Assembly (NCBI GenBank): GCA_017535315.1
Contig: JAFXUD010000012.1
Coordinates: forward strand, 1-64,000
DNA from: Victivallales bacterium
GTDB lineage: Bacteria > Verrucomicrobiota > Lentisphaeria > Oligosphaerales > Oligosphaeraceae
Length of the DNA: 64,000 bases
Reading direction: 5' to 3'
The first letter of the stretch is position 1, and every line of letters starts with the position of its first letter. Both the position numbers and the translations under genes were made by a program. Below are positions 1-64,000 of the stretch, in pieces. The notes under the pieces are model-generated. The model saw only the letters and a program-made list of their open reading frames with translations. It did not search any database and had not been told where the DNA came from.

Positions 1-98
1 GGCTGAAACACCCGTTCCCATCCCGAACACGGCCGTTAAGGGCCCGCGCGGCGATGATACTGCGCCCAGGAGCGCGGGAAAGTAGCGCGTCGCCAACC
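1..98 (+). rRNA. rrf: 5S ribosomal RNA, 3' part
   Basis: The first bases contain the conserved 5S loop region (cccatcccgaac followed by acggccgttaag), the cgatgatactgc helix region and the gtagcgcgtcgcc 3' strand. The 5' end lies outside the window, so this is the end of an rRNA operon. The 3' boundary is estimated from the usual end just after the cgcca sequence. A strong terminator follows within about 10 bases. Confidence 0.9.
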
Positions 99-108
99 TC
101 CCTTTCAC

Positions 109-141
109 AGCCCCCTGCGCATACCGCGCAGGGGGCTTTTT
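109..141 (+). terminator. rRNA operon intrinsic terminator
   Basis: A perfect 12-bp stem (109-120 with 126-137) with a 5-nt loop is followed directly by a T run at 138-141. It sits just after the 5S gene and should end the rRNA transcript. Confidence 0.9.
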
Positions 142-174
142 CGCGCGCGAACCAGCCCATGCGGCGCGCGGAGC

Positions 175-224
175 GCGCCGTGCAGAACCGCGCCGTGCAG
201 AACCGCGCCGTGCAGAACCGCGCC
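175..224. repeat. 15-bp tandem repeat, three copies
   Basis: The unit gcgccgtgcagaacc occurs three times in a row (175-189, 190-204, 205-219), followed by a 5-nt partial unit. It lies between the rRNA terminator and the promoter of the next gene. No coding or regulatory role is evident. Confidence 0.9.
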
Positions 225-232
225 CTTTCGAT

Positions 233-261
233 TTGACAAACCTCAATGAGGGGGTTACATT
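233..261 (+). promoter_or_regulatory. Candidate sigma-70 promoter
   Basis: TTGACA at 233-238 and TACATT at 256-261 are separated by 17 bases and lie 45 bases upstream of the amidohydrolase start codon. The -35 box is a perfect consensus and the -10 box matches 4 of 6. Confidence 0.6.
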
Positions 262-305
262 CTGTATAGTTTTAGTAACATGACCTTAACCATAAAGGAG
301 CGATT

Positions 306-1469
306 ATGATTCTACTGACAGGTGGAATAGTCAAGACAATGGCGGGAGCCGACATTAAAGATGGACAGGTGCTGATTGACGGCGATAAAATCGTTGCAGT
401 GGGCAAGAAGGTGCGTGTGCCTCGCGGCACGGAGAAGATTGACTGCAAGGGATGCATTGTTACGCCTGGACTGATTGACGCGCACACCCATGTTGGGTTG
501 CATGAAAGCAGCCTCCGCTGGGAAGGCAACGATGTCAACGAGGGTCTGAAGCCCATTACACCTGACATGAGGGCACTTGATGGCGCTTATCCCAACGATG
601 AGGAACTCGACGCCGCTCTTCGCGCAGGCATTACTGCCGCGTGCGTCACGCCTGGTTCGGCGAATGTCGTTGGCGGAACGGCTTGCGTCATCAAGCTCTA
701 TGGGAATTGCATTGATGATATGCTCATCAAAAATCCAGTTGCCATGAAAGCGGCCTTTGGCGAAAACCCGAAAAACGCGCATGGGCAGGCGGGGCGTTCG
801 CCTCGGACACGCATGTCCATTGCCGCGCTGCTGCGCAACCTTCTTACAAAGACCATCCAGTATGCGAAGGAGTTGGATGAGGCGGCGGAGGATTCCTCCA
901 AGAAAAAGCCTTCTTTTGACCCCGAGCTGCATGCGATGATCCCCGTCATCAAGCGCCAGATGCCCTTGAAGGTACACGCGCACAGGGACTATGACATCCT
1001 CACGGCGGTTCGTATAGCCAAGGAGTTCAACATCATCCTGACGCTTGACCACTGCACCGAAGGGCACCTCATCGTTGATAAGCTGAAAGAGGCTGGCTTC
1101 CCTGTGCTGATCGGACCCTCCCTGGGGAGCAAAGGCAAACCAGAATTGCGTGACAAATCCTTTGCCACGCCTGGTATCCTGCAAAAGGCTGGGCTCCAGG
1201 TCTGCATCATCACCGATTCCCCTGTCATCCCGCTCCACCACCTGCCGCTCTGCGCGGGACTGGCTGTGCGCGAGGGAATGGACGAGGAGGCGGCCTGGAA
1301 GGCCATCACCATCAACCCCGCCAAGGTTCTGGGCATCAATGATCAGCTGGGAACCCTGGAGAAAGGAAAAGTCGCCAACATCGCCGTCTTCAGCGGCAAC
1401 CCGCTTCGCGACATCCAGGCGAAAGCCAAATATGTCCTCGTTGATGGGAAAATTGTTGTCAACCAATAG
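306..1469 (+). CDS. Amidohydrolase-superfamily metal-dependent hydrolase
   Basis: A 387-residue protein with the composite amidohydrolase layout. A beta-sandwich N-terminus leads into DAHTHVG, whose His60 and His62 are the expected first metal ligands. Further conserved positions are HAH at 224-226, His249, His254 and Asp304 (ITDSP), the likely catalytic aspartate. The C-terminal LEKGKVANI segment is the usual return to the sandwich domain. The overall pattern is closest to imidazolonepropionase-like and dihydroorotase-like cytosolic hydrolases acting on C-N bonds. The substrate cannot be told from sequence. The start is supported by AAAGGAG at 294-300 and the promoter upstream. The gene stands alone between the rRNA operon and a secreted-protein gene. 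Confidence 0.85.
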   Translation: MILLTGGIVKTMAGADIKDGQVLIDGDKIVAVGKKVRVPRGTEKIDCKGCIVTPGLIDAHTHVGLHESSLRWEGNDVNEGLKPITPDMRALDGAYPNDEELDAALRAGITAACVTPGSANVVGGTACVIKLYGNCIDDMLIKNPVAMKAAFGENPKNAHGQAGRSPRTRMSIAALLRNLLTKTIQYAKELDEAAEDSSKKKPSFDPELHAMIPVIKRQMPLKVHAHRDYDILTAVRIAKEFNIILTLDHCTEGHLIVDKLKEAGFPVLIGPSLGSKGKPELRDKSFATPGILQKAGLQVCIITDSPVIPLHHLPLCAGLAVREGMDEEAAWKAITINPAKVLGINDQLGTLEKGKVANIAVFSGNPLRDIQAKAKYVLVDGKIVVNQ

Positions 1470-1523
1470 ATAGATGGGCGCACGTTGTGCGCCTCAGGAG
1501 TTTTGCACCCCCCACTAAAAAAC

Positions 1524-4500
1524 ATGAAAACCATCCTTTCTTTATTCCTGATATCCGTGTTGTTGTTTGGAGCCGAAACCCTGAATGTGGATTTTGGTAA
1601 ACAGAGGGAGGTTGCCATCGACGGAAAGAGCTACACGCTGGATGGCACTGTCACACAGGATGGCTTCATGGCGTTTGGCGGCAAGGGATTTTCCTTTCCT
1701 GTCAAAGGGTTTCTGGGTGATAACCAGGGCAGCCTGTTTTTCGAGTGCCGTTTTGACGAGCCGCTTCCACCGCACAATACCATGCGGACGCTTGTGCAAA
1801 TCCGCACCAACAGCCGCTTGACCGTTGGCTTCCACGCCTTCTCCAGCAAGAAGCTCGTCTTTGCCTTCACGGACAGAAGCTCGTCGTTTATCCATAATCT
1901 TGCCCTACCCTACGAACCTGGCCGTACTTATATGCTTGGTTTTACTTGGGACGGCAACAAGGTGCGTGTCTATCAGGACGGGCGTGCGATCGACGAAAAG
2001 GAGCAGCCCCTGCCGATGGCGAAGGTAGAAGACCTCAACATCGGCCCGTATAAAGATAGGTGGTTGGCGCCAAAACCCTGGGCGGATGACTCCTTCATAA
2101 AGTCCCTCCGCATCTATGATACCGCGTTGACACCGCAGGAGGTTGCAGCCCTCTATAACGTCGAGCTGAAGCCGCTGCCCGAAACGCATCCCATGCGCAT
2201 CACGGTTCCCCCGCTTCCAACTGGTGTCAAGGCGCCACAGGGGGATGGCGTGCTGGACGAGGAGGCATGGAAGTATGCGGCTTCTATGCCGCGGGTTATC
2301 CGTGGCAACTTCCCGCGCCAGTCGGGGGCCTTGCCGCCGCATGACTTCAAGCTGCTCTACGACAACGAAAACCTTTATGTAGGCTTCAGTACCCTGTTCC
2401 CGCCGCATGTTCCGCTTATCGAGGGGAATCTGCGCACGCCCGAGGCAGAGCCCGAGGTTTGGGGGACTGAATCTGTCGAGTTCTACATTGAGAACGATGG
2501 CGAAATCTACCGTTTCACATGCAACGTTGCGGGGGGCTATGGTGAGCGCAAAGGAAAACACCAGGACTGGACATGCGATTGGACATACCAGGGCACGAAG
2601 GCGATGAAAATCGACGACAGCATTCTCTGGTCAGGCGAAATGGTCATCCCGTGGAAGTCAATTGGCCTTGCGGAGCCACCGAAGGAATCCCGCCGCATCA
2701 ACTTCTGCCGTTCGTGGAAATTGCCCGACACGGGATGCCACTCCTCGCTGAACATCAAGGGCACGGGCTACCTGCCCGAGACGATGATTCAGGCGGATTT
2801 CGCCCCGCTGGCTACCCTCCAGATCACCAAGCACAACAATCCCAACAACGGCGAATATGAGCAGGAGTTCCGCCTTGCTTCACAGCGCGGCGGCAACGTC
2901 ATCTACGAGCTGGCTGTCGCGAAAATGGACGGCACGGCGGCCCCGTTGCCCATCTACACCAAGCGTTGCACCTTGAAGCCAGGCGAGGTGTTCCAGGACA
3001 ACACCAAAACCGCCATCACCTATACAGACTACGACTGTTTGCTCTACACGCTGACGGACAACGGCAAGCTCTCCATGCGGGAGATGGTGCCCTACCAGTT
3101 GGACGAGAACTTCTTCGACCTCGTCCCGCTCTTCCTGAAGGGGTTCATCCGTGTCACCTTGAAGCGTCCGATGATGCTAAGCAAACTGGGTGCGGGCTTC
3201 GTCGGAACCATCAAACTATTGGATGAAAAGGGGCAGTCGCTGGCATCCATCAAAACCAGTGATGAGAAGCTAGAACTTCCTTTTGACCGCAACCTCTCCA
3301 ACGGCACCTATATTGTCGTCCTGGAAGACAAGGATGGCAAGGTGTGCGCCAAAAAGCAGCTCTTCTACCCTGGGCACGGCGAGTGGGAGAAGATGGAGTT
3401 CCCTGAGGAGCTCATCATCCCGCCATTTACGCCAATGGTATCAACAGTTGCAGACGGCGTGCTGACCTCTTCGCTAGCCATGCGCAAATACGAGTGGCGC
3501 AACAGCCTGTTGCCCATTCAGATCACTAGCCTGGACGAGGGGCTGCTGGCCGCTCCTGCCGAGCTGCTTATTGGTGGCAAGCCCGTCAAAACCACCGCCT
3601 TCACCGTGGGAACCAACAAGCCGCACCATGTCGATTTTACCACGAAAGGCGGGACGGACAGTGGTGTATTCAGCGGGAAGTCATGGCTGGAGTACGACGG
3701 TATTCAGTGGAACGAGGTGGTGGTCACGCACAACGTCCCCAACGGTAGCGTCACGCTGCGCTTCACGCTGGATGTTCGCTATGCCAAATACCTCCACACC
3801 GCCAATGGTGGCGGCTGGGGAAGCAAAATCACGCGGGCAATACCCGATGGCGAGCTCACCGTCCCCTACTTCCCTGTGATTTGGATTGGCAACGAGGAGA
3901 AGGGGCTCTGCTTCTTCGCGGAATCGCGCCAGAATTGGAAAGTCCCCTCCAATCGTACTTACACCATTGCCAAGCATGGAAACACCGTCACGCTGACCGT
4001 CCACATCACGGAAAAAGAGCCTGCTAACAGACCTGAGACCTACGGCTTTGGTCTGCTAGCGACCCCTATCCGCCCCTTTGCGGAAAACTACCCCTTCGAC
4101 ACACTCGGCTGGTCGTATGCAGCTCCTATGAACCGTCCAGGGCGCAGACCTACCAGCTACACCGTCATCATGAATGCGCCTGCTGGTGTGAAGGGGGGTG
4201 ATCTGGGCAGTTATTTCGCGGACACGCATGACGCGAATGGTGACCAGCAGGCCGCTGCATACGATATCATTCTGAATCAGTGCCGCGGGCACAACGTCAG
4301 GCCGTTTCCCTATCTCTGCGGGCATTACCTCTCGCAGAAATACCCTGAGTTGATGGCCTATCGTCCCGAGTGGTCTTTCAGGCCAGAGTTGGCGATGGAC
4401 TACAGCGGCACCAACCACTTCATCTACGACTGCTGTCCCGCCTCCTCAGGAAGCGCCTTCTTCGCATGGAAGGCCAAGAAGCTGCTGGAACGCTACCCCG

Positions 4501-5414
4501 AGATGCAGGGGCTCTACTTCGACTTCGGCAATATCGTCGCCTGCTCCAACTCGGAACATGGCTGCCACGGGAGGATTCCGCTTCTCGCGCAGCGCGAGTT
4601 CTACCGCCGCATGTGCATCATCCAGCTGCAAGTAGGCATCAAGTCCCCCATCAACGTCATCCACAACACCGACTGCAACCTGCTTCCCACCTATACCTTC
4701 ACCTCGCATCTGCTGAATGGCGAGCAGGTGCGCCAGGCCTCCAGCACGCTCCTCCACAACAAAAAAGACATCTTGGACACCTACGGCATCGAGATGTTCG
4801 CCAGCGAGCTAAGTAGCCTTCCCTTCGGTGTCACCAACAGCGTCTATATGCCGCTGGATACCTTGATGAAGAAGTTCGGTGGGGACGAGGCTACTGCGCC
4901 CTACCAATTCCGCCTGGGCAAGGCAGAGTATGCAGCGACCCTCATCCACAACACCATCATCTGCCTATGGCGCAACCATTTCGGAATCGCTGACAAGGTC
5001 ATCCGCACCTTCGACAGGTTTGGCGTTGACAAGGCGCGTTTTGTTGGGTACTGGCGCGAACCCGCCAAGGTCACGGGGGCCAGCGACATCTACGTCAGCT
5101 GCCATGTCCGCGACAACAAGGTGCTGGCCATCATCGGGCACGTAGGGAAGTCGCACGTCAACCAGACCTTTGAGATCACCTTCGACTGGGCAAAGCTCAA
5201 TGTCACCGTGCCGCCGAAGAACGCGGTTGACACGATGACCGTACCTGACCCCGAATACAACGAGCTCTTCGCCATCCAGAAGGCAAACAAGGTGCCACCT
5301 GTTCGCGCCCCCTTGGAACTGGGCGACTTCGGCAGCAAGCTGCTCGGCTTCGACGGCAACAGCCTGAAGTTCTCGCTCGACTACCACTGCTTCGCAATCG
5401 TGGAACTGAAGTAG
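1524..5414 (+). CDS. Giant secreted LamG/CBM9 glycoside-hydrolase-like protein
   Basis: About 1296 residues. I chose the ATG at 1524 because it places a clear signal peptide (MKTILSLFLISVLLFGAE) at the N-terminus; an in-frame start 39 bases upstream would bury it. No good Shine-Dalgarno is visible. Residues about 20-215 resemble a concanavalin/LamG-like domain ending in the typical LRIYDTALTPQEVAALYN segment. Residues about 230-420 resemble a CBM9-like module (GDGVLDEEAWKYAA, ENLYVGFS). The C-terminal half has a TIM-barrel look, with YFDFGN followed by a Cys/His-rich stretch (CSNSEHGCHG), as in GH123-related and DUF6067-type proteins of polysaccharide-degrading PVC bacteria. Likely an extracytoplasmic glycan-active enzyme. 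Family placement is inference and the substrate is unknown. Confidence 0.75.
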   Translation: MKTILSLFLISVLLFGAETLNVDFGKQREVAIDGKSYTLDGTVTQDGFMAFGGKGFSFPVKGFLGDNQGSLFFECRFDEPLPPHNTMRTLVQIRTNSRLTVGFHAFSSKKLVFAFTDRSSSFIHNLALPYEPGRTYMLGFTWDGNKVRVYQDGRAIDEKEQPLPMAKVEDLNIGPYKDRWLAPKPWADDSFIKSLRIYDTALTPQEVAALYNVELKPLPETHPMRITVPPLPTGVKAPQGDGVLDEEAWKYAASMPRVIRGNFPRQSGALPPHDFKLLYDNENLYVGFSTLFPPHVPLIEGNLRTPEAEPEVWGTESVEFYIENDGEIYRFTCNVAGGYGERKGKHQDWTCDWTYQGTKAMKIDDSILWSGEMVIPWKSIGLAEPPKESRRINFCRSWKLPDTGCHSSLNIKGTGYLPETMIQADFAPLATLQITKHNNPNNGEYEQEFRLASQRGGNVIYELAVAKMDGTAAPLPIYTKRCTLKPGEVFQDNTKTAITYTDYDCLLYTLTDNGKLSMREMVPYQLDENFFDLVPLFLKGFIRVTLKRPMMLSKLGAGFVGTIKLLDEKGQSLASIKTSDEKLELPFDRNLSNGTYIVVLEDKDGKVCAKKQLFYPGHGEWEKMEFPEELIIPPFTPMVSTVADGVLTSSLAMRKYEWRNSLLPIQITSLDEGLLAAPAELLIGGKPVKTTAFTVGTNKPHHVDFTTKGGTDSGVFSGKSWLEYDGIQWNEVVVTHNVPNGSVTLRFTLDVRYAKYLHTANGGGWGSKITRAIPDGELTVPYFPVIWIGNEEKGLCFFAESRQNWKVPSNRTYTIAKHGNTVTLTVHITEKEPANRPETYGFGLLATPIRPFAENYPFDTLGWSYAAPMNRPGRRPTSYTVIMNAPAGVKGGDLGSYFADTHDANGDQQAAAYDIILNQCRGHNVRPFPYLCGHYLSQKYPELMAYRPEWSFRPELAMDYSGTNHFIYDCCPASSGSAFFAWKAKKLLERYPEMQGLYFDFGNIVACSNSEHGCHGRIPLLAQREFYRRMCIIQLQVGIKSPINVIHNTDCNLLPTYTFTSHLLNGEQVRQASSTLLHNKKDILDTYGIEMFASELSSLPFGVTNSVYMPLDTLMKKFGGDEATAPYQFRLGKAEYAATLIHNTIICLWRNHFGIADKVIRTFDRFGVDKARFVGYWREPAKVTGASDIYVSCHVRDNKVLAIIGHVGKSHVNQTFEITFDWAKLNVTVPPKNAVDTMTVPDPEYNELFAIQKANKVPPVRAPLELGDFGSKLLGFDGNSLKFSLDYHCFAIVELK

Positions 5415-5430
5415 AGCGACTGGGGCCGCA

Positions 5431-5608
5431 GGGGTGCTTCGCCGCGTGCGCGGCGAAGCACCCCCGAGCGAGGCGCGCGCCCTGAAGGGACGCGCTGTCA
5501 AGACGGAGTTGGGATGCCGCTAGCAAGCAGAACTGGGAGCTTGGCGCGCTTGGGGGCTGTGCGCTGCACCTGTTCTGTGCGCCGTACTTCAGTGCGGCAG
5601 AGCCCCCA
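5431..5608. other. Structured GC-rich intergenic segment
   Basis: The 237-base gap between two giant genes holds a perfect 14-bp stem (5431-5444 with 5451-5464, 6-nt loop) starting 17 bases after the stop codon. It also holds a second inverted repeat (TGGGGGCT at 5551-5558 with AGCCCCCA at 5601-5608). Neither has a T run, so they may be mRNA 3'-end structures, factor-dependent terminators or a decayed repeat element. AAGGAA at 5643-5648 serves the next gene. Confidence 0.6.
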
Positions 5609-5651
5609 GCGCTAAAGCCCTGGGCACAGGACAGGGGGAACTAAGGAACCA

Positions 5652-8600
5652 ATGATGAAAAAACTGCTATTGTGCATAGTCCTCTCATGGGTATGTGTCT
5701 CGTTTGCGGGGGGCAATCTGCGTGAGGGGCGCGACCCTGGCTTTGAGGAGGGGACGCGCTACTGGCGACTGATGACGCCAGGGGATCCCTGTGCCATCTT
5801 CTCTACAGACGGAGGTATCGGTGGCAGCGGTGCGCTTGTGGTCTCCTCCCCTGATGGCGAAACATCCTCGGGTTTCTATGCCAAGGGGTTCGTGCCCATC
5901 ATCGGCGGGCGGAAATACACAGTCGAGGCCCAATTCAAAGGCGAGGTCAAAAGCGGCAGTGCCTTCATTGCTGCACAGCTTTGGTCAGGCGCGAAAGGAA
6001 CTGCACAGGTTCCAGGAAGTCGCTCCGTCATTAAATTTGAAAGCCCTGCGATAACGGAGTGCGTCCCGAATCTCTGGAGCAGTGTCCACATCACCTTCAC
6101 AGCCCCTGCGGAGTGCAATGCCATCCACCTACAACTGGCCACGCGGGATTTCTGCGGTGTCATCGCCTTTGACAACATAGCGGTCTATGAGATGGATGAC
6201 ACCATCTCCATTCCCCAGTTGAGCCGCATCCCTGTACTGGATGGGAAACTGGACGAAGTATTTCTGAAGGAGGCAACCCACTTCACAGACTTCATGAAGT
6301 TCCCCATCAACGTCAACAACGGCAAACTCGCCAAAGAACAGACCGAGGTCTATGTCGGCATGACCACGGAGCACATCTATGTCGCAATTCTGCTCCACCA
6401 TGCGCCAAGTCGTGAGCTTATGGGGCATGAGCTTCCACGAGATGAGCAGACACTTTTTGCCGATGACAGCATCGAGTTCTTTATCACACAGATGGGCGAC
6501 TACAACTCATGCTGTCATATTGCGCTCAACACATCTGGCAGCATCTACGATGCAAGAGACGGCAATACCAACTGGAACGCAAACCTGGAGGTCGGACACG
6601 GACGAATCGACAAAGGTTGCTACTTGATAGAGTTCAGTATTCCCCTAAAGGAGCTGGGGTACAATCATGCACTGGATGCGGGCATCGTGCAGCTTAATTT
6701 CAAGATGAGCTTCTGCCGCAACAGCGTTGGTGAACCAGACGGCAGGTATTCGACCTGGAGCCGCGTCGAAACCCGTTTCGAGGAGCCTGAACTTTTTAGG
6801 AAGTTCAAGGGGCTTGGAAAGGATTTTGCCCGCACCTGCAGCGACAGATATTGGAAGCGCGAAAACGAGCGCGGCATTTCAGAGAAAGAAGTGCGTGTGT
6901 GCTGGCAGATAGAGAATCCCTTGTTCAAGGAGCTTCTCACAGGCGAACCCCACCCCGAACAGGGCGAAGGCGCCTATATCTGGCACCATCCCCTGCTCTC
7001 CATCAATGCGCAATTCGGGCTGCAATATGGTTTCACCTACAGCAGAAAGGAGATTCTGGAGGAATACACCAAGCATAGGCTTCATCCCTTTACGCAGGCA
7101 GGCACCATCGCTCAAATGGAGGAATGGGATCGCAGCACGGGTATCGGCCACTGCCTCTACTTCCCCTATCACATCGACGACTGGTCCGCACCCTACAATG
7201 AGAAAACCTACAAGAAGATGTTTGCAGAAGCCCGCAAGACGTTGGAGCAGTATCCCGATGTCATCTGGGGCATCTCCCTGGGCGACGAGGCCTTCGAGTG
7301 GTTCCTCTACCATTTCATCGATAACGCAAACAACCCGAAGAAGCTGGAAGCCTCGCCTGAATTGCGCGAAGCGGTGAAGACTGTCAAGGAAAAGTACGGT
7401 TTTGGCAAATATGGAGTGCCCACCTCCTCAAAAGGCAGCAGCAAAGAGCGCTTTGAATGGCTTGCCACCAAAAACTACATGTTTGAGCGCACGCAACAGA
7501 TGCAGCGCGACCTCTATGCGCTCTGCCAGGAGTACAAATACCATGGCAAGCCCATCGTATGCATATCGGGTGACCCGATGGGAGGGCTTAACGTCGTGCA
7601 GCAGCAGAGCCGCGACAAGGACTACTGCGACATCTTCACAGGACAGGTTGTTCCCGTCGCCTCACGCTGGCGGCAGAACATCTGCTTCACGACAAAAGTC
7701 CTGAAGGATCTCACGGGCAAGTCCGTCTGGCCCTGTGCCCATGTCGAGCCCTATTCGCGTTCAAACGATGCCATGACAACCGCCGAATACCTCAGCGAAG
7801 TGGCGCGTGGCGGCGGCAGTGGCCTCCAGATTTGGAATCGCGACTATGTTGACTCCACCCGTGGCATGGGCGATACTATCTTCGACTATTACGGCCACAG
7901 GCCCCGCTGGGAAACCATTATGGATGTCGTGGACAAATTCCGCACCATGGGCAAGCTCAAGTTCCCGAAGGACGATATGGCCATCTACCTCTCGACAGAC
8001 ACCTTCTCCTGCTATCGCACGCCTCCAGCAGACACCACTGAGGCCCTCTTCACCTTCGCAGGACCAGTCGCTGGCGCATGGTTCAAATTCATCAGCGGAA
8101 CGCAGCTACGCGACAAGGAGCTTCATCTGAACGACTGGAAGGTCATTCTTCTCGCAAACGCAGATGTCGAGTTTGTCGGCAACCAAATGGCGTTTTTAGA
8201 GTATGTCAAAAACGGCGGAACGCTTGTCTGCTTTGATGCCAACGCCTTCTCGTTCAACGAGGACAGGTCAGCCACTTTTGCCAACAGAGAAGAGCTTTTC
8301 GGCACAAAAACTATTGAGAAAAACCTCTATTCTGGCTTCAAGTTTGTCAAGGATGCCCTCTCTGCTGGTATTTCCGAGGATAGCTGCTACAACATCTCCT
8401 CAAGATACTGCCTTGAACCCTTGCCTGGGACGCGTGTTCTTGCGAGATTTCCCACTGGCGAGGTTGCTGCGACCATCAAGGAGTATCCTGGCGGCGGGCG
8501 CGCCGTTCTTTTTGCCGTATCGCCAGGAACGTCCCACGTCTCTTCCTCGATGTGGCGCAAGATGATGAAGCAGTTTGTCGCAAACCTCGGCATCAAGACC

Positions 8601-9245
8601 GACCATGATATCTGGCGTTTCCAGTTCCCTGACGCCTCCGAGTGGGAGGTTGAATACAAGTACGCCTGCTTGACAAGCAACTTTTTCGTCTGGCACTTGA
8701 ACAAGCCGTTTAAGGACAGAGACGCAAACGCCGATTACAACGGCGGTTTCTACACCTACACGCTTCCGCCAGATGGCGATGAGGCAGGACGTAAATACCG
8801 CTTCCCCGACGGCAATCTCTGCAATCGCTTCAAGGCTTACGAAATCGGCGACTATTACAACAAGAAGAATGCCGCCCTCGTGAAAGCAGGCAAAATATCA
8901 ACAACAATGTTCTTTGATACCTGGAGCAAGCCAGACTCATTTGATATTGTCATCGACTTGGGGCGCGAAGCGAAGGTTGGCCTCATCAAGCTGATTTACA
9001 ACGGTTCGCTGCCCTCAGTCACGGCACGCATCGACAACGGCGCCACCTTTACAGCCAAAGGCACTGATACTGATGAAATAACCGTTGCCGCCGTTGAAAT
9101 AGAGTTTGGTCGCAATAATCTTGAGAACAAAAAAACCAGGCACGTCACCCTCTCCATTCCAGCACGGTCCGCCAACCATAAACTCATCCTCAGCGAAATG
9201 GAAATCTGGGGCAATGATAACTACCTCGCCGAAACACAACCATGA
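5652..9245 (+). CDS. Giant secreted multidomain glycan-active protein
   Basis: A 1197-residue protein with a signal peptide (MMKKLLLCIVLSWVCVSFAGG). Residues about 20-190 look like a CBM4/9-type beta-sandwich (GGRKYTVEAQFKG, FDNIAVYEM). About 195-385 resembles a CBM9-like module (IPVLDGKLDEVFLKEA, EHIYVAILLHH). About 430-800 looks like a glycoside-hydrolase TIM barrel; WGISLGDEAFEW supplies an acidic pair at a position typical of GH acid/base residues. About 850-960 (GGTLVCFDANAFSF) resembles the GATase-like domain seen after GH42/GH14-type barrels. The C-terminal 180 residues (FDIVIDLGREAKVGLIKLIYNG) resemble an F5/8-type discoidin fold. It is co-directional with the previous secreted gene. 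Domain assignments come from motif recognition, not searches. Confidence 0.7.
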   Translation: MMKKLLLCIVLSWVCVSFAGGNLREGRDPGFEEGTRYWRLMTPGDPCAIFSTDGGIGGSGALVVSSPDGETSSGFYAKGFVPIIGGRKYTVEAQFKGEVKSGSAFIAAQLWSGAKGTAQVPGSRSVIKFESPAITECVPNLWSSVHITFTAPAECNAIHLQLATRDFCGVIAFDNIAVYEMDDTISIPQLSRIPVLDGKLDEVFLKEATHFTDFMKFPINVNNGKLAKEQTEVYVGMTTEHIYVAILLHHAPSRELMGHELPRDEQTLFADDSIEFFITQMGDYNSCCHIALNTSGSIYDARDGNTNWNANLEVGHGRIDKGCYLIEFSIPLKELGYNHALDAGIVQLNFKMSFCRNSVGEPDGRYSTWSRVETRFEEPELFRKFKGLGKDFARTCSDRYWKRENERGISEKEVRVCWQIENPLFKELLTGEPHPEQGEGAYIWHHPLLSINAQFGLQYGFTYSRKEILEEYTKHRLHPFTQAGTIAQMEEWDRSTGIGHCLYFPYHIDDWSAPYNEKTYKKMFAEARKTLEQYPDVIWGISLGDEAFEWFLYHFIDNANNPKKLEASPELREAVKTVKEKYGFGKYGVPTSSKGSSKERFEWLATKNYMFERTQQMQRDLYALCQEYKYHGKPIVCISGDPMGGLNVVQQQSRDKDYCDIFTGQVVPVASRWRQNICFTTKVLKDLTGKSVWPCAHVEPYSRSNDAMTTAEYLSEVARGGGSGLQIWNRDYVDSTRGMGDTIFDYYGHRPRWETIMDVVDKFRTMGKLKFPKDDMAIYLSTDTFSCYRTPPADTTEALFTFAGPVAGAWFKFISGTQLRDKELHLNDWKVILLANADVEFVGNQMAFLEYVKNGGTLVCFDANAFSFNEDRSATFANREELFGTKTIEKNLYSGFKFVKDALSAGISEDSCYNISSRYCLEPLPGTRVLARFPTGEVAATIKEYPGGGRAVLFAVSPGTSHVSSSMWRKMMKQFVANLGIKTDHDIWRFQFPDASEWEVEYKYACLTSNFFVWHLNKPFKDRDANADYNGGFYTYTLPPDGDEAGRKYRFPDGNLCNRFKAYEIGDYYNKKNAALVKAGKISTTMFFDTWSKPDSFDIVIDLGREAKVGLIKLIYNGSLPSVTARIDNGATFTAKGTDTDEITVAAVEIEFGRNNLENKKTRHVTLSIPARSANHKLILSEMEIWGNDNYLAETQP

Positions 9246-10273
9246 AATACGCCATTGGATACCAGCAGCCTGAAAACGGGGAGCCGTTCAGCACTATCGT
9301 CGCCGACTACAGGGAGCATATAGCGGAGGTCTATTTCCCCTGGCCGAACCTGGCCTCGGGGCGCGCCGCATTGGGCAGTAGCCTTGGAGCTGTTGACTGG
9401 GGGGCACAACGGGAGCTGGAAGAGAACCTGCACGCCATCCGCGACATGGGCATTCGCCTGGACATTCTGTTCAACGCCAACTGCTACGGGGCCTCTGGCA
9501 TCAGCGTTGCCCTGAACAACCAGGTCTGCTCCATCATCGACTATTTGGGGAACTTAGGGCTTCTGCCCGACGTGGCCACCACCACGAGCCCCTTTGTGGC
9601 AACCGCCATCAAGAAGAACTTCCCCGAAGTGGAGACGCGCGCTTCTGTCAACATGCGCATCGATTCCACGCTTGCCATGGGCTACTTGGCCGACATTTTC
9701 GACTCCTTCCACATCCGCCGTGACCTTCAGCGCGACCTGAAAACCGTTGCACTCTTCTCCGACTGGTGCAAGGCCAATGGCAAAACACTCTGCATGCTGG
9801 CCAACAGCGGCTGCCTGCGCCACTGTCCTGCGCAGAGCTTCCACGACAACCTCGTCGCCCACGACGCGGAAATCGACCAGACAAAAAACGTAAAGGGCTA
9901 TATGCCGCACCTCTGCTGGAAGCTCTACCAGAACAAAGAGAACTACGAGGAGATTCTGCGCTGCTCGTGGATCCGTCCCGAGGACATCTTCCGCTATGAG
10001 CCCTACTTCAAAATGGTGAAGTTGGCGACCCGCCAGCACTCGCATCCGCGAATGGTCCTCGGCGCCTACATCAGCGGGCACTATGACGGCAACCTCCTCG
10101 ACCTTCTGGAGCCTGGCTTCTCCACTATCTTCCGCCCCTACGCCATTGACAACGCCCGCTTCCCTGACAACTGGCACACCATTGCCACCTCCTGCGCCGC
10201 CAACTGCACCCACTGCGGCAAATGCACGGAAGTCCTCAACCAGGTCCTCGTCAAGGCGCGAGACGACGAGTAG
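9242..10273 (+). CDS. U32-peptidase-like protein with C-terminal cysteine cluster
   Basis: A 343-residue cytosolic protein whose ATG overlaps the previous stop (ATGA), implying translational coupling. It has a TIM-barrel-like pattern, with cysteines at Cys184 and GCLRHCP (Cys191, Cys195) like the conserved segment of U32 proteins. The C-terminus carries CAANCTHCGKC, a likely Fe-S or metal site. Related U32 proteins (UbiU/V, TrhP/RlhA) act in hydroxylation or use iron-sulfur clusters. Coupling to a secreted glycan enzyme is unexpected and suggests a conserved cluster of unknown purpose. It could also be a distinct TIM-barrel family. No peptidase activity should be assumed. Confidence 0.55.
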   Translation: MKYAIGYQQPENGEPFSTIVADYREHIAEVYFPWPNLASGRAALGSSLGAVDWGAQRELEENLHAIRDMGIRLDILFNANCYGASGISVALNNQVCSIIDYLGNLGLLPDVATTTSPFVATAIKKNFPEVETRASVNMRIDSTLAMGYLADIFDSFHIRRDLQRDLKTVALFSDWCKANGKTLCMLANSGCLRHCPAQSFHDNLVAHDAEIDQTKNVKGYMPHLCWKLYQNKENYEEILRCSWIRPEDIFRYEPYFKMVKLATRQHSHPRMVLGAYISGHYDGNLLDLLEPGFSTIFRPYAIDNARFPDNWHTIATSCAANCTHCGKCTEVLNQVLVKARDDE

Positions 10274-10310
10274 GCCTTTTCAAAGTGCTAGAAATAAGTA
10301 GGAGTATTGC

Positions 10311-10496
10311 TTGAAACTCAGCGAAAAGTTATGTTTTTATTTGACATTCCGCAGAGTTTCATGCAGTAGGTCCATCTCGAAAACCAAGTATCGAGGTGCC
10401 GCCTATATCACGCTTGTGACCATCGACGGCACCGTCCATAACGCATATTGGAACGACATCCAAAATGAAGTGAAACTGGACGACCTTTTCCAATAG
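10311..10496 (+). pseudogene. Remnant of an AAA-type ATPase (C-terminal end)
   Basis: Sixty-one codons open from a TTG preceded by TAGGAG. The last 35 residues (AYITLVTIDG, YWNDIQNEVKLDDLFQ) resemble the conserved C-terminal end of the archaeal-type AAA/PD-(D/E)XK ATPases that are widespread as accessory genes. No Walker motifs or other upstream parts are present in any frame nearby. I read this as a decayed 3' remnant rather than a working small protein. The match rests on family memory. Confidence 0.35.
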
Positions 10497-10523
10497 AGGT
10501 GATTGGAAATAATCAAGAGTTTT

Positions 10524-11735
10524 TTATCCAACGACGCAGATGCAGCCTGCGCTAGAATCCGACGTGAATCGGAGGCCGAAGAGGTTGCGGGGGTTGATGG
10601 TGGTTGTGTAGGCCATATCGTCCAAAACCACTTCATCCACCACAGTGTCGTCGTTGATGATTTGCAGGTTGGCCTTGCCGAAATGCAGGTCTGGATGGAA
10701 GCCGATTTTCAGACGTGTGCCGTCGAAGCTGCCAGGCGCAATCCAGAAGAGCAGCTCACCCTCCGCATGGGTGCCGAATGAAAGGCCCTTTTGGAACTCC
10801 TGTTGACCTTCTGGCAGAAGTAGCTTAAGTGGAATCTGCTCGTCTTTCATGTTCACGGCAAAGTTTCGCTCGAAAGCTGTGTAGCGATAGGGGCGGAAAC
10901 CGCCAAAGGGGAAGACGTGCGGCTCCATGTCGGTGAGAGGGCAAGGCGGAGGAGTTGTATCTTTCCCTTCTGCTGCGATGGCAAATACCGTCCAGATGGC
11001 GTCTGCGCTTATTTTCACGGCGTTGTCGAACATCCGCTGGTTCAGGCGACTGCACGCATCTGTGTCGCCGTCATTTGCCTTCAGTATGAAGGAGAAGAGG
11101 CTTTTTCGTGAGTCGGTTACATAGGCGACATATTCAGCATAGAGGCGCATGGCGGCCTCGTCGGCGGTACGCCCCAGGGAGTGCGGGGTATAGCTGGGGG
11201 CCTGGCAGTCATCCGAGTTGATTTGCGCGGCGAGATAGGAGGGACGGACAGGAAAATCGCGGCTGTCGGCCATTCTGTCCAGCACAAAGGCGTCGGCACC
11301 GCCTGGGCCTTCCAGGGCGTGCAGGCCGAAGGTAGAGTCTTCCAGCATATGAACCAGGCAGCCTAGAAACTTGCGCGCCTCATTTCCCTCGTTGTTCTTC
11401 AGGCAGGCGATGATGCGGCTGAAGTGGAATTGGAAGCCCGCGAAAACGTATTCAAAGTTGTAGTTGACAAACTTGTGCGAGTGGAAGAGCCTGCCGTTTT
11501 CATCAGCGTTCCAGTATCGGTATGCCTCCTCGTAGGGTGTGTGAGGCGGATAGTGGAACTGAATGCCGTCTCTCATATAGGTGTATGGCGCGATTTCATT
11601 GCGTCGCGGCCCATAGAACTCATCTGGAAAGCGGCAGTAGTCGTGAACGAGGGCGCTGTTCTCTCCAATGGCCTGGAATCCGCAGCTTTCCAATGCGCAT
11701 TGGGTGATTTTGCTGTGTGTGGCGCCGTTTGGCAT
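10524..11735 (-). CDS. Zinc phospholipase C/S1-P1 nuclease-like protein with NPCBM-like tail
   Basis: A 403-residue protein. The N-terminal two thirds is helical with histidines and acids spaced as in zinc-dependent phospholipase C and S1/P1 nucleases: His7, HDYC at 31-34, then LVHMLEDSTFGLH at 127-139, which combines HxxxED and a further His. The last about 130 residues are beta-rich (LPEGQQEFQKGLSFG, LKIGFHPDLHFG, DEVVLDDMAY) and resemble an NPCBM-type carbohydrate-binding domain. No signal peptide is visible from this start, which is odd for the family. No clear ribosome site precedes the start. It is convergent with the ATPase remnant and lies downstream of the pseudopilin gene. Confidence 0.6.
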   Translation of the reverse strand: MPNGATHSKITQCALESCGFQAIGENSALVHDYCRFPDEFYGPRRNEIAPYTYMRDGIQFHYPPHTPYEEAYRYWNADENGRLFHSHKFVNYNFEYVFAGFQFHFSRIIACLKNNEGNEARKFLGCLVHMLEDSTFGLHALEGPGGADAFVLDRMADSRDFPVRPSYLAAQINSDDCQAPSYTPHSLGRTADEAAMRLYAEYVAYVTDSRKSLFSFILKANDGDTDACSRLNQRMFDNAVKISADAIWTVFAIAAEGKDTTPPPCPLTDMEPHVFPFGGFRPYRYTAFERNFAVNMKDEQIPLKLLLPEGQQEFQKGLSFGTHAEGELLFWIAPGSFDGTRLKIGFHPDLHFGKANLQIINDDTVVDEVVLDDMAYTTTINPRNLFGLRFTSDSSAGCICVVG

Positions 11736-11779
11736 TGTGAATTAGCAATAGGAACCAGAGGGTCTCTGATTATAGCGCG

Positions 11780-12505
11780 TCATTTTCCAGCTGCGTAGTA
11801 AGCCCAGAATCGAGCAGCTTCTGAGTTGGCTGTCTTGTTGGGGTCTGCGTAATAGGTCAATGAATGTTGTTCACTGTGGCCATCCAGATAGAAGGCAATG
11901 GAACCACCTGAATGGTGGTCGCCGACATGGCCATATAGATCATCACCAGAGCCAGGCCATTGTCCAGGAACTGCCTGAGGACTGTACGCATACGCCTTGT
12001 TGGCATAGCTTGTATTGCTGCAGGTTGCATAGAAGGTCTTGGAAGGGGTCTTATGCGCGTTCAGCTTACCACGCTTTTTGCAGTCATCGCGATAGCTGAG
12101 GTAAGGCATGCCGTATGAATTGCCACCATAGCTGATGCCATAGCCGACTCTCGTGTTGACGGCATCGGTCATAGGGCATTGGAAAACCTTGGCGTCGCCC
12201 ACGTTGGGATACAGGTAAGAATACCACATGTTGTTCCTTAAATAAGAAACATCGTTTGATGTCATGTTGGCAGGGTGGTCTTTGTCATTGACACTAGTGT
12301 ATAATGCCGCGAAAATCAGCCACTGCTTGTTGTCGGATGTGTAGAGGTTCAGCCCGATTCCCATCTGTTTCAGGTTGTTCGTACAGGAAATGGACTCTGC
12401 CTTTTCGCGCGCCTTGGACAGGGCTGGCAGAAGCATGGCTGCCAGTATTGCGATGATGGCGATAACGACCAGCAATTCAATCAAGGTAAATCTGTTATGT
12501 CTCAT
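11780..12505 (-). CDS. Type IV pseudopilin-like protein (H-X9-DG type)
   Basis: A 241-residue protein starting at MRHNRF, with a GGAGG ribosome site 8 bases upstream; the longer open frame to 12607 lacks support. Residues 6-28 form the class III signal segment [20 protein letters not shown] with Glu10 at the +5 position, cleaved by prepilin peptidase and assembled in the inner membrane. Near the C-terminus [18 protein letters not shown] gives the H-X9-DG motif of the DUF1559-like family that is greatly expanded in Planctomycetes, Lentisphaerae and Verrucomicrobia. Likely a minor pilin or secretion-system pseudopilin. A good promoter lies at 12557-12585. Confidence 0.9.
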
Positions 12506-12556
12506 TGTTCGCCTCCTATTGACAAGATTCTTAAGTAATCTAACTATTATCAATGA

Positions 12557-12585
12557 ATAATATAAAGCTAAAATGCCATTTTCAA
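12557..12585 (-). promoter_or_regulatory. Promoter of the pseudopilin gene
   Basis: On the minus strand TTGAAA (12580-12585) and TATTAT (12557-12562) are separated by 17 bases and lie 52 bases upstream of the pseudopilin start codon, in an AT-rich divergent intergenic region. Confidence 0.6.
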
Positions 12586-12730
12586 GCAACTTCAATGCAA
12601 AAAGCATTTGAATGTAGAGGTAATTTTAAAACAATGATTTTGTGGCAGAGGGGATGAAAGCGATTGGGAAAAATCAATTTTAGTCTTATATTAACAATAC
12701 ATAGTGGTAGTTTTTTGCGAGACATCTTCA

Positions 12731-14644
12731 ATGGATATATTCATTTCAATTCTAAGTGTCACCTGGCGGGTGATTTTCATTGTATTTTTCTTTGGTTTCT
12801 GCATTTTCATCCACGAGTTCGGGCACATGCTGGCGGCGTTGTGGCAGGGGCTGTATGTGGAGCGCTTCTCCATAGGGTTGGGACCTGTGATGTGGAAGCT
12901 GTTCAGCTGGCGCGGCGTGGATTTTGTGCTGGGGTGGATTCCTTTTGGCGGCTATGTTGCCCTGCCCCAGCTGGATGCGACCGATTCCCCAAAGACGATG
13001 CAGGAGAAGAAGCTGGAGCCTTGCAAGCCATGGCCTCGTGCAGTGGTTGCCTTTGCGGGACCCTTCTTCAACATTCTGTTTGGCTTTTTCCTGGCGGCGG
13101 TCATGTGGGGTGTTGGCCTTTGGGAGAATCCAAAGGCAAGTTCCTGCATTTTGACCAGCGTGCCGAAGAGTCTGCCTGACTATGACAAAGAACTGAGAAT
13201 CACCGACAAGTTGGTTGCCTTTGACGGGGAACCGACCGAACTTTTCGCCGATGAAATCTGCGCGGAACTGGAGCCAGGAACCACCCATTCGCTGACGGTG
13301 CGCCGCGGTGACAGCGATGTCACCTTTGATATGACGACCATCGCCAACCCCGAATGGGAGGCGGGCCTTCGCCGCGGCGACAGAATCGTCGCCATCAACG
13401 GCAAGCATTTCACCAAGGGTTACGAGGAGTTTTCCATGGAGTATGTCTTCAGCGGAGCATACAAAGTGACCGTCAATGCCATCCGCGACGGCAAGCCCTT
13501 TGACGCCTCCTACATTCCCTTGCGCAACCCGCTTATGGAGGGGCTTGGAGCGCCCTTCTTCACGGCGAAATCCCCCATTGCCCTTGGGGGAGTGCATCCT
13601 GATTCCCCTGCCGCGAAGGCAGGGCTGAAGGCTGGCGACCAACTGCTCCAGGTCAATGAGACCAATATATTGGGGGGAAAGGAGTTTCTGGAAGAACTTG
13701 AGCGGCTTGGCGGCACTTCCTTCTCCCTGCTCATTGCACGGAATGGCGAAGAGATTAGCCTGGAGGGAATCAGTTGTCCTGCACCTGTCTCGCTTCATAG
13801 CTTTGGCGCTTTCTTCTCCGTTTCGGTATCGAGTGTCATTTCGGGTATGCCAGGGGATAAGGCGGGCATCAAGCGCGGTGACCGCATCCTCTCCATTGAC
13901 GGCATTGAGGTGCTGGACAGCACGCAGGTGACCGAGTACATACGGGGGACTGAGGGCAAGCCGATGTCCATCACCCTTCTCCGCAAAGGGAAGATCATAG
14001 AGCTGAAGGAGCTCTGTGGCGAAAAGGTCGATATTGACGGCAGTTCCGCCTATCTGCTAGGCATCACGCTGAGCAATACAGCGCCCAAGGTGCTGGGGCA
14101 TCCCAACCCCTGGAGGCAGTTTACACGGATTGTCTCCCAGACCTGGCGGACGCTCTCCCTGCTTTTTTCTCCGATTACCTCTCGCATCACAGGGCGTGAG
14201 CGCGGGCAGGCGACGGTGAAGGTGGAGCACATGAGCGGGGCGCTCGGCATACTGACGATGATGTGGTACACGCTTTCCTCCGAGGGGCTTCGCGGGGGCT
14301 TCGGGCTGATTATCCTGATTACCTTCTCACTAGCCATCATGAACCTGCTGCCGATACCTGCTTTGGACGGATGCTACATTCTCTTCTCCATCATCGAGCT
14401 CATCATAAGACGGCGTTTGCCGTACAAGTTTGTCAATGCGCTGGTTTCCATCTTCTTCTATCTGCTTCTGGCATTGATTGTCTATATCACCTTCTTTGAC
14501 GGCAGGCGCATATTCAGGCTCTTCAAGTTCGGTTCCATCAAGGGGGTGCCGCCGAAGATTGAAAAAGCGACGCCTGGACAGGATAAGAACAGCTTACCAG
14601 CACCGAAGGCGGAACAGTCTCTTGAACAGAAGGAGGAGAAATGA
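12731..14644 (+). CDS. rseP: RseP-type site-2 membrane metalloprotease
   Basis: A 637-residue inner-membrane protease. The ATG at 12731 puts the first hydrophobic helix and the zinc motif HEFGH (His28, Glu29, His32) in the usual place; an in-frame GTG 27 bases upstream is less likely. PDZ-like regions follow at roughly 170-240, 290-350 and 370-440 (GVHPDSPAAKAGLKAGDQLL, GMPGDKAGIKRGDRILSIDG). The third metal-ligand motif NLLPIPALDG sits in a late transmembrane segment. Three PDZ-like repeats make it longer than the approximately 450-residue E. coli RseP. The family releases anti-sigma factors or clears signal peptides. It overlaps cmk by ATGA. Confidence 0.9.
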   Translation: MDIFISILSVTWRVIFIVFFFGFCIFIHEFGHMLAALWQGLYVERFSIGLGPVMWKLFSWRGVDFVLGWIPFGGYVALPQLDATDSPKTMQEKKLEPCKPWPRAVVAFAGPFFNILFGFFLAAVMWGVGLWENPKASSCILTSVPKSLPDYDKELRITDKLVAFDGEPTELFADEICAELEPGTTHSLTVRRGDSDVTFDMTTIANPEWEAGLRRGDRIVAINGKHFTKGYEEFSMEYVFSGAYKVTVNAIRDGKPFDASYIPLRNPLMEGLGAPFFTAKSPIALGGVHPDSPAAKAGLKAGDQLLQVNETNILGGKEFLEELERLGGTSFSLLIARNGEEISLEGISCPAPVSLHSFGAFFSVSVSSVISGMPGDKAGIKRGDRILSIDGIEVLDSTQVTEYIRGTEGKPMSITLLRKGKIIELKELCGEKVDIDGSSAYLLGITLSNTAPKVLGHPNPWRQFTRIVSQTWRTLSLLFSPITSRITGRERGQATVKVEHMSGALGILTMMWYTLSSEGLRGGFGLIILITFSLAIMNLLPIPALDGCYILFSIIELIIRRRLPYKFVNALVSIFFYLLLALIVYITFFDGRRIFRLFKFGSIKGVPPKIEKATPGQDKNSLPAPKAEQSLEQKEEK

Positions 14645-15324
14645 GCAACTTATATCAGATAGCCATAGATGGTCCTGCGGCTGCGGGAAAGAGTACCGTT
14701 GCAAAACTGGCAGCCAAGAGGCTGGGCGCGTTCTATGTGAACACGGGGGAGATGTACCGTACCATCGCTTGGGCCTGCCTGAAGGAAGGCATTGACATCA
14801 GTGCACCTGAAAAGGTGGAGCTGGCACTTGCAAAATGGACGATGACCTTCCAGAATGACGGCAACGGCGAAATAGAGATTGTGTTCAACGGCAAGCCCGT
14901 TGTGAAGGCGGAATTGCGCACTGCGGATGTGGCGATGGCCTCCAGCAATGTCGCAAAGATACCTGCTGTTCGCGCATGGATGCTTCAGAAGCAGCGGGAT
15001 TGCCGTATGCTGGGGACCATTATCATGGAGGGGCGGGACATCTGCACGATTGTGCTACCAGACGCCACGGCCAAGTTTTTCATCACCGCCACTCCCGAGG
15101 AGCGTGCGAGACGCCGTTTCGCGCAATCGGGTGAAGTCGCAGCGGGGGCAACCATCAAGAGCGTTGCTGCTGAGATAGCCGAACGGGACAAGCAGGATGA
15201 GAACAGGCCCATCGCGCCTCTGAAGCCAGCCGCGGATGCGAAAGTCATCTATACAGATGGCATGACGCCCGAGGAGGTCGCCGATTTGGTCATCGCCACA
15301 TTCAAGGAGAAGGCAAAGCTTTAG
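14641..15324 (+). CDS. cmk: Cytidylate kinase
   Basis: A 227-residue cytosolic enzyme phosphorylating CMP/dCMP. The P-loop GPAAAGKST is at residues 11-19, NTGEMYR follows as in Cmk, and EGRDICTIVLPDA is the GRDIGTVVFPDA-type motif. FITATPEERARRR holds the NMP-kinase lid arginines. Length is normal. The ATG overlaps the rseP stop, so the two are translationally coupled. Confidence 0.95.
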   Translation: MSNLYQIAIDGPAAAGKSTVAKLAAKRLGAFYVNTGEMYRTIAWACLKEGIDISAPEKVELALAKWTMTFQNDGNGEIEIVFNGKPVVKAELRTADVAMASSNVAKIPAVRAWMLQKQRDCRMLGTIIMEGRDICTIVLPDATAKFFITATPEERARRRFAQSGEVAAGATIKSVAAEIAERDKQDENRPIAPLKPAADAKVIYTDGMTPEEVADLVIATFKEKAKL

Positions 15325-15333
15325 TTTTCCATT

Positions 15334-16413
15334 ATGAGCTGGTATATTCTCTATTTTATCATTTGGGTTTGCGGGGCACTGCTTTCGGCAGTGCTGGTGC
15401 GCATCTGCATCTCGCTTGCCCCGAAACTGGGGTTTGTTGACCTGCCGTTGCATGAAGCGCACAAACGGCATAAGCAATCGACGCCTGTCATGGGGGGGCT
15501 TGGGATGCTATGCGCCTGGCTGGTCATCATTGCCGTCGGCTTTTTGGGTAGATTTGCCGTTGCCAAGGTGTTGCCCGAGGAGATTCATTCGTTTCTGGTA
15601 GGGATGGAGAACATCAAGGGGAGTTTGGGCATCATCGTCCTGGGGGCGACATTGGTGACGGCGCTGGGGATGCTTGATGACCGCAAGGCGATGGCTGCTC
15701 TGCCTAAATTTCTCGGCCAGGCTGTTGTGGCAGGGCTGACGGCCTGCATGGGACTACGCATCAGTTTCCTTCATGCGGTACCTGGAGCCAACTTGATTGT
15801 CACCACGCTTTGGATTATGACGGTCATGAATGCAATGAACTTTTTTGACAACATGGATGGACTGGCTGGGGGTGCCTCTGCGCTTGCCGCTTTTTTCATG
15901 TTGTTTGTTGCCGCCTACCGCTGCCAATATTTCGTAGCGACGCTTGCAGCATTGACGGGGGGAGTGGCGACGGGCTTCCTGGTCTGGAATGCCCCGCCCG
16001 CTCGTCTTTTCATGGGGGACGGAGGCAGCCATTTCCTGGGTTATCTGCTTGCGATTTTAGGTGTCATGACCACCTTTTACCAGCCAGGGGAGAGTCCAAC
16101 GCCTACTCCGATACTTATCCCACTCCTTGCGCTTGGTGTTCCCCTAGGCGATGCGGTTGCGGTAGTCATCATCCGTCTGCGTCTTGGTGTTCCGATATAC
16201 AAGGGCGACAACAGACACATCTCGCATCGTTTTGTGTCGTTAGGGCTTTCACGTCCCCACGCTGTTTTGGTGGTATTGCTTTTGTGTTTTGTGGTTGGTA
16301 CTGCCAGTCTGACGCTTCTTTGGCTACCGCCAGCTGGTTCGCTTTTGATCATCTCGCTTGTTGCCGCGGTTTTTGCCGTCATTTCAATCATCCAGTTTTA
16401 TGTTCCAAGGTGA
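15334..16413 (+). CDS. WecA/TagO-type undecaprenyl-phosphate sugar-phosphate transferase
   Basis: A 359-residue polytopic membrane protein of the MraY/WecA family that moves a HexNAc-1-phosphate from UDP-sugar to undecaprenyl phosphate, beginning surface glycan assembly. Diagnostic motifs are LDDRK at 114-118, NFFDNMDGLAGG at 169-180 and FMGDGGSHFLG at 226-236. The late KGDNRHISHR cluster is typical of WecA-type enzymes rather than MraY. It lies 9 bases after cmk in the same direction. It may serve the surface-sugar locus at 54-63 kb; that link is inference. Confidence 0.88.
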   Translation: MSWYILYFIIWVCGALLSAVLVRICISLAPKLGFVDLPLHEAHKRHKQSTPVMGGLGMLCAWLVIIAVGFLGRFAVAKVLPEEIHSFLVGMENIKGSLGIIVLGATLVTALGMLDDRKAMAALPKFLGQAVVAGLTACMGLRISFLHAVPGANLIVTTLWIMTVMNAMNFFDNMDGLAGGASALAAFFMLFVAAYRCQYFVATLAALTGGVATGFLVWNAPPARLFMGDGGSHFLGYLLAILGVMTTFYQPGESPTPTPILIPLLALGVPLGDAVAVVIIRLRLGVPIYKGDNRHISHRFVSLGLSRPHAVLVVLLLCFVVGTASLTLLWLPPAGSLLIISLVAAVFAVISIIQFYVPR

Positions 16414-16462
16414 CGACGATGATTAATATTCTGACGAAATATCCTAATTGGAGGTAGATGAA

Positions 16463-17326
16463 ATGGAAAAGACCGATGCATCTCTTTTGCCATTTGGCGA
16501 TGTCGTCCCCTTATGCCGCATGGCGATAGAAGAAGATGTGGGAGCAGGCGATGCCACCACTCTGGCACTGATACCTGAAGACACACTTTGTACGGCCTAT
16601 TTCACAACGCGTGAGGAATGTGTGTGCTGTGGTCTTCCTGTTGTCAAGATTCTCTTTTCTCTTCTGGACAAGTATGTTGAAATGACCTGCCAGGTAAATG
16701 ATGGTGATTTTTGCTTGAAAGGCACGCGTTTGGCCACCGTTAAGGGACCAGCGCGGGCCATCCTTACAGGTGAGCGCACTGCTTTGAATTTTCTTCAAAG
16801 GCTCAGCGGTGTTGCGACCATTACCCACAAATATGTGGAGGCTTTAGGCAATTCCCCGACCAAGCTTCTAGATACTCGTAAAACGACGCCAGGCTATCGT
16901 TTGCTTGAGAAGTATGCAGTCCGTATGGGAGGTGGCACCAATCATCGCATGGGTCTCTATGACCGCATCATGATCAAGGACAATCATCGCGAACTTGCGA
17001 AGATTTATGGCGATTCTTCCATAGAGGATTCAATCAAGCTGGCTAAGGCTGCTTATCCCGATTTGTTTGTTGAGGTTGAAGCTGATTCATTGGATGATGT
17101 CCGTCATGCTGTGGCTGGCAAGGCCGATATTATTCTTCTTGACAATATGACGAACAAGGAGATGTCGGAAGCCCTCCATGTCATTAACAATTGCGCCAAG
17201 ACGGAGGCAAGTGGCGGCATTACGCTGGAACGTCTTCCTTCTCTTGGGCGTCTTGGGCTTGATTTTATCAGCGTCGGTGCGTTGACGCATAGCGCCCCGT
17301 CCGTTGACATTGGTCTTGATATGTAG
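16463..17326 (+). CDS. nadC: Nicotinate-nucleotide pyrophosphorylase (carboxylating)
   Basis: A 287-residue enzyme converting quinolinate and PRPP to nicotinate mononucleotide in NAD synthesis. It shows GERTALNFLQRLSG near 103-116, DTRKTTPG at 137-144 and GGGTNHRMGLYD at 156-167, all canonical for NadC. The ATG at 16463 is preceded by GGAGG at 16450-16454. Codon choice from here to 19877 leans strongly to T-ending codons, unlike the genes before it. Confidence 0.95.
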   Translation: MEKTDASLLPFGDVVPLCRMAIEEDVGAGDATTLALIPEDTLCTAYFTTREECVCCGLPVVKILFSLLDKYVEMTCQVNDGDFCLKGTRLATVKGPARAILTGERTALNFLQRLSGVATITHKYVEALGNSPTKLLDTRKTTPGYRLLEKYAVRMGGGTNHRMGLYDRIMIKDNHRELAKIYGDSSIEDSIKLAKAAYPDLFVEVEADSLDDVRHAVAGKADIILLDNMTNKEMSEALHVINNCAKTEASGGITLERLPSLGRLGLDFISVGALTHSAPSVDIGLDM

Positions 17327-17352
17327 TTTTTACGTTTTTTTAGGAGAGCATT

Positions 17353-19116
17353 ATGAAACTAGATCCGACCCAGATGGCTGATTGGCAGATAGCTGAAGCA
17401 GCCGAAGCCTCGATGAAACCTGTTTCCGTCCTCGCTGAGGAGTTTGGTCTTCTTCCAGAGGAGGTTATTCCGTGGGGGCGTCAGCTTGCCAAGGTTGACC
17501 AGGCCATGATTCGTGAGCGACTGAAGGAGAGGCCTCAGGGCAAGTATATTGATGTTACGGCCATCACTCCTACGCCACTTGGCGAGGGCAAGACGACTAC
17601 GACGATGGGTCTCATTGAGGGTCTTGGTCGTATTGGCAAGAGCGTTACGGGAGCCATTCGCCAGCCTAGTGGGGGGCCTACCTTCAACATCAAGGGTTCT
17701 GCCGCTGGTGGCGGTCTTGCGCAGTGCATTCCACTGGCTCCGTTTTCCATGGGGTTGACTGGTGACATCGACCGCATTACCAACGCTCATAACCTTGCCA
17801 TGGTCGCTTTGACTTCCCGTATGCAGCATGAGCGAAATTATGACGATGCTACGCTTGCTAAACGTCATCTTACCAGGTTGGACATTGATCCCAGCCGTGT
17901 TCAGTTCAAGTGGGTCATGGATTTTTGTGCCCAGGCTCTTCGTAACATCACCATTGGCAAAGGTGGCAAGATGGATGGCTATGAAATGGAGTCTGGTTTT
18001 GCCATTTCTGTTTCCAGTGAACTGATGGCCATTTTGGCTGTTGCCGACAGTCTTGCTGATATACGTTCACGCATTGGTCGCATGATTCTTGCCTATTCTC
18101 GCAGTGGTTCTCCTATTACCACTGAAGATTTGGGGGTTGCGGGTGCCATGACTGCCTGGATGGTCGAGGCTTTGAATCCAACCCTTGCCCAGACGCTTGA
18201 AGGCCAGCCTATTCTTGTCCATGCAGGACCTTTTGCCAATATTGCCATTGGCCAAAGTTCTGTCATTGCCGACAAGATTGGCACTCGTCTTCGTGACTAC
18301 CATGTTACGGAAAGTGGTTTTGGTGCAGATATCGGCTATGAGAAGTTCTGGAATCTCAAATGCAGGTACTCTGGTTTGACGCCTAATGCAGTTGTTATTG
18401 TCGCCACTATTCGTGCTCTCAAGATGCATGGCGGCGGTCCTGCCGTTAAGCCTGGAATTCCTCTCGACGATGCCTATACTCATGAGAATCTTCCTCTTCT
18501 AGAAAAGGGTTGTGAGAATCTTCTTGCACACATAGAAACTGTCAAGAAGAGTGGTGTTCGTCCTGTTGTCTGCATCAACGGTTTTTATACAGATACACCT
18601 GCAGAGGTTTCTCTTGTACGCCGTATTGCCGAAGAAGCAGGGGCCTTTGCCGCCAGTAGTCAACATTGGCTTAAGGGCGGAGAAGGGGCCATTGAGCTTG
18701 CCGAGGCAGTTGTCGCCGCTGCTGAAGAGAAAAACGATTTTCATTATCTTTATAGCAATGAGATGCCTATTCGTACTCGCATTGAGTCCATTGCAAAAGA
18801 AGTTTATGGTGCTGACGGGGTTGATTATCAGCCCGCGGCTCTTGAAAAGCTAGAATTATTTGAATCAAATCCCGAGAGTTCTAAGCTAGGTGTTTGCATG
18901 GTAAAGACTCATTTGAGTCTTTCCCATAACCCAGACATCAAGGGACGTCCTCGTGGTTGGAGACTGCCTGTTCGTGATCTTCTTCTTTATAATGGCGCTG
19001 GTTTTGTCGTTCCTGTTGCTGGGGATATTAAATTGATGCCTGGCACTGCTTCTGATCCTGCCTTTAGGCGTATTGATGTAGATGTCAAGACTGGCAAGAT
19101 TCATGGACTTTTCTGA
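17353..19116 (+). CDS. fhs: Formate-tetrahydrofolate ligase
   Basis: A 587-residue ATP-dependent ligase making 10-formyl-tetrahydrofolate, used in one-carbon metabolism and in the methyl branch of acetogenesis. [15 protein letters not shown] (72-86) is the ATP-binding loop of the family, and [19 protein letters not shown] and the [13 protein letters not shown] segment are canonical. The C-terminus DIKLMPGT is also family-typical. Length is slightly above the usual 555-560. GGAG lies upstream. No other Wood-Ljungdahl genes are in the window. Confidence 0.95.
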
Positions 19117-19124
19117 TTCAGTTT

Positions 19125-19877
19125 ATGTCCCTCGGTGTTCAAAAACTTGTTTTTAATCTCTCTAGCAGGCATTATCGTAAGAAGGAGGGATTGTATCTAG
19201 TTGAAGGTCTTCGATGCTGTTCAGAGGCCATTTTTAAGGCCTCTGATCGCATCCTGTATTATATATGTTCTGAATCTTTTCGTTCCTCTGTTCATTTTAT
19301 TGATATTCCCTCCTTGACCCCTATTGTTCTTTCAGATTCAACTTTTGGGAACCTTTCTGAGACTAAAACTCCTCAAGGTATCATTCTTGTCCTTAAAGCC
19401 CCTGTTTTATCTCCTGCATCCTCTCTTTCTTCCCCTTTTACTCTCATTTTGGATTGTGTTTCAGACCCTGGCAATCTTGGTACCATTCTACGTACTGCCT
19501 GGGCGGTTGGCCTTGATTCTGTTTGGCTTGTGAAGGGTTCTGCCGATCCTTTTTCTCCTAAATCCATCCGCAGTGGCATGGGAGCTCAGTTTTCCGTTGG
19601 TCTTCATCTTTTTGATTCTCTTGAAGATGCCGTTTCCCATGCTCGTTTATTCGGTACTTCCGAAGTCTGGTGTACTTTGCCCGATAAGGGTATTTCCATC
19701 TATGATGATGATTTTGTTCTTACTGGTTCCACCCTTATAATCGGTAATGAAGCCAATGGTATTTCCCTTCCTGATATTGGTCGTGCGGTTACTATCCCCA
19801 TGCCTGGACACTCCGAGTCCCTTAATGCCGCCCAGGCTGCTACGGTCTTTCTAATCGATTCTCTACGTCCTCGCTGA
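19125..19877 (+). CDS. SpoU/TrmH-family RNA 2'-O-methyltransferase
   Basis: A 250-residue SPOUT methylase with an N-terminal substrate-binding region (EGLYLVEGLRCCSEA) and the three SPOUT motifs: DCVSDPGNLGTILRTA, IGNEANGIS and IPMPGHSESLNAAQAATVFL. It methylates a ribose 2'-OH in rRNA or tRNA with S-adenosylmethionine; the exact site cannot be told. The start lies 8 bases after fhs, probably the same transcript. Third codon positions are very T-rich. A terminator follows at once. Confidence 0.88.
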   Translation: MSLGVQKLVFNLSSRHYRKKEGLYLVEGLRCCSEAIFKASDRILYYICSESFRSSVHFIDIPSLTPIVLSDSTFGNLSETKTPQGIILVLKAPVLSPASSLSSPFTLILDCVSDPGNLGTILRTAWAVGLDSVWLVKGSADPFSPKSIRSGMGAQFSVGLHLFDSLEDAVSHARLFGTSEVWCTLPDKGISIYDDDFVLTGSTLIIGNEANGISLPDIGRAVTIPMPGHSESLNAAQAATVFLIDSLRPR

Positions 19878-19899
19878 TTTGCGCATCTTTTTGGTTTTT

Positions 19900-19932
19900 A
19901 GGCACTTACGAAACTGTCGTAGGTGCCTTTTT
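19900..19932 (+). terminator. Intrinsic terminator after the methylase gene
   Basis: A 12-bp stem with one G-T pair (19900-19911 with 19917-19928) and a T-rich tail marks the end of the nadC-fhs-methylase run and separates it from the tubulin-like cassette. Confidence 0.85.
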
Positions 19933-19959
19933 CTTTCCTCAAAACCGAGAATCCAATAT

Positions 19960-20020
19960 AATAGTATATTATATTTTACTTTAGTATAGTAAACTAAATT
20001 ACACTAAAGTATAATTATAT
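19960..20020. other. AT-rich block with inverted repeats, candidate centromere/operator
   Basis: About 60 nearly pure A/T bases carry TACTTTAGT (19977-19985) mirrored by ACTAAAGTA (20003-20011), with additional TAGTA and ACTAAA half-motifs between. It lies upstream of the promoter of the winged-helix/tubulin-like operon. Repeated AT-rich sites in this place are what TubR-type proteins bind as centromere and operator in type III plasmid partition. The role is inference; the repeats are seen directly. Confidence 0.45.
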
Positions 20021-20096
20021 AAAAACAGGGTGTTGAATGGGGTAGAAAGTGGGGTGTAAATAATTGAGATAGTGCAAGAAAAAGCGTGCAAAGGGC

Positions 20097-20124
20097 TTGA
20101 AAAAAGGGAGAATTATAGTACAAT
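20097..20124 (+). promoter_or_regulatory. Promoter of the wHTH-tubulin-like-kinase operon
   Basis: TTGAAA (20097-20102) and TACAAT (20119-20124) with a 16-base spacer, 43 bases upstream of the first start codon and about 80 bases downstream of the inverted repeats. Confidence 0.55.
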
Positions 20125-20167
20125 ATAGATATAAGATTAATGGTGAAAGAAAAAAGGGTAAAAAGAG

Positions 20168-20524
20168 ATGCCTCAAGTAACGGAAGAGGAACTGGGTAAA
20201 TTATTCAGTGAGCAGGTTGAGCGTCTTCAGGAAGGTCACTTTCTGGTGCTCTACTGGGCGGCATTAGGTGAAGGGAAGAAGGTAAAATACAACATCACGA
20301 ATCTGTTTGACGATTTAAAGGCTGTAGGGATAACGCGGACGAAGCAGACAGTGGTTGGGATAGTCCAGGGTCTAGAAAGTCTTTGTTTTGTAGATTTGCG
20401 TGAAGAGCGGAACAGGAAGAACATCTACATCACGAGGTTTGGGGCCAAGGCGCTTGAAATGATGGTAAAGCAAAAAAGATATACAAGTAGGAAATCAGCA
20501 TTTCTGGAGGCACAGGAAAAATGA
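20168..20524 (+). CDS. Small winged-helix DNA-binding protein, TubR-like position
   Basis: A 118-residue protein. Residues about 20-100 fit a winged helix: helices around HFLVLYWAALGEGKK and NITNLFDDLKAVG, a recognition helix around TRTKQTVVGIVQGLESL, then a beta wing (CFVDLREERNRKNIYITRFG). The C-terminus is basic. It overlaps the tubulin-like gene by ATGA, so the two are co-translated. In plasmid type III partition a small winged-helix protein (TubR) binds repeated sites upstream, represses the operon and links DNA to TubZ. The gene order and the repeat block match that plan; sequence homology to TubR is not established here. Alternative: an ordinary autoregulator. Confidence 0.7.
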   Translation: MPQVTEEELGKLFSEQVERLQEGHFLVLYWAALGEGKKVKYNITNLFDDLKAVGITRTKQTVVGIVQGLESLCFVDLREERNRKNIYITRFGAKALEMMVKQKRYTSRKSAFLEAQEK

Positions 20525-21624
20525 CGATAGGCATAGGTGGTGCAGGGTCGAAGATTGCGGCGAAACTGGACAAGAACGCGGTCCTGATAAACGTCTCGGA
20601 AGTGGAGATGAACAAAGTCCAGGGTGGGGGAAGGCGCATACTGGCGCGCGTCACATCGGAGCATGGCCAGTTCAAAGGGTCGATGAAAAGCCGTCAGATA
20701 GGGAATGACGCCTATTTGGCGATGAGCCGCGAACTGTTGGAAATGATTCGGGGAAACAGTGTATTCTGTTCGACGGGGGGAGGAACGGGAAACGGCATAG
20801 TGTCAGGAATCATGACAGACCTATCAAAGATGGACAATGTGCCGATAGCAGAAAAGACCTTCTTCGGGATAGTTCTGCCCTACGCAAAACTGGAGACGAA
20901 TGAGTTTGTGACCAACACGACGGAGTTTCTGACGGGGCCTCTGACGGAGGCGATTGACAGCGGAAACACGGGAAACATTGTCCTATTCAGCAACAAGCGG
21001 AAATTCGAAGAGGAGATTGGAGAGGACGAGTACAACACGATGCTGGTGGAATCATTGAGGGAGTTCCTGAAGATACCTGAAAAGAATGAGAAGAACAAGC
21101 TGCTGGACGGGCATATCGACCAAGAGGATTTCTCGTTGTTCTTGTCAAAGAGCTACTTCAATCATTTCACTTTTTTCGATTATGACCCGAAGGAGCCGTT
21201 TGAGAAGCAGCTGGAGGCGAACTACAACGATTTGTTACTGCCGCCTGAATCGCCAATTGAGGCGATGTTCCTGGTGGAGGTACCGAAAGGCGGGGATGCA
21301 ACGGCTTTCTATAAAATAATCAACTATTTTGACAGCATACAGGTATCGCCAGTCTATAGCGTCATAGAGAACCCAGAGCTACAAAAGATTAGGGTGACGG
21401 TTGCCCTGCTCTATTCTCGCAAGCCGATGGAGCTTGTAGATGACTTTAACAAGATTAGCGAGGACCATGTCCATGCCAAGGTACAGAAATCAGTGGAGCA
21501 GTATGTGAAACTAAACACACTGAAGGTTAATTTGGAGGACGAAGCAAAGAAGGTAGCAAGGTCAAGGGGAGATGTGGATGAGGATAACATCCTTGAAACC
21601 TTAAGAAGGCTTGGAAAACTATAG
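20521..21624 (+). CDS. Divergent FtsZ/TubZ-like tubulin-superfamily GTPase
   Basis: A 367-residue protein beginning directly with the nucleotide-binding strand-loop IGIGGAGSKIA (3-13), like FtsZ. The tubulin signature is STGGGTGNG (84-92). GHIDQEDF (197-204) supplies paired acids Asp200 and Asp203 where the T7 loop activates GTP hydrolysis on the neighbouring subunit. A helix with Asn/Asp (about 127-158) fits the T5-H7 region. The second domain is about 245-300. A charged tail (338-367) follows, without the FtsZ C-terminal peptide. It lacks the division-gene context of FtsZ and is shorter than most TubZ. Predicted to polymerise with GTP. The partner winged-helix gene overlaps upstream and a kinase lies downstream. 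Confidence 0.8.
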   Translation: MTIGIGGAGSKIAAKLDKNAVLINVSEVEMNKVQGGGRRILARVTSEHGQFKGSMKSRQIGNDAYLAMSRELLEMIRGNSVFCSTGGGTGNGIVSGIMTDLSKMDNVPIAEKTFFGIVLPYAKLETNEFVTNTTEFLTGPLTEAIDSGNTGNIVLFSNKRKFEEEIGEDEYNTMLVESLREFLKIPEKNEKNKLLDGHIDQEDFSLFLSKSYFNHFTFFDYDPKEPFEKQLEANYNDLLLPPESPIEAMFLVEVPKGGDATAFYKIINYFDSIQVSPVYSVIENPELQKIRVTVALLYSRKPMELVDDFNKISEDHVHAKVQKSVEQYVKLNTLKVNLEDEAKKVARSRGDVDEDNILETLRRLGKL

Positions 21625-21702
21625 AGATAAAGCAGGAGGGATTTAGAAGAAAAGGGAAGGGAAATAAAGAGGGGTGTAGAAAAAGAAGAATCTAGTGAAA
21701 AT

Positions 21703-22980
21703 ATGGAAGAGACAGAAATAATATCCAGTGGAAAGAATAAATCGGACAGCCAGTCCAAAGGGGCCGCCCGTGTTCAGAATCTGGACGAAACACAGACTTT
21801 ATCGCAAGCAAAAGAGGTCAGGAAAAGGCAAGAAGAGGCCGCTGATAAATCTTTGGAGGCCAGCATAAAAGGAGAAGAAGGCAACGCCGTAAGGAAAGAG
21901 AATGATACGCAAAATGAAAAAGATGACAATCAAGTGAGGTCAAGAGAAACGACGGTCAAAGAGCAGGAGACAAAAGGATCTTCAAAGACAGTCGTGTCAA
22001 CTGAACGGCGATATCTCAACTCGAATGGAAAACCAGGCTCAAGGCCAGTCAACCATCAGCAGATTAAGAGAGAAGCGGAGACAGGAGAATACAGGATATT
22101 GAATGAAGTGGCCAAGGGAGCGGAGAGCGTGCTGTACGCGGCTATAGTGGGAAATCACCAGGTATGCGTGAAGGCGATAAGGAACAAGCTGAATCGTATC
22201 ATCGGAGCATCGACGACACGGAAGCAGGAAGAGAAGTTGAACAACGTTCCTTACCATACAAAACTACGCCATATCCAGAATGAATACAAGGTATCACAAC
22301 AGTTGTTTTCCGACAAGGAGATACCCGTTGTGCATATCTATGCGCTCAGAAAGGTAACGTTCTGGGGAATCGAGCTAGGATACGATCTGATCATGGAGAT
22401 GTTCAACGGACATGATCTTGGTGAGAAGCAGACAGGGAAAACGCTCAAGAAAGATGACAAGATACGGGCCGTCTATCAATGTCTCCAGGCATTGGACTAC
22501 CTTCACAAAAGGCACTACATTCATCTGGACATAAAGCCGTCAAATTTTATCCTGCACGATGGCAGGGTAAAGCTATTGGATTTCGGCGTATCTGTTCAGA
22601 ACGGATACAAGCCAAAGGCGATTACGGGCACAGGCGGGTATCTGTCGCCTGAGCAGGTATGCAAGGAAGCGTTGGATGAAAAAACGGACATATTTGCGTT
22701 AGGGCTTACCTTTGCCGTGCTGTTTGGAGGAAAAGCTCTGCAACAGCCGCAGAACGACCTGCTTTCAAAGCAGTTCAGGCTGGACGCGAAATATCATTTA
22801 GACCATGATGAAATATCGGTGATTACGGAGTTGCCAGAGCTGTCGGATATGCCAGAGTTTGCGCAGATTATCAAGGACTGCTCGATACCGAGGCGAGACA
22901 AGCGTCCAGCAAGCTGCCAGGTTTTGATGGCGAGAATCAAAGCCTGGGCAGCTGAGAAAGGCTTCAAGCTGGAGGTTTGA
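21703..22980 (+). CDS. Ser/Thr protein kinase with long charged N-terminal tail
   Basis: A 425-residue soluble kinase. Residues 1-125 are low-complexity, rich in Glu, Lys, Gln and Ser, and predicted disordered. The Hanks-type domain spans about 130-422: Lys157 (VCVKAIR), helix-C Glu194 candidate (QNEYKV), HLDIKPSN (274-281) with Asp276 and Lys278, DFG at 293-295, SPE at 315-317 (the APE equivalent) and DIFALGL at 329-335. All catalytic residues are present, so it should be active. No transmembrane helix or PASTA repeats are seen. It starts 78 bases after the tubulin-like gene in the same direction, so that GTPase or the winged-helix protein are natural candidate substrates. lpxB follows 36 bases later. 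Confidence 0.88.
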   Translation: MEETEIISSGKNKSDSQSKGAARVQNLDETQTLSQAKEVRKRQEEAADKSLEASIKGEEGNAVRKENDTQNEKDDNQVRSRETTVKEQETKGSSKTVVSTERRYLNSNGKPGSRPVNHQQIKREAETGEYRILNEVAKGAESVLYAAIVGNHQVCVKAIRNKLNRIIGASTTRKQEEKLNNVPYHTKLRHIQNEYKVSQQLFSDKEIPVVHIYALRKVTFWGIELGYDLIMEMFNGHDLGEKQTGKTLKKDDKIRAVYQCLQALDYLHKRHYIHLDIKPSNFILHDGRVKLLDFGVSVQNGYKPKAITGTGGYLSPEQVCKEALDEKTDIFALGLTFAVLFGGKALQQPQNDLLSKQFRLDAKYHLDHDEISVITELPELSDMPEFAQIIKDCSIPRRDKRPASCQVLMARIKAWAAEKGFKLEV

Positions 22981-23016
22981 AGTGTCTGGCAGGGGAAGCG
23001 ATTTCAGGCTGTGACA

Positions 23017-24150
23017 ATGAACAAGATATGGATCATAGCGGGGGAGGCGTCGGGCGACCTGTATGGTGCAGAGCTTGCGAAGGCCTTGAAGGGACTCGTT
23101 CCTGAGCTGTCCATCAGGGGGATGGGCGGAATCCAGATGAAAGAGGCGGGGGTGGATATCTTCGTCGATTCTACGGAACTGGGTGTCGTGGGCATCATCG
23201 AGGTTGCGAAAAGCGTCTCCTTTTTTCTGAAGCTTCTCAAGCGGATGGGGGAGCGGGCAGCCAGTGAGAGGCCTGACCTGGTGGTGTTGATCGATTATCC
23301 TGGATTCAATTTGAGGCTGGCGGAAAAGCTGCATAAACTGGGGATAAAGGTGGTCTACTACATCAGTCCCCAGGTTTGGGCGTGGAAAAAGGGGAGAATC
23401 CCCAAAATTGCGCGGGATGTCACCAGAATGCTGTGCATTTTCCCATTTGAGCCCGAAGTCTATGCAGGCACGGGGCTTCGCACGGAGTTTGTGGGGCATC
23501 CGCTGCTGGAGATTCTGAGGCCGTATCGTGCCAAGGAGCAGAAGCGGGACGAAAATCTAGTTCTGCTTCTGCCTGGGAGCCGTGGCGGTGAGCTGAAGCG
23601 TCATATAGCGCCCTTCCTGGAGACGGCGAACCGCTTGCTGCAGGAGCGCCCTGCCCTGCACTTTGCGATGCCGTTGCCACGGGAGAAGACGAAGGAGATG
23701 GCGGTGTCCATCATCGAGGGATGCAATATTCCTGAACCGTTAAGATCCCGATTGGAAGTGAGCGTAGGGAACACCCGTGAACTGATGACGGAGGCGACGG
23801 CGGGTTTGGCTGCTAGTGGAACTGTCACCGTGGAGGCGGCGATATTGGGGTTGCCGCTGGTGGTGGCTTACAAGACCAACTGGCTGACCTACCAGATCGC
23901 GAAGCGGCTGGTGAAGCTGCCATCCATCACTATCGCCAATTTGGTGACGGGCCACACGGTATATGAGGAGTGCATCCAGCATGATGTGACATCCGACAAG
24001 ATGGCTCCTGCGCTGGCCTCTATTCTGCCTGGAGGGAGTCGTCGCGAAGAGGTGCTGGCGGGTGTCCGCGAATGTGTGGAGAAGCTAGGGAGCGAGAGTC
24101 AGGTCAGCCTGAATGTGGCGCATAAGGTATTGGAAGTTTTGCAAGAGTAG
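23017..24150 (+). CDS. lpxB: Lipid-A-disaccharide synthase
   Basis: A 377-residue GT19 enzyme joining UDP-2,3-diacylglucosamine and lipid X at the inner-membrane face in lipid A synthesis. It shows AGEASGDLYGAEL, RGMGG, YISPQVWAWKKGR, FPFEPEVY, FVGHPLLE, LLPGSRGGE and ASGTVTVEAAILGLPLVVAYK, all canonical. Its presence implies an LPS-bearing outer membrane. ATG at 23017 is preferred over GTG at 23011. It follows the kinase without an obvious terminator. Confidence 0.96.
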   Translation: MNKIWIIAGEASGDLYGAELAKALKGLVPELSIRGMGGIQMKEAGVDIFVDSTELGVVGIIEVAKSVSFFLKLLKRMGERAASERPDLVVLIDYPGFNLRLAEKLHKLGIKVVYYISPQVWAWKKGRIPKIARDVTRMLCIFPFEPEVYAGTGLRTEFVGHPLLEILRPYRAKEQKRDENLVLLLPGSRGGELKRHIAPFLETANRLLQERPALHFAMPLPREKTKEMAVSIIEGCNIPEPLRSRLEVSVGNTRELMTEATAGLAASGTVTVEAAILGLPLVVAYKTNWLTYQIAKRLVKLPSITIANLVTGHTVYEECIQHDVTSDKMAPALASILPGGSRREEVLAGVRECVEKLGSESQVSLNVAHKVLEVLQE

Positions 24151-24158
24151 GGGGGGAG

Positions 24159-24983
24159 ATGGAAATAGACAACACTCCAGGGGGGATTCCTCGGCTTGGC
24201 GTAACGATACTGGCCAGCGGCAGCAGCGGCAATTGCACGATTGTCCATTATGGCAACCAGGCAGTCATGATAGACGCAGGGTTGTCATGTCGAGAAATGC
24301 AGAGGCGATTTCGACAGTGCCGTTGCCTGGAAGGCATAGAGATTCAAGGCATTTTGGTGACGCATGAGCATACGGACCACATTTCAGGCTTGAGGACCTG
24401 TTCTGAAAAACTGGAGGCTCCCATTTACGCGACGGCGAATTGTGCGCGAACCATACGGGCGAAAGACAGCAAGATCAAGCAGATGGCGACATTTGCGGCA
24501 GGTGGTTCCTTTGACATTGGTCCCTTCGGCATCACATCTTTTTCGATACCCCACGATGCAAATGACCCTGTGGCTTTCATCATCACCGTCAATGAGCAGA
24601 GAATTGGCATTGCGACGGATGTTGGCTATGTCAGCTCGACAGTGGAGTACCGTCTAAAGGCATGCGATGCTTTGGTGCTGGAGAGCAACCACGACATCAA
24701 TATGTTGGCGGCATCGGCACGGCCATGGTCGCTCAAACAGCGAATCATGGGGAGGAATGGGCATTTAAGCAATGACTCCTCAGCACAGCTTCTGGAGAAA
24801 ATCATTGCACCGAACACGAGAAAGATTGTGCTGGCGCACCTCAGCCATGAGTGCAATACGCAAGAAAAGGCACTGGAGTGCGCAGGACAGGCGATTCACG
24901 AGCTGCGGCGTAACGACATTTTGCTGACGGTCGCGCAGCAGGAGGTACCCCTTGAAACCCTATGGCTTGAGGCTGGGGAATGA
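24159..24983 (+). CDS. Metallo-beta-lactamase-fold hydrolase (YycJ/WalJ-like)
   Basis: A 274-residue cytosolic protein. The N-terminal ILASGSSGNCTIV and the metal motif VTHEHTDH (His69, His71, Asp73, His74), followed by IATDVGY and LESNHD, are typical of the YycJ/WalJ-type single-strand exonuclease-like branch. AHLSHECN near the C-terminus gives the last histidines. It probably acts on nucleic acid or phosphodiesters. Eight bases after lpxB with GGGGAG upstream; it overlaps the next gene by ATGA. Confidence 0.85.
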   Translation: MEIDNTPGGIPRLGVTILASGSSGNCTIVHYGNQAVMIDAGLSCREMQRRFRQCRCLEGIEIQGILVTHEHTDHISGLRTCSEKLEAPIYATANCARTIRAKDSKIKQMATFAAGGSFDIGPFGITSFSIPHDANDPVAFIITVNEQRIGIATDVGYVSSTVEYRLKACDALVLESNHDINMLAASARPWSLKQRIMGRNGHLSNDSSAQLLEKIIAPNTRKIVLAHLSHECNTQEKALECAGQAIHELRRNDILLTVAQQEVPLETLWLEAGE

Positions 24984-25615
24984 AAGTGGTTGCCAATCAG
25001 GAGCAATTTGGTAAGCAGACGGGAAGATCTGCCTGGTGGCGTTTGCTTCCATTGATTGCGGTGCTGTTTTTGTGCAGTTGCGTGCATACTGCACAGCGGA
25101 CGCAAAAGCAAAGAGATGCTTCATGGGCGGAGTCCTGCTGTATAGAGGGTGTTGGAAATTGTTTTAAGTTGGAGGAGGGGCTCTATCGTTCGGAGCAGCC
25201 CACTAGAGAAGGTCTTGCCAATCTGGAGAAAGAGGGAATCAGCAACGTCCTTTCTCTACGTCCATCTCCTGACAACACCTTGGCCAGTGCGACGATGCTG
25301 CGTTGCCATAGCGTGCCCATGGGCATTTTTCACGTCAACGAAGAGGCGCTTCTGGAGGCTTTGTCAGTCATGGTGACAGCTCGGAACCGTCCGCTGGTGG
25401 TGCATTGCTACCATGGGGCAGACAGGACGGGGCTGGTTTGCGCGGCGTACCGCGTTGTTGTCCAGGGCTGGCCGAAGGAAAAGGCGATTGACGAGATGGT
25501 TTGCGGGGGGTATGGCTTTCACCGTTTCTTCCCGCATATTGTCCGCTATATCCACAAGATGGATGTGGAGAAGATCAAACATCGCCTGGAGGGGCCTTGC
25601 ATTATTGCAAAGTGA
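24980..25615 (+). CDS. Dual-specificity/tyrosine phosphatase-like lipoprotein
   Basis: A 211-residue protein with a hydrophobic segment ending in a lipobox-like LFLCSC about 35 residues in, suggesting export and lipidation. The catalytic P-loop is HCYHGADRTG (Cys-X5-Arg), typical of cysteine-based phosphatases of the DSP/Siw14-like group. The general acid may lie in the loop around RPSPDN. It is translationally coupled to the upstream MBL-fold gene. The substrate is unknown; extracytoplasmic location would favour a phospho-lipid or phospho-sugar. Confidence 0.8.
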   Translation: MKVVANQEQFGKQTGRSAWWRLLPLIAVLFLCSCVHTAQRTQKQRDASWAESCCIEGVGNCFKLEEGLYRSEQPTREGLANLEKEGISNVLSLRPSPDNTLASATMLRCHSVPMGIFHVNEEALLEALSVMVTARNRPLVVHCYHGADRTGLVCAAYRVVVQGWPKEKAIDEMVCGGYGFHRFFPHIVRYIHKMDVEKIKHRLEGPCIIAK

Positions 25616-25656
25616 CGGTATAGTAGTAGAATTACCTCTATAAGGAGCGTACAACG

Positions 25657-25962
25657 ATGAAAGATTTGACAAAAGAGAGTTTCGTGGAGTTCATCTCCAG
25701 CGAGAGGAAAGTGCTTGTGGATTTCTGGGCAACCTGGTGCGGTCCCTGCCAGATGCAGGGCAAAAAGCTCCATGAAGCAGCGGAGGCGGATGCCGACTTT
25801 GGGGCCAGAATCGGCAAGGTGAATGTTGACTATGAGCAGCAGCTTGCCGTCAACTATCGCATTGACGCCATTCCCGCGCTGATTGTCTTCCAGAATGGCA
25901 AGGAGGTTGAGCGGTTTGTCGGCGTGCAGGACATTGCCAGGCTAAAGGCCGCGCTGGATTAG
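25657..25962 (+). CDS. trxA: Thioredoxin
   Basis: A 101-residue thioredoxin with VDFWATWCGPCQMQ (redox CGPC) and the cis-proline segment IDAIPALIVF. No signal peptide, so a cytosolic disulfide reductase. AAGGAG lies 10 bases upstream. Length is typical. Residues after CGPC (KKLHEAAEADADF) are less canonical than in housekeeping TrxA. Confidence 0.92.
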   Translation: MKDLTKESFVEFISSERKVLVDFWATWCGPCQMQGKKLHEAAEADADFGARIGKVNVDYEQQLAVNYRIDAIPALIVFQNGKEVERFVGVQDIARLKAALD

Positions 25963-26008
25963 ATTGTTTTTCCCCCATATTTTTAAATAATCAACCAAGG
26001 AGCAAAGA

Positions 26009-27202
26009 ATGGACAAAGTACGTTTGGGTATTATCGGTGTTGGTGGAATGGGAAGCGGCCATGCACGCCAGATTCTTGACGGGAAGGTTCCGCGCATGGA
26101 GCTGGTAGCGGTCTGCGATGTGGATCCCTCGAAGTTCAAACAGTTCGAGCAGTATCCTAAAATCAAGAAATACACCAAGAGCGAGGAGCTTATTCGCAGC
26201 GGTAAAGTGGATGCCGTGCTTATCGCGACGCCGCACTATTTCCACACGACCATCGGCATTGACGCTCTGAGCAACAACATCCATACGCTGGTCGAGAAGC
26301 CCATCTCCGTCACGAAGGCCGACGCCCTGAAGCTCATCGCCGCCTACAACAAGGCGAAGAAGAAGAACCCCGACCTGAAGTTCAGCGCGATGTTCAACCA
26401 GCGCACCGACCCCTACTACATCAAGATGCACGACCTCATCCAGAAGGGTGAACTGGGCACCATCCGCCGCTCCAACTGGATTATCACAAACTGGTTCCGC
26501 ACCGAAGCCTACTACCGCTCTGGCGGCTGGCGCGCCACCTGGGCAGGCGAGGGCGGCGGCGTCCTGGTCAACCAGTGCCCCCATAACATCGACCTGTACC
26601 AGTGGCTCTGCGGCGTTCCCTGCGCCGTTACGGCCATCGGCGGCCTCGGCAAGTACCATGACATCGAAGTCGAAGACGAGTGCTGCGCCCTCTTCGAGTA
26701 CGAGAATGGTGCGACGGGTGCCTTCATCACCACTACAGGCGAGGCCCCTGGAACCAACCGCCTCGAAATCTGCGGCGACATGGGCAAGCTCGTCCTTGAC
26801 ATCGGTGTGAACGGCCGCAAGCTGGAGTTCATCCGCAACGAGGTCAACGCGCAGGATTTCATCAAGAAAAACGACAGCCGCTTCGGTGCTCCGCAGACCT
26901 GGACCGTCACCTTCCCGAGCGTTCAGGGCAATGGTGAACAGCACATCGGCATCAAGAAGAACTTCACCAACGCCATCCTGGACGGCGTCGAGCTTATCGC
27001 TCCCGCAGAAGAGGGCATCAAGGCCGTCGAGATGGCCAATGCGATGCAGTACTCCCTGATGACGCACCAGCGCGTCGAACTCCCGATGGATCCGAAGGTC
27101 TTTGCCAACTACCTGAAGAAGCTCATCGCGAATTCCAAGTTCGTGAAGAAGACCGACAAGAACGCCAGCGACGACCTCAACGGCTCCTTCAACAACAAAT
27201 AG
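26009..27202 (+). CDS. Gfo/Idh/MocA-family NAD(P)-dependent oxidoreductase
   Basis: A 397-residue protein. The N-terminal Rossmann loop is GIIGVGGMGSGHA (6-18), EKPIS near residue 97 holds the catalytic lysine of the family, and GGGVLVNQCPHNIDLYQW is the canonical second-domain segment with the conserved histidine. These cytosolic enzymes oxidise or reduce sugars and inositols. The substrate is not predictable. AAGGAG precedes the start. A long terminator hairpin follows. Confidence 0.93.
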   Translation: MDKVRLGIIGVGGMGSGHARQILDGKVPRMELVAVCDVDPSKFKQFEQYPKIKKYTKSEELIRSGKVDAVLIATPHYFHTTIGIDALSNNIHTLVEKPISVTKADALKLIAAYNKAKKKNPDLKFSAMFNQRTDPYYIKMHDLIQKGELGTIRRSNWIITNWFRTEAYYRSGGWRATWAGEGGGVLVNQCPHNIDLYQWLCGVPCAVTAIGGLGKYHDIEVEDECCALFEYENGATGAFITTTGEAPGTNRLEICGDMGKLVLDIGVNGRKLEFIRNEVNAQDFIKKNDSRFGAPQTWTVTFPSVQGNGEQHIGIKKNFTNAILDGVELIAPAEEGIKAVEMANAMQYSLMTHQRVELPMDPKVFANYLKKLIANSKFVKKTDKNASDDLNGSFNNK

Positions 27203-27235
27203 CAAAGCAATATTGCTAACTTGAAAGGGACGGGA

Positions 27236-27322
27236 AGGACGGGAAGGACGGGAGGGACAATGGAACAGCTTCAGGAACTTCCATTGTCCCTCCCGTCCTT
27301 CCCGTCCCTCCCGTCTCTTTTT
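27236..27322 (+). terminator. Long G/C-rich hairpin terminator
   Basis: A 28-bp stem with one mismatch (27236-27263 with 27281-27308), a 17-nt loop and a T5 run at 27318-27322. The stem is made of GGGACGG/GGAAGG units related to those at 38160-38240, so it may derive from a dispersed repeat. Confidence 0.75.
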
Positions 27323-27338
27323 CCCCCCAAGATTATCA

Positions 27339-28634
27339 ATGCCAACCGTCCACCTCGTCACCTTCGGATGTCGCCTCAACCAGGCGGAGACAGCCCATGC
27401 CGCAGACGCGCTTCAGCGCGGGGGCTTTGTCATTTCTTCCGAAGAGGATGAGGCGGACATCATTATTGTCAACGGATGCGCAGTGACGGGGACTGCATCC
27501 CAGAAGACCCGCCAGGCACTCCATAGCCTGCGAAAAAGGCATCCAGACGCGATTATTGTGCTCATGGGGTGTAATACCCCTGACGACCGCAAAAAGGTGC
27601 TGGAGGAGGGTTTTGTGGACCTTATTTTGAGCCACAGCCAGGAAAACGATATTTGTGCCTTCATTCGTCAGACATTGGAAGACAGGGCGACAGGGCAGGG
27701 GGGCGCACTTGAAGAAGATTGTAGCCCAAATTGCCCCGATAATTCTCTCCATGATTTTTCACTGGAGGGTTCTGCGCGTTTTGCGGAGCGCACCCGTGCC
27801 AACTTGAAAATCCAGGACGGGTGCGACTGCTTCTGCACCTACTGCATCGTCCCCTATACGCGGGGGCTTCCGCGCAATCGCGATTTTGAGGACACGTTGC
27901 GGGAGGCGAAAGAACTGGTCAGCAGCGGCTACAAGGAGCTGGTGATTTGCGGCGTCAACCTGATGACCTATTCCAGCCAGGGGTATGATTTGGCTGACCT
28001 TTTGGAGGAGATTCTCAAGATAGCCTCTGGTTTCCGCATCCGCATCGGCTCCGCTGAGCCAGGTCCATTGGTACCGAAGGTGGCAGCCGTCATGAAGAGA
28101 TATCCGCGCATCTGCCGATTCCTCCATCTTCCGCTTCAAAGCGGCGACAATACGATTCTGGAAAGAATGGGGCGGAACTACAAAGCGGAGGAATACGCGG
28201 AGATGGCACGAAATGCGTGCCTGGAGGTGCCTGGGCTCTGCCTGGGGGCAGATGTCATCACAGGCTTTCCTGGCGAAACCGAGGAGCTTTTTGCCAATAC
28301 GCGACGCTTTATCGAGGAGCTTCCATTTGGGCTTCTACATGTTTTTCCGTTCTCACCGCGTCCAGGAACTCCTGCCGCCGATTACAAGGAAAAGGTACCG
28401 CACTCTGTTGCAGCGGCGAGGGCGGCGCAGCTTATTTCGCTGGGAGAGGCGAAAACACGCGATTTTGCAACAACGCAGCTAGGGAAAAAACTGGAAATCC
28501 TCGTGGAACACGATGGTGCTGGCTGGACTGACAATTATTTGCACGCCACTTTACCACACCCTGCCTCGCCAAATACGTTTGTTGTTGCGGAAATATGCGG
28601 AATCGGCGAGAAACGCGAGGTGAATGCAAGGTGA
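27339..28634 (+). CDS. mtaB: tRNA methylthiotransferase, MtaB type
   Basis: A 431-residue radical-SAM methylthiotransferase. The N-terminal UPF0004 domain supplies three cluster cysteines (FGCRLNQAE, VNGCAVTG, LMGCNT). The radical-SAM motif is CDCFCTYC with Cys-X3-Cys-X2-Cys spacing, then IVPYTRGLPRNR. A TRAM-like C-terminus completes it. MtaB adds the 2-methylthio group to t6A37 of tRNAs. RimO is less likely from the N-terminal signature. It converges with coaBC. Confidence 0.88.
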   Translation: MPTVHLVTFGCRLNQAETAHAADALQRGGFVISSEEDEADIIIVNGCAVTGTASQKTRQALHSLRKRHPDAIIVLMGCNTPDDRKKVLEEGFVDLILSHSQENDICAFIRQTLEDRATGQGGALEEDCSPNCPDNSLHDFSLEGSARFAERTRANLKIQDGCDCFCTYCIVPYTRGLPRNRDFEDTLREAKELVSSGYKELVICGVNLMTYSSQGYDLADLLEEILKIASGFRIRIGSAEPGPLVPKVAAVMKRYPRICRFLHLPLQSGDNTILERMGRNYKAEEYAEMARNACLEVPGLCLGADVITGFPGETEELFANTRRFIEELPFGLLHVFPFSPRPGTPAADYKEKVPHSVAAARAAQLISLGEAKTRDFATTQLGKKLEILVEHDGAGWTDNYLHATLPHPASPNTFVVAEICGIGEKREVNAR

Positions 28635-28675
28635 AATTCAGGCTGGGGAAGGCCACCTGTCTTGTGCCCTCTGCT

Positions 28676-29764
28676 TTAGCGCAAAGGGAGTTTTGCGACA
28701 TCCTGAATCAAGTTCAGGAGCTTGTTGGCGACGTGCTCCTTGGTGGCGAGGGGGATTTCGGTGCATTTGCCGTTGCGCTGGAAAACGAGGAGCCTATTTG
28801 TCTGGGTGGCGAAACCGCAACCAGGGGCAGTGATATCATTGGCGCAAAGCAGGTCGCAATTTTTGCGCGTCAGCTTGTCGGTGGCATTGGCGGTCAAATC
28901 GTTTGATTCCGCGGCAAACCCCACGAGGAAAGGCTTGTTGGGCAGAGCACCGACAGTTGCGAGAATGTCGGGGGTGCGCTTCATTTGCAGCATAAAGAAC
29001 TGCGATTTCCCCTTTTTGATTTTCTCCTCGGAATATTGGACAGGCGCAAAGTCCGCGACAGCCGCGCAAAGAATGGCCACGTTGGCATTGGGGAGAGTTG
29101 CCAGAACGGCCTCCAGCATCTCTGAGGCGCTGCGCACAGGTATGGCCTCGATGTTAGGGGCAAGGGGAACAGGTGCCTGCATGGGGCCGTGAATGAGAAA
29201 AACCTGGGCACCACGTCGTGCCGCCATTTTGGCGATGGCGGTTCCCATTTTACCTGTGGAGCGGTTGGAGATGAAACGGGCGGGGTCGGCGTCCTCGATG
29301 GTGGGGCCAGCCGTGAGCAGAATCTTCATGCCCGTCAAATCCTGCTTGGTGAGGGCTGTGATGACCGCTTCTGCGCACTGTTCGGGCGTTGCGACGCGTA
29401 TTCTGCCCATCCAGCCGCAGGAAAGAGTATCGGCTGAAGGCATGAGAGTGATGGCATTGCCGCCCATGGAGGAAGGATCAGGTGCATCCTCCTCCACGAT
29501 GGGGGCGACGATCAGTGGCGCTGAGGTTTTGGGCAGGGGGCTGTCCAGCTTGCAGGGTGCCATCAGGACGGCACGGAAGCCGCTGATTTTTTCACCGATG
29601 GAAACAGGTTCACGTCCCGTTGCCGTGCGTATGTATTCGGCAAAAGGGGAATCCTTGTCAGCGGCGATGGCCACCGTGTAGCCTGCATCCTGCAAAAGCG
29701 CCACTGTCTTTGGCGTATGCAGGAAGGCCGCTGACGTGGAGGGTATCAGCAGGACTGGGGGCAT
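28676..29764 (-). CDS. coaBC: CoaBC-like protein with intact CoaB half and degenerate CoaC half
   Basis: A 362-residue protein. The C-terminal half (about 150-362) is a good phosphopantothenate-cysteine ligase: LLTAGPTIEDADPARFISNR, STGKMG, CAAVADFAP, EKIKKGK and LLCANDI. The N-terminal half should be the FMN decarboxylase CoaC. It is about 30 residues short and lacks GGIAAYK, the catalytic-His segment and the PAMN motif; only SCGWMG recalls the substrate-clamp ACGDIGPGRM. The ligase step is well supported. Decarboxylation is doubtful, and a separate CoaC may exist elsewhere. Confidence 0.8.
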   Translation of the reverse strand: MPPVLLIPSTSAAFLHTPKTVALLQDAGYTVAIAADKDSPFAEYIRTATGREPVSIGEKISGFRAVLMAPCKLDSPLPKTSAPLIVAPIVEEDAPDPSSMGGNAITLMPSADTLSCGWMGRIRVATPEQCAEAVITALTKQDLTGMKILLTAGPTIEDADPARFISNRSTGKMGTAIAKMAARRGAQVFLIHGPMQAPVPLAPNIEAIPVRSASEMLEAVLATLPNANVAILCAAVADFAPVQYSEEKIKKGKSQFFMLQMKRTPDILATVGALPNKPFLVGFAAESNDLTANATDKLTRKNCDLLCANDITAPGCGFATQTNRLLVFQRNGKCTEIPLATKEHVANKLLNLIQDVAKLPLR

Positions 29765-29770
29765 TGGTGA

Positions 29771-30634
29771 TCAGAGCTGCTCGATCTTCTTGAAGTAGGC
29801 GATGGCTTCGGAGAACTTTTCCTCTGGCGGCTGCGGGCCGAAGTCCTCGACGGAGATGAAGTGGCTGTAGTTGACCTTTTTCAGGAGCTTAAAGATGACG
29901 GGGAAGTTGAACAGCCCTTCGTTTATCTTGCAGCGTTCCCACTTCCAGACGACCGTGCCGTTTTCATCGGGTTCGCCCGCAACTGGGCGGTGTGCGCCGA
30001 AGTGGCAGTGCGCCAGGTAGTCGCCAAGCACGGAAATAGCGATGGCGGGCGTCTCATAGCCGTCCTTGACCATGTTCTGGGGATCGTAGATGACGCCGAC
30101 GTCGTTGGGCGAGAAGTTGCTGACGATGCGGTATGCCAGAGAGGCACTGGGGTGGATGGTGTTTCCATGCATTTCCAGAATGAGCTTGACGCCCGTGCCC
30201 TTGGCCAGTTCGACACAACGTGCATAGCCCGCGATAGTCTCGCCAAGGATGGCGTGGTAGTTGTCCGTATCCTTGCCTGAGAAGCCAGCGGCTGCGGCGA
30301 GGCGGATGAAGGGGGCCTTGGTGGCGACGGCGCCCTCCAGGACCTTCTTGAAGACCTCCAGGTCTTTGCAGCTCATATTGGTTGCAAGGCCCGCCAGTTG
30401 CACGCCATAGTCGCCTAGTATCTTCATGATTTCAGGGGCTTTTTCAGCAAAGTTGTCGGGGGTGATGTCATTCACATGGTAGCCCCAGTTGGATGGGACC
30501 TTGGCGGCGCGCTGCTCGTCTGTGCAATAGCGAACACGCAGTTCAATGCCATCGTAACCCAGTTGCTTGATGAATTTCGCCTGGCCTTCCATGTCCAGAT
30601 GCGGAAGTGTGACGGTCGTAATGCTGTACTTCAT
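29771..30634 (-). CDS. Sugar phosphate isomerase/epimerase (xylose-isomerase-like TIM barrel)
   Basis: A 287-residue protein. The ATG at 30634 has AGGAG 8 bases upstream; the longer frame to 30670 is not supported. TIM-barrel AP-endonuclease-2 family features include LGYDGIELRVR, LILEMHG (metal Glu), VGVIYDPQN (metal Asp), HCHFGAHR and the late SVEDFGP. Related enzymes isomerise or epimerise keto-sugars or inosose. Substrate unknown. A MITE-like element lies 78 bases upstream. Confidence 0.82.
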   Translation of the reverse strand: MKYSITTVTLPHLDMEGQAKFIKQLGYDGIELRVRYCTDEQRAAKVPSNWGYHVNDITPDNFAEKAPEIMKILGDYGVQLAGLATNMSCKDLEVFKKVLEGAVATKAPFIRLAAAAGFSGKDTDNYHAILGETIAGYARCVELAKGTGVKLILEMHGNTIHPSASLAYRIVSNFSPNDVGVIYDPQNMVKDGYETPAIAISVLGDYLAHCHFGAHRPVAGEPDENGTVVWKWERCKINEGLFNFPVIFKLLKKVNYSHFISVEDFGPQPPEEKFSEAIAYFKKIEQL

Positions 30635-30711
30635 GGTTGTTCTCCTGTAATTTCGGTGCGAACAGAACACTATTTATGAAACACTATTTATGTTGCGAAT
30701 AAGAACTATTT

Positions 30712-30914
30712 GTAACTATTCAGAAGAGAGCATCTTGGCATAATCCGCTTTTTTTGCGCCATGCCGCAAATGCGCCATGCCGCAAATGCGGCATGGCGCA
30801 AACGAAACTGGAGATATCGCTTACCCGTGGGTTTCGCTCGCGTCATAAGGCGCTCGCTCTACCCACGTCTATATTCTTGCCGCCGCTACGCGGCTTACCC
30901 TTCTGATTAGTTAC
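30712..30914. mobile_element. Structured MITE-like repeat, family A copy 1
   Basis: A 203-bp element bounded by inverted repeats GTAACTATTCAGAAG and CTTCTGATTAGTTAC (14 of 15 match). Immediately outside both ends is AACTATTT (30704-30711 and 30915-30922), a candidate 8-bp target duplication, although AACTATT also occurs inside the inverted repeat. Inside are a 13-bp stem (30772-30784 with 30787-30799), a second hairpin (CGTGGGT 30826-30832 with ACCCACG 30861-30867) and a small GCCGC/GCGGC stem. It has no reading frame. A second copy is at 45727-45922. Its right edge touches the stop codon of the minus-strand gene at 30917. Confidence 0.8.
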
Positions 30915-30916
30915 AA

Positions 30917-33046
30917 CTATTTATTATTTTGTTTGACGATGGATTTGACTTCGATGAGGGGTAGTGTCCAGTTTTCGGGTTTATGCTTTTTACCGTGAAT
31001 GGTCACATAAGCGTGATTCCACTGGTTCAGGTTGATTCTGCGGCTGCCCAGAAAGCAAAGTGGACGCTTTCCCCCTGCAAAACTATCATACAAGACATGG
31101 GTTGCATGGGTTGTCGGGGTTCCCAGAGGCTCAATATAACCTGTGAGAGTCGGATTTGCCTCTGCCCAAGCCTTTGCCTTTGCTTCTGCCTCCGCCTTTG
31201 CCTTTGCTTCTGCCTCCGCCTTTGCCTTTGCTTCTGCCTCCGCCTTTGCTTTTGCTTCTGCCTCAGCTTTAGCCTTTTCTTCAGCGGCTTTAGCTTCTGC
31301 TTCCGCCTTAGCTTTTTCTTCAGCGGCCTTCGCCTCAGCCTCAGCCTTTGCCTTTTCTTCAGCGGCCTTCGCCTCAGCCTCAGCCTTTGCCTTTTCTTCA
31401 GCGGCCTTCGCCTCAGCCTCTGCCTTTGCCTTCGCTTCCGCCTCCGCCTTTGCCTTCGCTTCCGCCTCCGCCTTTGCCTTCGCTTCCGCCTCCGCCTCCG
31501 CCTTTGCCTTCGCTTCCGCCTCCGCCTTTGCCTTCGCTTCCGCCTCCGCCTTTGCCTTCGCTTCCGCCTCCGCCTTTGCCTTCGCTTCCGCCTCCGCCTC
31601 CGCCTTTGCCTTCGCCTCCGCTTCCGCCTTTGCCTTCGCCTCTGCTTCCGCCTTTGCCTTTTCTTCAGCGGCTTTGGCTATGGCGGCGGCCTTGATTTCT
31701 GCTTCCGCAATTTCTCTGGCGGCCTTTGCTTCCGCGGCGGCTTTTTCCTGTGCTACTTTTGCTTCCGCGGCGGCTTTTATTTCCGCCTCAGCCTTTTCCC
31801 TAGCGGCCTTTGCTTCTGCCAGAGCCTTTTCCTGTGCTGCTTTCGCCTCAGCGGCAGCCTTTATTTCCGCTTCTGCTTTTTCCCTGGCGGCTTTAGCCTC
31901 CGCCAGAGCCTTTTCCTGTGCTGCTTTCGCCTCTGCAGCGGCCTTTATTTCCGCCTCTGCTTTTTCCCTGGCGGCTTTAGCCTCCGCCTCCGCTTTTTCC
32001 TGTGCGGTTTTCACTTCGGCTGCGGCTTTTTCCTGAGCCTCACGTGCTGCAGTGGCGGCCTTGATCTCGTCTTCTGCTTTTTCCTTTGCAACTTTTGCCT
32101 CAGCCGCCGTAGCCTCCGCCTTTTCTTGTGCAGCCTTTGCCTCAGCCGCCGTAGCCTCTGCCTTTTCCTGTGCGGCCTTTGCCTCAGTTTCGGCTTTTTC
32201 CTGAGCTTCTTTGACAGCGGCAGCGCGGGTTTCTATGGACTGCTTCATTGCTTCCAGTTTCTTTTCGGCCTCCTCAGCAGCTTTTGCGGCAGCGGCGATT
32301 TTGGCATTGTTTTCCTCTATCTGCTTTTCGTAATCAAGTCGTTTCTGCTGGCTTTCGGCAGCCTGTTTTGCTGCCTCCTCTGTTTTTTGCTTTTCTTCCA
32401 GAAGACGCTTTTCCTGAGCAACTCTTTGTTCGTAGGCCTCTTTTTCGGCCCTTGCTTTTTCTTCCGCTTCCGCCTTTTCCTGCGCGGCTTTGGCAAGTGC
32501 CGCCTGGGTGATGGTTGCGGCCTTTTCCTGTTCTGCTTTTTCTGCTGCGACTTTGTCGGCTACCTCTTCAGAAGGCTGTTGCTGTTTTGCAGGTGGAGTG
32601 TCCATCGTGACATAGCTGCTGTTGACCCAGGCAGTTGCATCTTCTGGCACATAGACCTGTTTCCATTTTTTGGTGGCAGTTTCAATGACACTCAGTTTAG
32701 TGCCTCTTTTCACCCGCGAAAACGAGGTGAAGACGACAGAAGGGCCGCTGTAGAAGGGGCAGGAATCCATCACGACCATTCCCTCCTCGTCCAGGGCCTC
32801 GCTGACAACCCATGCCTTGATATGTGAGGGCAACTTCACCTCAAGCCATTCACCCTGGCTGCCTACCGCCGTGAACTTGTCTCCTTTGGTGAAAGTGCCC
32901 AGCGTCTCGAAATGGACGCCTGGTTTGGCGCGGATGGTCAACTTGTCGGCCGTGACGGTTCCAGTTCGTGGCCATTGTTCCTCCTGTGCTTGAAGAAACG
33001 TTGCAGTCAAAAGGGCGATCAAAAGAAAAAAACTAAAAGGGCGCAT
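30917..33046 (-). CDS. Secreted SH3-domain protein with long Ala/Glu/Lys helical repeat
   Basis: A 709-residue protein with a signal peptide (MRPFSFFLLIALLTATFLQAQ). Two SH3b-like domains lie at about 27-85 (TADKLTIRAKPGVHFETLG) and 90-150. Residues about 160-610 are an extremely Ala/Glu/Lys-rich helix or coiled coil resembling TolA domain II. Its centre is a tandem array of an 8-residue KAKAEAEA unit encoded by a 24-nt DNA repeat. The C-terminal 80 residues are globular and mixed. A periplasm-spanning or cell-wall-binding role is plausible; no catalytic motif is seen. Repeat number may vary between strains. The stop codon lies within the edge of a repeat element. Confidence 0.75.
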   Translation of the reverse strand: MRPFSFFLLIALLTATFLQAQEEQWPRTGTVTADKLTIRAKPGVHFETLGTFTKGDKFTAVGSQGEWLEVKLPSHIKAWVVSEALDEEGMVVMDSCPFYSGPSVVFTSFSRVKRGTKLSVIETATKKWKQVYVPEDATAWVNSSYVTMDTPPAKQQQPSEEVADKVAAEKAEQEKAATITQAALAKAAQEKAEAEEKARAEKEAYEQRVAQEKRLLEEKQKTEEAAKQAAESQQKRLDYEKQIEENNAKIAAAAKAAEEAEKKLEAMKQSIETRAAAVKEAQEKAETEAKAAQEKAEATAAEAKAAQEKAEATAAEAKVAKEKAEDEIKAATAAREAQEKAAAEVKTAQEKAEAEAKAAREKAEAEIKAAAEAKAAQEKALAEAKAAREKAEAEIKAAAEAKAAQEKALAEAKAAREKAEAEIKAAAEAKVAQEKAAAEAKAAREIAEAEIKAAAIAKAAEEKAKAEAEAKAKAEAEAKAKAEAEAEAKAKAEAEAKAKAEAEAKAKAEAEAKAKAEAEAEAKAKAEAEAKAKAEAEAKAKAEAEAKAAEEKAKAEAEAKAAEEKAKAEAEAKAAEEKAKAEAEAKAAEEKAKAEAEAKAKAEAEAKAKAEAEAKAKAEAEAKAKAWAEANPTLTGYIEPLGTPTTHATHVLYDSFAGGKRPLCFLGSRRINLNQWNHAYVTIHGKKHKPENWTLPLIEVKSIVKQNNK

Positions 33047-33113
33047 TTGAGGCCTCCTAAGAAATTAGCAATTAGAAATTAGAAATCAATAATTTTAAAT
33101 AGCTAATAGCTAA

Positions 33114-34604
33114 TTATTTATCGTGTTGGCAGTGCTTACAGGCGCAGCAATCGACGCCGTCCCAGCAATAGGTGCAGAGACGTTCCTTGGGGAGGCCGAT
33201 TGCCGCAATCAAATCATCCAGCTTCTGGAAGCGCAGGGATGTAAGGTGGAGTTCCTTGCGAATCTCCTCGACCATCTTCTTGTATTTTTCCGTGGTGGGA
33301 TCCAGGTATTCGCTGATGTCCAAGTTGGCGAGCCAGGCTTCGTCTTCCGCCTTGTTGCCTGTGAACTCGTGGCCTTCCACCTTCGCCATGGCGCGTCTTC
33401 CCGCCAGTCCAATCAGGCCATTGCTTCTGGAGAAGTTCAGGTACTTGCAGTTGAACAGGATGGGCGGGCAGGCGGAACGGACATGAACGGCGGCCACATC
33501 GCATTTGATAAGGCGGTCAAAGGTGTTGCCCAGTTGGGTGCCGCGGACAATGGAGTCCTCGCAGAACAGCAGGCTCTTCCCCTTGATGAGTTCCTTGATG
33601 GGAATGAGCTTCATGGTTGCCACATGCGCACGGCTCTTCTGCTCACGCGGGATAAAGCTGCGTGCCCAGGTGGGGGTGTACTTGACAAACGAGCGGATGT
33701 AGGGTACCTTGGACTCGTGGGCATAGCCCAGGGCGTGGGCAACACCAGAATCGGGGACGCCGACAACGCCGTCCTTGACGGATGTGTCGCCTTCCTCTTT
33801 GTCCTGTTTGGCCAGGTTGCGGCCACATTCATAGCGGACTGCCTCGATGTTCTTCCCCTCGTAGGTGGAGGCGGGGAAACCGAAATAGACCCACAGGAAG
33901 GAGCATATCTGCATCTGTTCGCGTGGAGGGACTATCTGCTTGATGCCATCGACGGTGATGAGCACTGCCTCTCCAGGGCCAAGCTCATATTCGGGTTCAT
34001 AGCCCAGGTTGAAGAGAGCGCAGGTCTCAAAGGTCACGGCTCGTGCATTGTCCTTGCGACCGACATTGACAGGGGTGCGCCCGAGGGCGTCGCGCATGGC
34101 AACGATGCCGTCCTTCGACAGAAGCAGCATAGAGCAGGAGCCGCAGACGGAATCCTGCAGCCGTCTGATGCCCTCCGCAAGGGTGGGGCCTGCCGCCGCG
34201 ATGGAGGCAGCTACCTCGTTCTGGTTGACCCCTTCGTCGCTTATTTCAGAGAAATGGACATTGAGGTCGCGGCAGGCTTCCTCGGCCAACTGGTCAAGGT
34301 TGTTCAACGTGCCGACCATGACGGCCCCGAAGACTCCCAGGTGGGACATGATGATAACAGGCTGGTCGCCCGTGTCGCTAATGGCGCCGATGCCAGAGGT
34401 GGCGCCGCGAAGACTATCCAGGTCATCTTGGAATTTTGCGCGGAAAGGCGCATTGGAGATGTCGTGGATGCAGCGCTTGACGCCGCGTCCACCCATCGTC
34501 ATAAGCCCTGCCCGCAGGCTGCCCAGGTGTGAATGGTAATCCGTCCCATAGAACAGGTCGTTTACACAGTCTTCTGAAGAGATGACACCGAAAAATCCGC
34601 CCAT
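33114..34604 (-). CDS. Amidophosphoribosyltransferase-like protein lacking the Cys1 nucleophile
   Basis: A 496-residue PurF homologue. The N-terminal domain follows the Ntn glutaminase plan (YHSHLGSLRAGL, DALGRTPVNVG) but starts MGGFFGV instead of MCGI, so the N-terminal cysteine that hydrolyses glutamine is absent. The PRTase domain keeps LFCEDSIVRGTQ, matching the PRPP loop, and GVPDSGVAHALGYA. The last 22 residues hold six cysteines (CTYC, CCAC, CKHC in CTYCWDGVDCCACKHC), a probable metal site. It may use free ammonia, work with another amidotransferase, or have a new role. Such PurF-like proteins occur in other phyla, to my knowledge. Confidence 0.8.
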   Translation of the reverse strand: MGGFFGVISSEDCVNDLFYGTDYHSHLGSLRAGLMTMGGRGVKRCIHDISNAPFRAKFQDDLDSLRGATSGIGAISDTGDQPVIIMSHLGVFGAVMVGTLNNLDQLAEEACRDLNVHFSEISDEGVNQNEVAASIAAAGPTLAEGIRRLQDSVCGSCSMLLLSKDGIVAMRDALGRTPVNVGRKDNARAVTFETCALFNLGYEPEYELGPGEAVLITVDGIKQIVPPREQMQICSFLWVYFGFPASTYEGKNIEAVRYECGRNLAKQDKEEGDTSVKDGVVGVPDSGVAHALGYAHESKVPYIRSFVKYTPTWARSFIPREQKSRAHVATMKLIPIKELIKGKSLLFCEDSIVRGTQLGNTFDRLIKCDVAAVHVRSACPPILFNCKYLNFSRSNGLIGLAGRRAMAKVEGHEFTGNKAEDEAWLANLDISEYLDPTTEKYKKMVEEIRKELHLTSLRFQKLDDLIAAIGLPKERLCTYCWDGVDCCACKHCQHDK

Positions 34605-34657
34605 TGTTTAATCCCTTATGTGAAGGTTCCCTGGATGAAAAAGCAAGTAGCCAAAAA

Positions 34658-36055
34658 TTAGAATTCAGCGCTCATAGGAGCACGTGGGAAGGGGATGACA
34701 TCGCGGATGTTACCCATTCCTGTGCAGAAGCGAACCATGCGTTCGAAGCCGAGGCCGAATCCCGCGTGGGGGACGCTGCCGAAACGGCGCAGGTCGAGGT
34801 ACCACCAGTAGTTTTCTGGATCCATGCCAAGCTCCTTGATTCTGCGCTCAAGGACATCCAGGCGTTCCTCGCGCTGGCTGCCGCCGATGATTTCGCCGAT
34901 TTTCGGCAGGAGCACATCCATGGCGGCGACGGTGCGGTTGTCGTCATTGAGCCTCATGTAGAAGGCCTTGATCTCCTTCGGGTAGTTCATGACGGTGACA
35001 GGGCCATGGAATATCTCCTCGGTGAGAAACCGCTCGTGTTCGGACTGGAGGTCGGCCCCCCAGTCGGGCTTGAACTCGAAGTTGTCCGCGTGTTTCTTGA
35101 GAATCTCGATGGCTTCGTCATACGAGATACGGGCGAACTTGGAAGCGGCCAGCCGCTTCAAGTCTTCGTGGATGCCCTTTTCAACGCGCGCATCGAAGAA
35201 ATCCAGGTCGGCGGGGCATTTCTCCAGCACTTTGACGAAGAGTGCGCGGAGGTAGTCCTCCGCCAAGTCGGCGTCATCCTGAAGGTCTGCGAAGGCGAAT
35301 TCAGGCTCGATCATCCAGAATTCGGAGAGGTGGCGCGTGGTATTGGAATTTTCTGCGCGGAAGGTGGGACCGAAGGTATAGACATTGCCCAGTGCGCATG
35401 CGTGGGTTTCGGCCTCCAGTTGTCCGCTGACGGTGAGGTTTGCCTTTCTGCCGAAGAAGTCCTTGGAGTAATCGACTTTGCCAGTCTTCTCGTCTTTGGG
35501 CGGGTTGTCAAGGTCGATGGTGGTCACCTGGAACATCTGGCCAGCGCCTTCGCAGTCGCTTGCCGTGATGAGGGGTGCGTTGAAGTAGTAGAAGCCGCGC
35601 TCCTGGAAGAACTGGTGCGTCGCCATCGCAAGGGTGTTTCGGACGCGCGCCACAGCGCCGAAGGTGTTGGTGCGGGGGCGCAGATGCGCGATTTCGCGGA
35701 GGCGGTCGAAAGAGATTTTCGCTTTGCTCAGCGGATATTTCATTGGATCGCAGAAGCCCAGAACCTTGATGGCGGTCGCCTCGACCTCCACCGCCTGTCC
35801 CTTTGCGGGGGACTTGCGGAGCATGCCTGTCACGCTGATAGAAGCCCCTGTGTAGAGCTTGCAGACATCGGAAGCGTAGTTTGGCAGTGTTGCAGGCGCG
35901 ATAACCTGGAGGTTGGCGAAGCAGGAGCCGTCGTTTATCTCAATGAACGAGATGCCTGCCTTGGAGTCACGGCGGGTCTTGACCCATCCGCCTACTGTAA
36001 CCTCAACATCGTATTCCTGTGATGCCAGGAGTTCCCTGACCATTGTCCGCTTCAT
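34658..36055 (-). CDS. asnS: Asparagine-tRNA ligase
   Basis: A 465-residue class IIb synthetase. The N-terminal OB fold carries [20 protein letters not shown]. The catalytic core shows [17 protein letters not shown], the TFRAENSNT motif 2 segment (AsnRS rather than AspRS) and [12 protein letters not shown] motif 3. AAAGGAG lies 8 bases upstream of the start. Length is normal. Confidence 0.96.
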
Positions 36056-36179
36056 TGAATCACTCCTTTCGAATATGATTTGCGATTGTTCTGTAAAAAA
36101 CTACACCAAATGTAATATACAATGAGTTTAGGTTCTGTAAAAGTCGGTTGGTTAAAAAAACTGATGGAACTGATAGGTT

Positions 36180-36962
36180 TTAGAAAAGGAGATACTCGAT
36201 CATACCAAGCGTTTCGTAGGCGAAGATTCGAAGTTTGGCGAAGCCGTTGGCAGTTGGGATGACCTTTCCATATGGTCGTTCGCCGCTGAGCAGGGCACAA
36301 GGCGCGGAGATTGTCTCCCCGACATCATATTTTCTTGCAAGCATATTGATGCGGGGGAGATGGCAGCCGTTGGAGACGAGAATCTTGCATCCAGGATATT
36401 CCTTTAACGCTATCATCTCCAAACGCGTGTTGAAGGATTTGTCCTTCAGCAAGGAGATTTTTTCATGAGGGATGCTGAACATGTCCGTGAAGGCAAGCAA
36501 ATCCTCCAGGCGTGTTTCCATGGTCGTATTAGAGTAGGTCTGTATGGAGACGACGAGCTTGTAGTTAATTCCCCGTTTTTCGAAAGCACGGCAGAGGCGC
36601 ATTGCTTCCTGCAGACGCAACTGGAAATGGTCGTTGAAATGGCACTCGGGTGGCAGTGACTTGGAAGGATAGTAGGATGCACCGAAGACACAGATGGTGT
36701 AGGATTTGGTGGTATCCAGCTTTTCGACTTTTAGTGGTGGATATTTTCGATCCATGCGATCTGCGGGGATTTGTCCCCAGATGCCGATGAAATAGAAGAG
36801 AAGCATCCAGGTGATGAGCATCCACTTACCAATGCATTTCTGACGCGGGCTTCCCTTTTTTCTGAAGGCGAGCACCAGTGCGATGACGCCTAGAAGCGTC
36901 ATCAGCGGGACAGGGAAAAACAACCTGGCAAATGTTTTTTTCAGTAGCAGTGAGAGTGGCAT
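36180..36962 (-). CDS. DUF218/ElyC-like membrane protein
   Basis: A 260-residue protein with two N-terminal membrane segments (about 12-32 and 45-65) and a soluble domain resembling the DUF218/YdcF/SanA group: ICVFGASYYP at the first strand, TRLEDLLAF, then LVSNGCHLPRINMLARKYD. E. coli ElyC of this group affects envelope biogenesis. No enzyme activity is assured. It sits between asnS and a block of 45-bp tandem repeats. Confidence 0.7.
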   Translation of the reverse strand: MPLSLLLKKTFARLFFPVPLMTLLGVIALVLAFRKKGSPRQKCIGKWMLITWMLLFYFIGIWGQIPADRMDRKYPPLKVEKLDTTKSYTICVFGASYYPSKSLPPECHFNDHFQLRLQEAMRLCRAFEKRGINYKLVVSIQTYSNTTMETRLEDLLAFTDMFSIPHEKISLLKDKSFNTRLEMIALKEYPGCKILVSNGCHLPRINMLARKYDVGETISAPCALLSGERPYGKVIPTANGFAKLRIFAYETLGMIEYLLF

Positions 36963-36987
36963 GTGGTTTCCTTTTTTGTGAAAAATA

Positions 36988-37111
36988 ACGAACGACGGGG
37001 GGCAGTGCCCCCCGAACCCCCTGCGGGGCTTTACGAACGACGGGGGGCATGTGCCCCCGAACCCCCTGCGGGGCTTTACGAGCGACGGGGGGCAGTGCCC
37101 CCCAAACCCCC
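36988..37111. repeat. 45-bp tandem repeat, nearly three units
   Basis: Units start at 36988, 37033 and 37078. Each reads acgaacgacggggggc followed by agtgccccccgaaccccc and tgcggggcttt, with the third cut short. Each unit contains two palindromes (GGGGGGC/GCCCCCC-type and CCCCTGCGGGG). It fills the gap between the dus stop and the DUF218 start. Confidence 0.9.
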
Positions 37112-37119
37112 GTGAAGAT

Positions 37120-38079
37120 TTAAGTCTTGCCTGAAATATCTTCCAGCAGTTGTTGGAATTCGGGAGTTTCTTCTCCGAACATAACGCGGGCGATTTTGAG
37201 GAGGAAGCCCTGGTCCTTGCGTCTGTGCCCCGAGGCTTCGCCGATGCGGTTCAGCAAGGCCAGGCGTTGTTCAGTGGAGAGCGTTGCGCAGGGGTTGCCT
37301 GCGCAGGCGGCAGCGATTTCCTGGAGCAGGGCAGGGTTCTTCAGGAGGCCGCGCGCAGGGGCGACCCCATCGACATGCGCTTCTTCAGCCATTCTCTGTG
37401 CGTCCTCAACGGAGAAGAGGTCCCCACTGCCGATGAAAGGGATGCCAGGCAGGAGGGCGTGCATTTGGGCGAGGCGAGAGTAGGGGGCTTCCACGGGTTT
37501 GTAGAGTTCGCGAACTGTTCGAAAATGGCATGTCACCATATCGGGGGCGGCCTCGCGGAGGACGGCGGCGATGTCGGGGATCTCGTCTGCGCCATAGAAA
37601 CCGCAGCGTATCTTCACGCTGATGGCGTGCGTTCCGCAGGCGGCTTTCATCTTGGTGAGAGCCTCGACCATCCAGTCAGGTTCGGTAAGGCAGTAACCGC
37701 CACTGTGACTGCCTAGGACTGTTGCGCTAGGGCAGGCGCAGTTCAGATCCACGCAGACGGCGCCGATTTCGTGGAGCCTTCGGGCGGTTTCCGCGAGATA
37801 ATCGGGGTAGATGCCCATGATCTGCGCGATGACGGGCTTGCCTGTTGCCAGGTAGGGAGCCAGCTTTTCCCGCAGGCGCGCCCGTCTGGGTATCCCGTTG
37901 GAGATGCGGATAAAGGGGGTGAACCAGGAGAAGGCGAGGCCTGCGGCATCCAGCACGCTGACAAACGAGCCTTCCGTGACCCCGTCCATGGGGCCAGGAA
38001 GGATTCTGTTCGGCAGGGAGCGCCCATCGCGGAAAACGAGTGGTTGCAGCCATTCTGAGGGGAGGGTGTTCATGCCCAT
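37120..38079 (-). CDS. tRNA-dihydrouridine synthase family protein
   Basis: A 319-residue FMN-dependent TIM barrel. It shows ILPGPMDGVTEGSF at the N-terminus (FMN site), VDLNCACPSATV (catalytic Cys in the LNxxCP motif), VKIRCGFYG, CHFRT (the HxRT segment) and FIGSGDLFSVEDA. These reduce specific tRNA uridines. Which Dus subgroup is unclear because HFRT replaces the usual HGRT. Two in-frame ATGs at 38079 and 38073 could start it. Confidence 0.85.
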   Translation of the reverse strand: MGMNTLPSEWLQPLVFRDGRSLPNRILPGPMDGVTEGSFVSVLDAAGLAFSWFTPFIRISNGIPRRARLREKLAPYLATGKPVIAQIMGIYPDYLAETARRLHEIGAVCVDLNCACPSATVLGSHSGGYCLTEPDWMVEALTKMKAACGTHAISVKIRCGFYGADEIPDIAAVLREAAPDMVTCHFRTVRELYKPVEAPYSRLAQMHALLPGIPFIGSGDLFSVEDAQRMAEEAHVDGVAPARGLLKNPALLQEIAAACAGNPCATLSTEQRLALLNRIGEASGHRRKDQGFLLKIARVMFGEETPEFQQLLEDISGKT

Positions 38080-38159
38080 AATGTAATGCGTATTATGGGC
38101 AGTTCCAATTGGGAATACTGTTGATTTTTCCTAAAAAGCATTTATATTTTTTGCTAATA

Positions 38160-38240
38160 GGGACGGGAGAGACGGGAGGGACAGAGCTTTGAAGGATCGG
38201 GAGAGACAGGAGCGACAGAGCTTTGGAGAGACGGGACAGC
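38160..38240. repeat. Degenerate GGGACGGGAGA repeat tract
   Basis: Several imperfect units of gggacgggagagacggg and two copies of gacagagctttg(g)a lie in the 213-base gap between dus and the SDR gene. Composition matches the stem of the hairpin at 27236-27322. The remaining gap contains only AT-rich sequence and AAGGAG at 38281-38286 for the next gene. Confidence 0.7.
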
Positions 38241-38292
38241 CAGAGAAAACAGTCAAAAGCATTCGGCAACAAGCCAAATAAAAGGAGTGATA

Positions 38293-39312
38293 ATGAAGAA
38301 GCATGTTCTATTGATCGCGGGCGGCGGGACGCTAGGCGGCTATGCCTCCATGGAATTGTTGAAGCGCGGCTATGCGGTGGATGTGATCGCCTTGAACGAT
38401 TGCGTCTCCCTGAACCGCAATTTGACCTGGATACAAAAAAGCGTGGATGACGCCTTGCTTGCGGAGTTGTTCAAGGCGCGGCGCTACGACGCCATCGTCG
38501 ATTTCATCCACTACCGCGACCCCGAGGCCTACAAGCCTCGTTGCGAGATGCTGCTTGCCAATACGGACCAGTTGGTCTTTCTCTCCTCGTATCGTGTCTA
38601 TGCAGACGAGGAGCATCCCGTGCGGGAGAGTTCGCCGCAGCTGCTCAACGTGGTGAAAGACCCCTACTTCCTGGAGAACGAGAAATATGCCATTCCGAAG
38701 TCGCACAATGAAAACACGCTGCGTGCCTCGGGCAAGCGGAACTGGACCATCATCCGCCCGCTAATCTCCTTCTCGCACTTCCGTCTGGACATTGTGACGA
38801 CGGGTGCCTCCGAGCTGCTGATTCGCTCGCGCGAGCACAAGCCGATCCTGCTGCCAGAAAAGGCACGCGACTTGACGAGCGGCGTGGGCTGGTCAGGCAA
38901 CATCGGCAAGATGATTGCCGCGCTCATCGGCAATGAGAAGGCGCTTGGCGAGGCGTTCACCCTTGGCACAGGCGAGCAGAACACCTGGGGGCAGGTCGCC
39001 GACATGTATTCAGACCTCCTCGGTGCCACCTTCGCCTGGGTTCCCACGGAGGACTATCTGCAAAACGCCACTGACAACTCCTTCATGCAGCGCTGCGCCT
39101 TGCTCTACGACAGGCTCTTCGACCGTAGAATCGACACCACCAAGCTCTTCGCCACTACAGGTCTTTCCTTCTCGGACTTCACAAAGTGCTATGACGGTCT
39201 CGTCAACGAGCTGGCCTTCCTCTCCAACAACCCATCGTACACCACACGCTTCGACAACCCAGGCTTCCGTGCACGCGATGCCAAGGCGGATGCATATCTG
39301 GCAAGCCATTAA
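38293..39312 (+). CDS. NAD-dependent epimerase/dehydratase (extended SDR)
   Basis: A 339-residue Rossmann protein. It shows VLLIAGGGTLGGYAS (nucleotide loop), VFLSSYRVYADE (active-site Ser/Tyr region) and IPKSHNE, where YxxxK is replaced (Tyr of EKYAIPKSH sits four before Lys, giving YAIPK). It is an atypical SDR like those annotated as sugar epimerases in PVC bacteria. AAGGAG at 38281-38286 favours the ATG at 38293. It is followed 11 bases later by an uncharacterised gene, probably one operon. Confidence 0.8.
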   Translation: MKKHVLLIAGGGTLGGYASMELLKRGYAVDVIALNDCVSLNRNLTWIQKSVDDALLAELFKARRYDAIVDFIHYRDPEAYKPRCEMLLANTDQLVFLSSYRVYADEEHPVRESSPQLLNVVKDPYFLENEKYAIPKSHNENTLRASGKRNWTIIRPLISFSHFRLDIVTTGASELLIRSREHKPILLPEKARDLTSGVGWSGNIGKMIAALIGNEKALGEAFTLGTGEQNTWGQVADMYSDLLGATFAWVPTEDYLQNATDNSFMQRCALLYDRLFDRRIDTTKLFATTGLSFSDFTKCYDGLVNELAFLSNNPSYTTRFDNPGFRARDAKADAYLASH

Positions 39313-39323
39313 AGGAGATGCCC

Positions 39324-40133
39324 ATGACCACCGTGCAAGATACCTTCTGGATTTGGGGGCACGACGCAGGCTGCCACAACATCGCTTATCCCTGCATACC
39401 TGGCGTGAACAAGATGGGACCTGTGGAAGGGGCGCAGTATCTTGGCATCCCCAACTGCTGCCGCGTCGCTTTTGCAGGCAAGCCTGAGCCGCCATTCGAC
39501 GAGGAGACGGAGCGGCTGCGCTGGTTCAAGCAGGTGGTCTGGTCCATCGTGGGCGATGCCTCCTCCAAGCGCAACGACAACGGCGGCAACGACCTGGAAG
39601 AGGTGCTGCGGCAGGCTGCCAAGTTCCCGTATGTCACGGGGGGCATCATGGATGACTTTTTTCGCCCCAAGACGAAGGACGCCCGCATGAGCGTGGAAGA
39701 ACTTGCGGTAGTCGCCGACAGGCTTCATTCCGCACCGCGTCCGCTCTCCCTGTGGGTAGTCTATTACGCGATGCTTTTCGACATCGACTACAGCCGCTGG
39801 CTTGAACTGGTCGATGTCGTCACCTTCTGGTCGTGGACAAGCAGGCATCTGGCGGAGGCGGAGACGAACCTGAACCGCATCGTTGATATGACGCCAGGGA
39901 AGAAGCACTACGCGGGATGCTATCTTTTCAACTATGGCGAGCACAAGGAGATGTCGCCCGAAGAGATGCAGACACAGTTGGACTTGTATTTGAAGCTGCT
40001 GCGCCAGAAGAGGATTGACGGCGTAATCGTCTGCTCCAACACCGTTGCGGATTCAGGCGTGAAGGCCGTGGATGTCTTCCGCAGCTGGATGAAGGAGCAC
40101 GGCAGGGAAAGTCTAGAGCTCTGTTTCAATTGA
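39324..40133 (+). CDS. Uncharacterised conserved protein, possibly TIM-barrel
   Basis: A 269-residue cytosolic protein I do not recognise. The ATG at 39324 has AAAGGAG with 6-base spacing; the ATG at 39318 is too close to it. Visible features are a WIWGHDAG start, GGIMDDFF near residue 115, VDVVTFWSWTSRHL and YLFNYGEHKEM, a strand-helix pattern like a TIM barrel with acidic positions. The last residues (ELCFN) and the stop codon are encoded by the left inverted repeat of a MITE-like element, so the original C-terminus may have been altered by insertion. It is probably co-transcribed with the SDR gene. Confidence 0.65.
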   Translation: MTTVQDTFWIWGHDAGCHNIAYPCIPGVNKMGPVEGAQYLGIPNCCRVAFAGKPEPPFDEETERLRWFKQVVWSIVGDASSKRNDNGGNDLEEVLRQAAKFPYVTGGIMDDFFRPKTKDARMSVEELAVVADRLHSAPRPLSLWVVYYAMLFDIDYSRWLELVDVVTFWSWTSRHLAEAETNLNRIVDMTPGKKHYAGCYLFNYGEHKEMSPEEMQTQLDLYLKLLRQKRIDGVIVCSNTVADSGVKAVDVFRSWMKEHGRESLELCFN

Positions 40134-40274
40134 AAACCAACATAGCCGCGCATTTTTCGGCTGTTTCCTTGTGAGTTGCTTCTTACATAGGAAACTATGC
40201 GCGGCGCAACTCGCAAACAAACCTCTCGAAAACTTCATCAGCTCTGTTTGGTTTCAATTGAAACAGAGCTCTAG
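40113..40274. mobile_element. MITE-like element with 23-bp perfect terminal inverted repeats
   Basis: CTAGAGCTCTG continuing to TTTCAATTGAAA (40113-40135) is exactly mirrored at 40252-40274. TA dinucleotides near each tip (40114-40115, 40272-40273) fit a TA target duplication as in IS630/Tc1-mariner-related MITEs. Inside, GTTTCCT (40163-40169) pairs with AGGAAAC (40189-40195), GAGTTGC (40173-40179) with GCAACTC (40206-40212) and GCCGCGCA (40145-40152) with TGCGCGGC (40198-40205). The first two pairs interlock like a pseudoknot. No reading frame of its own. Confidence 0.8.
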
Positions 40275-40280
40275 TTTGAC

Positions 40281-41102
40281 ATGTTTACCATCAACCCGAC
40301 ACACAGGGAGCAGTCCTTCGGCACACTTGCACCCAATTCCACCATTGTTTTCTTCAACGGGAAAAGCGCCTTGATGACGGCGGATGGCTCGCGGCTTCCC
40401 ACGTCTGCCGAACTGGCAGGTGTATTGGATGCGGGAACCACGATGATGTTTGCAGGCACGATGGACGGTGCTGAATGCTGGGGGGCGCGGATGCCGCAGG
40501 AATTTGTCCTGCCGCAGGGATTTGAGTTGATTGAGAGCCGTTTGGCGTTTGTCCACCCCAACCCCGACATCGGTTATGCCATCAGCCGTTGCCGTGAATT
40601 CATCAGTTGGCGCAACGGCCATCGCCTGTGCGGTGCCTGCGGTGCCAAGACCTCGTTTGCGACGAACGATTTGGCGATTGTCTGCCCCGCCTGCGGCATG
40701 ATGTACTATCCGCAGATTGCGCCAGCGGTCATCACGATGATAACGCGGAACAATGGCAAGGAGATTCTTTTGGCGCACAACAAGCGTTTTACAACTCCCT
40801 CCTTTAGTCTGATAGCGGGCTTTGTGGAATCGGGCGAGAGCCTGGAGCAGGCGGTGGCACGCGAGATATTGGAGGAGACTGGCGTCACCGTGAAGAACAT
40901 CCGCTATCTTTCCAGCCAGCCATGGCCCTTTCCAAACAGCCTGATGCTGGGTTTCATGGCGGAGTACGATTCAGGCGAGGCCTACCCGCAGGACGGCGAA
41001 CTTTCCGAGATGGGCTGGTATTCCAAGGAGAACCTTCCCATGATTCCCTCGCGTGGCAGCATCGCCCGCAAAATCATCGACGAGTATTTCGGACTGGCGT
41101 AG
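40281..41102 (+). CDS. nudC: NADH pyrophosphatase (NudC-type Nudix hydrolase)
   Basis: A 273-residue enzyme cleaving NADH or NAD-capped RNA. A four-cysteine zinc ribbon (CGACG ... CPACG) precedes the Nudix box GFVESGESLEQAVAREILEE, and SQPWPFPNSLM is the NudC-specific array. The start codon lies 6 bases after the right end of the MITE-like element. No normal Shine-Dalgarno is present, so expression must use signals within or across the element. Confidence 0.93.
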   Translation: MFTINPTHREQSFGTLAPNSTIVFFNGKSALMTADGSRLPTSAELAGVLDAGTTMMFAGTMDGAECWGARMPQEFVLPQGFELIESRLAFVHPNPDIGYAISRCREFISWRNGHRLCGACGAKTSFATNDLAIVCPACGMMYYPQIAPAVITMITRNNGKEILLAHNKRFTTPSFSLIAGFVESGESLEQAVAREILEETGVTVKNIRYLSSQPWPFPNSLMLGFMAEYDSGEAYPQDGELSEMGWYSKENLPMIPSRGSIARKIIDEYFGLA

Positions 41103-41142
41103 TTGTGGTATAAGTGACCTGAACGACGCAAAGGGCATATAC

Positions 41143-41172
41143 AAAAAAGGCCAGGAGGCAAGCCTCCTGGCC
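41143..41172 (-). terminator. Terminator of the minus-strand epimerase gene
   Basis: A 10-bp perfect stem (41149-41158 with 41163-41172, 4-nt loop) preceded on the plus strand by A6 (41143-41148), which reads as U6 after the stem on the minus strand. It ends the long minus-strand run and may act in both directions between convergent genes. Confidence 0.85.
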
Positions 41173-41201
41173 GAAATGTATTTTAGGATTGGTGGGTACG
41201 G

Positions 41202-42176
41202 CTAAAGGTTTTCCCTGTACCACTGGATGGCTTCGGCTAGGCCGCGTGCGAAGTCGTAGTCGGGGGTATAGCCAAGCAAAAGTCTTGCTTTGGAGATATC
41301 AGCATTGGAATGCTTGATGTCGCCTTTGCGATCTGGACCGAAAATAGGTTCAATGGAGACGCCCAGCGCTTTGGTCAGGCTGTGGTAGATGTCGATGAGG
41401 TACTCGCGGCCGCCGTAGGCGATGTTGAACGCCTCGCCGTCTGCTTCAGCAGATGCCAGGCATCCCTTCAGGTTTGCTTCAATGACGTTTTCTATGTAGG
41501 TGAAATCGCGGCTCTGTCTGCCGTCGCCATTGATGGTGGGGCGTTCCCCCTTCAATAGCTGGCGGATGAACTTCGGGATGACGGCTGCATACGCGCCATC
41601 GGGGTTTTGCCTGCGTCCAAAGACGTTGAAATAGCGCAGACCTATGGTCGGCAGTCCGTAGTGGCGCGTGTATTGCTTCGCCCACTCCTCGTCGCAACGT
41701 TTGGTAAGGGCATATGGGGAGAGCAGGTTGCCTTCGCGTCCCTCGGTTTTGGGGAGGTTGGGCTCGTCCCCATAGACGGACGAACTGGAGGCATAGACAA
41801 ACTTTTTCACGCCCTTCTGGCGTGCCGCCTCCATCATATTCAGCGTGCCTTGGATGTTATTGGCGCAATAGAAAAGCGGCATCTCGATGGAACGGGGAAC
41901 GCTTCCCCAGGCGGCCTGATTCAGCACGTAATCGACCCCCTCGCAGGCCGCTATGCAAGTCTTCAACTCCTTGATGTCGCCTTTTACGAACTCGTAGTTG
42001 GGATTGCCAGCGAATAGATCGACGTTCTTCTGGAAGCCCGTTGAAAGGTCGTCCAGGCATCGCACCCTGTAGCCGAGCTTGAGAATAGCTTCACAGAGGT
42101 TCGAACCGATGAAGCCAGCTCCGCCCGTGACAAGAAATCGGCTGCCATCTGGAAAAACTAAATGCTTATAGCCCAT
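41202..42176 (-). CDS. UDP-N-acetylglucosamine 4-epimerase-like SDR (WbpP type)
   Basis: A 324-residue extended SDR. I chose the ATG at 42176 (MGYKHL) because the WbpP-like N-terminus begins here; the frame runs 32 codons further into the end of the fumarase gene. It shows FLVTGGAGFIGSN (NAD loop), CLDDLSTGFQKN, SSSSVYGDEP and YALTKR (Tyr and Lys active-site pair). It interconverts UDP-HexNAc epimers for surface polysaccharide. No clear ribosome site. It is the last gene of the minus-strand organic-acid run but functionally belongs with glycan genes. Confidence 0.86.
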   Translation of the reverse strand: MGYKHLVFPDGSRFLVTGGAGFIGSNLCEAILKLGYRVRCLDDLSTGFQKNVDLFAGNPNYEFVKGDIKELKTCIAACEGVDYVLNQAAWGSVPRSIEMPLFYCANNIQGTLNMMEAARQKGVKKFVYASSSSVYGDEPNLPKTEGREGNLLSPYALTKRCDEEWAKQYTRHYGLPTIGLRYFNVFGRRQNPDGAYAAVIPKFIRQLLKGERPTINGDGRQSRDFTYIENVIEANLKGCLASAEADGEAFNIAYGGREYLIDIYHSLTKALGVSIEPIFGPDRKGDIKHSNADISKARLLLGYTPDYDFARGLAEAIQWYRENL

Positions 42177-42198
42177 TTTTTGAAGAATTACAAATGGT

Positions 42199-43050
42199 TC
42201 AGCACAATTCCACCGAAGCGATTCTTGGTTCGAAGCAGCAGGTGGGGCGGACGCAGACGATGCGGACTCCACTGGCCCTCTGTGGGCCGACTTTCAAGAA
42301 GGTGGCGATGACGCTTGTATTTCCACCCAGGCCAAGCGGACCGATGTTTGCCTCATTGACGCGGCGAGTGATCTCCTGCTCCATTTCAGATTGGACATCA
42401 TATTTACCATCAACCTGTGCTTGAAGCATCATGGATGTTGCCTCGAAATGGCTGCGGCCAATTCCAACAGCCAGTGTGCAAGGGGAGCATCCAAGCTGCG
42501 TCACGCCCTCTTTTGCCCAGTTGACGATTTCGTCCAGCACAACCTGCGTATTATGCTTGTGGAAGACCCTGTAGGTTTTCGCCCTGATGGCGGGGCCGCC
42601 GCCAAACATCAGGATGTGCAGACGAAGAAGATTCTCGGCACATGGTCTAAGCAGTATAGGTGCAGGCTCCACGCCAGCTGAGTCGGGATTCAGGCCGCCA
42701 CTCTGGTCAATCCTGTGGCTGTCATCGCCCATGATACCCATTGGACGGCCTGGGAGTTTTCGTAGTCCCTGCCTAACACCCTCCTTGATTTCGTCAAGCA
42801 TCCGTCCCGTGACGGCACAGTCAGGCCCGACTTCAAGCACGAGATGGGGTATGCCTGTGTCATCGCAAAGCGGACTGAGGTTCTTTTCCGCCGCTTCCAC
42901 GTTGGCAAGGACGGTTTCCAGCACCCATTTGGCTTTTTCGTTCTGTTCCCTGGCTATTGCGCGTCTGTATGCCTCTTTTTTGTCCTCCCGAAAGGTTGAA
43001 CCAGCCTTCACGAGAGTGTCTCTCACGAGACTCACAATATCATTTTTCAT
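42199..43050 (-). CDS. Class I fumarase/tartrate dehydratase-type alpha subunit
   Basis: A 283-residue Fe-S hydro-lyase subunit. The ATG at 43050 has GGAGG 7 bases upstream. Cluster cysteines are likely in PLCDDTGIP, the CAENLL segment and LGCSPCT. LAVGIGRSHFEATSMM is family-typical. The two-subunit class I fold catalyses reversible hydration of fumarate, tartrate, mesaconate-like or related acids with a [4Fe-4S] cluster. It overlaps the beta-subunit gene by 11 bases. Substrate is uncertain; the MmgE/PrpD-rich context suggests a specialised dicarboxylate rather than TCA fumarate. Confidence 0.85.
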   Translation of the reverse strand: MKNDIVSLVRDTLVKAGSTFREDKKEAYRRAIAREQNEKAKWVLETVLANVEAAEKNLSPLCDDTGIPHLVLEVGPDCAVTGRMLDEIKEGVRQGLRKLPGRPMGIMGDDSHRIDQSGGLNPDSAGVEPAPILLRPCAENLLRLHILMFGGGPAIRAKTYRVFHKHNTQVVLDEIVNWAKEGVTQLGCSPCTLAVGIGRSHFEATSMMLQAQVDGKYDVQSEMEQEITRRVNEANIGPLGLGGNTSVIATFLKVGPQRASGVRIVCVRPTCCFEPRIASVELC

Positions 43051-43549
43051 AGATGCTCCTCCCGTGTGCGGCACCGATAATGGCGGGGTATTTATCGACT
43101 TTTATCAAGTGCAGGGCCTCCATACCCAGTTCAGGGAAGGCGACCACCCGTTCTTCGCTTGTCTTGGAGCCGAGCAGTGCGGTAACAGGGGGAATCACGG
43201 CATAGACAGCGTTGTACTTGTCCAGGGCGGCTATGGTTTCGGGGTGAAGCTCTCCCTTTCCCAGGTGGAGCTTGATGCCAGCCTTGCTCAGTGGTTCTAT
43301 GGAGCTTTCGATCTCCAGCTTGTTGGAGCTGGTCGGTCCAACCCCAGCAGGGCTGACGGCCGTGTGGAAGATGACCTGGCCATGCAGGTCAACGCCAAGC
43401 TTGTCCACGGTTCCCTCTTCGATCATCTTCAGCACCTTTGGAAGGACCGCATCCCGCCCGCAGAGGATGAATCCGCTGATTTCAACGGTGTCTCCGACCT
43501 GCAAGGCAGCGGCAGCCTCCTCGCTGATCGGTGTCGTAAGTTCTATCAT
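43040..43549 (-). CDS. Class I fumarase/tartrate dehydratase-type beta subunit
   Basis: A 169-residue partner of the alpha subunit, with TPISEEAAAALQVGDTVEISG, ILCGRDAVLPK, FHTAVSPAGVGPTSSNK and GKGELHPET matching FumA C-terminal and TtdB-type domains. The gene lies immediately upstream of and overlaps alpha, so the order is beta-alpha. A short palindrome separates it from the C-C lyase gene. Confidence 0.87.
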   Translation of the reverse strand: MIELTTPISEEAAAALQVGDTVEISGFILCGRDAVLPKVLKMIEEGTVDKLGVDLHGQVIFHTAVSPAGVGPTSSNKLEIESSIEPLSKAGIKLHLGKGELHPETIAALDKYNAVYAVIPPVTALLGSKTSEERVVAFPELGMEALHLIKVDKYPAIIGAAHGRSIYEK

Positions 43550-43570
43550 TTATGCACCTCTTCTGTCTTT

Positions 43571-43616
43571 ATTATCTGCGCGCTTTGTGCGCAGCGGCAT
43601 TGTGCGCAGCGATAAT
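43571..43616. repeat. Small palindromic element
   Basis: ATTATC (43571-43576) and GATAAT (43611-43616) bracket two copies of TTGTGCGCAGCG with CTGCGC/GCGCAG self-complementary cores. The right edge is one base from the stop codon of the minus-strand C-C lyase gene, so in mRNA it forms a hairpin right after that stop. Confidence 0.65.
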
Positions 43617-43617
43617 A

Positions 43618-44769
43618 TTAGCCTTGTTCGTTTACGGCGAAAAGTTTCACGTAGCCGCTTTCGTTTTTAATAACGCCATAGGCCCTGGCCCTGTTGACTA
43701 TCTTCTTCGCCCAGTTAGTATGGGGTCTGATTTCGTTCATCTTGTTGCCGCCAGAACCTTTGACCACGCCGCCAGAAGTGCCTAGAATCTGACAGGCATC
43801 GTCATATTCTTCCTTGGTAACTGCCATCAGTGCATTGACGAATTTGACATGGGTGGGGTGGATGACTGTGCGTCCCACAAAGCCGTTAGCCTTGTCGAGC
43901 AGGACTTCGCGCAAAAGACCATCGATTTCACCATTCACGAGCGGTTGGCGGCGCATCAGATAGTCTTCAATACCATAGTGCTGAAGATCCTCGAACATCA
44001 GTTCCTTGGGAGCCCTAAAATATTCCCAGACGGGACCCGAAATCACATAGTCGTTGTTTCGTCCGCAAACGTTGATGATGTCAGACATACACTCACGAAC
44101 GGTCATGATGTCATACAAAGAGTAATCGACGCCACGACGCACGCCAAACACGGAGCTGAAGTCCGTGCCGCCGACACGCACCTGCAGCACAAGTGGCTTG
44201 TACTTGTCAAGGATCCTCTTGATGCTCATAAGCTGCTCAATACGGCTCTCCTTGTAGGCGACCTCTGGATCCTCGATGATGGGCATGCCATAGAGTATTT
44301 CCCCGAACTTGTCATTTAGGTCCTGGAGATAGGCGTAATACTCATAACCGTTGCCACCGTTGAACTTCGGGAAATTGATGCCGCAGAGGGAGCGTATCTC
44401 CTGCTTTGTCAGCTTGTCACCGAACTCCTTGAACTGCTTTAAATTGCGTATGCGCACAAAAATCAGCGGGACAAAGTCGGGGTTCAGCTTGCCGCTATCG
44501 ACCGCCTCGGTGACGGTCGCCAGAAGGTGATGGACATTCTCCATTGCCTCTGGCAGTCTTTCTTCGGGGCATGCATCCTCGAAGCAGAGCACCATGGTAG
44601 TCAAGGCAGGCATGGCATGTTCAAGAATCTTCGGCGTGAAGTCCTTGTATCCAGGCATGTACATGGTAGCACCAAGGCAATATTGCAGAAGCTCGCGGTC
44701 AGTGTGCTTGTCGAAATGCTCAGGCTCGACCACGAACTTGAAATCAGGGTTGTACAGATGATGTCTCAT
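43618..44769 (-). CDS. HpcH/HpaI or citrate-lyase-beta-like C-C bond lyase
   Basis: A 383-residue protein resembling the C-C-bond-lyase TIM-barrel family (PEP/pyruvate superfamily). It shows LGATMYMPGYKDF near the start, TTMVLCFEDACPEE with acidic metal ligands, PLIFVRIRNLKQF with the Arg that binds the carboxylate, YGMPIIEDPEVAY and GRTVIHPTHVKFVNAL, the Gly/His-Pro segment of citrate-lyase-beta-like enzymes. Relatives cleave citryl-CoA, malyl-CoA or other hydroxy-acids in reversible aldol reactions; some occur in tellurite-type gene sets. Here it neighbours dehydratases and a TRAP permease, favouring catabolism of an organic acid. Confidence 0.75.
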   Translation of the reverse strand: MRHHLYNPDFKFVVEPEHFDKHTDRELLQYCLGATMYMPGYKDFTPKILEHAMPALTTMVLCFEDACPEERLPEAMENVHHLLATVTEAVDSGKLNPDFVPLIFVRIRNLKQFKEFGDKLTKQEIRSLCGINFPKFNGGNGYEYYAYLQDLNDKFGEILYGMPIIEDPEVAYKESRIEQLMSIKRILDKYKPLVLQVRVGGTDFSSVFGVRRGVDYSLYDIMTVRECMSDIINVCGRNNDYVISGPVWEYFRAPKELMFEDLQHYGIEDYLMRRQPLVNGEIDGLLREVLLDKANGFVGRTVIHPTHVKFVNALMAVTKEEYDDACQILGTSGGVVKGSGGNKMNEIRPHTNWAKKIVNRARAYGVIKNESGYVKLFAVNEQG

Positions 44770-44790
44770 GGTGAAAACTATTTCCTTTAC

Positions 44791-45693
44791 CTAGTTCAGA
44801 GAACCTTTGGGGCTCCAGACAGCCTCGGGATAGTACTCGTCAATCATCCGTTTGACCAAGGTACACTGTTTAGCACGTTTCCGAGCATCATCCTCGGTGC
44901 TGTCCCAACTGTGCGTCTGGGCCACGGAGCCGCCAGTCTTGAGGTAGATTGGGGCGGCGACCCGAATCATCTCGGGGACTTCGTAGTGTCGGATGAATCC
45001 GCCTGTCGATTTTGGGTTTTCGGTGTGGATGTCGATGGGGCAATCCACAGCCTGACGCATGGCCGCCAGCATCTGAAGCTGAATGTCGCGGACGGGATTG
45101 ATGGAATCTGCGCCGATGGATTCAAGAAGTTTTGCAGAGCAGGGGTTCCCATGGCCTGCGTGGGCAGAAACCTTGAAGTGGGCGTCAGCAGGGAGTTCAC
45201 CTGCTTTGCGCATCTCGTTCAGGACCCATAGGCAACCTTCGTCATAGACCAGGAAGCCGCGGCAGCCAAGACGTGCGGCACGCTTCACATCCTCAATGGC
45301 GCGGACGATCTGCTCCTGCCCACGGAGGCGGTATCCCATCCGTACGCCTTCCTCGGTGTTTACCGAAGCGGAGGTATCGGTCGTGGCGCGCGGTCCAATG
45401 GCGAGAATCAGGTCGGTCTGGTATTGGTGCGCCAGTTCCACCATCTTGCTGATATCATCGTCTGTCAGGCTCATGATACCTTTGGTCTGGGTGACGCGAT
45501 GAAGGTAAAGGCCATAGCTGTCAATTGCCTCAAGCAAGGCCTTCATGACTTTTGGACCTTGAATGCCAGGCACCTCGAAGCGGAACTGTCCGCCGTCCTT
45601 AAACCTCTTCTCAGAGGTCGGCAGGTTATAAGCGTCACCAGGGGGAAGGCCGATAGAGGCCAGGAATGCTCTTGTTTTTTCCATGCTGTTCAT
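44791..45693 (-). CDS. Unrecognised conserved protein, TIM-barrel-like
   Basis: A 300-residue cytosolic protein. The ATG at 45693 has AAGGA 9 bases upstream; a TTG at 45699 is also possible. I do not recognise the family. Visible features are FEVPGIQGPKVMKALLEAI, LILAIGPRATTDTS, GCRGFLVYDEGCLWVL, FKVSAHAGHGNPCSAKLL and PIDIHTENPKSTGGF, an alternating strand-helix pattern with His, Cys and Glu at strand ends. It looks like a (beta/alpha)8 enzyme, perhaps distantly U32- or isomerase-like. It lies 21 bases upstream of the C-C lyase gene and is probably a step in the same pathway. Confidence 0.6.
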   Translation of the reverse strand: MNSMEKTRAFLASIGLPPGDAYNLPTSEKRFKDGGQFRFEVPGIQGPKVMKALLEAIDSYGLYLHRVTQTKGIMSLTDDDISKMVELAHQYQTDLILAIGPRATTDTSASVNTEEGVRMGYRLRGQEQIVRAIEDVKRAARLGCRGFLVYDEGCLWVLNEMRKAGELPADAHFKVSAHAGHGNPCSAKLLESIGADSINPVRDIQLQMLAAMRQAVDCPIDIHTENPKSTGGFIRHYEVPEMIRVAAPIYLKTGGSVAQTHSWDSTEDDARKRAKQCTLVKRMIDEYYPEAVWSPKGSLN

Positions 45694-45726
45694 AATCAAT
45701 GGTCCTTTTGGTTATAGTAGTCGTTT

Positions 45727-45922
45727 GTAACTATTCAGAAGGGGGCTTGGTATCGGCTGGCACTTTTTCTGCGCCGTGCCGCTTCGCTACGCTACGCGGC
45801 ACGGCGCGAGATAATCGGGGAGATTGCTTGTCCCGTGGGTTTCGCTCGCGCCAAAGGCGCTCGCTTTACCCACGGCTATGTTCTTGTCGCCGCTAACGCG
45901 GCTTACCCTTCTGAAGAGTTAC
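45727..45922. mobile_element. Structured MITE-like repeat, family A copy 2
   Basis: A 196-bp element with inverted ends GTAACTATTCAGAAGGG and CCCTTCTGAAGAGTTAC (16 of 17). It matches copy 1 closely from about 45833 to the right end. The central stem is GCGCCGTGCCGC (45771-45782) with GCGGCACGGCGC (45796-45807). Copy 1 has A-T where this has G-C, so pairing is kept. A second hairpin is CGTGGGT 45834-45840 with ACCCACG 45868-45874. No exact 8-bp duplication flanks it. The right edge is 3 bases from the stop codon of the decarboxylase gene. Confidence 0.82.
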
Positions 45923-45925
45923 GTT

Positions 45926-47053
45926 TCAGTTTAAAAACTCAATCAAATCATCAATGGCTTTTCTATGATCGAAGAGAATTGGGGGGAGTTTGCGCGCCAG
46001 TCCCTTGTGGATGCGGCAGTCGATGAAGGAGGCACGTCCACAATTTTTCAATTGATTTATCGCGGCAACCAGTTCGTTTTTATTGGAGACTGTGTGTCCA
46101 ACAGTAGCATATCCGCAGGCTTCGGCTATTTTTGTGAAGTCAACAAGATGTCCAGCAGAGGGTTGCCCGCCGACGGATTCATGGGCACCGTTATTCAGGA
46201 TGACATGCATGAAGTTCGGGGCCTTGACCTTACTCACCATCGTCATGGCGCCCAGATGCATCATGGCGGCGGAATCGCCGTCCAAGGTGACCACATGCTT
46301 GTCTTTCTTCTCCAGGGCAATGCCGAGGGCTACCGAGCTTGCGTGGCCCATGCTTCCCACGTTGAGAAAGTCATGCGCCTTGGTCTCGTTTCGCTTTTCA
46401 CGCAGGAAGAAGAGTTCACGCGTCGCCCTGCCCGTAGTGGCTGAATAAACCGTGTCCTCTGGCATGTTGTCCAGAATCACTTCAATGGCCTCTTCCCTGC
46501 TCATGGGATAGGTGGCATCGACATTGTTGGGCTTGTCGGGGTCGGCCATGACGCCTTTGGGGGCAATCAAGCCGTATGGTGTCCTGTTTTCAGTGCAATA
46601 CTTCACGGCTTTCTGCACTGTATTTTCAAACTCCTCGTCGGAATCGGTGAGGATGCTGTATGGGATGTGGAGGAGATCAAGAAGGCTGGCTGTAATCTCC
46701 CCCTGAAGTTTGTGTTGAGGATGGTTGGGTTCGGTGTCGCCTTGTCCGCGCCAGCCGATAAGAAGCAGCATGGGGACGGCATAGACATTCTTATCGACCA
46801 GGGAGGCCAGCGGATTAACCGCATTGCCCTCTCCGCTGTTCTGCATATATACCAGAGGGATTTCACGGCTTGCAAAATAATGGCCTGCCGCGATGCCCAC
46901 AGCATTGCCTTCATTGGCCGCGATCACATTGCGCTCTGCACAGTGGGCGAGGGCATAGTTGCAAAACCCGTTCAGATAGGAATCTGGAACGCCTGTGAAG
47001 AAGGTCACGCCATGATTGGCCAGCGCCTGAAAAACTTTTGCTTGGTTCAGCAT
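45926..47053 (-). CDS. ThDP-dependent decarboxylase (phosphonopyruvate/sulfopyruvate type)
   Basis: A 375-residue enzyme with the two-half plan of phosphonopyruvate and fused sulfopyruvate decarboxylases. The Pyr half has GVPDSYLNGFCNYA and AANEGNAVGIAAGHYFA with the ThDP-activating Glu, then YMQNSGEGNAVNPL. The PP half has TLDGDSAAMMHLGAM and VILNNGAHESVGGQPS, the GDG...NN cofactor motif. It decarboxylates a 2-oxo acid bearing a second acidic group to an aldehyde. No PEP mutase is present in the window, so phosphonate synthesis is not supported. The adjacent aldo/keto reductase could reduce the aldehyde. Confidence 0.85.
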   Translation of the reverse strand: MLNQAKVFQALANHGVTFFTGVPDSYLNGFCNYALAHCAERNVIAANEGNAVGIAAGHYFASREIPLVYMQNSGEGNAVNPLASLVDKNVYAVPMLLLIGWRGQGDTEPNHPQHKLQGEITASLLDLLHIPYSILTDSDEEFENTVQKAVKYCTENRTPYGLIAPKGVMADPDKPNNVDATYPMSREEAIEVILDNMPEDTVYSATTGRATRELFFLREKRNETKAHDFLNVGSMGHASSVALGIALEKKDKHVVTLDGDSAAMMHLGAMTMVSKVKAPNFMHVILNNGAHESVGGQPSAGHLVDFTKIAEACGYATVGHTVSNKNELVAAINQLKNCGRASFIDCRIHKGLARKLPPILFDHRKAIDDLIEFLN

Positions 47054-48040
47054 TTATTTCTTTTCGCCTCCCACGCTTCCCTTACCTTTGTACAATGTGA
47101 AATACTCGGGGCTATCGCTTCGAGTGATTTCCCAGGCCCTTGCAAACACTTCTACCATGTCTTCTGGCAACGGGCCTGCCTTGACCGCTTCCATGTTCTG
47201 GAGGAGGTGCGGAAGTTTGCTTGCGCCGATGATGATGGCGTCGCCGCGGTCGCCGTTCAGCATGGAGTGGAATGCCAGCCAGCGGTAGGTGGCTTCAATG
47301 GAGGTGAATCCATGCTTTTCCGCTTCCGCCTTTATCAATTCAACTGCATTGAAGAAGCTCTTTTTCCAGTAGCGGTTCTGGTAGTTTGGGCGATGGGTAA
47401 ACCGCCCGTCGGTAGGCGCGTCCTCAAACTTCCCATATCTTCCTGTCAGAAGGCCACCCGCCATTGGGTTGTAGGCATAGAAGCGAAGGCCAAACGCATT
47501 TAGACAAGCGTTCAATTCGATTTCTGCTTTTCTGGTTAGCGGATTGTAGATGCCTTCGAAGACCGTGGGTTTCACCCAGTCATGCTTGTCGCAGATATGG
47601 CACACATCCGCCACCATCCATGCAGGGAAATTGGAGAGGCCAAGTTCCCTGAACTTCCCTTGGTTGTGCAAATCTGCCATGGCTGACAGAACGGATTCCA
47701 CAGGCGTTGCGGGGTCGGGGAAGTGGAGGAACACGGTATCGACGCTGTCTAGCTTCATCCGTTCCAGGGATTCCCCAACCTGCTTGTAGGCCGCGTCCGC
47801 ATCCAGCTTTCCCGATATTCTCGGGTTCACCTTCGTGGCGATTTTGAAGGGACGGGCCAGTTTCGGCAATACTTCGCCCAGCAGCCGCTCGCAATTGCCA
47901 TCATTATAGACGTATGCCGTATCCAGCTCGTCATAGCCAGCATCCAGGAAGGCATTGACAAAGGTACTGACATCTGGACTGAAGACCGATTCCCCGAAGG
48001 TCATCGTGCCAAGAATCAAGTTTACAGGTTTTTCCCCCAT
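47054..48040 (-). CDS. Aldo/keto reductase
   Basis: A 328-residue NADPH-dependent reductase of the AKR superfamily (AKR7-like). MGEKPVNLILGTMTFGES begins the barrel; DELDTAYVYNDG holds the catalytic Asp and Tyr, KIATKVNP the Lys and VFLHFPDP the His. The ATG at 48040 is supported by AAGGAG 9 bases upstream; the frame extends 20 codons further without support. It abuts the decarboxylase gene directly. Confidence 0.92.
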   Translation of the reverse strand: MGEKPVNLILGTMTFGESVFSPDVSTFVNAFLDAGYDELDTAYVYNDGNCERLLGEVLPKLARPFKIATKVNPRISGKLDADAAYKQVGESLERMKLDSVDTVFLHFPDPATPVESVLSAMADLHNQGKFRELGLSNFPAWMVADVCHICDKHDWVKPTVFEGIYNPLTRKAEIELNACLNAFGLRFYAYNPMAGGLLTGRYGKFEDAPTDGRFTHRPNYQNRYWKKSFFNAVELIKAEAEKHGFTSIEATYRWLAFHSMLNGDRGDAIIIGASKLPHLLQNMEAVKAGPLPEDMVEVFARAWEITRSDSPEYFTLYKGKGSVGGEKK

Positions 48041-48058
48041 TATGTTGCTCCTTAGAGC

Positions 48059-48204
48059 TAATTTCAAAACTATCATCGAAATGCGCGTCGATATGAACAC
48101 ATTGGCGTTGGCAACGCTTCTTGCCGCACGAAAGTGCGGCTTCGAGCCGTTGCCTTAGTCACTGTGCCCATTTCTTAGCGCATTTCACGCTAGTTTTGAA
48201 ATTA
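48059..48204. mobile_element. MITE-like element with 14-bp perfect terminal inverted repeats
   Basis: TAATTTCAAAACTA (48059-48072) is exactly mirrored by TAGTTTTGAAATTA (48191-48204), with terminal TA dinucleotides. Inside are GAAATGCGC/GCGCATTTC, GGCAACG/CGTTGCC and a GCCGCAC-GAAA-GTGCGGC hairpin, so the strand can fold into one long interrupted stem. No reading frame. Its right edge is 5 bases from the stop codon of the MmgE/PrpD gene at 48210. Confidence 0.78.
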
Positions 48205-48209
48205 CCTCT

Positions 48210-49544
48210 TTATAGTTTTTGTACCAATTGCTCGACTTTTGTGTTTTCAGCATATACCGCATTGAAAATGGCGGAACTGATTGCCTTTTCCACGCCAGCA
48301 TACTCCATCAGGCCATCATAACGGCTTCTGAACTCTTCATCCGTCAATGGGTTTTCTGGCTCCCCTTTGGGGAAATCGACTCGTTCAGTGTATTCGCCAG
48401 TCTTGGTCTTTATGGTCACTACTGCAGCCTGAATGCCAGGGAAGAGAGCGCTTAGTTCGTCATCCGCTTCAACTTTTATCTTCCTGGTCAAGCTCAGAAT
48501 CTCCTCGCCTTTCACTGCTTCTTCGGAGAACTCCTGAAGCCCCGCCTTGCCGTAGATAAGCCCTGCAGCCGTTGCGTAGGGAATGCTCATCTTGGCACTG
48601 TAGCTGCTTGGAATCTCCGTGTGGTCGTGGCCAGAGACCGCCAGATTGTACGTCTTGATATGAATCTCTTCCACGTCTTTCGGCTTGACATCCTTTCTTA
48701 GATGGATAGCAGCCTCCACGGCAGGATGCGTGTAGCGGCAGGAAGCGTAGGGCTTTGTGTAGGACTTCATGATGGCGTAGGAGCCGTTCAGCAGCACGGG
48801 CTTTAGCTCCACCTCTTCCTTTCCTGTCATCATCTTGAGGAAGCCGCGTCCACCAAGGGGATCGGCGTGGCCTTTAAAGCCGCTCTTCGCGAGCTGAAGA
48901 GCCGTCAAGCTCAACAAAGCCGTCTTGGCCACGTTATAGGGCTTCAGCTCGCTTCCATCGTCCAGCACCTTCAGCATTCCGCTGGCGGCCACACATGCGG
49001 CGGCAAAGGCTTGGAAACGCTCTTCTTCACTGAAGCCCAGCATATAGGCCGCCGCGAGGGTTGCGCCGAGAGTTCCACAGGTGCCTGTCGCGTGGTAGCC
49101 CATTGCCTTGTGTCCTGGCTGGATGGAGACAGCCATCGTATAGGAGGCTTCGTAGCCGACAATGGCGGCCTTCAGCATGTCGTCAACGGCAATACCATAT
49201 CGTTGCGCGAGCGGGATGAGCAGGCTGAAAATGGGAGAGCCCAAATGGATGATACCCGAGTTTGTTCCATCGTCAAAATCCAGCGCATGGCCGTTTAGAC
49301 CATTGAGGAAGACGGCTTCTTTAAGCACAAGGTCCTTTCCCATACCAATCGCCTTAAATACGCCTGCCTCTGGCTGTGCAAACCCACAATACTTTTCAAG
49401 CTTCTCTTTTTGGAATTCTGCTCCTGCGCAGGTCACGGCAAGATAGTCGAGAAGACTTCTTCGCACCCTTGCCATCACATTGTCGGGAATCGGAGCCTTC
49501 CTAACGCCATCAATGGCGTTTAAAAATTCTATTGATCTATTCAT
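48210..49544 (-). CDS. MmgE/PrpD family protein
   Basis: A 444-residue protein of the family containing 2-methylcitrate dehydratase, cis-aconitate decarboxylase and iminodisuccinate epimerase. Canonical segments are NGLNGHALDFDDG, HLGSPIFSLLIPLAQRYG, GYHATGTCGTLGATLAAAYMLG, YASCRYTHPAVEA and GEPENPLTDEEF. It acts on polycarboxylic acids without a metal. No Shine-Dalgarno is visible; instead a 37-bp repeat ends 10 bases upstream of the start. It is about as similar to the copy at 63117 as to the one at 50795, as judged by eye. Confidence 0.88.
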   Translation of the reverse strand: MNRSIEFLNAIDGVRKAPIPDNVMARVRRSLLDYLAVTCAGAEFQKEKLEKYCGFAQPEAGVFKAIGMGKDLVLKEAVFLNGLNGHALDFDDGTNSGIIHLGSPIFSLLIPLAQRYGIAVDDMLKAAIVGYEASYTMAVSIQPGHKAMGYHATGTCGTLGATLAAAYMLGFSEEERFQAFAAACVAASGMLKVLDDGSELKPYNVAKTALLSLTALQLAKSGFKGHADPLGGRGFLKMMTGKEEVELKPVLLNGSYAIMKSYTKPYASCRYTHPAVEAAIHLRKDVKPKDVEEIHIKTYNLAVSGHDHTEIPSSYSAKMSIPYATAAGLIYGKAGLQEFSEEAVKGEEILSLTRKIKVEADDELSALFPGIQAAVVTIKTKTGEYTERVDFPKGEPENPLTDEEFRSRYDGLMEYAGVEKAISSAIFNAVYAENTKVEQLVQKL

Positions 49545-49553
49545 AAAAAACTT

Positions 49554-49591
49554 ATTACGATTTTTTTCGTTACGACTTTTTTCGTAATTGG
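49554..49591. repeat. Direct repeat of TTACGA-(T)n-TCGTAA type, copy 1
   Basis: Reads ATTACGAT then T-rich sequence, CGTTACGAC, T6 and CGTAATTGG, and contains the perfect inverted pair TTACGA/TCGTAA at 49570-49587. It lies just upstream of the MmgE/PrpD start (49544) and downstream of the ATPase gene. A near-identical copy is at 50705-50740. Confidence 0.85.
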
Positions 49592-49638
49592 ATTATTACC
49601 ATCGTAACATATTATTAAATAAAATGTTATATCAATGA

Positions 49639-50703
49639 TTAACTTTCGTTTTTAATCCATTGTTTATAAAAAGGATCCTCAAGTTCATAGTGGTCTGAAT
49701 AAATCACATACCCATCTTTTTGCAGCCGTTTCAATGCGCTGTAAATAGTGCTTGTCCTGTATTCGCCTGTCTGCAAAGAAGCCCCCGTTGCCAGTCTTTG
49801 AAGAATCCAGCGATTCGTCCGATTGAAGTTCATCCAAAGGCGTTCATAATCCAAACCATGAGCATTTACAATATGATTGATAGCAGCCTGTATGGCATCA
49901 TTCGTCTCTGATTGAAGAATACCGACCTGCCATACATTGGCAGCCAACTGCTGTGTGTAGTACGGGTGACAATCGGTATAATCCAAAATTCTGTCAGCGA
50001 TTTCCTCGCATTTAGTTGGAAAAACGCCTGAAAGACCCTTCAAAAGATAGGCGCGAAAATCCTCTCTCGGCAATTTTTTAAGCCGCATAAGTTCCCCGAA
50101 ATGATAGAATGGCGACTTCTTGTTTTCAAAGATGTCTGTCATCATACTCTCCTGACTTCCCAACAAAATATAGTTGATATGTTTCTGCTCTTGCATAATT
50201 GAGCGAAGTTGTTTGTCCAACTTCGAGGAGATGTCACGAATCTCCTGAAATTCATCAAGAACCACTATCAATCTGTCATTTTCCGTATGCGCCTGTTCAA
50301 GAAGCATAAACGCATCCTCAAGCAATACTGTTCCATCCATATCAGGCTGGAACGACACATCCATCGCACCAGACGCAGGATTCGTTGACACAGTTGGAAT
50401 AACGCGGAAACGCGAAATCAAATGCCGCAGACGTTCCATTGGATGAATCTTGAAAAATTCACGCAGCAACTTGGCAGAAAAGTCAGTCACTGACGTGACA
50501 TTCTGCATATTCAAAGTAATATGCTTTCTTCCCGACTGTTTTACAGCTTTCGCCACGACACTACTCTTGCCGAATCTGCGGGGACTGATCAAGACCAAAT
50601 GATTTGGACTCTTCACGAACTGGCAGATATAAGCAACCTCTTCCACTCTGTCCGTGAAGTATTCTTCTTGAACAATAGTCCCAAACTTGAAAGGATTATC
50701 CAT
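49639..50703 (-). CDS. STAND/archaeal-ATPase-like AAA ATPase with C-terminal winged helix
   Basis: A 354-residue protein. FTDRVEEVAYICQ opens the domain, VLISPRRFGKSSVV (36-49) is the Walker A P-loop with the R-R-x-G-K-S variant of the MNS-STAND/archaeal ATPase group, RLIVVLDEFQE is Walker B with DE, and ILLGSQESMM is sensor 1. Residues about 290-350 (ALKRLQKDGYVIYSDHYELEDPF) look like a winged helix. Such genes are mobile accessory ATPases of unclear role, often suggested in defence. It splits two MmgE/PrpD genes and is bracketed by 37-bp direct repeats. Confidence 0.8.
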   Translation of the reverse strand: MDNPFKFGTIVQEEYFTDRVEEVAYICQFVKSPNHLVLISPRRFGKSSVVAKAVKQSGRKHITLNMQNVTSVTDFSAKLLREFFKIHPMERLRHLISRFRVIPTVSTNPASGAMDVSFQPDMDGTVLLEDAFMLLEQAHTENDRLIVVLDEFQEIRDISSKLDKQLRSIMQEQKHINYILLGSQESMMTDIFENKKSPFYHFGELMRLKKLPREDFRAYLLKGLSGVFPTKCEEIADRILDYTDCHPYYTQQLAANVWQVGILQSETNDAIQAAINHIVNAHGLDYERLWMNFNRTNRWILQRLATGASLQTGEYRTSTIYSALKRLQKDGYVIYSDHYELEDPFYKQWIKNES

Positions 50704-50704
50704 A

Positions 50705-50740
50705 TTACGACTTTTTTCGTTACGACTTTTTTCGTAATGG
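50705..50740. repeat. Direct repeat of TTACGA-(T)n-TCGTAA type, copy 2
   Basis: Nearly identical to the copy at 49554-49591 and in the same orientation. It ends 2 bases before the ATPase start codon (50703), occupying the place of its leader. It could be an operator bound by the ATPase's winged helix or a duplicated insertion site. Confidence 0.85.
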
Positions 50741-50794
50741 CAATATCGGTTCTATAACATACTATGGTTACTGCAATTAGCAAATCAATCTATG

Positions 50795-52132
50795 TTAATT
50801 TTGTAATGCCATTGGATTATTGAACAGAGCATTGCCATCAATCTTCTTAATCGCTTCAACTAATGCCACAAGCTCTTCTTCCGTTGCCTGACCTTTTGCG
50901 CAGGTTTTCAGCTTGGCAATGATATCATTTCGTGTGAGGGGGTTTTCGGGGTCGCCTTTGGGTACAAGGATGGTCTCCTCAAGCTTTCTTCCGTCAGTCG
51001 TAACGACCTCTACTCTTGTTCCGCGGATGCCTTTGGCCTTGTTTTCCATCGTCTCATCTGGAATCAGGTGAATCTTGTCAATCAATCCCACGACCTCCTT
51101 TGTCATCTTCGGCGGGTCCATGTCCGCAATGCCGTATGTGCCATTTAGCAGAGCGCATGCCAGGGTATATTGGATGGAAAATTTCGTTTCGTCCTGATTC
51201 TTGGGGTATTTTATGCCAGCGAGTTTGATGGCGTTCGGGTAGATATAGACGTTGACCGCCTCGATTTCTACAACCTCAACTTGCTTATGCAACGCAACAG
51301 CGGCATCGATTCCGCAGTGCGTATGGCGGCAGGAGGGGTAGAGCTTGAAATAGCAGTCATGGAGCAGTAGATGGTCCGAGCCTTTCAGGCACTCTTCATC
51401 CACTTTATCGGTGACGGCGTGGAACCAGCCGTTCTGTCCTTCAAGGGATTCGGTCGGTCCTTGCATGCCGCCGTTTGCCAGCATGGCAGCAAAAACGCCG
51501 TTCTCTGCAGCCTTGCCAGGATTCAGTGGCTTGATTGCGGGGCGGGAATCGCCGTAGGAGAGCAGGCCTCCAGTCATGGTGGTGGCCAGGGCGATTGCAT
51601 CCTCTATTCCCTGGGCATCCAGATGGTACAGTCTAGCACAGGCGGCTGCACAGGCAAGCGTTCCCGCCATACCCGTGGAGTGGAAGCCATGCTGGACAAG
51701 CCCTGGCTGCGCCGCAGCAGAAATCCTGATGTAAGCCTCGTAGCCTGTTGCAAGGGCAAGTAGCACTTCTTCATTGCTGCTTCCCAGTTTGTCTGCCAGG
51801 GCGAATACGGCAGGTATCAAATGAACTCCTGCGTGGCCAGCCGCCTTCTTGTTTCCATCGTCCAGCTCGGCGCCATGTCCATATACGGAGTTCATGAAAG
51901 CAGCCAGGCGAGCAGGATATCTCCTGTTCTGAAAGAGCACGCAACTTTCCTCCACGCCGCCCTGCGGAAAAACGACCGCTTCGACGGTTTCATTGAAAGC
52001 CCTGTTTTGTTTGTATCCAGCGTACGCAGCGGCAAAGAAGTCAATGATGAGGGTATGAAGCTGCTCTACATCTTTTGTATTGAGCGTCTTTATTGCCGCA
52101 AGATCATTTGACAGTGTTGTCGTGATTCCCAT
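50795..52132 (-). CDS. MmgE/PrpD family protein
   Basis: A 445-residue family member with NSVYGHGAELDDGN, HLIPAVFALADKLG, GFHSTGMAGTLACAAACARL, YPSCRHTHCGIDAA and GDPENPLTRNDI. It probably acts on a di- or tricarboxylate as dehydratase, isomerase or decarboxylase. The start overlaps the stop of the upstream small membrane-protein gene (TAATG), so it is translationally coupled to the TRAP permease genes, which ties the transported compound to this enzyme. Confidence 0.88.
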   Translation of the reverse strand: MGITTTLSNDLAAIKTLNTKDVEQLHTLIIDFFAAAYAGYKQNRAFNETVEAVVFPQGGVEESCVLFQNRRYPARLAAFMNSVYGHGAELDDGNKKAAGHAGVHLIPAVFALADKLGSSNEEVLLALATGYEAYIRISAAAQPGLVQHGFHSTGMAGTLACAAACARLYHLDAQGIEDAIALATTMTGGLLSYGDSRPAIKPLNPGKAAENGVFAAMLANGGMQGPTESLEGQNGWFHAVTDKVDEECLKGSDHLLLHDCYFKLYPSCRHTHCGIDAAVALHKQVEVVEIEAVNVYIYPNAIKLAGIKYPKNQDETKFSIQYTLACALLNGTYGIADMDPPKMTKEVVGLIDKIHLIPDETMENKAKGIRGTRVEVVTTDGRKLEETILVPKGDPENPLTRNDIIAKLKTCAKGQATEEELVALVEAIKKIDGNALFNNPMALQN

Positions 52133-52446
52133 TATGCGTTGCTTCCTGAATTATCTATCTCTTTTTTTCCAACACCGAAGCTTTTGGTGCTGAAAGCCTC
52201 ATATCCACCCACGTACATGGCAATCAAGCCGACGAGGAGAGCAATGGAGGCCAAGGCGATGATCCACGGATAGTATTGCTTGTACAACCATGTGCAAATC
52301 GCCTCGCCAGTTCCTCCTTCGCCACCGCCGATGATGATGGCGATGATGAACGGAGCAAGCGGAACAACTCCACCGAAAAAGGCGGCTATCATCATAATGC
52401 CGTAGATTTTTTTCAGTGCCTTGTAGAGTTTTTTCCGCAAGAGCAC
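52132..52446 (-). CDS. Small membrane protein, probable TRAP small subunit-like
   Basis: A 104-residue protein with two strong membrane segments (about 15-38 and 58-82) and polar ends. It lies between a TRAP-type large permease and an MmgE/PrpD gene and overlaps the latter. TRAP DctQ subunits have four helices and are longer, so this is either a reduced partner or an unrelated accessory subunit. The start may be the GTG at 52446 or a TTG at 52440, which has better spacing from AAGGAG. Confidence 0.55.
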   Translation of the reverse strand: MLLRKKLYKALKKIYGIMMIAAFFGGVVPLAPFIIAIIIGGGEGGTGEAICTWLYKQYYPWIIALASIALLVGLIAMYVGGYEAFSTKSFGVGKKEIDNSGSNA

Positions 52447-52453
52447 AACTCCT

Positions 52454-53815
52454 TTATGAAACTATGCCGACGAGTGGCAGCCAGCCCATCATGACGATGA
52501 CGGAGAGGAGGTAATGAAATCCAATCCAGACCATGCAGTTCTTGAGCGTGGAAACCAGATCGGCTCCAGCAATGCCCATGCCTATGTACACGCAGGCGCA
52601 ATACGGAGGCGTCACGCCGTGCATGGCACCGCAAATGCAAGGAAGCATCGCGCAGGCCAGCATGGGATTTCCGCCAGCTGCGGCAATGACCGTGATGATG
52701 ATGCCGCCGAAGATCTTGACTTGTGTCGAACCAGGAATCAGCATACCCAGTACGGCAGTGAACAGCGGAAGAATCAGCGCGAGAGCCAGCAGGCTCATGT
52801 TCAGGGAGGCAATGAACTTACCGATGGCCGCTTCAATTCCCAAAGTTACAAGGAGATTGGAGACGCAGTAGGCAAAAAAGACCAGCGAGGCTGTCGGTAC
52901 GACCTTCATCATGCTGTCCGAGATATCCTTGAATATCTCTGGCAAAGAGAGTTTTTGCCTGGTTTTCGAATCCGACATCAGAATGGCAACAACCACTATC
53001 AGCGCAGGTATGAACAGAAGCAGGCTATTGGAGAAAGAGGATGAACCCACGCCGAGCCGTTTCTTGAACCACGCATTGTATGTGGATGTCAGGATGAAGG
53101 GCAGGAATACAATGACTGGGAGAAGGATAGCTTTCCATCCGTGCCTGAGGGAATCCTTCAGGTTGGGAATCTCCTCCTTCTTCATCGGTTCGACTTTGTA
53201 ATAATGGCATAAAAAGTACAAGGTGAGGATTCTCTGGACAATGAACCAGAATGCCACTCCCCATAGCAGAAGCCAATACTGTGAGATAGTATAGGTTTTG
53301 GGATACAGTTTGTCAAGAATGGCGAAAGCCGTGGCTATCATGCCGCTCGGCGGAATCATGTTGCCCATCGTGGAGCTGTGTGCTTCAACATTCGCCGCCA
53401 AATGTGGTGGAAACCCCGAATGCTTCATGGCGGGAATCGTAAAGACGCCCGTCGATGCCACGTTGCCAGGACCCGAACCAGAGAGCGAGCCCATATAGGT
53501 GGAGCCGATGACGGCTACAAGCCCTGCGCCTCCGCGAACTCTTCCAAAAAGCGAGAGAATGATGGCGATAAAGCCGTCAATGACCGTTGTCTTCGCAAGC
53601 AATGAGGCCGAGATGATGAATACGATAATGACGTACAGACTGGAATCCGTCATTGCAGACCAGATGAAACTCCAGCTTTGCATCCACGATCCTGTAATGG
53701 CGACTAGAACGATGAATGCGGCAAGCATGCATTCGTACATCGGCCGCTTTAGCAGCGTGAAGCCGACAAGTGCCACCGCAAACACGGCAGCCACGTACAG
53801 GAACTCAATTGGCAT
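52454..53815 (-). CDS. TRAP-type (DctM-like) organic-acid permease
   Basis: A 453-residue polytopic protein with roughly 11-12 helices. SLSGSGPGNVASTGVFTIPA, MKHSGFPPHLAANVEAHSST and MGNMIPPSGM are hallmark segments of the DctM/TAXI large subunit (GS..GSAVANV..TG.FTIP..K), repeated in weaker form in the second half. It imports an organic acid with a sodium or proton gradient. No periplasmic binding-protein gene is in the window. It begins the organic-acid gene run; the surface-sugar locus starts just upstream. Confidence 0.8.
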   Translation of the reverse strand: MPIEFLYVAAVFAVALVGFTLLKRPMYECMLAAFIVLVAITGSWMQSWSFIWSAMTDSSLYVIIVFIISASLLAKTTVIDGFIAIILSLFGRVRGGAGLVAVIGSTYMGSLSGSGPGNVASTGVFTIPAMKHSGFPPHLAANVEAHSSTMGNMIPPSGMIATAFAILDKLYPKTYTISQYWLLLWGVAFWFIVQRILTLYFLCHYYKVEPMKKEEIPNLKDSLRHGWKAILLPVIVFLPFILTSTYNAWFKKRLGVGSSSFSNSLLLFIPALIVVVAILMSDSKTRQKLSLPEIFKDISDSMMKVVPTASLVFFAYCVSNLLVTLGIEAAIGKFIASLNMSLLALALILPLFTAVLGMLIPGSTQVKIFGGIIITVIAAAGGNPMLACAMLPCICGAMHGVTPPYCACVYIGMGIAGADLVSTLKNCMVWIGFHYLLSVIVMMGWLPLVGIVS

Positions 53816-53871
53816 ACGCCAACACTATCTTATATCAGAAAAGACGGGAGACCTTTGGACTCGTTATTAAA

Positions 53872-54891
53872 TTATCGGTTCCCGTACATTTTCTGGTAGT
53901 AATTCTGGTACTCGCCGCTGATGATCTCCTCCCACCAGTTGCGGTTGTCAAGGTACCATTTGATGGTCTTCTTGATGCCGTCGGCGAACTTTGTTTCTGG
54001 CAGCCAGCCCAGTTCGGTGTGAATTTTAGTGGGGTCGATAGCATAGCGCATGTCATGCCCTTTTCGGTCTGCCACGTATGTAATCAGACTTTCAGGCTTT
54101 CCAAGCTCCTTGCAGATCAACTTGACGATATCGATGTTTCGCATTTCATTGTGTCCACCGATATTATAGACCTCTCCAACGCGTCCCTTGTGAATGACCA
54201 GGTCGATGGCCTTGCAGTGGTCTTCGACATAGAGCCAGTCGCGGACATTAAGCCCCTTGCCGTAAACAGGCAGCGGCTTGTCATTCAGACAGTTGGCAAT
54301 CATCAACGGAATGAGCTTTTCGGGGAAATGGTATGGACCATAGTTGTTGGAACAGCGACTGATGGTCACAGGCAGACTATAGGTGCGGTGATATGCCATC
54401 ACCAGAAGATCGGCGGCGGCCTTTGAACTGCTGTAAGGAGAACTGGTATGGATGGGTGTCTCCTCTGTGAAGAACAAATCTGGCCTGTCAAGCGGCAGGT
54501 CGCCGTAAACCTCATCGGTGCTTACCTGATGATAGCGGGTTATTCCATATTTACGGCAGGCATCCATCAGGATGCTTGTCCCGATGATATTGGTTTGCAG
54601 GAAGATTGATGGATCTTCAATGCTGCGATCAACATGGCTTTCCGCCGCGAAATTAACCACGATATCGGGCTTCTCCTCCTCAAAGAGGCTGTAAACACCC
54701 TCACGGTCGCAGATGTCCAATTTCACGAAGCGGAAGTTCGGCTTGTCCATCACGCTTTTCAGTGTGCTCAGATTTCCTGCGTACGTCAGTTTGTCGAGGC
54801 AGACAATCCTGTAGTCAGGGTGTGCCTTAAGCAGATGGAAAATGAAATTGGAGCCGATGAATCCAGCGCCGCCCGTAACGATAATTGTCAT
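53872..54891 (-). CDS. rfbB: dTDP-glucose 4,6-dehydratase
   Basis: A 339-residue SDR making dTDP-4-keto-6-deoxyglucose. Features are VTGGAGFIGSNF, LDKLTYAGNLSTL, FAAESHVDRSI, QVSTDEVYGDL with Thr-Asp-Glu catalytic acids, YSSSKAAADL with the Tyr and Lys pair, and SNNYGPYHFPEKLIP. The ATG at 54891 has GGAGGG upstream. It follows rfbA by 11 bases. No rfbC or rfbD is present, so the product probably goes to an amino-sugar through the DegT aminotransferase. Confidence 0.95.
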   Translation of the reverse strand: MTIIVTGGAGFIGSNFIFHLLKAHPDYRIVCLDKLTYAGNLSTLKSVMDKPNFRFVKLDICDREGVYSLFEEEKPDIVVNFAAESHVDRSIEDPSIFLQTNIIGTSILMDACRKYGITRYHQVSTDEVYGDLPLDRPDLFFTEETPIHTSSPYSSSKAAADLLVMAYHRTYSLPVTISRCSNNYGPYHFPEKLIPLMIANCLNDKPLPVYGKGLNVRDWLYVEDHCKAIDLVIHKGRVGEVYNIGGHNEMRNIDIVKLICKELGKPESLITYVADRKGHDMRYAIDPTKIHTELGWLPETKFADGIKKTIKWYLDNRNWWEEIISGEYQNYYQKMYGNR

Positions 54892-54902
54892 GTTGCCCTC
54901 CA

Positions 54903-55793
54903 TCAATACACCAGTTTGTCTTCTGCCACGCGCATCAGGTGCTTACCATATGGGCTTTTCCCATAGAGTTTTGCTGCTTCAATGAGTTCTTCCCGTGTAA
55001 TCCACTTTTCAAAGAAGGCGATTTCCTCTGGTGCAGAGATGACCACCCCCTGTCTGTTCTGGACGGCTTGAACGAAAATTGACGCCTGCATGAGGCTGTC
55101 CATTGTCCCCGTGTCCATCCAGGCGAATCCCCGTCCCAGAATCTGTACCTTCAGCTTGTCTTCGTCAAGATACAAGCGATTCAGGTCGGTGATTTCGAGT
55201 TCTCCTCTTGCAGAGGGTTTTACCTGTTTTGCCTTTTCAGCTACGCCTGCAGGGTAGAAATAAAGCCCCGTGATGCAATAGTTGCTTTTGGGATTCTGGG
55301 GTTTTTCCTCAACGGATATGACCTTTTTCTCTTTATCGAACTCCACGATTCCGAACCGTTCAGGGTCATTCACATAGTAACCGAAGATTGTGGCGTCACC
55401 ATTTTGAGTGTTTTTGACGGCATCCGACAGGTTCTTGCGGAAATAGCCGCCATAGAAGATATTGTCTCCAAGCACCATGGCGCATGGTTCATCGCCGATG
55501 AAATCCTCTCCAATCAAAAATGCCTGCGCAAGACCGTCTGGACTTGGCTGCACGGCGTATGAGAGATGAATGCCAAAACTGCTGCCGTCGCCAAGCAACT
55601 CTTCAAAACGCGGCGTGTCAGTCGGCGTGGAGATAAGTAGAATGTCCTTGATTCCAGCAAGCATCAGCGTGGAGAGCGGATAGTAGATCATCGGCTTGTC
55701 GTAAATTGGCAGAAGCTGTTTGCTTGTCACCTTTGTAAGCGGATAGAGCCTTGTGCCAGAACCGCCAGCAAGAATGATTCCTTTCATTTCCAT
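54903..55793 (-). CDS. rfbA: Glucose-1-phosphate thymidylyltransferase
   Basis: A 296-residue nucleotidyltransferase converting glucose-1-phosphate and dTTP to dTDP-glucose. It shows [49 protein letters not shown] and [16 protein letters not shown], all RmlA. AAAGGAG lies 6 bases upstream. Length is normal. Confidence 0.96.
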
Positions 55794-55805
55794 TATCTCC
55801 TTTAG

Positions 55806-56918
55806 TTATTTGCCGCAAGACAAAATGGTTTCACAGATACGGTCAACATCTTCGAGGGCCAAGTCCGCATACATTGGCAAGGTCAGCACTCTGTCGGCGA
55901 TATATGCGGCGACAGGCGTCTTTTTCGCCCCCGCCGTCGGCCAGCCGACATAACATTCGAAACTGTTCGTCAGCGGATAAAAATACTTTCGGGCTCCGAT
56001 GCCCTTGTCCGCCAATGCCTTGAAGACATCATCGCGAGTCGCCTTGAAGCCGTCGAACACCACGGGGAAATATGCATAGTTCGGTTCTACATCTGCCTGC
56101 GGCTTGCAAAGTTTGATGCCTGCGACATCTTCCAAATGGCTCCAATAGCGTTCGACAACGCGCTTCCTTTTGGCTATTTCTTCGCCGAGGTGTCGCAGAT
56201 TGCAGATGCCCATGGCCGCCTGAAATTCGCTCATCTTTGCGTTGCCGCCAACAAACACGACTCTTTCCGCGCCACGGATGCCGAAGTTCTTCATGTCGTT
56301 CAGCGTGGCGACAAGACTGTCATCCTTGAAGCAGACCGCGCCCCCCTCAATGGTGTTGAACACCTTCGTGGCGTGGAAACTGAACATGGAGGCGTCTCCG
56401 AATTTGGCGGAGGAAATGCCCTTGTACCTTACGGCAAAAGCATGCGCTGCATCGTATATAACCTTCAGTCCACGCGCCTTGGCAATTCTGTCAATTGCAT
56501 CCACATCGCACATATTGCCATAGACATGGACAGGAACAATCGCCACGGTCCTGTCCGTTATGAGGCCCTCGATCTTCTCCACGTCCATCGTGTAGTCCTG
56601 CGGATTCACATCGCAGAAGACGGGCGTCAGGCCGTTGCGGACGATGGCATGAGTGGTCGAGGCGAATGTGAACGGCGTCGTGATGACCTCGCCGCCCTTC
56701 GGGAACTGCATCGCCGCAATGACGTTTTCCAACGCAAGATGTCCGTTGGTATAGAGAACCACATGCGGACATACAAGAAACTCCTCCAGCTCCGCCTGGA
56801 ACTCCTTGTGCTCCACGCCCATGTTGGTAAGCCAATGGCTCTCCCACAACTTCTTTATCTCCTCGCAATACTCCTCAAACGGAGGCATCGAGGAACGTGT
56901 GACTAGTATGTTGTTCAT
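55806..56918 (-). CDS. DegT/DnrJ/EryC1/StrS sugar aminotransferase
   Basis: A 370-residue PLP enzyme. It shows the acceptor region YTNGHLALENVIAAM, TTPFTFASTTHAI, VHVYGNMCDVDAI, YDAAHAFAVRY (PLP Asp), FSFHATKVFNTIEGG with the Schiff-base lysine, and GIGARKYFYPL. With rfbA and rfbB beside it, the likely substrate is dTDP-4-keto-6-deoxyglucose, giving a 4-amino sugar as in VioA, or the 3-keto isomer as in FdtB. No isomerase gene is nearby, which favours the 4-amino product. Confidence 0.9.
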   Translation of the reverse strand: MNNILVTRSSMPPFEEYCEEIKKLWESHWLTNMGVEHKEFQAELEEFLVCPHVVLYTNGHLALENVIAAMQFPKGGEVITTPFTFASTTHAIVRNGLTPVFCDVNPQDYTMDVEKIEGLITDRTVAIVPVHVYGNMCDVDAIDRIAKARGLKVIYDAAHAFAVRYKGISSAKFGDASMFSFHATKVFNTIEGGAVCFKDDSLVATLNDMKNFGIRGAERVVFVGGNAKMSEFQAAMGICNLRHLGEEIAKRKRVVERYWSHLEDVAGIKLCKPQADVEPNYAYFPVVFDGFKATRDDVFKALADKGIGARKYFYPLTNSFECYVGWPTAGAKKTPVAAYIADRVLTLPMYADLALEDVDRICETILSCGK

Positions 56919-56977
56919 ATTTGATGTATCTTTTCCAAATGGTTCCTAAACATTCATTCAAAAAACAACAAAAACAT

Positions 56978-58001
56978 TTATGCACTTCCAGTTTGCTTTT
57001 TACAAGCAAACTCAATGATAAGCACGATAGAATATGAAAGCAACAGAGTAACGAATACAACTAGAACAGGCCTTAAATACAAAAATACACTACTATTGTT
57101 AGCAAGATGGAGGAAACGATATGCATGGTTGATTATAAAAATAACAAAAACATGTATTATATACACATACATTGATAGTTTTGCACCTATATATGATAAA
57201 GGATGATTCAAACTACTAAAGCTATTCCTCATGCAAAGAATAAAAATCAAAACAACCTGTGGAAATGTTGATATGTTTACGCCAAAATCCCTACCCAATA
57301 AATAGCGTTCTCCAAGGCACGCCACAGTAAATACAGCAACTAGTGACCACAGAATCCTATTCGTTAACCATTTATTTACCATTGATTCATTGCGACGCAA
57401 CCAGTTACCAAGCATGAAGAAAGAGAAACCTAAAATAAGGAAATTTCTGTAGTAAATAACAGGGACAGATACTCCACATAGATACATTCCTTGAGCCAAT
57501 ACAATATATATTACGAAAAACACAGGAATCAAACCAAAAGCTATATTATATAAACTAAAATGTACAATCTGCATATAGGATATAGTCATACAAAAGAGCA
57601 AACAAAAACCACAGATGAAGAGCAAATATAATTGTTTCATTGAAAAGAAGTAACTTTAATACCCCCATCAATGAACATGCTTCTAAAATTGAGGATACAG
57701 AACAATGATTCTTAACGACAGCAACCAAAAGGTAAAACAAGGAAGCAAAGAATGTAATTTTGCCAATATGCTTTATTTTTCTCTTCGCATCAAACTTACC
57801 GCTGCTGTATGAAAAATATCCAGAAACCATAAAGAAAAACGGCACACTGAACCGAGAAACAGCATTTACCGACGTTCCAAGATATCCTGGAAATTTGCAG
57901 TGTATGAACACCACAAATATACACGCAACACCTTTAATAAAATCAATACTATAATTATGCTGCTTGTGCGTAGTAGGTATGTTTATAACACTTTCCAACA
58001 T
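56978..58001 (-). pseudogene. Acyltransferase-3 membrane protein broken by one frameshift
   Basis: Two overlapping frames (57555-58001 and 56978-57640) together match the intact paralogue at 62020-63081 along its length (IDFIKGVACIFVVFIHC, VSRFSVPFFFMVSGYF, FFMLGNWLRRNES, LLGRDFGVN). At about 57569 a single extra base turns LYA-IV into LYADCTF-stop; removing it joins the frames exactly where the paralogue reads LYAIVVRL. There is no homopolymer at the site. It is a recent null mutation, programmed shift or sequence error. The intact form would O-acylate a surface sugar in the membrane. Confidence 0.8.
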
Positions 58002-58326
58002 ATTCTGTTTAACTTAATGTCTTTTTTAAGAATGGAATATATTATCTTCAAGCCGAGACAACTCAGCCATCATGTTTTTGTCGCTTCTCCGACGACTGCA
58101 CTAATAATTACCTATCCTTGTATGTTATGTATTCAGCGGAAGCATCGCTCCCGCTGTTTCTTTTTCTAATATTCAAGAACAATCAGAGGTGACGGCTTGA
58201 TTTTAACACATTACCTCATGTGGAACATCGCTTTATGCTATTATTCTAATTTCATTTGAATCATCCGTGATTTTCAAAAAATCTTTAATCATTTCAGCAT
58301 ATCCTCTTTTTATTTTACAATTTGCT
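58002..58326. other. AT-rich intergenic region without a supported gene
   Basis: Between the frameshifted acyltransferase and the first ATP-grasp gene I see no supported frame. A weak hairpin (CAGCGG/CCGCTG near 58135-58160) is followed on the plus strand by a T-rich run, and could terminate a plus-strand transcript, but no plus-strand gene feeds it. Probably degenerate sequence. Confidence 0.4.
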
Positions 58327-59466
58327 TTATTCTTGCCACCAGAAATCTTTTTTCAACCTCCAACCAATCAGTTCCTCAAATTCGGCCTGATCACCTTTGT
58401 CCTCATATAATTGCCACATATAAGCCCCATTTGGATTGCCTTCCATCACACACCAGCCATCAGGTGTTAGAACAATATCCCAACCGACAAATCGAATAGA
58501 ATCCAACTTCTTTGCTAACTCCGTAACAAAAGCAATCGCCTCATCCCATCGCGGAATTTGAAACCCAAGAATTCTCTCGCCTGTATCTGGATGCACTTCA
58601 GCGAACTCGCGATTTTCAGTTGCACCTGGAGTGTAAACAACTCCTGTTTCTGAATCAATGCCAGCATCATACGTATTATACGTTGCACTAGTAATAAACT
58701 GCCCGCCACGTCCAATCTTGAACCATGGTTTATAGGCATACACTTTATCGTTGACTCGTACCGTTGTTATACGAATACCATTTACCGATGCCGGATGGAA
58801 TTTTGCTATTGATGCATCCTGATTGATCAATTCTTCAAGGACTAAAGCAGAATCATGGTATCCAATAAATGTATGTGTATATTCAATCCCCTTATCCAAA
58901 AGTTTTTTGAAAAACCCTCTTAGCGACGAATCGTCCAGAGATTCCACTTTAGTTGCAAAAACGCCATGCCCCTGCATCAGACTACGCGGCTTTACAACAA
59001 ATGCTTGATGCTTATGTACAAAGTCACAAAAGACTGGATAATCCGCTTCCTCTTTGATACATATAACGTCTCTCCTATACGCGTCTTTGAATAGTTCATA
59101 AGCGCAATACTTATCATTAAGGAGATAAAAGTCTTTCGGATCATTCAGATAATCTCTATAAAATTTCTTTTTGTGAATTGTAACATAGTTATTGGCTTGT
59201 TCATGGGTCTTATGTAATAAGTCCCACATGAAGAATTCTTCAGTCGAACACCCATAGGCAAAATAATAGTAAACAGACAGCCAGAGCATTTTTTCAACGG
59301 TCTCTTTATCTTTTACTGTCAACTTATCTGCAACTGCATCACGGATTGAATTAAGAAATAAATCCGTATATTTCTCAGGGTTATCCTTTGCCACTGCTTT
59401 AGCAACGATGATTTTATCATTTTCAGATTCAGCAAGAGTAAAACTTGACATGTTAAGTTTGATCAT
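58327..59466 (-). CDS. Sugar-transfer-associated ATP-grasp protein
   Basis: A 379-residue protein. An N-terminal helical region (1-110) is followed by ATP-grasp features: FVVKPRSLMQGHGVFA (ATP-binding lysine), ALVLEELINQDASIAKFHP, KIGRGGQFITSAT and GWDIVLTPDGWCVMEGNPNG with the metal-binding Glu and Asn. It resembles the ATP-grasp family found in capsule and polysaccharide loci, thought to ligate an acid to an amine on a sugar. AGGAGG lies upstream. It is paralogous to the next gene. Confidence 0.78.
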   Translation of the reverse strand: MIKLNMSSFTLAESENDKIIVAKAVAKDNPEKYTDLFLNSIRDAVADKLTVKDKETVEKMLWLSVYYYFAYGCSTEEFFMWDLLHKTHEQANNYVTIHKKKFYRDYLNDPKDFYLLNDKYCAYELFKDAYRRDVICIKEEADYPVFCDFVHKHQAFVVKPRSLMQGHGVFATKVESLDDSSLRGFFKKLLDKGIEYTHTFIGYHDSALVLEELINQDASIAKFHPASVNGIRITTVRVNDKVYAYKPWFKIGRGGQFITSATYNTYDAGIDSETGVVYTPGATENREFAEVHPDTGERILGFQIPRWDEAIAFVTELAKKLDSIRFVGWDIVLTPDGWCVMEGNPNGAYMWQLYEDKGDQAEFEELIGWRLKKDFWWQE

Positions 59467-59532
59467 TGTAACATCCTCCTAAAAATTTATTTTTGTCAAT
59501 TATTGTTTGAAACTTAGATGCTTCCCTATTTT

Positions 59533-60669
59533 TCAATTCTCCCACCAGAAACCATCCGGCAGTTTCCATTGAATCAGTTGCTCAAACTCATCTTTCATAG
59601 GTTCTTCCCAGATAAACTGATGTACAAACTCAGCTTTATCGTTCGCTTCCATGACACACCAGCCTTTTTTACTGAGAACTATATCCCATCCAATGTAACG
59701 TAACGTTGGCAATTGAAGTGCCATCTCCTTTACCATAGTTACCAACCCTTCCCACTGGGGGATTTGGAAGCCGATAAATTGAACACCAGAATCTGGGTGT
59801 TTCTCAAAATCTTCTCCGTTTTCAGTCCTTCCATGGGTATTAATTCTTCCTGTTTCAACATCTATACCTGCACAAGGACTACCGACAAAAGCTGCCGTTA
59901 CGAAATTATCTCCACGACCTGTTTTGATCCACGGACGCCAAATATTGACTTTATCTCCGACAAGAACCGATGTAATACGCAGCGCATTGACAGACCCTGG
60001 GTGGAACTGAGCCAATAAGGGATCTTCATCAATGAGTTCTTCAAGTACTACGGAGTTATCTATACTCTCCTTATACTTCTTTTCATTCTGCATACCTTCA
60101 TACAAAAGATCCTCAAAGAAAAGCCTAATCTGTTCTTCTGAGAAATCCTTTACAGAGGCATAATGGACGCCTCGGGCTCTCCCAAGGTTTTTCGGTTTGA
60201 CCACAAACTCCTGATGTGCTTCAACAAATTGCTTGAAAATTGGATAATCATCCTCGTTATAAATGCAGATTACATCGCGCTTATAATACAGAGGCAACTT
60301 CTTATAGGTTTCGTATTTATCATTCAGAATGTAAAGGTCATCCTTGCTATCCAGGTGCTTAACATACATTAGTTTTTCTCTGGTAGTGATATACTTTCGG
60401 ATTTCTTGATCTGACTTCTCGGCGAAAGAGTAATAAAAGAATTCATCCGTGATGGCGCCATTTGCCCAATAGCAATAAATAGAATGATAGAACAGATCTT
60501 CTAGTGCATTGGAATCAGTATTACCACTTTTCTTTTCTAAGGAATCATATATTTCATGTCGAACTTTGTCAGAATAAAAGTCAGGATTGTTCCGAACAAT
60601 CTCTCTTCCCAGTTTAATACGTTCAGAGACGTTATCGCTTCTATAAAAGCCATCTAAATTCATTTTCAT
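59533..60669 (-). CDS. Sugar-transfer-associated ATP-grasp protein, paralogue
   Basis: A 378-residue protein aligned end to end with the downstream gene: LNDKYETYK, RRDVICI-like KRDVICIYNEDDYPIF, FVVKPKNLGRARGVHYA, SVVLEELIDEDPLLAQFHPGS, KTGRGDNFVTAAF and GWDIVLSKKGWCVMEAND. The final metal loop differs (MEANDKA against MEGNPNG), so activity or substrate may have diverged. Tandem duplication within an AT-rich surface-glycan locus is the likely origin. Confidence 0.78.
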   Translation of the reverse strand: MKMNLDGFYRSDNVSERIKLGREIVRNNPDFYSDKVRHEIYDSLEKKSGNTDSNALEDLFYHSIYCYWANGAITDEFFYYSFAEKSDQEIRKYITTREKLMYVKHLDSKDDLYILNDKYETYKKLPLYYKRDVICIYNEDDYPIFKQFVEAHQEFVVKPKNLGRARGVHYASVKDFSEEQIRLFFEDLLYEGMQNEKKYKESIDNSVVLEELIDEDPLLAQFHPGSVNALRITSVLVGDKVNIWRPWIKTGRGDNFVTAAFVGSPCAGIDVETGRINTHGRTENGEDFEKHPDSGVQFIGFQIPQWEGLVTMVKEMALQLPTLRYIGWDIVLSKKGWCVMEANDKAEFVHQFIWEEPMKDEFEQLIQWKLPDGFWWEN

Positions 60670-60729
60670 GCTAAGATTATCCCCTATTCAAGATATGTTC
60701 CTGACAACGTTTTTGCGTGCAATGAAAGC

Positions 60730-61944
60730 TCACATCAAATCGCGTCTCACAAGGTCATTCCCGTCCTTGTCTAGAACCTTGAGATTCTTCACCGCAGTAT
60801 TAAACTTCTCCTGCAATCTATCGTAATCATCATCCTGCACAAAGAACCCAGCGGCTCTGTCCCCTTGACTGGTAATACCTTTAAACTGATGGCCTTTGTT
60901 TCTAACAAGGTAATACCTTGAGATGATTCCTTTTCCATGCATGTCCTCGAAGCCTTCGTACCGATCCAAGACCCCCTCGCTACAGTACAGGTAGCATGTC
61001 ATCAGATACCTGTTTTCAGCCTTCGTCATTCCAACTTCTGGATCAATGCCTTCGTGCATATCCACAATGGCCTTAATCGGATCAAAACCCGACATGATTC
61101 TTGTGATTTCGTATTTAACGAATCCACCAGTTCTGGCGCAGAACTCGAGCACATATCCGTGCTTCCCATCCGTGATCATATTGATATTGATCGGAGAATT
61201 AAACAAATGGAAAGCATCCGATATTTTTTGAGTAGTCTGTTTGATTTCTTCCGTTAATTCGGTTGATAGTTCTGCTGGATAAAGACTACCGGATAAAACG
61301 AACCTGCCATTCTTCAGTTTGTTCTTGCTTCCGATACAAAGCACAGTTGCCTTGCCTTTGCATACAAAGGCCTCGACCGTTAATTCATCACCTTCAACAA
61401 ATTCTTCAACAACCGCCGTTTTTGTACGACTGATCTCAATGGCTTCGGACAGGAATTCCTCTACTTCTTCCCTGTTATTGCATTTTCTGACCCCCCTTGC
61501 GCTATATGCGTCAACGGGCTTAACAACGAGAGGATATCTCAGCCCTTCAATCTTCCCTTGATCAAAATGATTCAACACAACAAATCTGGATGTTGGGATT
61601 CCATTCTTCATAAAGACATCCTTCATATAGTGTTTATCGGACACCAGATGCACGGTCTCTAGATCAAGATATGTTTTTAACCCAAGGGCCTTGCAGACTT
61701 CAACCTCCGCTACTATGATTTGATCTGCACAGGCTGTCAGCACCATGTCAACATTTTGCTCCTTGGCAAGTTTTTTAATACCCTCAATATCCATAGCGGA
61801 CACAGGATAGAACTCATCACAGGATTTTGCTGCGACACAGTTGGGGTTCATATCTGCTAACAGAGTTCTGTATCCTCTGTTTTTTAATTCTTCTATAAGG
61901 GCAACCTGCGCAATTCCACCCGCTAATACCAACGCCTTTTTCAT
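60730..61944 (-). CDS. ATP-grasp ligase
   Basis: A 404-residue carboxylate-amine ligase-like protein. The N-terminal LVLAGGIAQVALIEELKNRG is a pre-ATP-grasp Rossmann-like domain, YPLVVKPVDAYSARGVRKC carries the ATP lysine and glycine-rich loop, VVEEFVEGDELTVEAFV the middle strand, and INMITDGKHGYVLEFCARTGG the metal Glu and Asn-equivalent. It resembles biotin-carboxylase-like amino-acid ligases. In this locus it may couple an amino acid to an amino sugar. GGGAGA lies upstream of the start. Confidence 0.82.
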   Translation of the reverse strand: MKKALVLAGGIAQVALIEELKNRGYRTLLADMNPNCVAAKSCDEFYPVSAMDIEGIKKLAKEQNVDMVLTACADQIIVAEVEVCKALGLKTYLDLETVHLVSDKHYMKDVFMKNGIPTSRFVVLNHFDQGKIEGLRYPLVVKPVDAYSARGVRKCNNREEVEEFLSEAIEISRTKTAVVEEFVEGDELTVEAFVCKGKATVLCIGSKNKLKNGRFVLSGSLYPAELSTELTEEIKQTTQKISDAFHLFNSPININMITDGKHGYVLEFCARTGGFVKYEITRIMSGFDPIKAIVDMHEGIDPEVGMTKAENRYLMTCYLYCSEGVLDRYEGFEDMHGKGIISRYYLVRNKGHQFKGITSQGDRAAGFFVQDDDYDRLQEKFNTAVKNLKVLDKDGNDLVRRDLM

Positions 61945-62019
61945 TCAATTTCTCCCATTACATCAAATATTCATCACAAAACCAAAAACCAAAAGATGAA
62001 AAACAAACGATTTCTCAAT

Positions 62020-63081
62020 TCATGGAACTGACAATGTATGCTCAGCGGTACGCTCTTTTTTCCTTCTGAAACAATCTTTGACCAAAACGACAGCGTATGA
62101 AATCAACAAAGTCAATAGCAAAACTAGAATCGGTTTAAAGTACAAAGCAAGGCAATTATCGGATATATGGAATAATCTATATGTCCTGTTCACAACTTCT
62201 TTCCATACGAACATGTGGAGAATATAAACATACATTGACAACTTGGCCCCAATATCAGTTAACAAATGCGTATCAAATTTAGTGCTATTCCTCATGCCGA
62301 GAATGAATAAAAAGATGACTTGGGGAAACGTAAAGAGGTTAACGCCAAAATCCCTCCCTAGAAAGCAGCGTTCAACAAGACACAAAATGGTCGATACAGC
62401 GACAAGAGAACACAGAATTCTATCATTAAGCAATCTACTGGCTTTCTCTTCATTTCGATGCAGCCAATTTCCTAGCATGAAAAACAAAAAACCTTCAATA
62501 AGAAAGTTCCTATAGAAATTCGGGAGTTTAATCCCACATAGATAAGCACCTTGTGCCATAATGAAATACGCTATGAACAATAGTGGAATCATCCAATAGG
62601 CAACCTTTTGTAAACGCAACCGCACAACAATTGCATAAAGAACATAGTCATACATCAGAGCATATAAAAACCATAATTGCCCAGGTATGATGATTGGCTT
62701 GTTGGACAAGAACCATATCCCCACGTCCTGCAAAGAAAATGCCAATGACGTCCCACAAACAAAATGCTTCACTATGGCAACAATTATATAAAATAAAGAG
62801 GCAAATAGCGTTATTTGTCCTATGTGTATGATTTTCCTCCAGGCACTATAAATCTTTTCCGTGTATGCAAAATACCCCGAGACCATGAAGAAAAAAGGCA
62901 CGCAGAACCGCGAAACAGCCTGAATTGCCATTCCAAGACGACCAGGAAACTCGCAATGCATGAAAACAACCAAAATACAAGCGCATCCCTTTATAAAGTC
63001 AATGCAGTAATTGTGCTTCTTTTGTGATGGAGGTTTTATATTTTCATCATTGTCTAGCTTTATTTTTTTACTGAATGACAT
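62020..63081 (-). CDS. Acyltransferase-3 family membrane protein
   Basis: A 353-residue protein with about ten membrane helices. YCIDFIKGCACILVVFMHCEF is the first helix with the family's conserved residues, SRFCVPFFFMVSGYFAY the second, and LGNWLHRNEEKASRL and GAKLSMYVYILHMFVW are further typical segments. It transfers acyl groups to exported or membrane-linked sugars. The C-terminal 20 residues are basic. It is intact, unlike the paralogue at 56978-58001, and is the most upstream gene of the AT-rich part. Confidence 0.85.
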   Translation of the reverse strand: MSFSKKIKLDNDENIKPPSQKKHNYCIDFIKGCACILVVFMHCEFPGRLGMAIQAVSRFCVPFFFMVSGYFAYTEKIYSAWRKIIHIGQITLFASLFYIIVAIVKHFVCGTSLAFSLQDVGIWFLSNKPIIIPGQLWFLYALMYDYVLYAIVVRLRLQKVAYWMIPLLFIAYFIMAQGAYLCGIKLPNFYRNFLIEGFLFFMLGNWLHRNEEKASRLLNDRILCSLVAVSTILCLVERCFLGRDFGVNLFTFPQVIFLFILGMRNSTKFDTHLLTDIGAKLSMYVYILHMFVWKEVVNRTYRLFHISDNCLALYFKPILVLLLTLLISYAVVLVKDCFRRKKERTAEHTLSVP

Positions 63082-63116
63082 GTTTATGAAGACTCAAAAA
63101 TCAGATTTCGGTTAAG

Positions 63117-64000
63117 TCATAAGAACGACATCAATTTTGCGAAATCCGCCTTGCCATCAAGTAAGGCAATGCATAGTTGAAGCAGGTCGCCGTCGCGCCC
63201 TGCATATTGCAGGAGCGATGTTATTTTGACAATAAACTCATCGCGCCCTATGGGATTCTCAGGGTCGCCTTTCGCGTAATCGACACTGCTTGAATACACG
63301 CTGCTGTCTTTGGATTCAATGGTTACAGTCGCATATCGTGCGTCTGCAGGAAGCGATGGCGGCAACGGAGCCTCCTCCACATGGACCTTTGACGTCAGCT
63401 CCAGAATGTCATCACGTTTAACGGCATCATCATTGAATGCCTCCATACCTCCTTTGCCGAGGATGAGTGCAGCGGCGACGCTGTATGGAATGCTCAACTT
63501 CGCGGATGAAGTACCTATGATTTTGGTATGGTCGTGGCCTTTTATCGCAAGCTTGTAGGTCTTCACAAGAACGCTTGAGATTTCCTCTGCGGGAATCTTT
63601 CCATACAAGGCAAGCGCCGCCTCGATCGGCGAGTGGCAATGGCGGCACGCGGCGTATGGTTTCACATAGCATCGCTCAATCTCAAATCTATCGGATGGTG
63701 CCGTCAACTTCTCCAAATCACAACTCTCCGTGAACAGATTGAAGAAGCCGCGTGGACCGCCCAACATGTCATCGGAGGCAGGCAGTCCCGTGAATCCCAT
63801 CATGGCTGACGCAAGACCGTCCATTGCCGCACGAGCAAGATTGTACGGCTTCAACAACGAGCCCTGCTCCTGCATTTCAAGAATGCCAGCAGCACTTCCA
63901 ATCGCAGAAGATACAACTGTCTTCATACGATGCGCGTCCATTTTCAGGGCAAAAGCAACAGCGACGGCGGCTGCGACGGTTCCGCATGTCCCAGCGGCGT
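63117..64000 (-). CDS. MmgE/PrpD family protein, 5' end outside the window
   Basis: The frame stays open to the window edge, so about 295 C-terminal residues are seen. Upstream of the internal Met at 63941 the frame continues AAGTCGTVAAAVAVAFAL, the family's Gly-Thr-Cys-Gly-Thr segment, showing that the true start lies beyond 64000. Other motifs are VKPYAACRHCHSPIEAALAL and KGDPENPIGRDEF. It resembles the genes at 48210 and 50795. It suggests the organic-acid gene set continues to the right of the surface-sugar locus. Confidence 0.88.
   Translation of the reverse strand, partial: AAGTCGTVAAAVAVAFALKMDAHRMKTVVSSAIGSAAGILEMQEQGSLLKPYNLARAAMDGLASAMMGFTGLPASDDMLGGPRGFFNLFTESCDLEKLTAPSDRFEIERCYVKPYAACRHCHSPIEAALALYGKIPAEEISSVLVKTYKLAIKGHDHTKIIGTSSAKLSIPYSVAAALILGKGGMEAFNDDAVKRDDILELTSKVHVEEAPLPPSLPADARYATVTIESKDSSVYSSSVDYAKGDPENPIGRDEFIVKITSLLQYAGRDGDLLQLCIALLDGKADFAKLMSFL

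Follow-up and report, generated by a model that had tools for sequence, protein, structure and literature searches.

Can a gene set with the plan of a plasmid partition system belong to the core of a bacterial chromosome, and what would it do there? This question is raised by a locus of a Victivallales bacterium, which we analysed within a stretch of 64,000 nucleotides (hereafter the window). An earlier note, made from the letters of this stretch, had described a small winged-helix (wHTH) gene, a tubulin/FtsZ-like GTPase gene and a Ser/Thr kinase gene as one cassette, and had compared the first two and their upstream repeats to TubR-TubZ-tubC systems. The described systems have tubC on the 5' side of tubR-tubZ; TubR acts as the repressor of the operon, and the TubR-tubC complex is carried along by TubZ (PMC7762940). 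Complete TubRZC modules have been described on plasmids or phages, and some Clostridia carry chromosomal TubZ and TubY without TubR, their segregation being thought to depend on ParABS (PMC7762940). We found that the TubRZC-like anatomy of the locus is strongly supported, and that a role in chromosome segregation would be its best explanation.

A TubR-like winged-helix protein precedes the GTPase

The wHTH gene (20168..20524, plus strand) encodes a protein of 118 aa and overlaps the GTPase gene by an ATGA (20521-20524); the open reading frames bear out both positions as the earlier note had read them. The tubR and tubZ genes of pBM400 show the same ATGA overlap. When the wHTH profile was compared with 177,635 PDB sequences, the top match was TubR of pBM400 (4asn; E = 0.0022, 93 columns), and a pairwise hhalign comparison with TubR gave an E value of 5e-6. 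The AlphaFold model of the wHTH has a pLDDT of 95, and TubR 4asn was its second Foldseek match (TM 0.82 by target length), amid generic MarR/ArsR folds. The motif TRTKQ (residues 56-60; 20333..20347, plus strand) is invariant, and is located where the predicted recognition helix (residues 59-71) begins, or just before it. A homologous wHTH gene was found immediately 5' of the GTPase gene at every locus inspected. The two genes abut or overlap at nearly all of these loci, with a gap of about 150 bp at one (L031).

The GTPase has a tubulin fold and coexists with FtsZ

The GTPase gene (20521..21624, plus strand) encodes a tubulin/FtsZ-superfamily protein of 367 aa, which is TubZ-like by context. 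Its T1 motif reads GIGGAG. The T4 signature STGGGTGNG (20770..20796, plus strand) and the T7-type Asp pair on which the earlier note relied are both present, the latter within DGHIDQEDF (21106..21132, plus strand). In an alignment of 40 relatives, the T4 glycines (G86-G90 and G92) and the catalytic-type Asp pair (D200, D203) are invariant. The Pfam Tubulin model matched the protein below threshold (18.4 bits, cut-off 33; E = 0.0028), and the Pfam scan gave no Tubulin_2 match. The AlphaFold model (pLDDT 88) matched FtsZ and TubZ structures in Foldseek at E ~1e-15, with TM scores of 0.6-0.75. This match settles the tubulin fold of the product of 20521-21624, as the earlier note had expected, though not its subfamily. 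In a comparison of the GTPase profile with the PDB, one FtsZ came first and RepX/TubZ second (E = 1.4e-5); the FtsZ matches end near residue 107, while the RepX/TubZ match covers residues 17-211. Even so, TubZ is not favoured over FtsZ by either fold or profile comparison.

The fold likeness to FtsZ is accompanied by clear differences. The GTPase has a long C-terminal helix and, in place of the FtsZ C-terminal peptide (DIPxFxR), ends after a low-confidence tail in LRRLGKL (21601..21621, plus strand), which is conserved in the alignment and is a candidate docking peptide. The window's genome has, at another site, a gene for a separate, divergent FtsZ with a DIPTFRRK-type C-terminal peptide, and FtsZ profile matches were found in 29/29 genera of the order. 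The GTPase is therefore not the sole FtsZ, and the idea that it replaces FtsZ in this genome was rejected. FtsZ is shortened to about 250-300 aa in several genera of the window's family (f1), where the order's FtsZ profile finds the GTPase domain and, at the end, the C-terminal peptide, but leaves model positions ~200-350 unmatched (G025:C1:2954166-2954987, G017:C83:2774-3520, G018:C354, G024:C395, G041:C82 and G042:C18).

We also compared the protein with FtsZl1 and FtsZl2, two divergent families of FtsZ-like GTPases (Makarova and Koonin 2010, PMC2875224). FtsZl1 joins an N-terminal FtsZ-like domain to a long coiled coil and a helical domain, and its T7 is unrecognisable; in some cases, Planctomycetes among them, it is linked to Ser/Thr kinases. 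Unlike these families, the GTPase of the window has T7, lacks an extended coiled coil and any large extra domain, and is found in the context of a wHTH gene and a repeat array.

A period-5 array lies upstream of the cassette

The cassette is set apart from the upstream housekeeping operon by an intrinsic terminator (19900..19935, plus strand; 12-pair stem, T tail) of a SpoU/TrmH-like methyltransferase gene. Downstream of it lies a tubC-like array of about 13 steps of 5 bp (19957..20021), each of the form A[C/G]TNN, so that the A[C/G]T recurs every half helical turn. We regard this array, which forms imperfect inverted repeats, as a candidate centromere or wHTH site. The AT-rich inverted repeats of the earlier note are real and conserved, but the name of a period-5 A[C/G]T array suits them better. 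In the window, 7/12 units are matched; shuffles give 2.4 on average and 4 at most. The best 12-unit stretch exceeded all 60 dinucleotide shuffles in 41/46 upstream regions (mean 7.2 vs 2.4 units), and no array beyond shuffles was detected in the other 5/46. The A[C/G]T period-5 array is not visible 5' of tubR in pBM400. At the array the AT skew changes from -0.25 to +0.27 (window 18000-22000); on one and the same strand, T prevails in the methyltransferase gene upstream, and A and G in the cassette.

Whole-genome scans addressed how specific the array is to this locus. A seven-unit pattern with at most 2 mismatches was matched only at 19963-20015 in the window's 4.9 Mb genome, and the reversed control gave 0 matches. 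Exact six-unit runs were found at this locus in 12 genomes of the order, the remaining matches in the order being simple tandem repeats in G023 and G025. Among 388 genomes of the phylum, 14 were positive for a six-unit run, nine of them at this locus; the five with off-locus runs carry simple repeats (G025, G216, G243, G316) or one unrelated palindromic run (G212). Judged by these scans, the array appears, simple repeats aside, to be confined essentially to this locus.

A sigma-70-like promoter, TTGAAA-16-TACAAT (20097..20124, plus strand), precedes the cassette. An array-like core, ATTATAGTACAATATA, overlaps with the -10 region of this promoter and is a candidate autoregulatory operator. A strict TTGA[CA] plus core pattern places such cores over the promoter in 7/46 relatives, compared with 0.04% of shuffles. 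Arrays of up to 11 units sit 150-400 bp 5' of the gene, separate from this promoter-proximal core. That several genomes carry a shorter, second core across the promoter is what would be expected of an autoregulating centromere-binding protein.

The kinase is confined to one family

The third gene (21703..22980, plus strand) encodes a Hanks-type Ser/Thr kinase of 425 aa, with a disordered-looking N terminus followed by a kinase domain at residues about 154-408. It was rightly called fully equipped: the match to Pfam Pkinase is full (103.5 bits), and HLDIKPSN, DFG and SPE are present. In the window's family, 24/24 loci have a same-strand kinase gene 3' of the GTPase gene; in all other families inspected, the GTPase neighbourhood has none. 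The gene trio is therefore not conserved as such. The wHTH-GTPase pair is kept at all inspected loci, but the kinase is a lineage-specific accessory and does not belong to the core of the cassette. The ancestral unit thus consisted of the wHTH and the GTPase, and the kinase is a later trait of one family.

Distribution and inheritance of the GTPase

The module is carried by a group of bacteria from the gut and the environment, the Victivallales and their relatives. The GTPase is present in 44/48 genomes and 26/29 genera of the window's order, and is single-copy there apart from open reading frames split into two matches. Profile searches also detected it in 12/106 sampled genomes of other orders of the same class and in 2/256 genomes of other classes of the phylum. 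A contig search with the single sequence proved too narrow, yielding no more than one relative at 95%. On the gene tree, 13 changes explain the family labels, which is the minimum possible, indicating mainly vertical inheritance. G127 belongs to another class, yet on the tree its copy (L122, G127:C1:1429280-1430980) branches from within the window's class; this copy is accompanied by its wHTH gene and array, again near the origin. By its sequence relationships, the whole module has apparently moved horizontally into G127.

We found no relatives among 72,556 plasmids, 50,697 phages or viral contigs, and no replication or phage genes are evident beside the cassette. The locus sits on single-contig assemblies of 5.73 Mb and 3.88 Mb. 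What had looked like a stray plasmid-type cassette is instead a vertically inherited core gene of the chromosome.

Weak profile matches (E 1e-5 to 1e-4) to reading frames of about 400-640 aa in G229, G231 and G240 (family f38) and in G403 are probably other tubulin-superfamily proteins. Elsewhere in the window, the plus strand is pyrimidine-rich at 30900-33050 (AT skew -0.54), over a minus-strand reading frame of 709 aa. Positions 57000-64000, where G+C falls to 0.36-0.41 with a negative GC skew and minus-strand reading frames of 270-400 aa, are possibly a horizontally acquired gene cluster.

The locus lies near the inferred replication origin

Origins were inferred from sampled cumulative GC skew alone, with a resolution of about 50 kb, in five genomes with complete or nearly complete assemblies, two of which (G232 and G248) belong to one genus. 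The locus was found at the skew minimum in all five, one of them weak. The minimum of G025 is at 2.05-2.14 Mb and the locus at 2.097 Mb; the corresponding values are ~1.387 Mb (at dnaA) and 1.430 Mb in G127, and, in the weak case of G093, ~1.3-1.4 Mb and 1.308 Mb. The skew switches at ~0.57-0.61 Mb in G248 and at 2.69-2.72 Mb in G232, with the locus at 0.608 Mb and 2.730 Mb. By simple arithmetic, the chance that the locus falls within 50 kb of the origin is about 2% per genome, and clear-skew proximity was observed in three unrelated families (f1, f15 and f23). Since G025, G248 and G093 have dnaA at a great distance from the locus, the locus does not merely travel with dnaA. DnaA-box clusters were absent near the locus, and the window showed no enrichment of DnaA boxes either.

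ParB is nearly absent from the class

A ParB profile search of genomes of the phylum (threshold E 1e-12) detected ParB, the usual protein of chromosome segregation, in 247/256 genomes of other classes vs 9/132 of the window's class. Only one of these nine (G168) reaches the strength of a chromosomal ParB, and the window's own genome gave no ParB match. Both genomes of other classes that have the GTPase also carry ParB; in G127, parB lies 1.3 Mb from the inferred origin. About 97 of the 132 sampled class genomes are without the GTPase, and nearly all of those are also without ParB. The module thus cannot be a class-wide substitute for ParB. Most sampled genomes of the class, in families f11, f12 and others, have neither gene. 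A simple scenario in which ParB was lost because TubRZ was gained was rejected, families f11 and f12 being essentially without either. In a scan for canonical parS, even the ParB-positive genomes of the phylum were mostly without a match. A small MerR-like gene (TubY) was not evident among the neighbours of the cassette in the window.

Discussion

The plan of TubR-TubZ-tubC systems, as known from Bacillus/Priestia plasmids such as pBM400, is upheld by the top PDB match to TubR, the ATGA overlap shared with pBM400, the conserved and locus-specific array, and the origin-proximal position. The likeness covers upstream repeats, an overlapping wHTH gene whose product has the TubR fold and profile match, and a tubulin-superfamily GTPase with T4 and T7. 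The differences are that the cassette is chromosomal, belongs to the core and lies near the inferred origin instead of on a plasmid or phage, and that it has a different array, a very divergent GTPase, no TubY in view and a family-limited kinase. The chromosomal TubZ of Clostridia is alike in being a TubZ-like protein on a chromosome, but it is found there without TubR, whereas here a wHTH gene and an array are conserved alongside the GTPase gene. ParABS likewise combines a DNA-binding protein, a cis site and an NTPase at an origin-proximal locus; its proteins are unrelated to those of the window, and canonical ParB is nearly absent from the class. We found no earlier description of such a chromosomal system in the literature searched.

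On this evidence, the cassette is probably a chromosomal TubR-TubZ-tubC-like (type III) module for partition or origin positioning. In such a module, wHTH dimers would bind the period-5 array cooperatively and build a nucleoprotein "centromere" near the origin, and the wHTH would probably repress its own promoter as well. With GTP, the GTPase may form dynamic filaments, as its fold and intact T4 and T7 suggest. These filaments could capture the wHTH-array complex, perhaps through the LRRLGKL tail, as the tail of TubZ suggests, and would then shift the two origins after their replication or set them in position. Where the kinase has been added, in the window's family, it would most likely control filament assembly or the wHTH.

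Several other readings were weighed against partition. The GTPase might be an autoregulated cytoskeletal protein that forms filaments for shape, division or membrane organisation, the wHTH being a mere operon repressor and the array its operator. The core that overlaps the promoter -10 in several genomes is consistent with this, and an added kinase suits cytoskeleton control. Links of FtsZ-like proteins to kinases have been described in Planctomycetes and Halorhabdus (PMC2875224); the frequent shortening of FtsZ in the same family may also mean altered division. However, arrays of up to 11 units placed 150-400 bp upstream exceed the needs of a simple operator, and origin proximity in several families, including that of the copy in another class, is left unexplained, so that we consider this reading unlikely. 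It is improbable that the wHTH and GTPase instead act on replication initiation, as was once proposed for RepX, with the array as part of the origin. RepX has been described as required for plasmid replication (PMC2875224), the array is AT-rich, and the locus lies at the skew minimum though dnaA is distant; but the array lies up to ~50 kb from the minima, the locus shows no enrichment of DnaA boxes, and none of the three proteins is like an initiator.

If the cassette were left over from a plasmid or phage that had integrated, its par genes surviving with no role in the host, this would agree with the mobile setting in which complete TubRZC modules have been described (PMC7762940). This origin is very improbable for a single-copy core gene of the order with a family-congruent tree and invariant catalytic residues, which has neither evident replication or phage genes beside it nor a match in the plasmid, phage and viral collections. 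Slighter still is the chance that sensor, filament and kinase form a defence cassette. The kinase domain does match the defence-library kinase models PD-T4-6 and mad6, but such matches are generic to Hanks kinases, PADLOC gave nothing beyond noise for the GTPase and wHTH, and a core gene that sits at the origin and is passed on vertically is unlike patchy defence islands. The membrane or defence roles that the earlier note had considered thus found no support.

Returning to partition, a broader proposal can be made tentatively, at somewhat less than even likelihood. The TubR-like adaptor and tubulin-family GTPase may be the main chromosomal origin-segregation machine in Victivallales and in orders related to them, taking the place of ParABS in a class that lost ParB. 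They would then form the first type III partition system of a chromosome, to which one family would have added control by a kinase. Bacterial tubulin-driven DNA segregation has so far been tied to plasmids and phages. If the proposal is true, a chromosomal, origin-linked and vertically inherited version in a class nearly devoid of ParB would mean that some bacteria may segregate their chromosomes by a tubulin relative. Such a version would also shed light on the ways in which ParABS can disappear, and on a possible kinase regulation of bacterial tubulin-like filaments. The cassette offers a concrete cis site, adaptor and motor with which this role in Victivallales can be tested.
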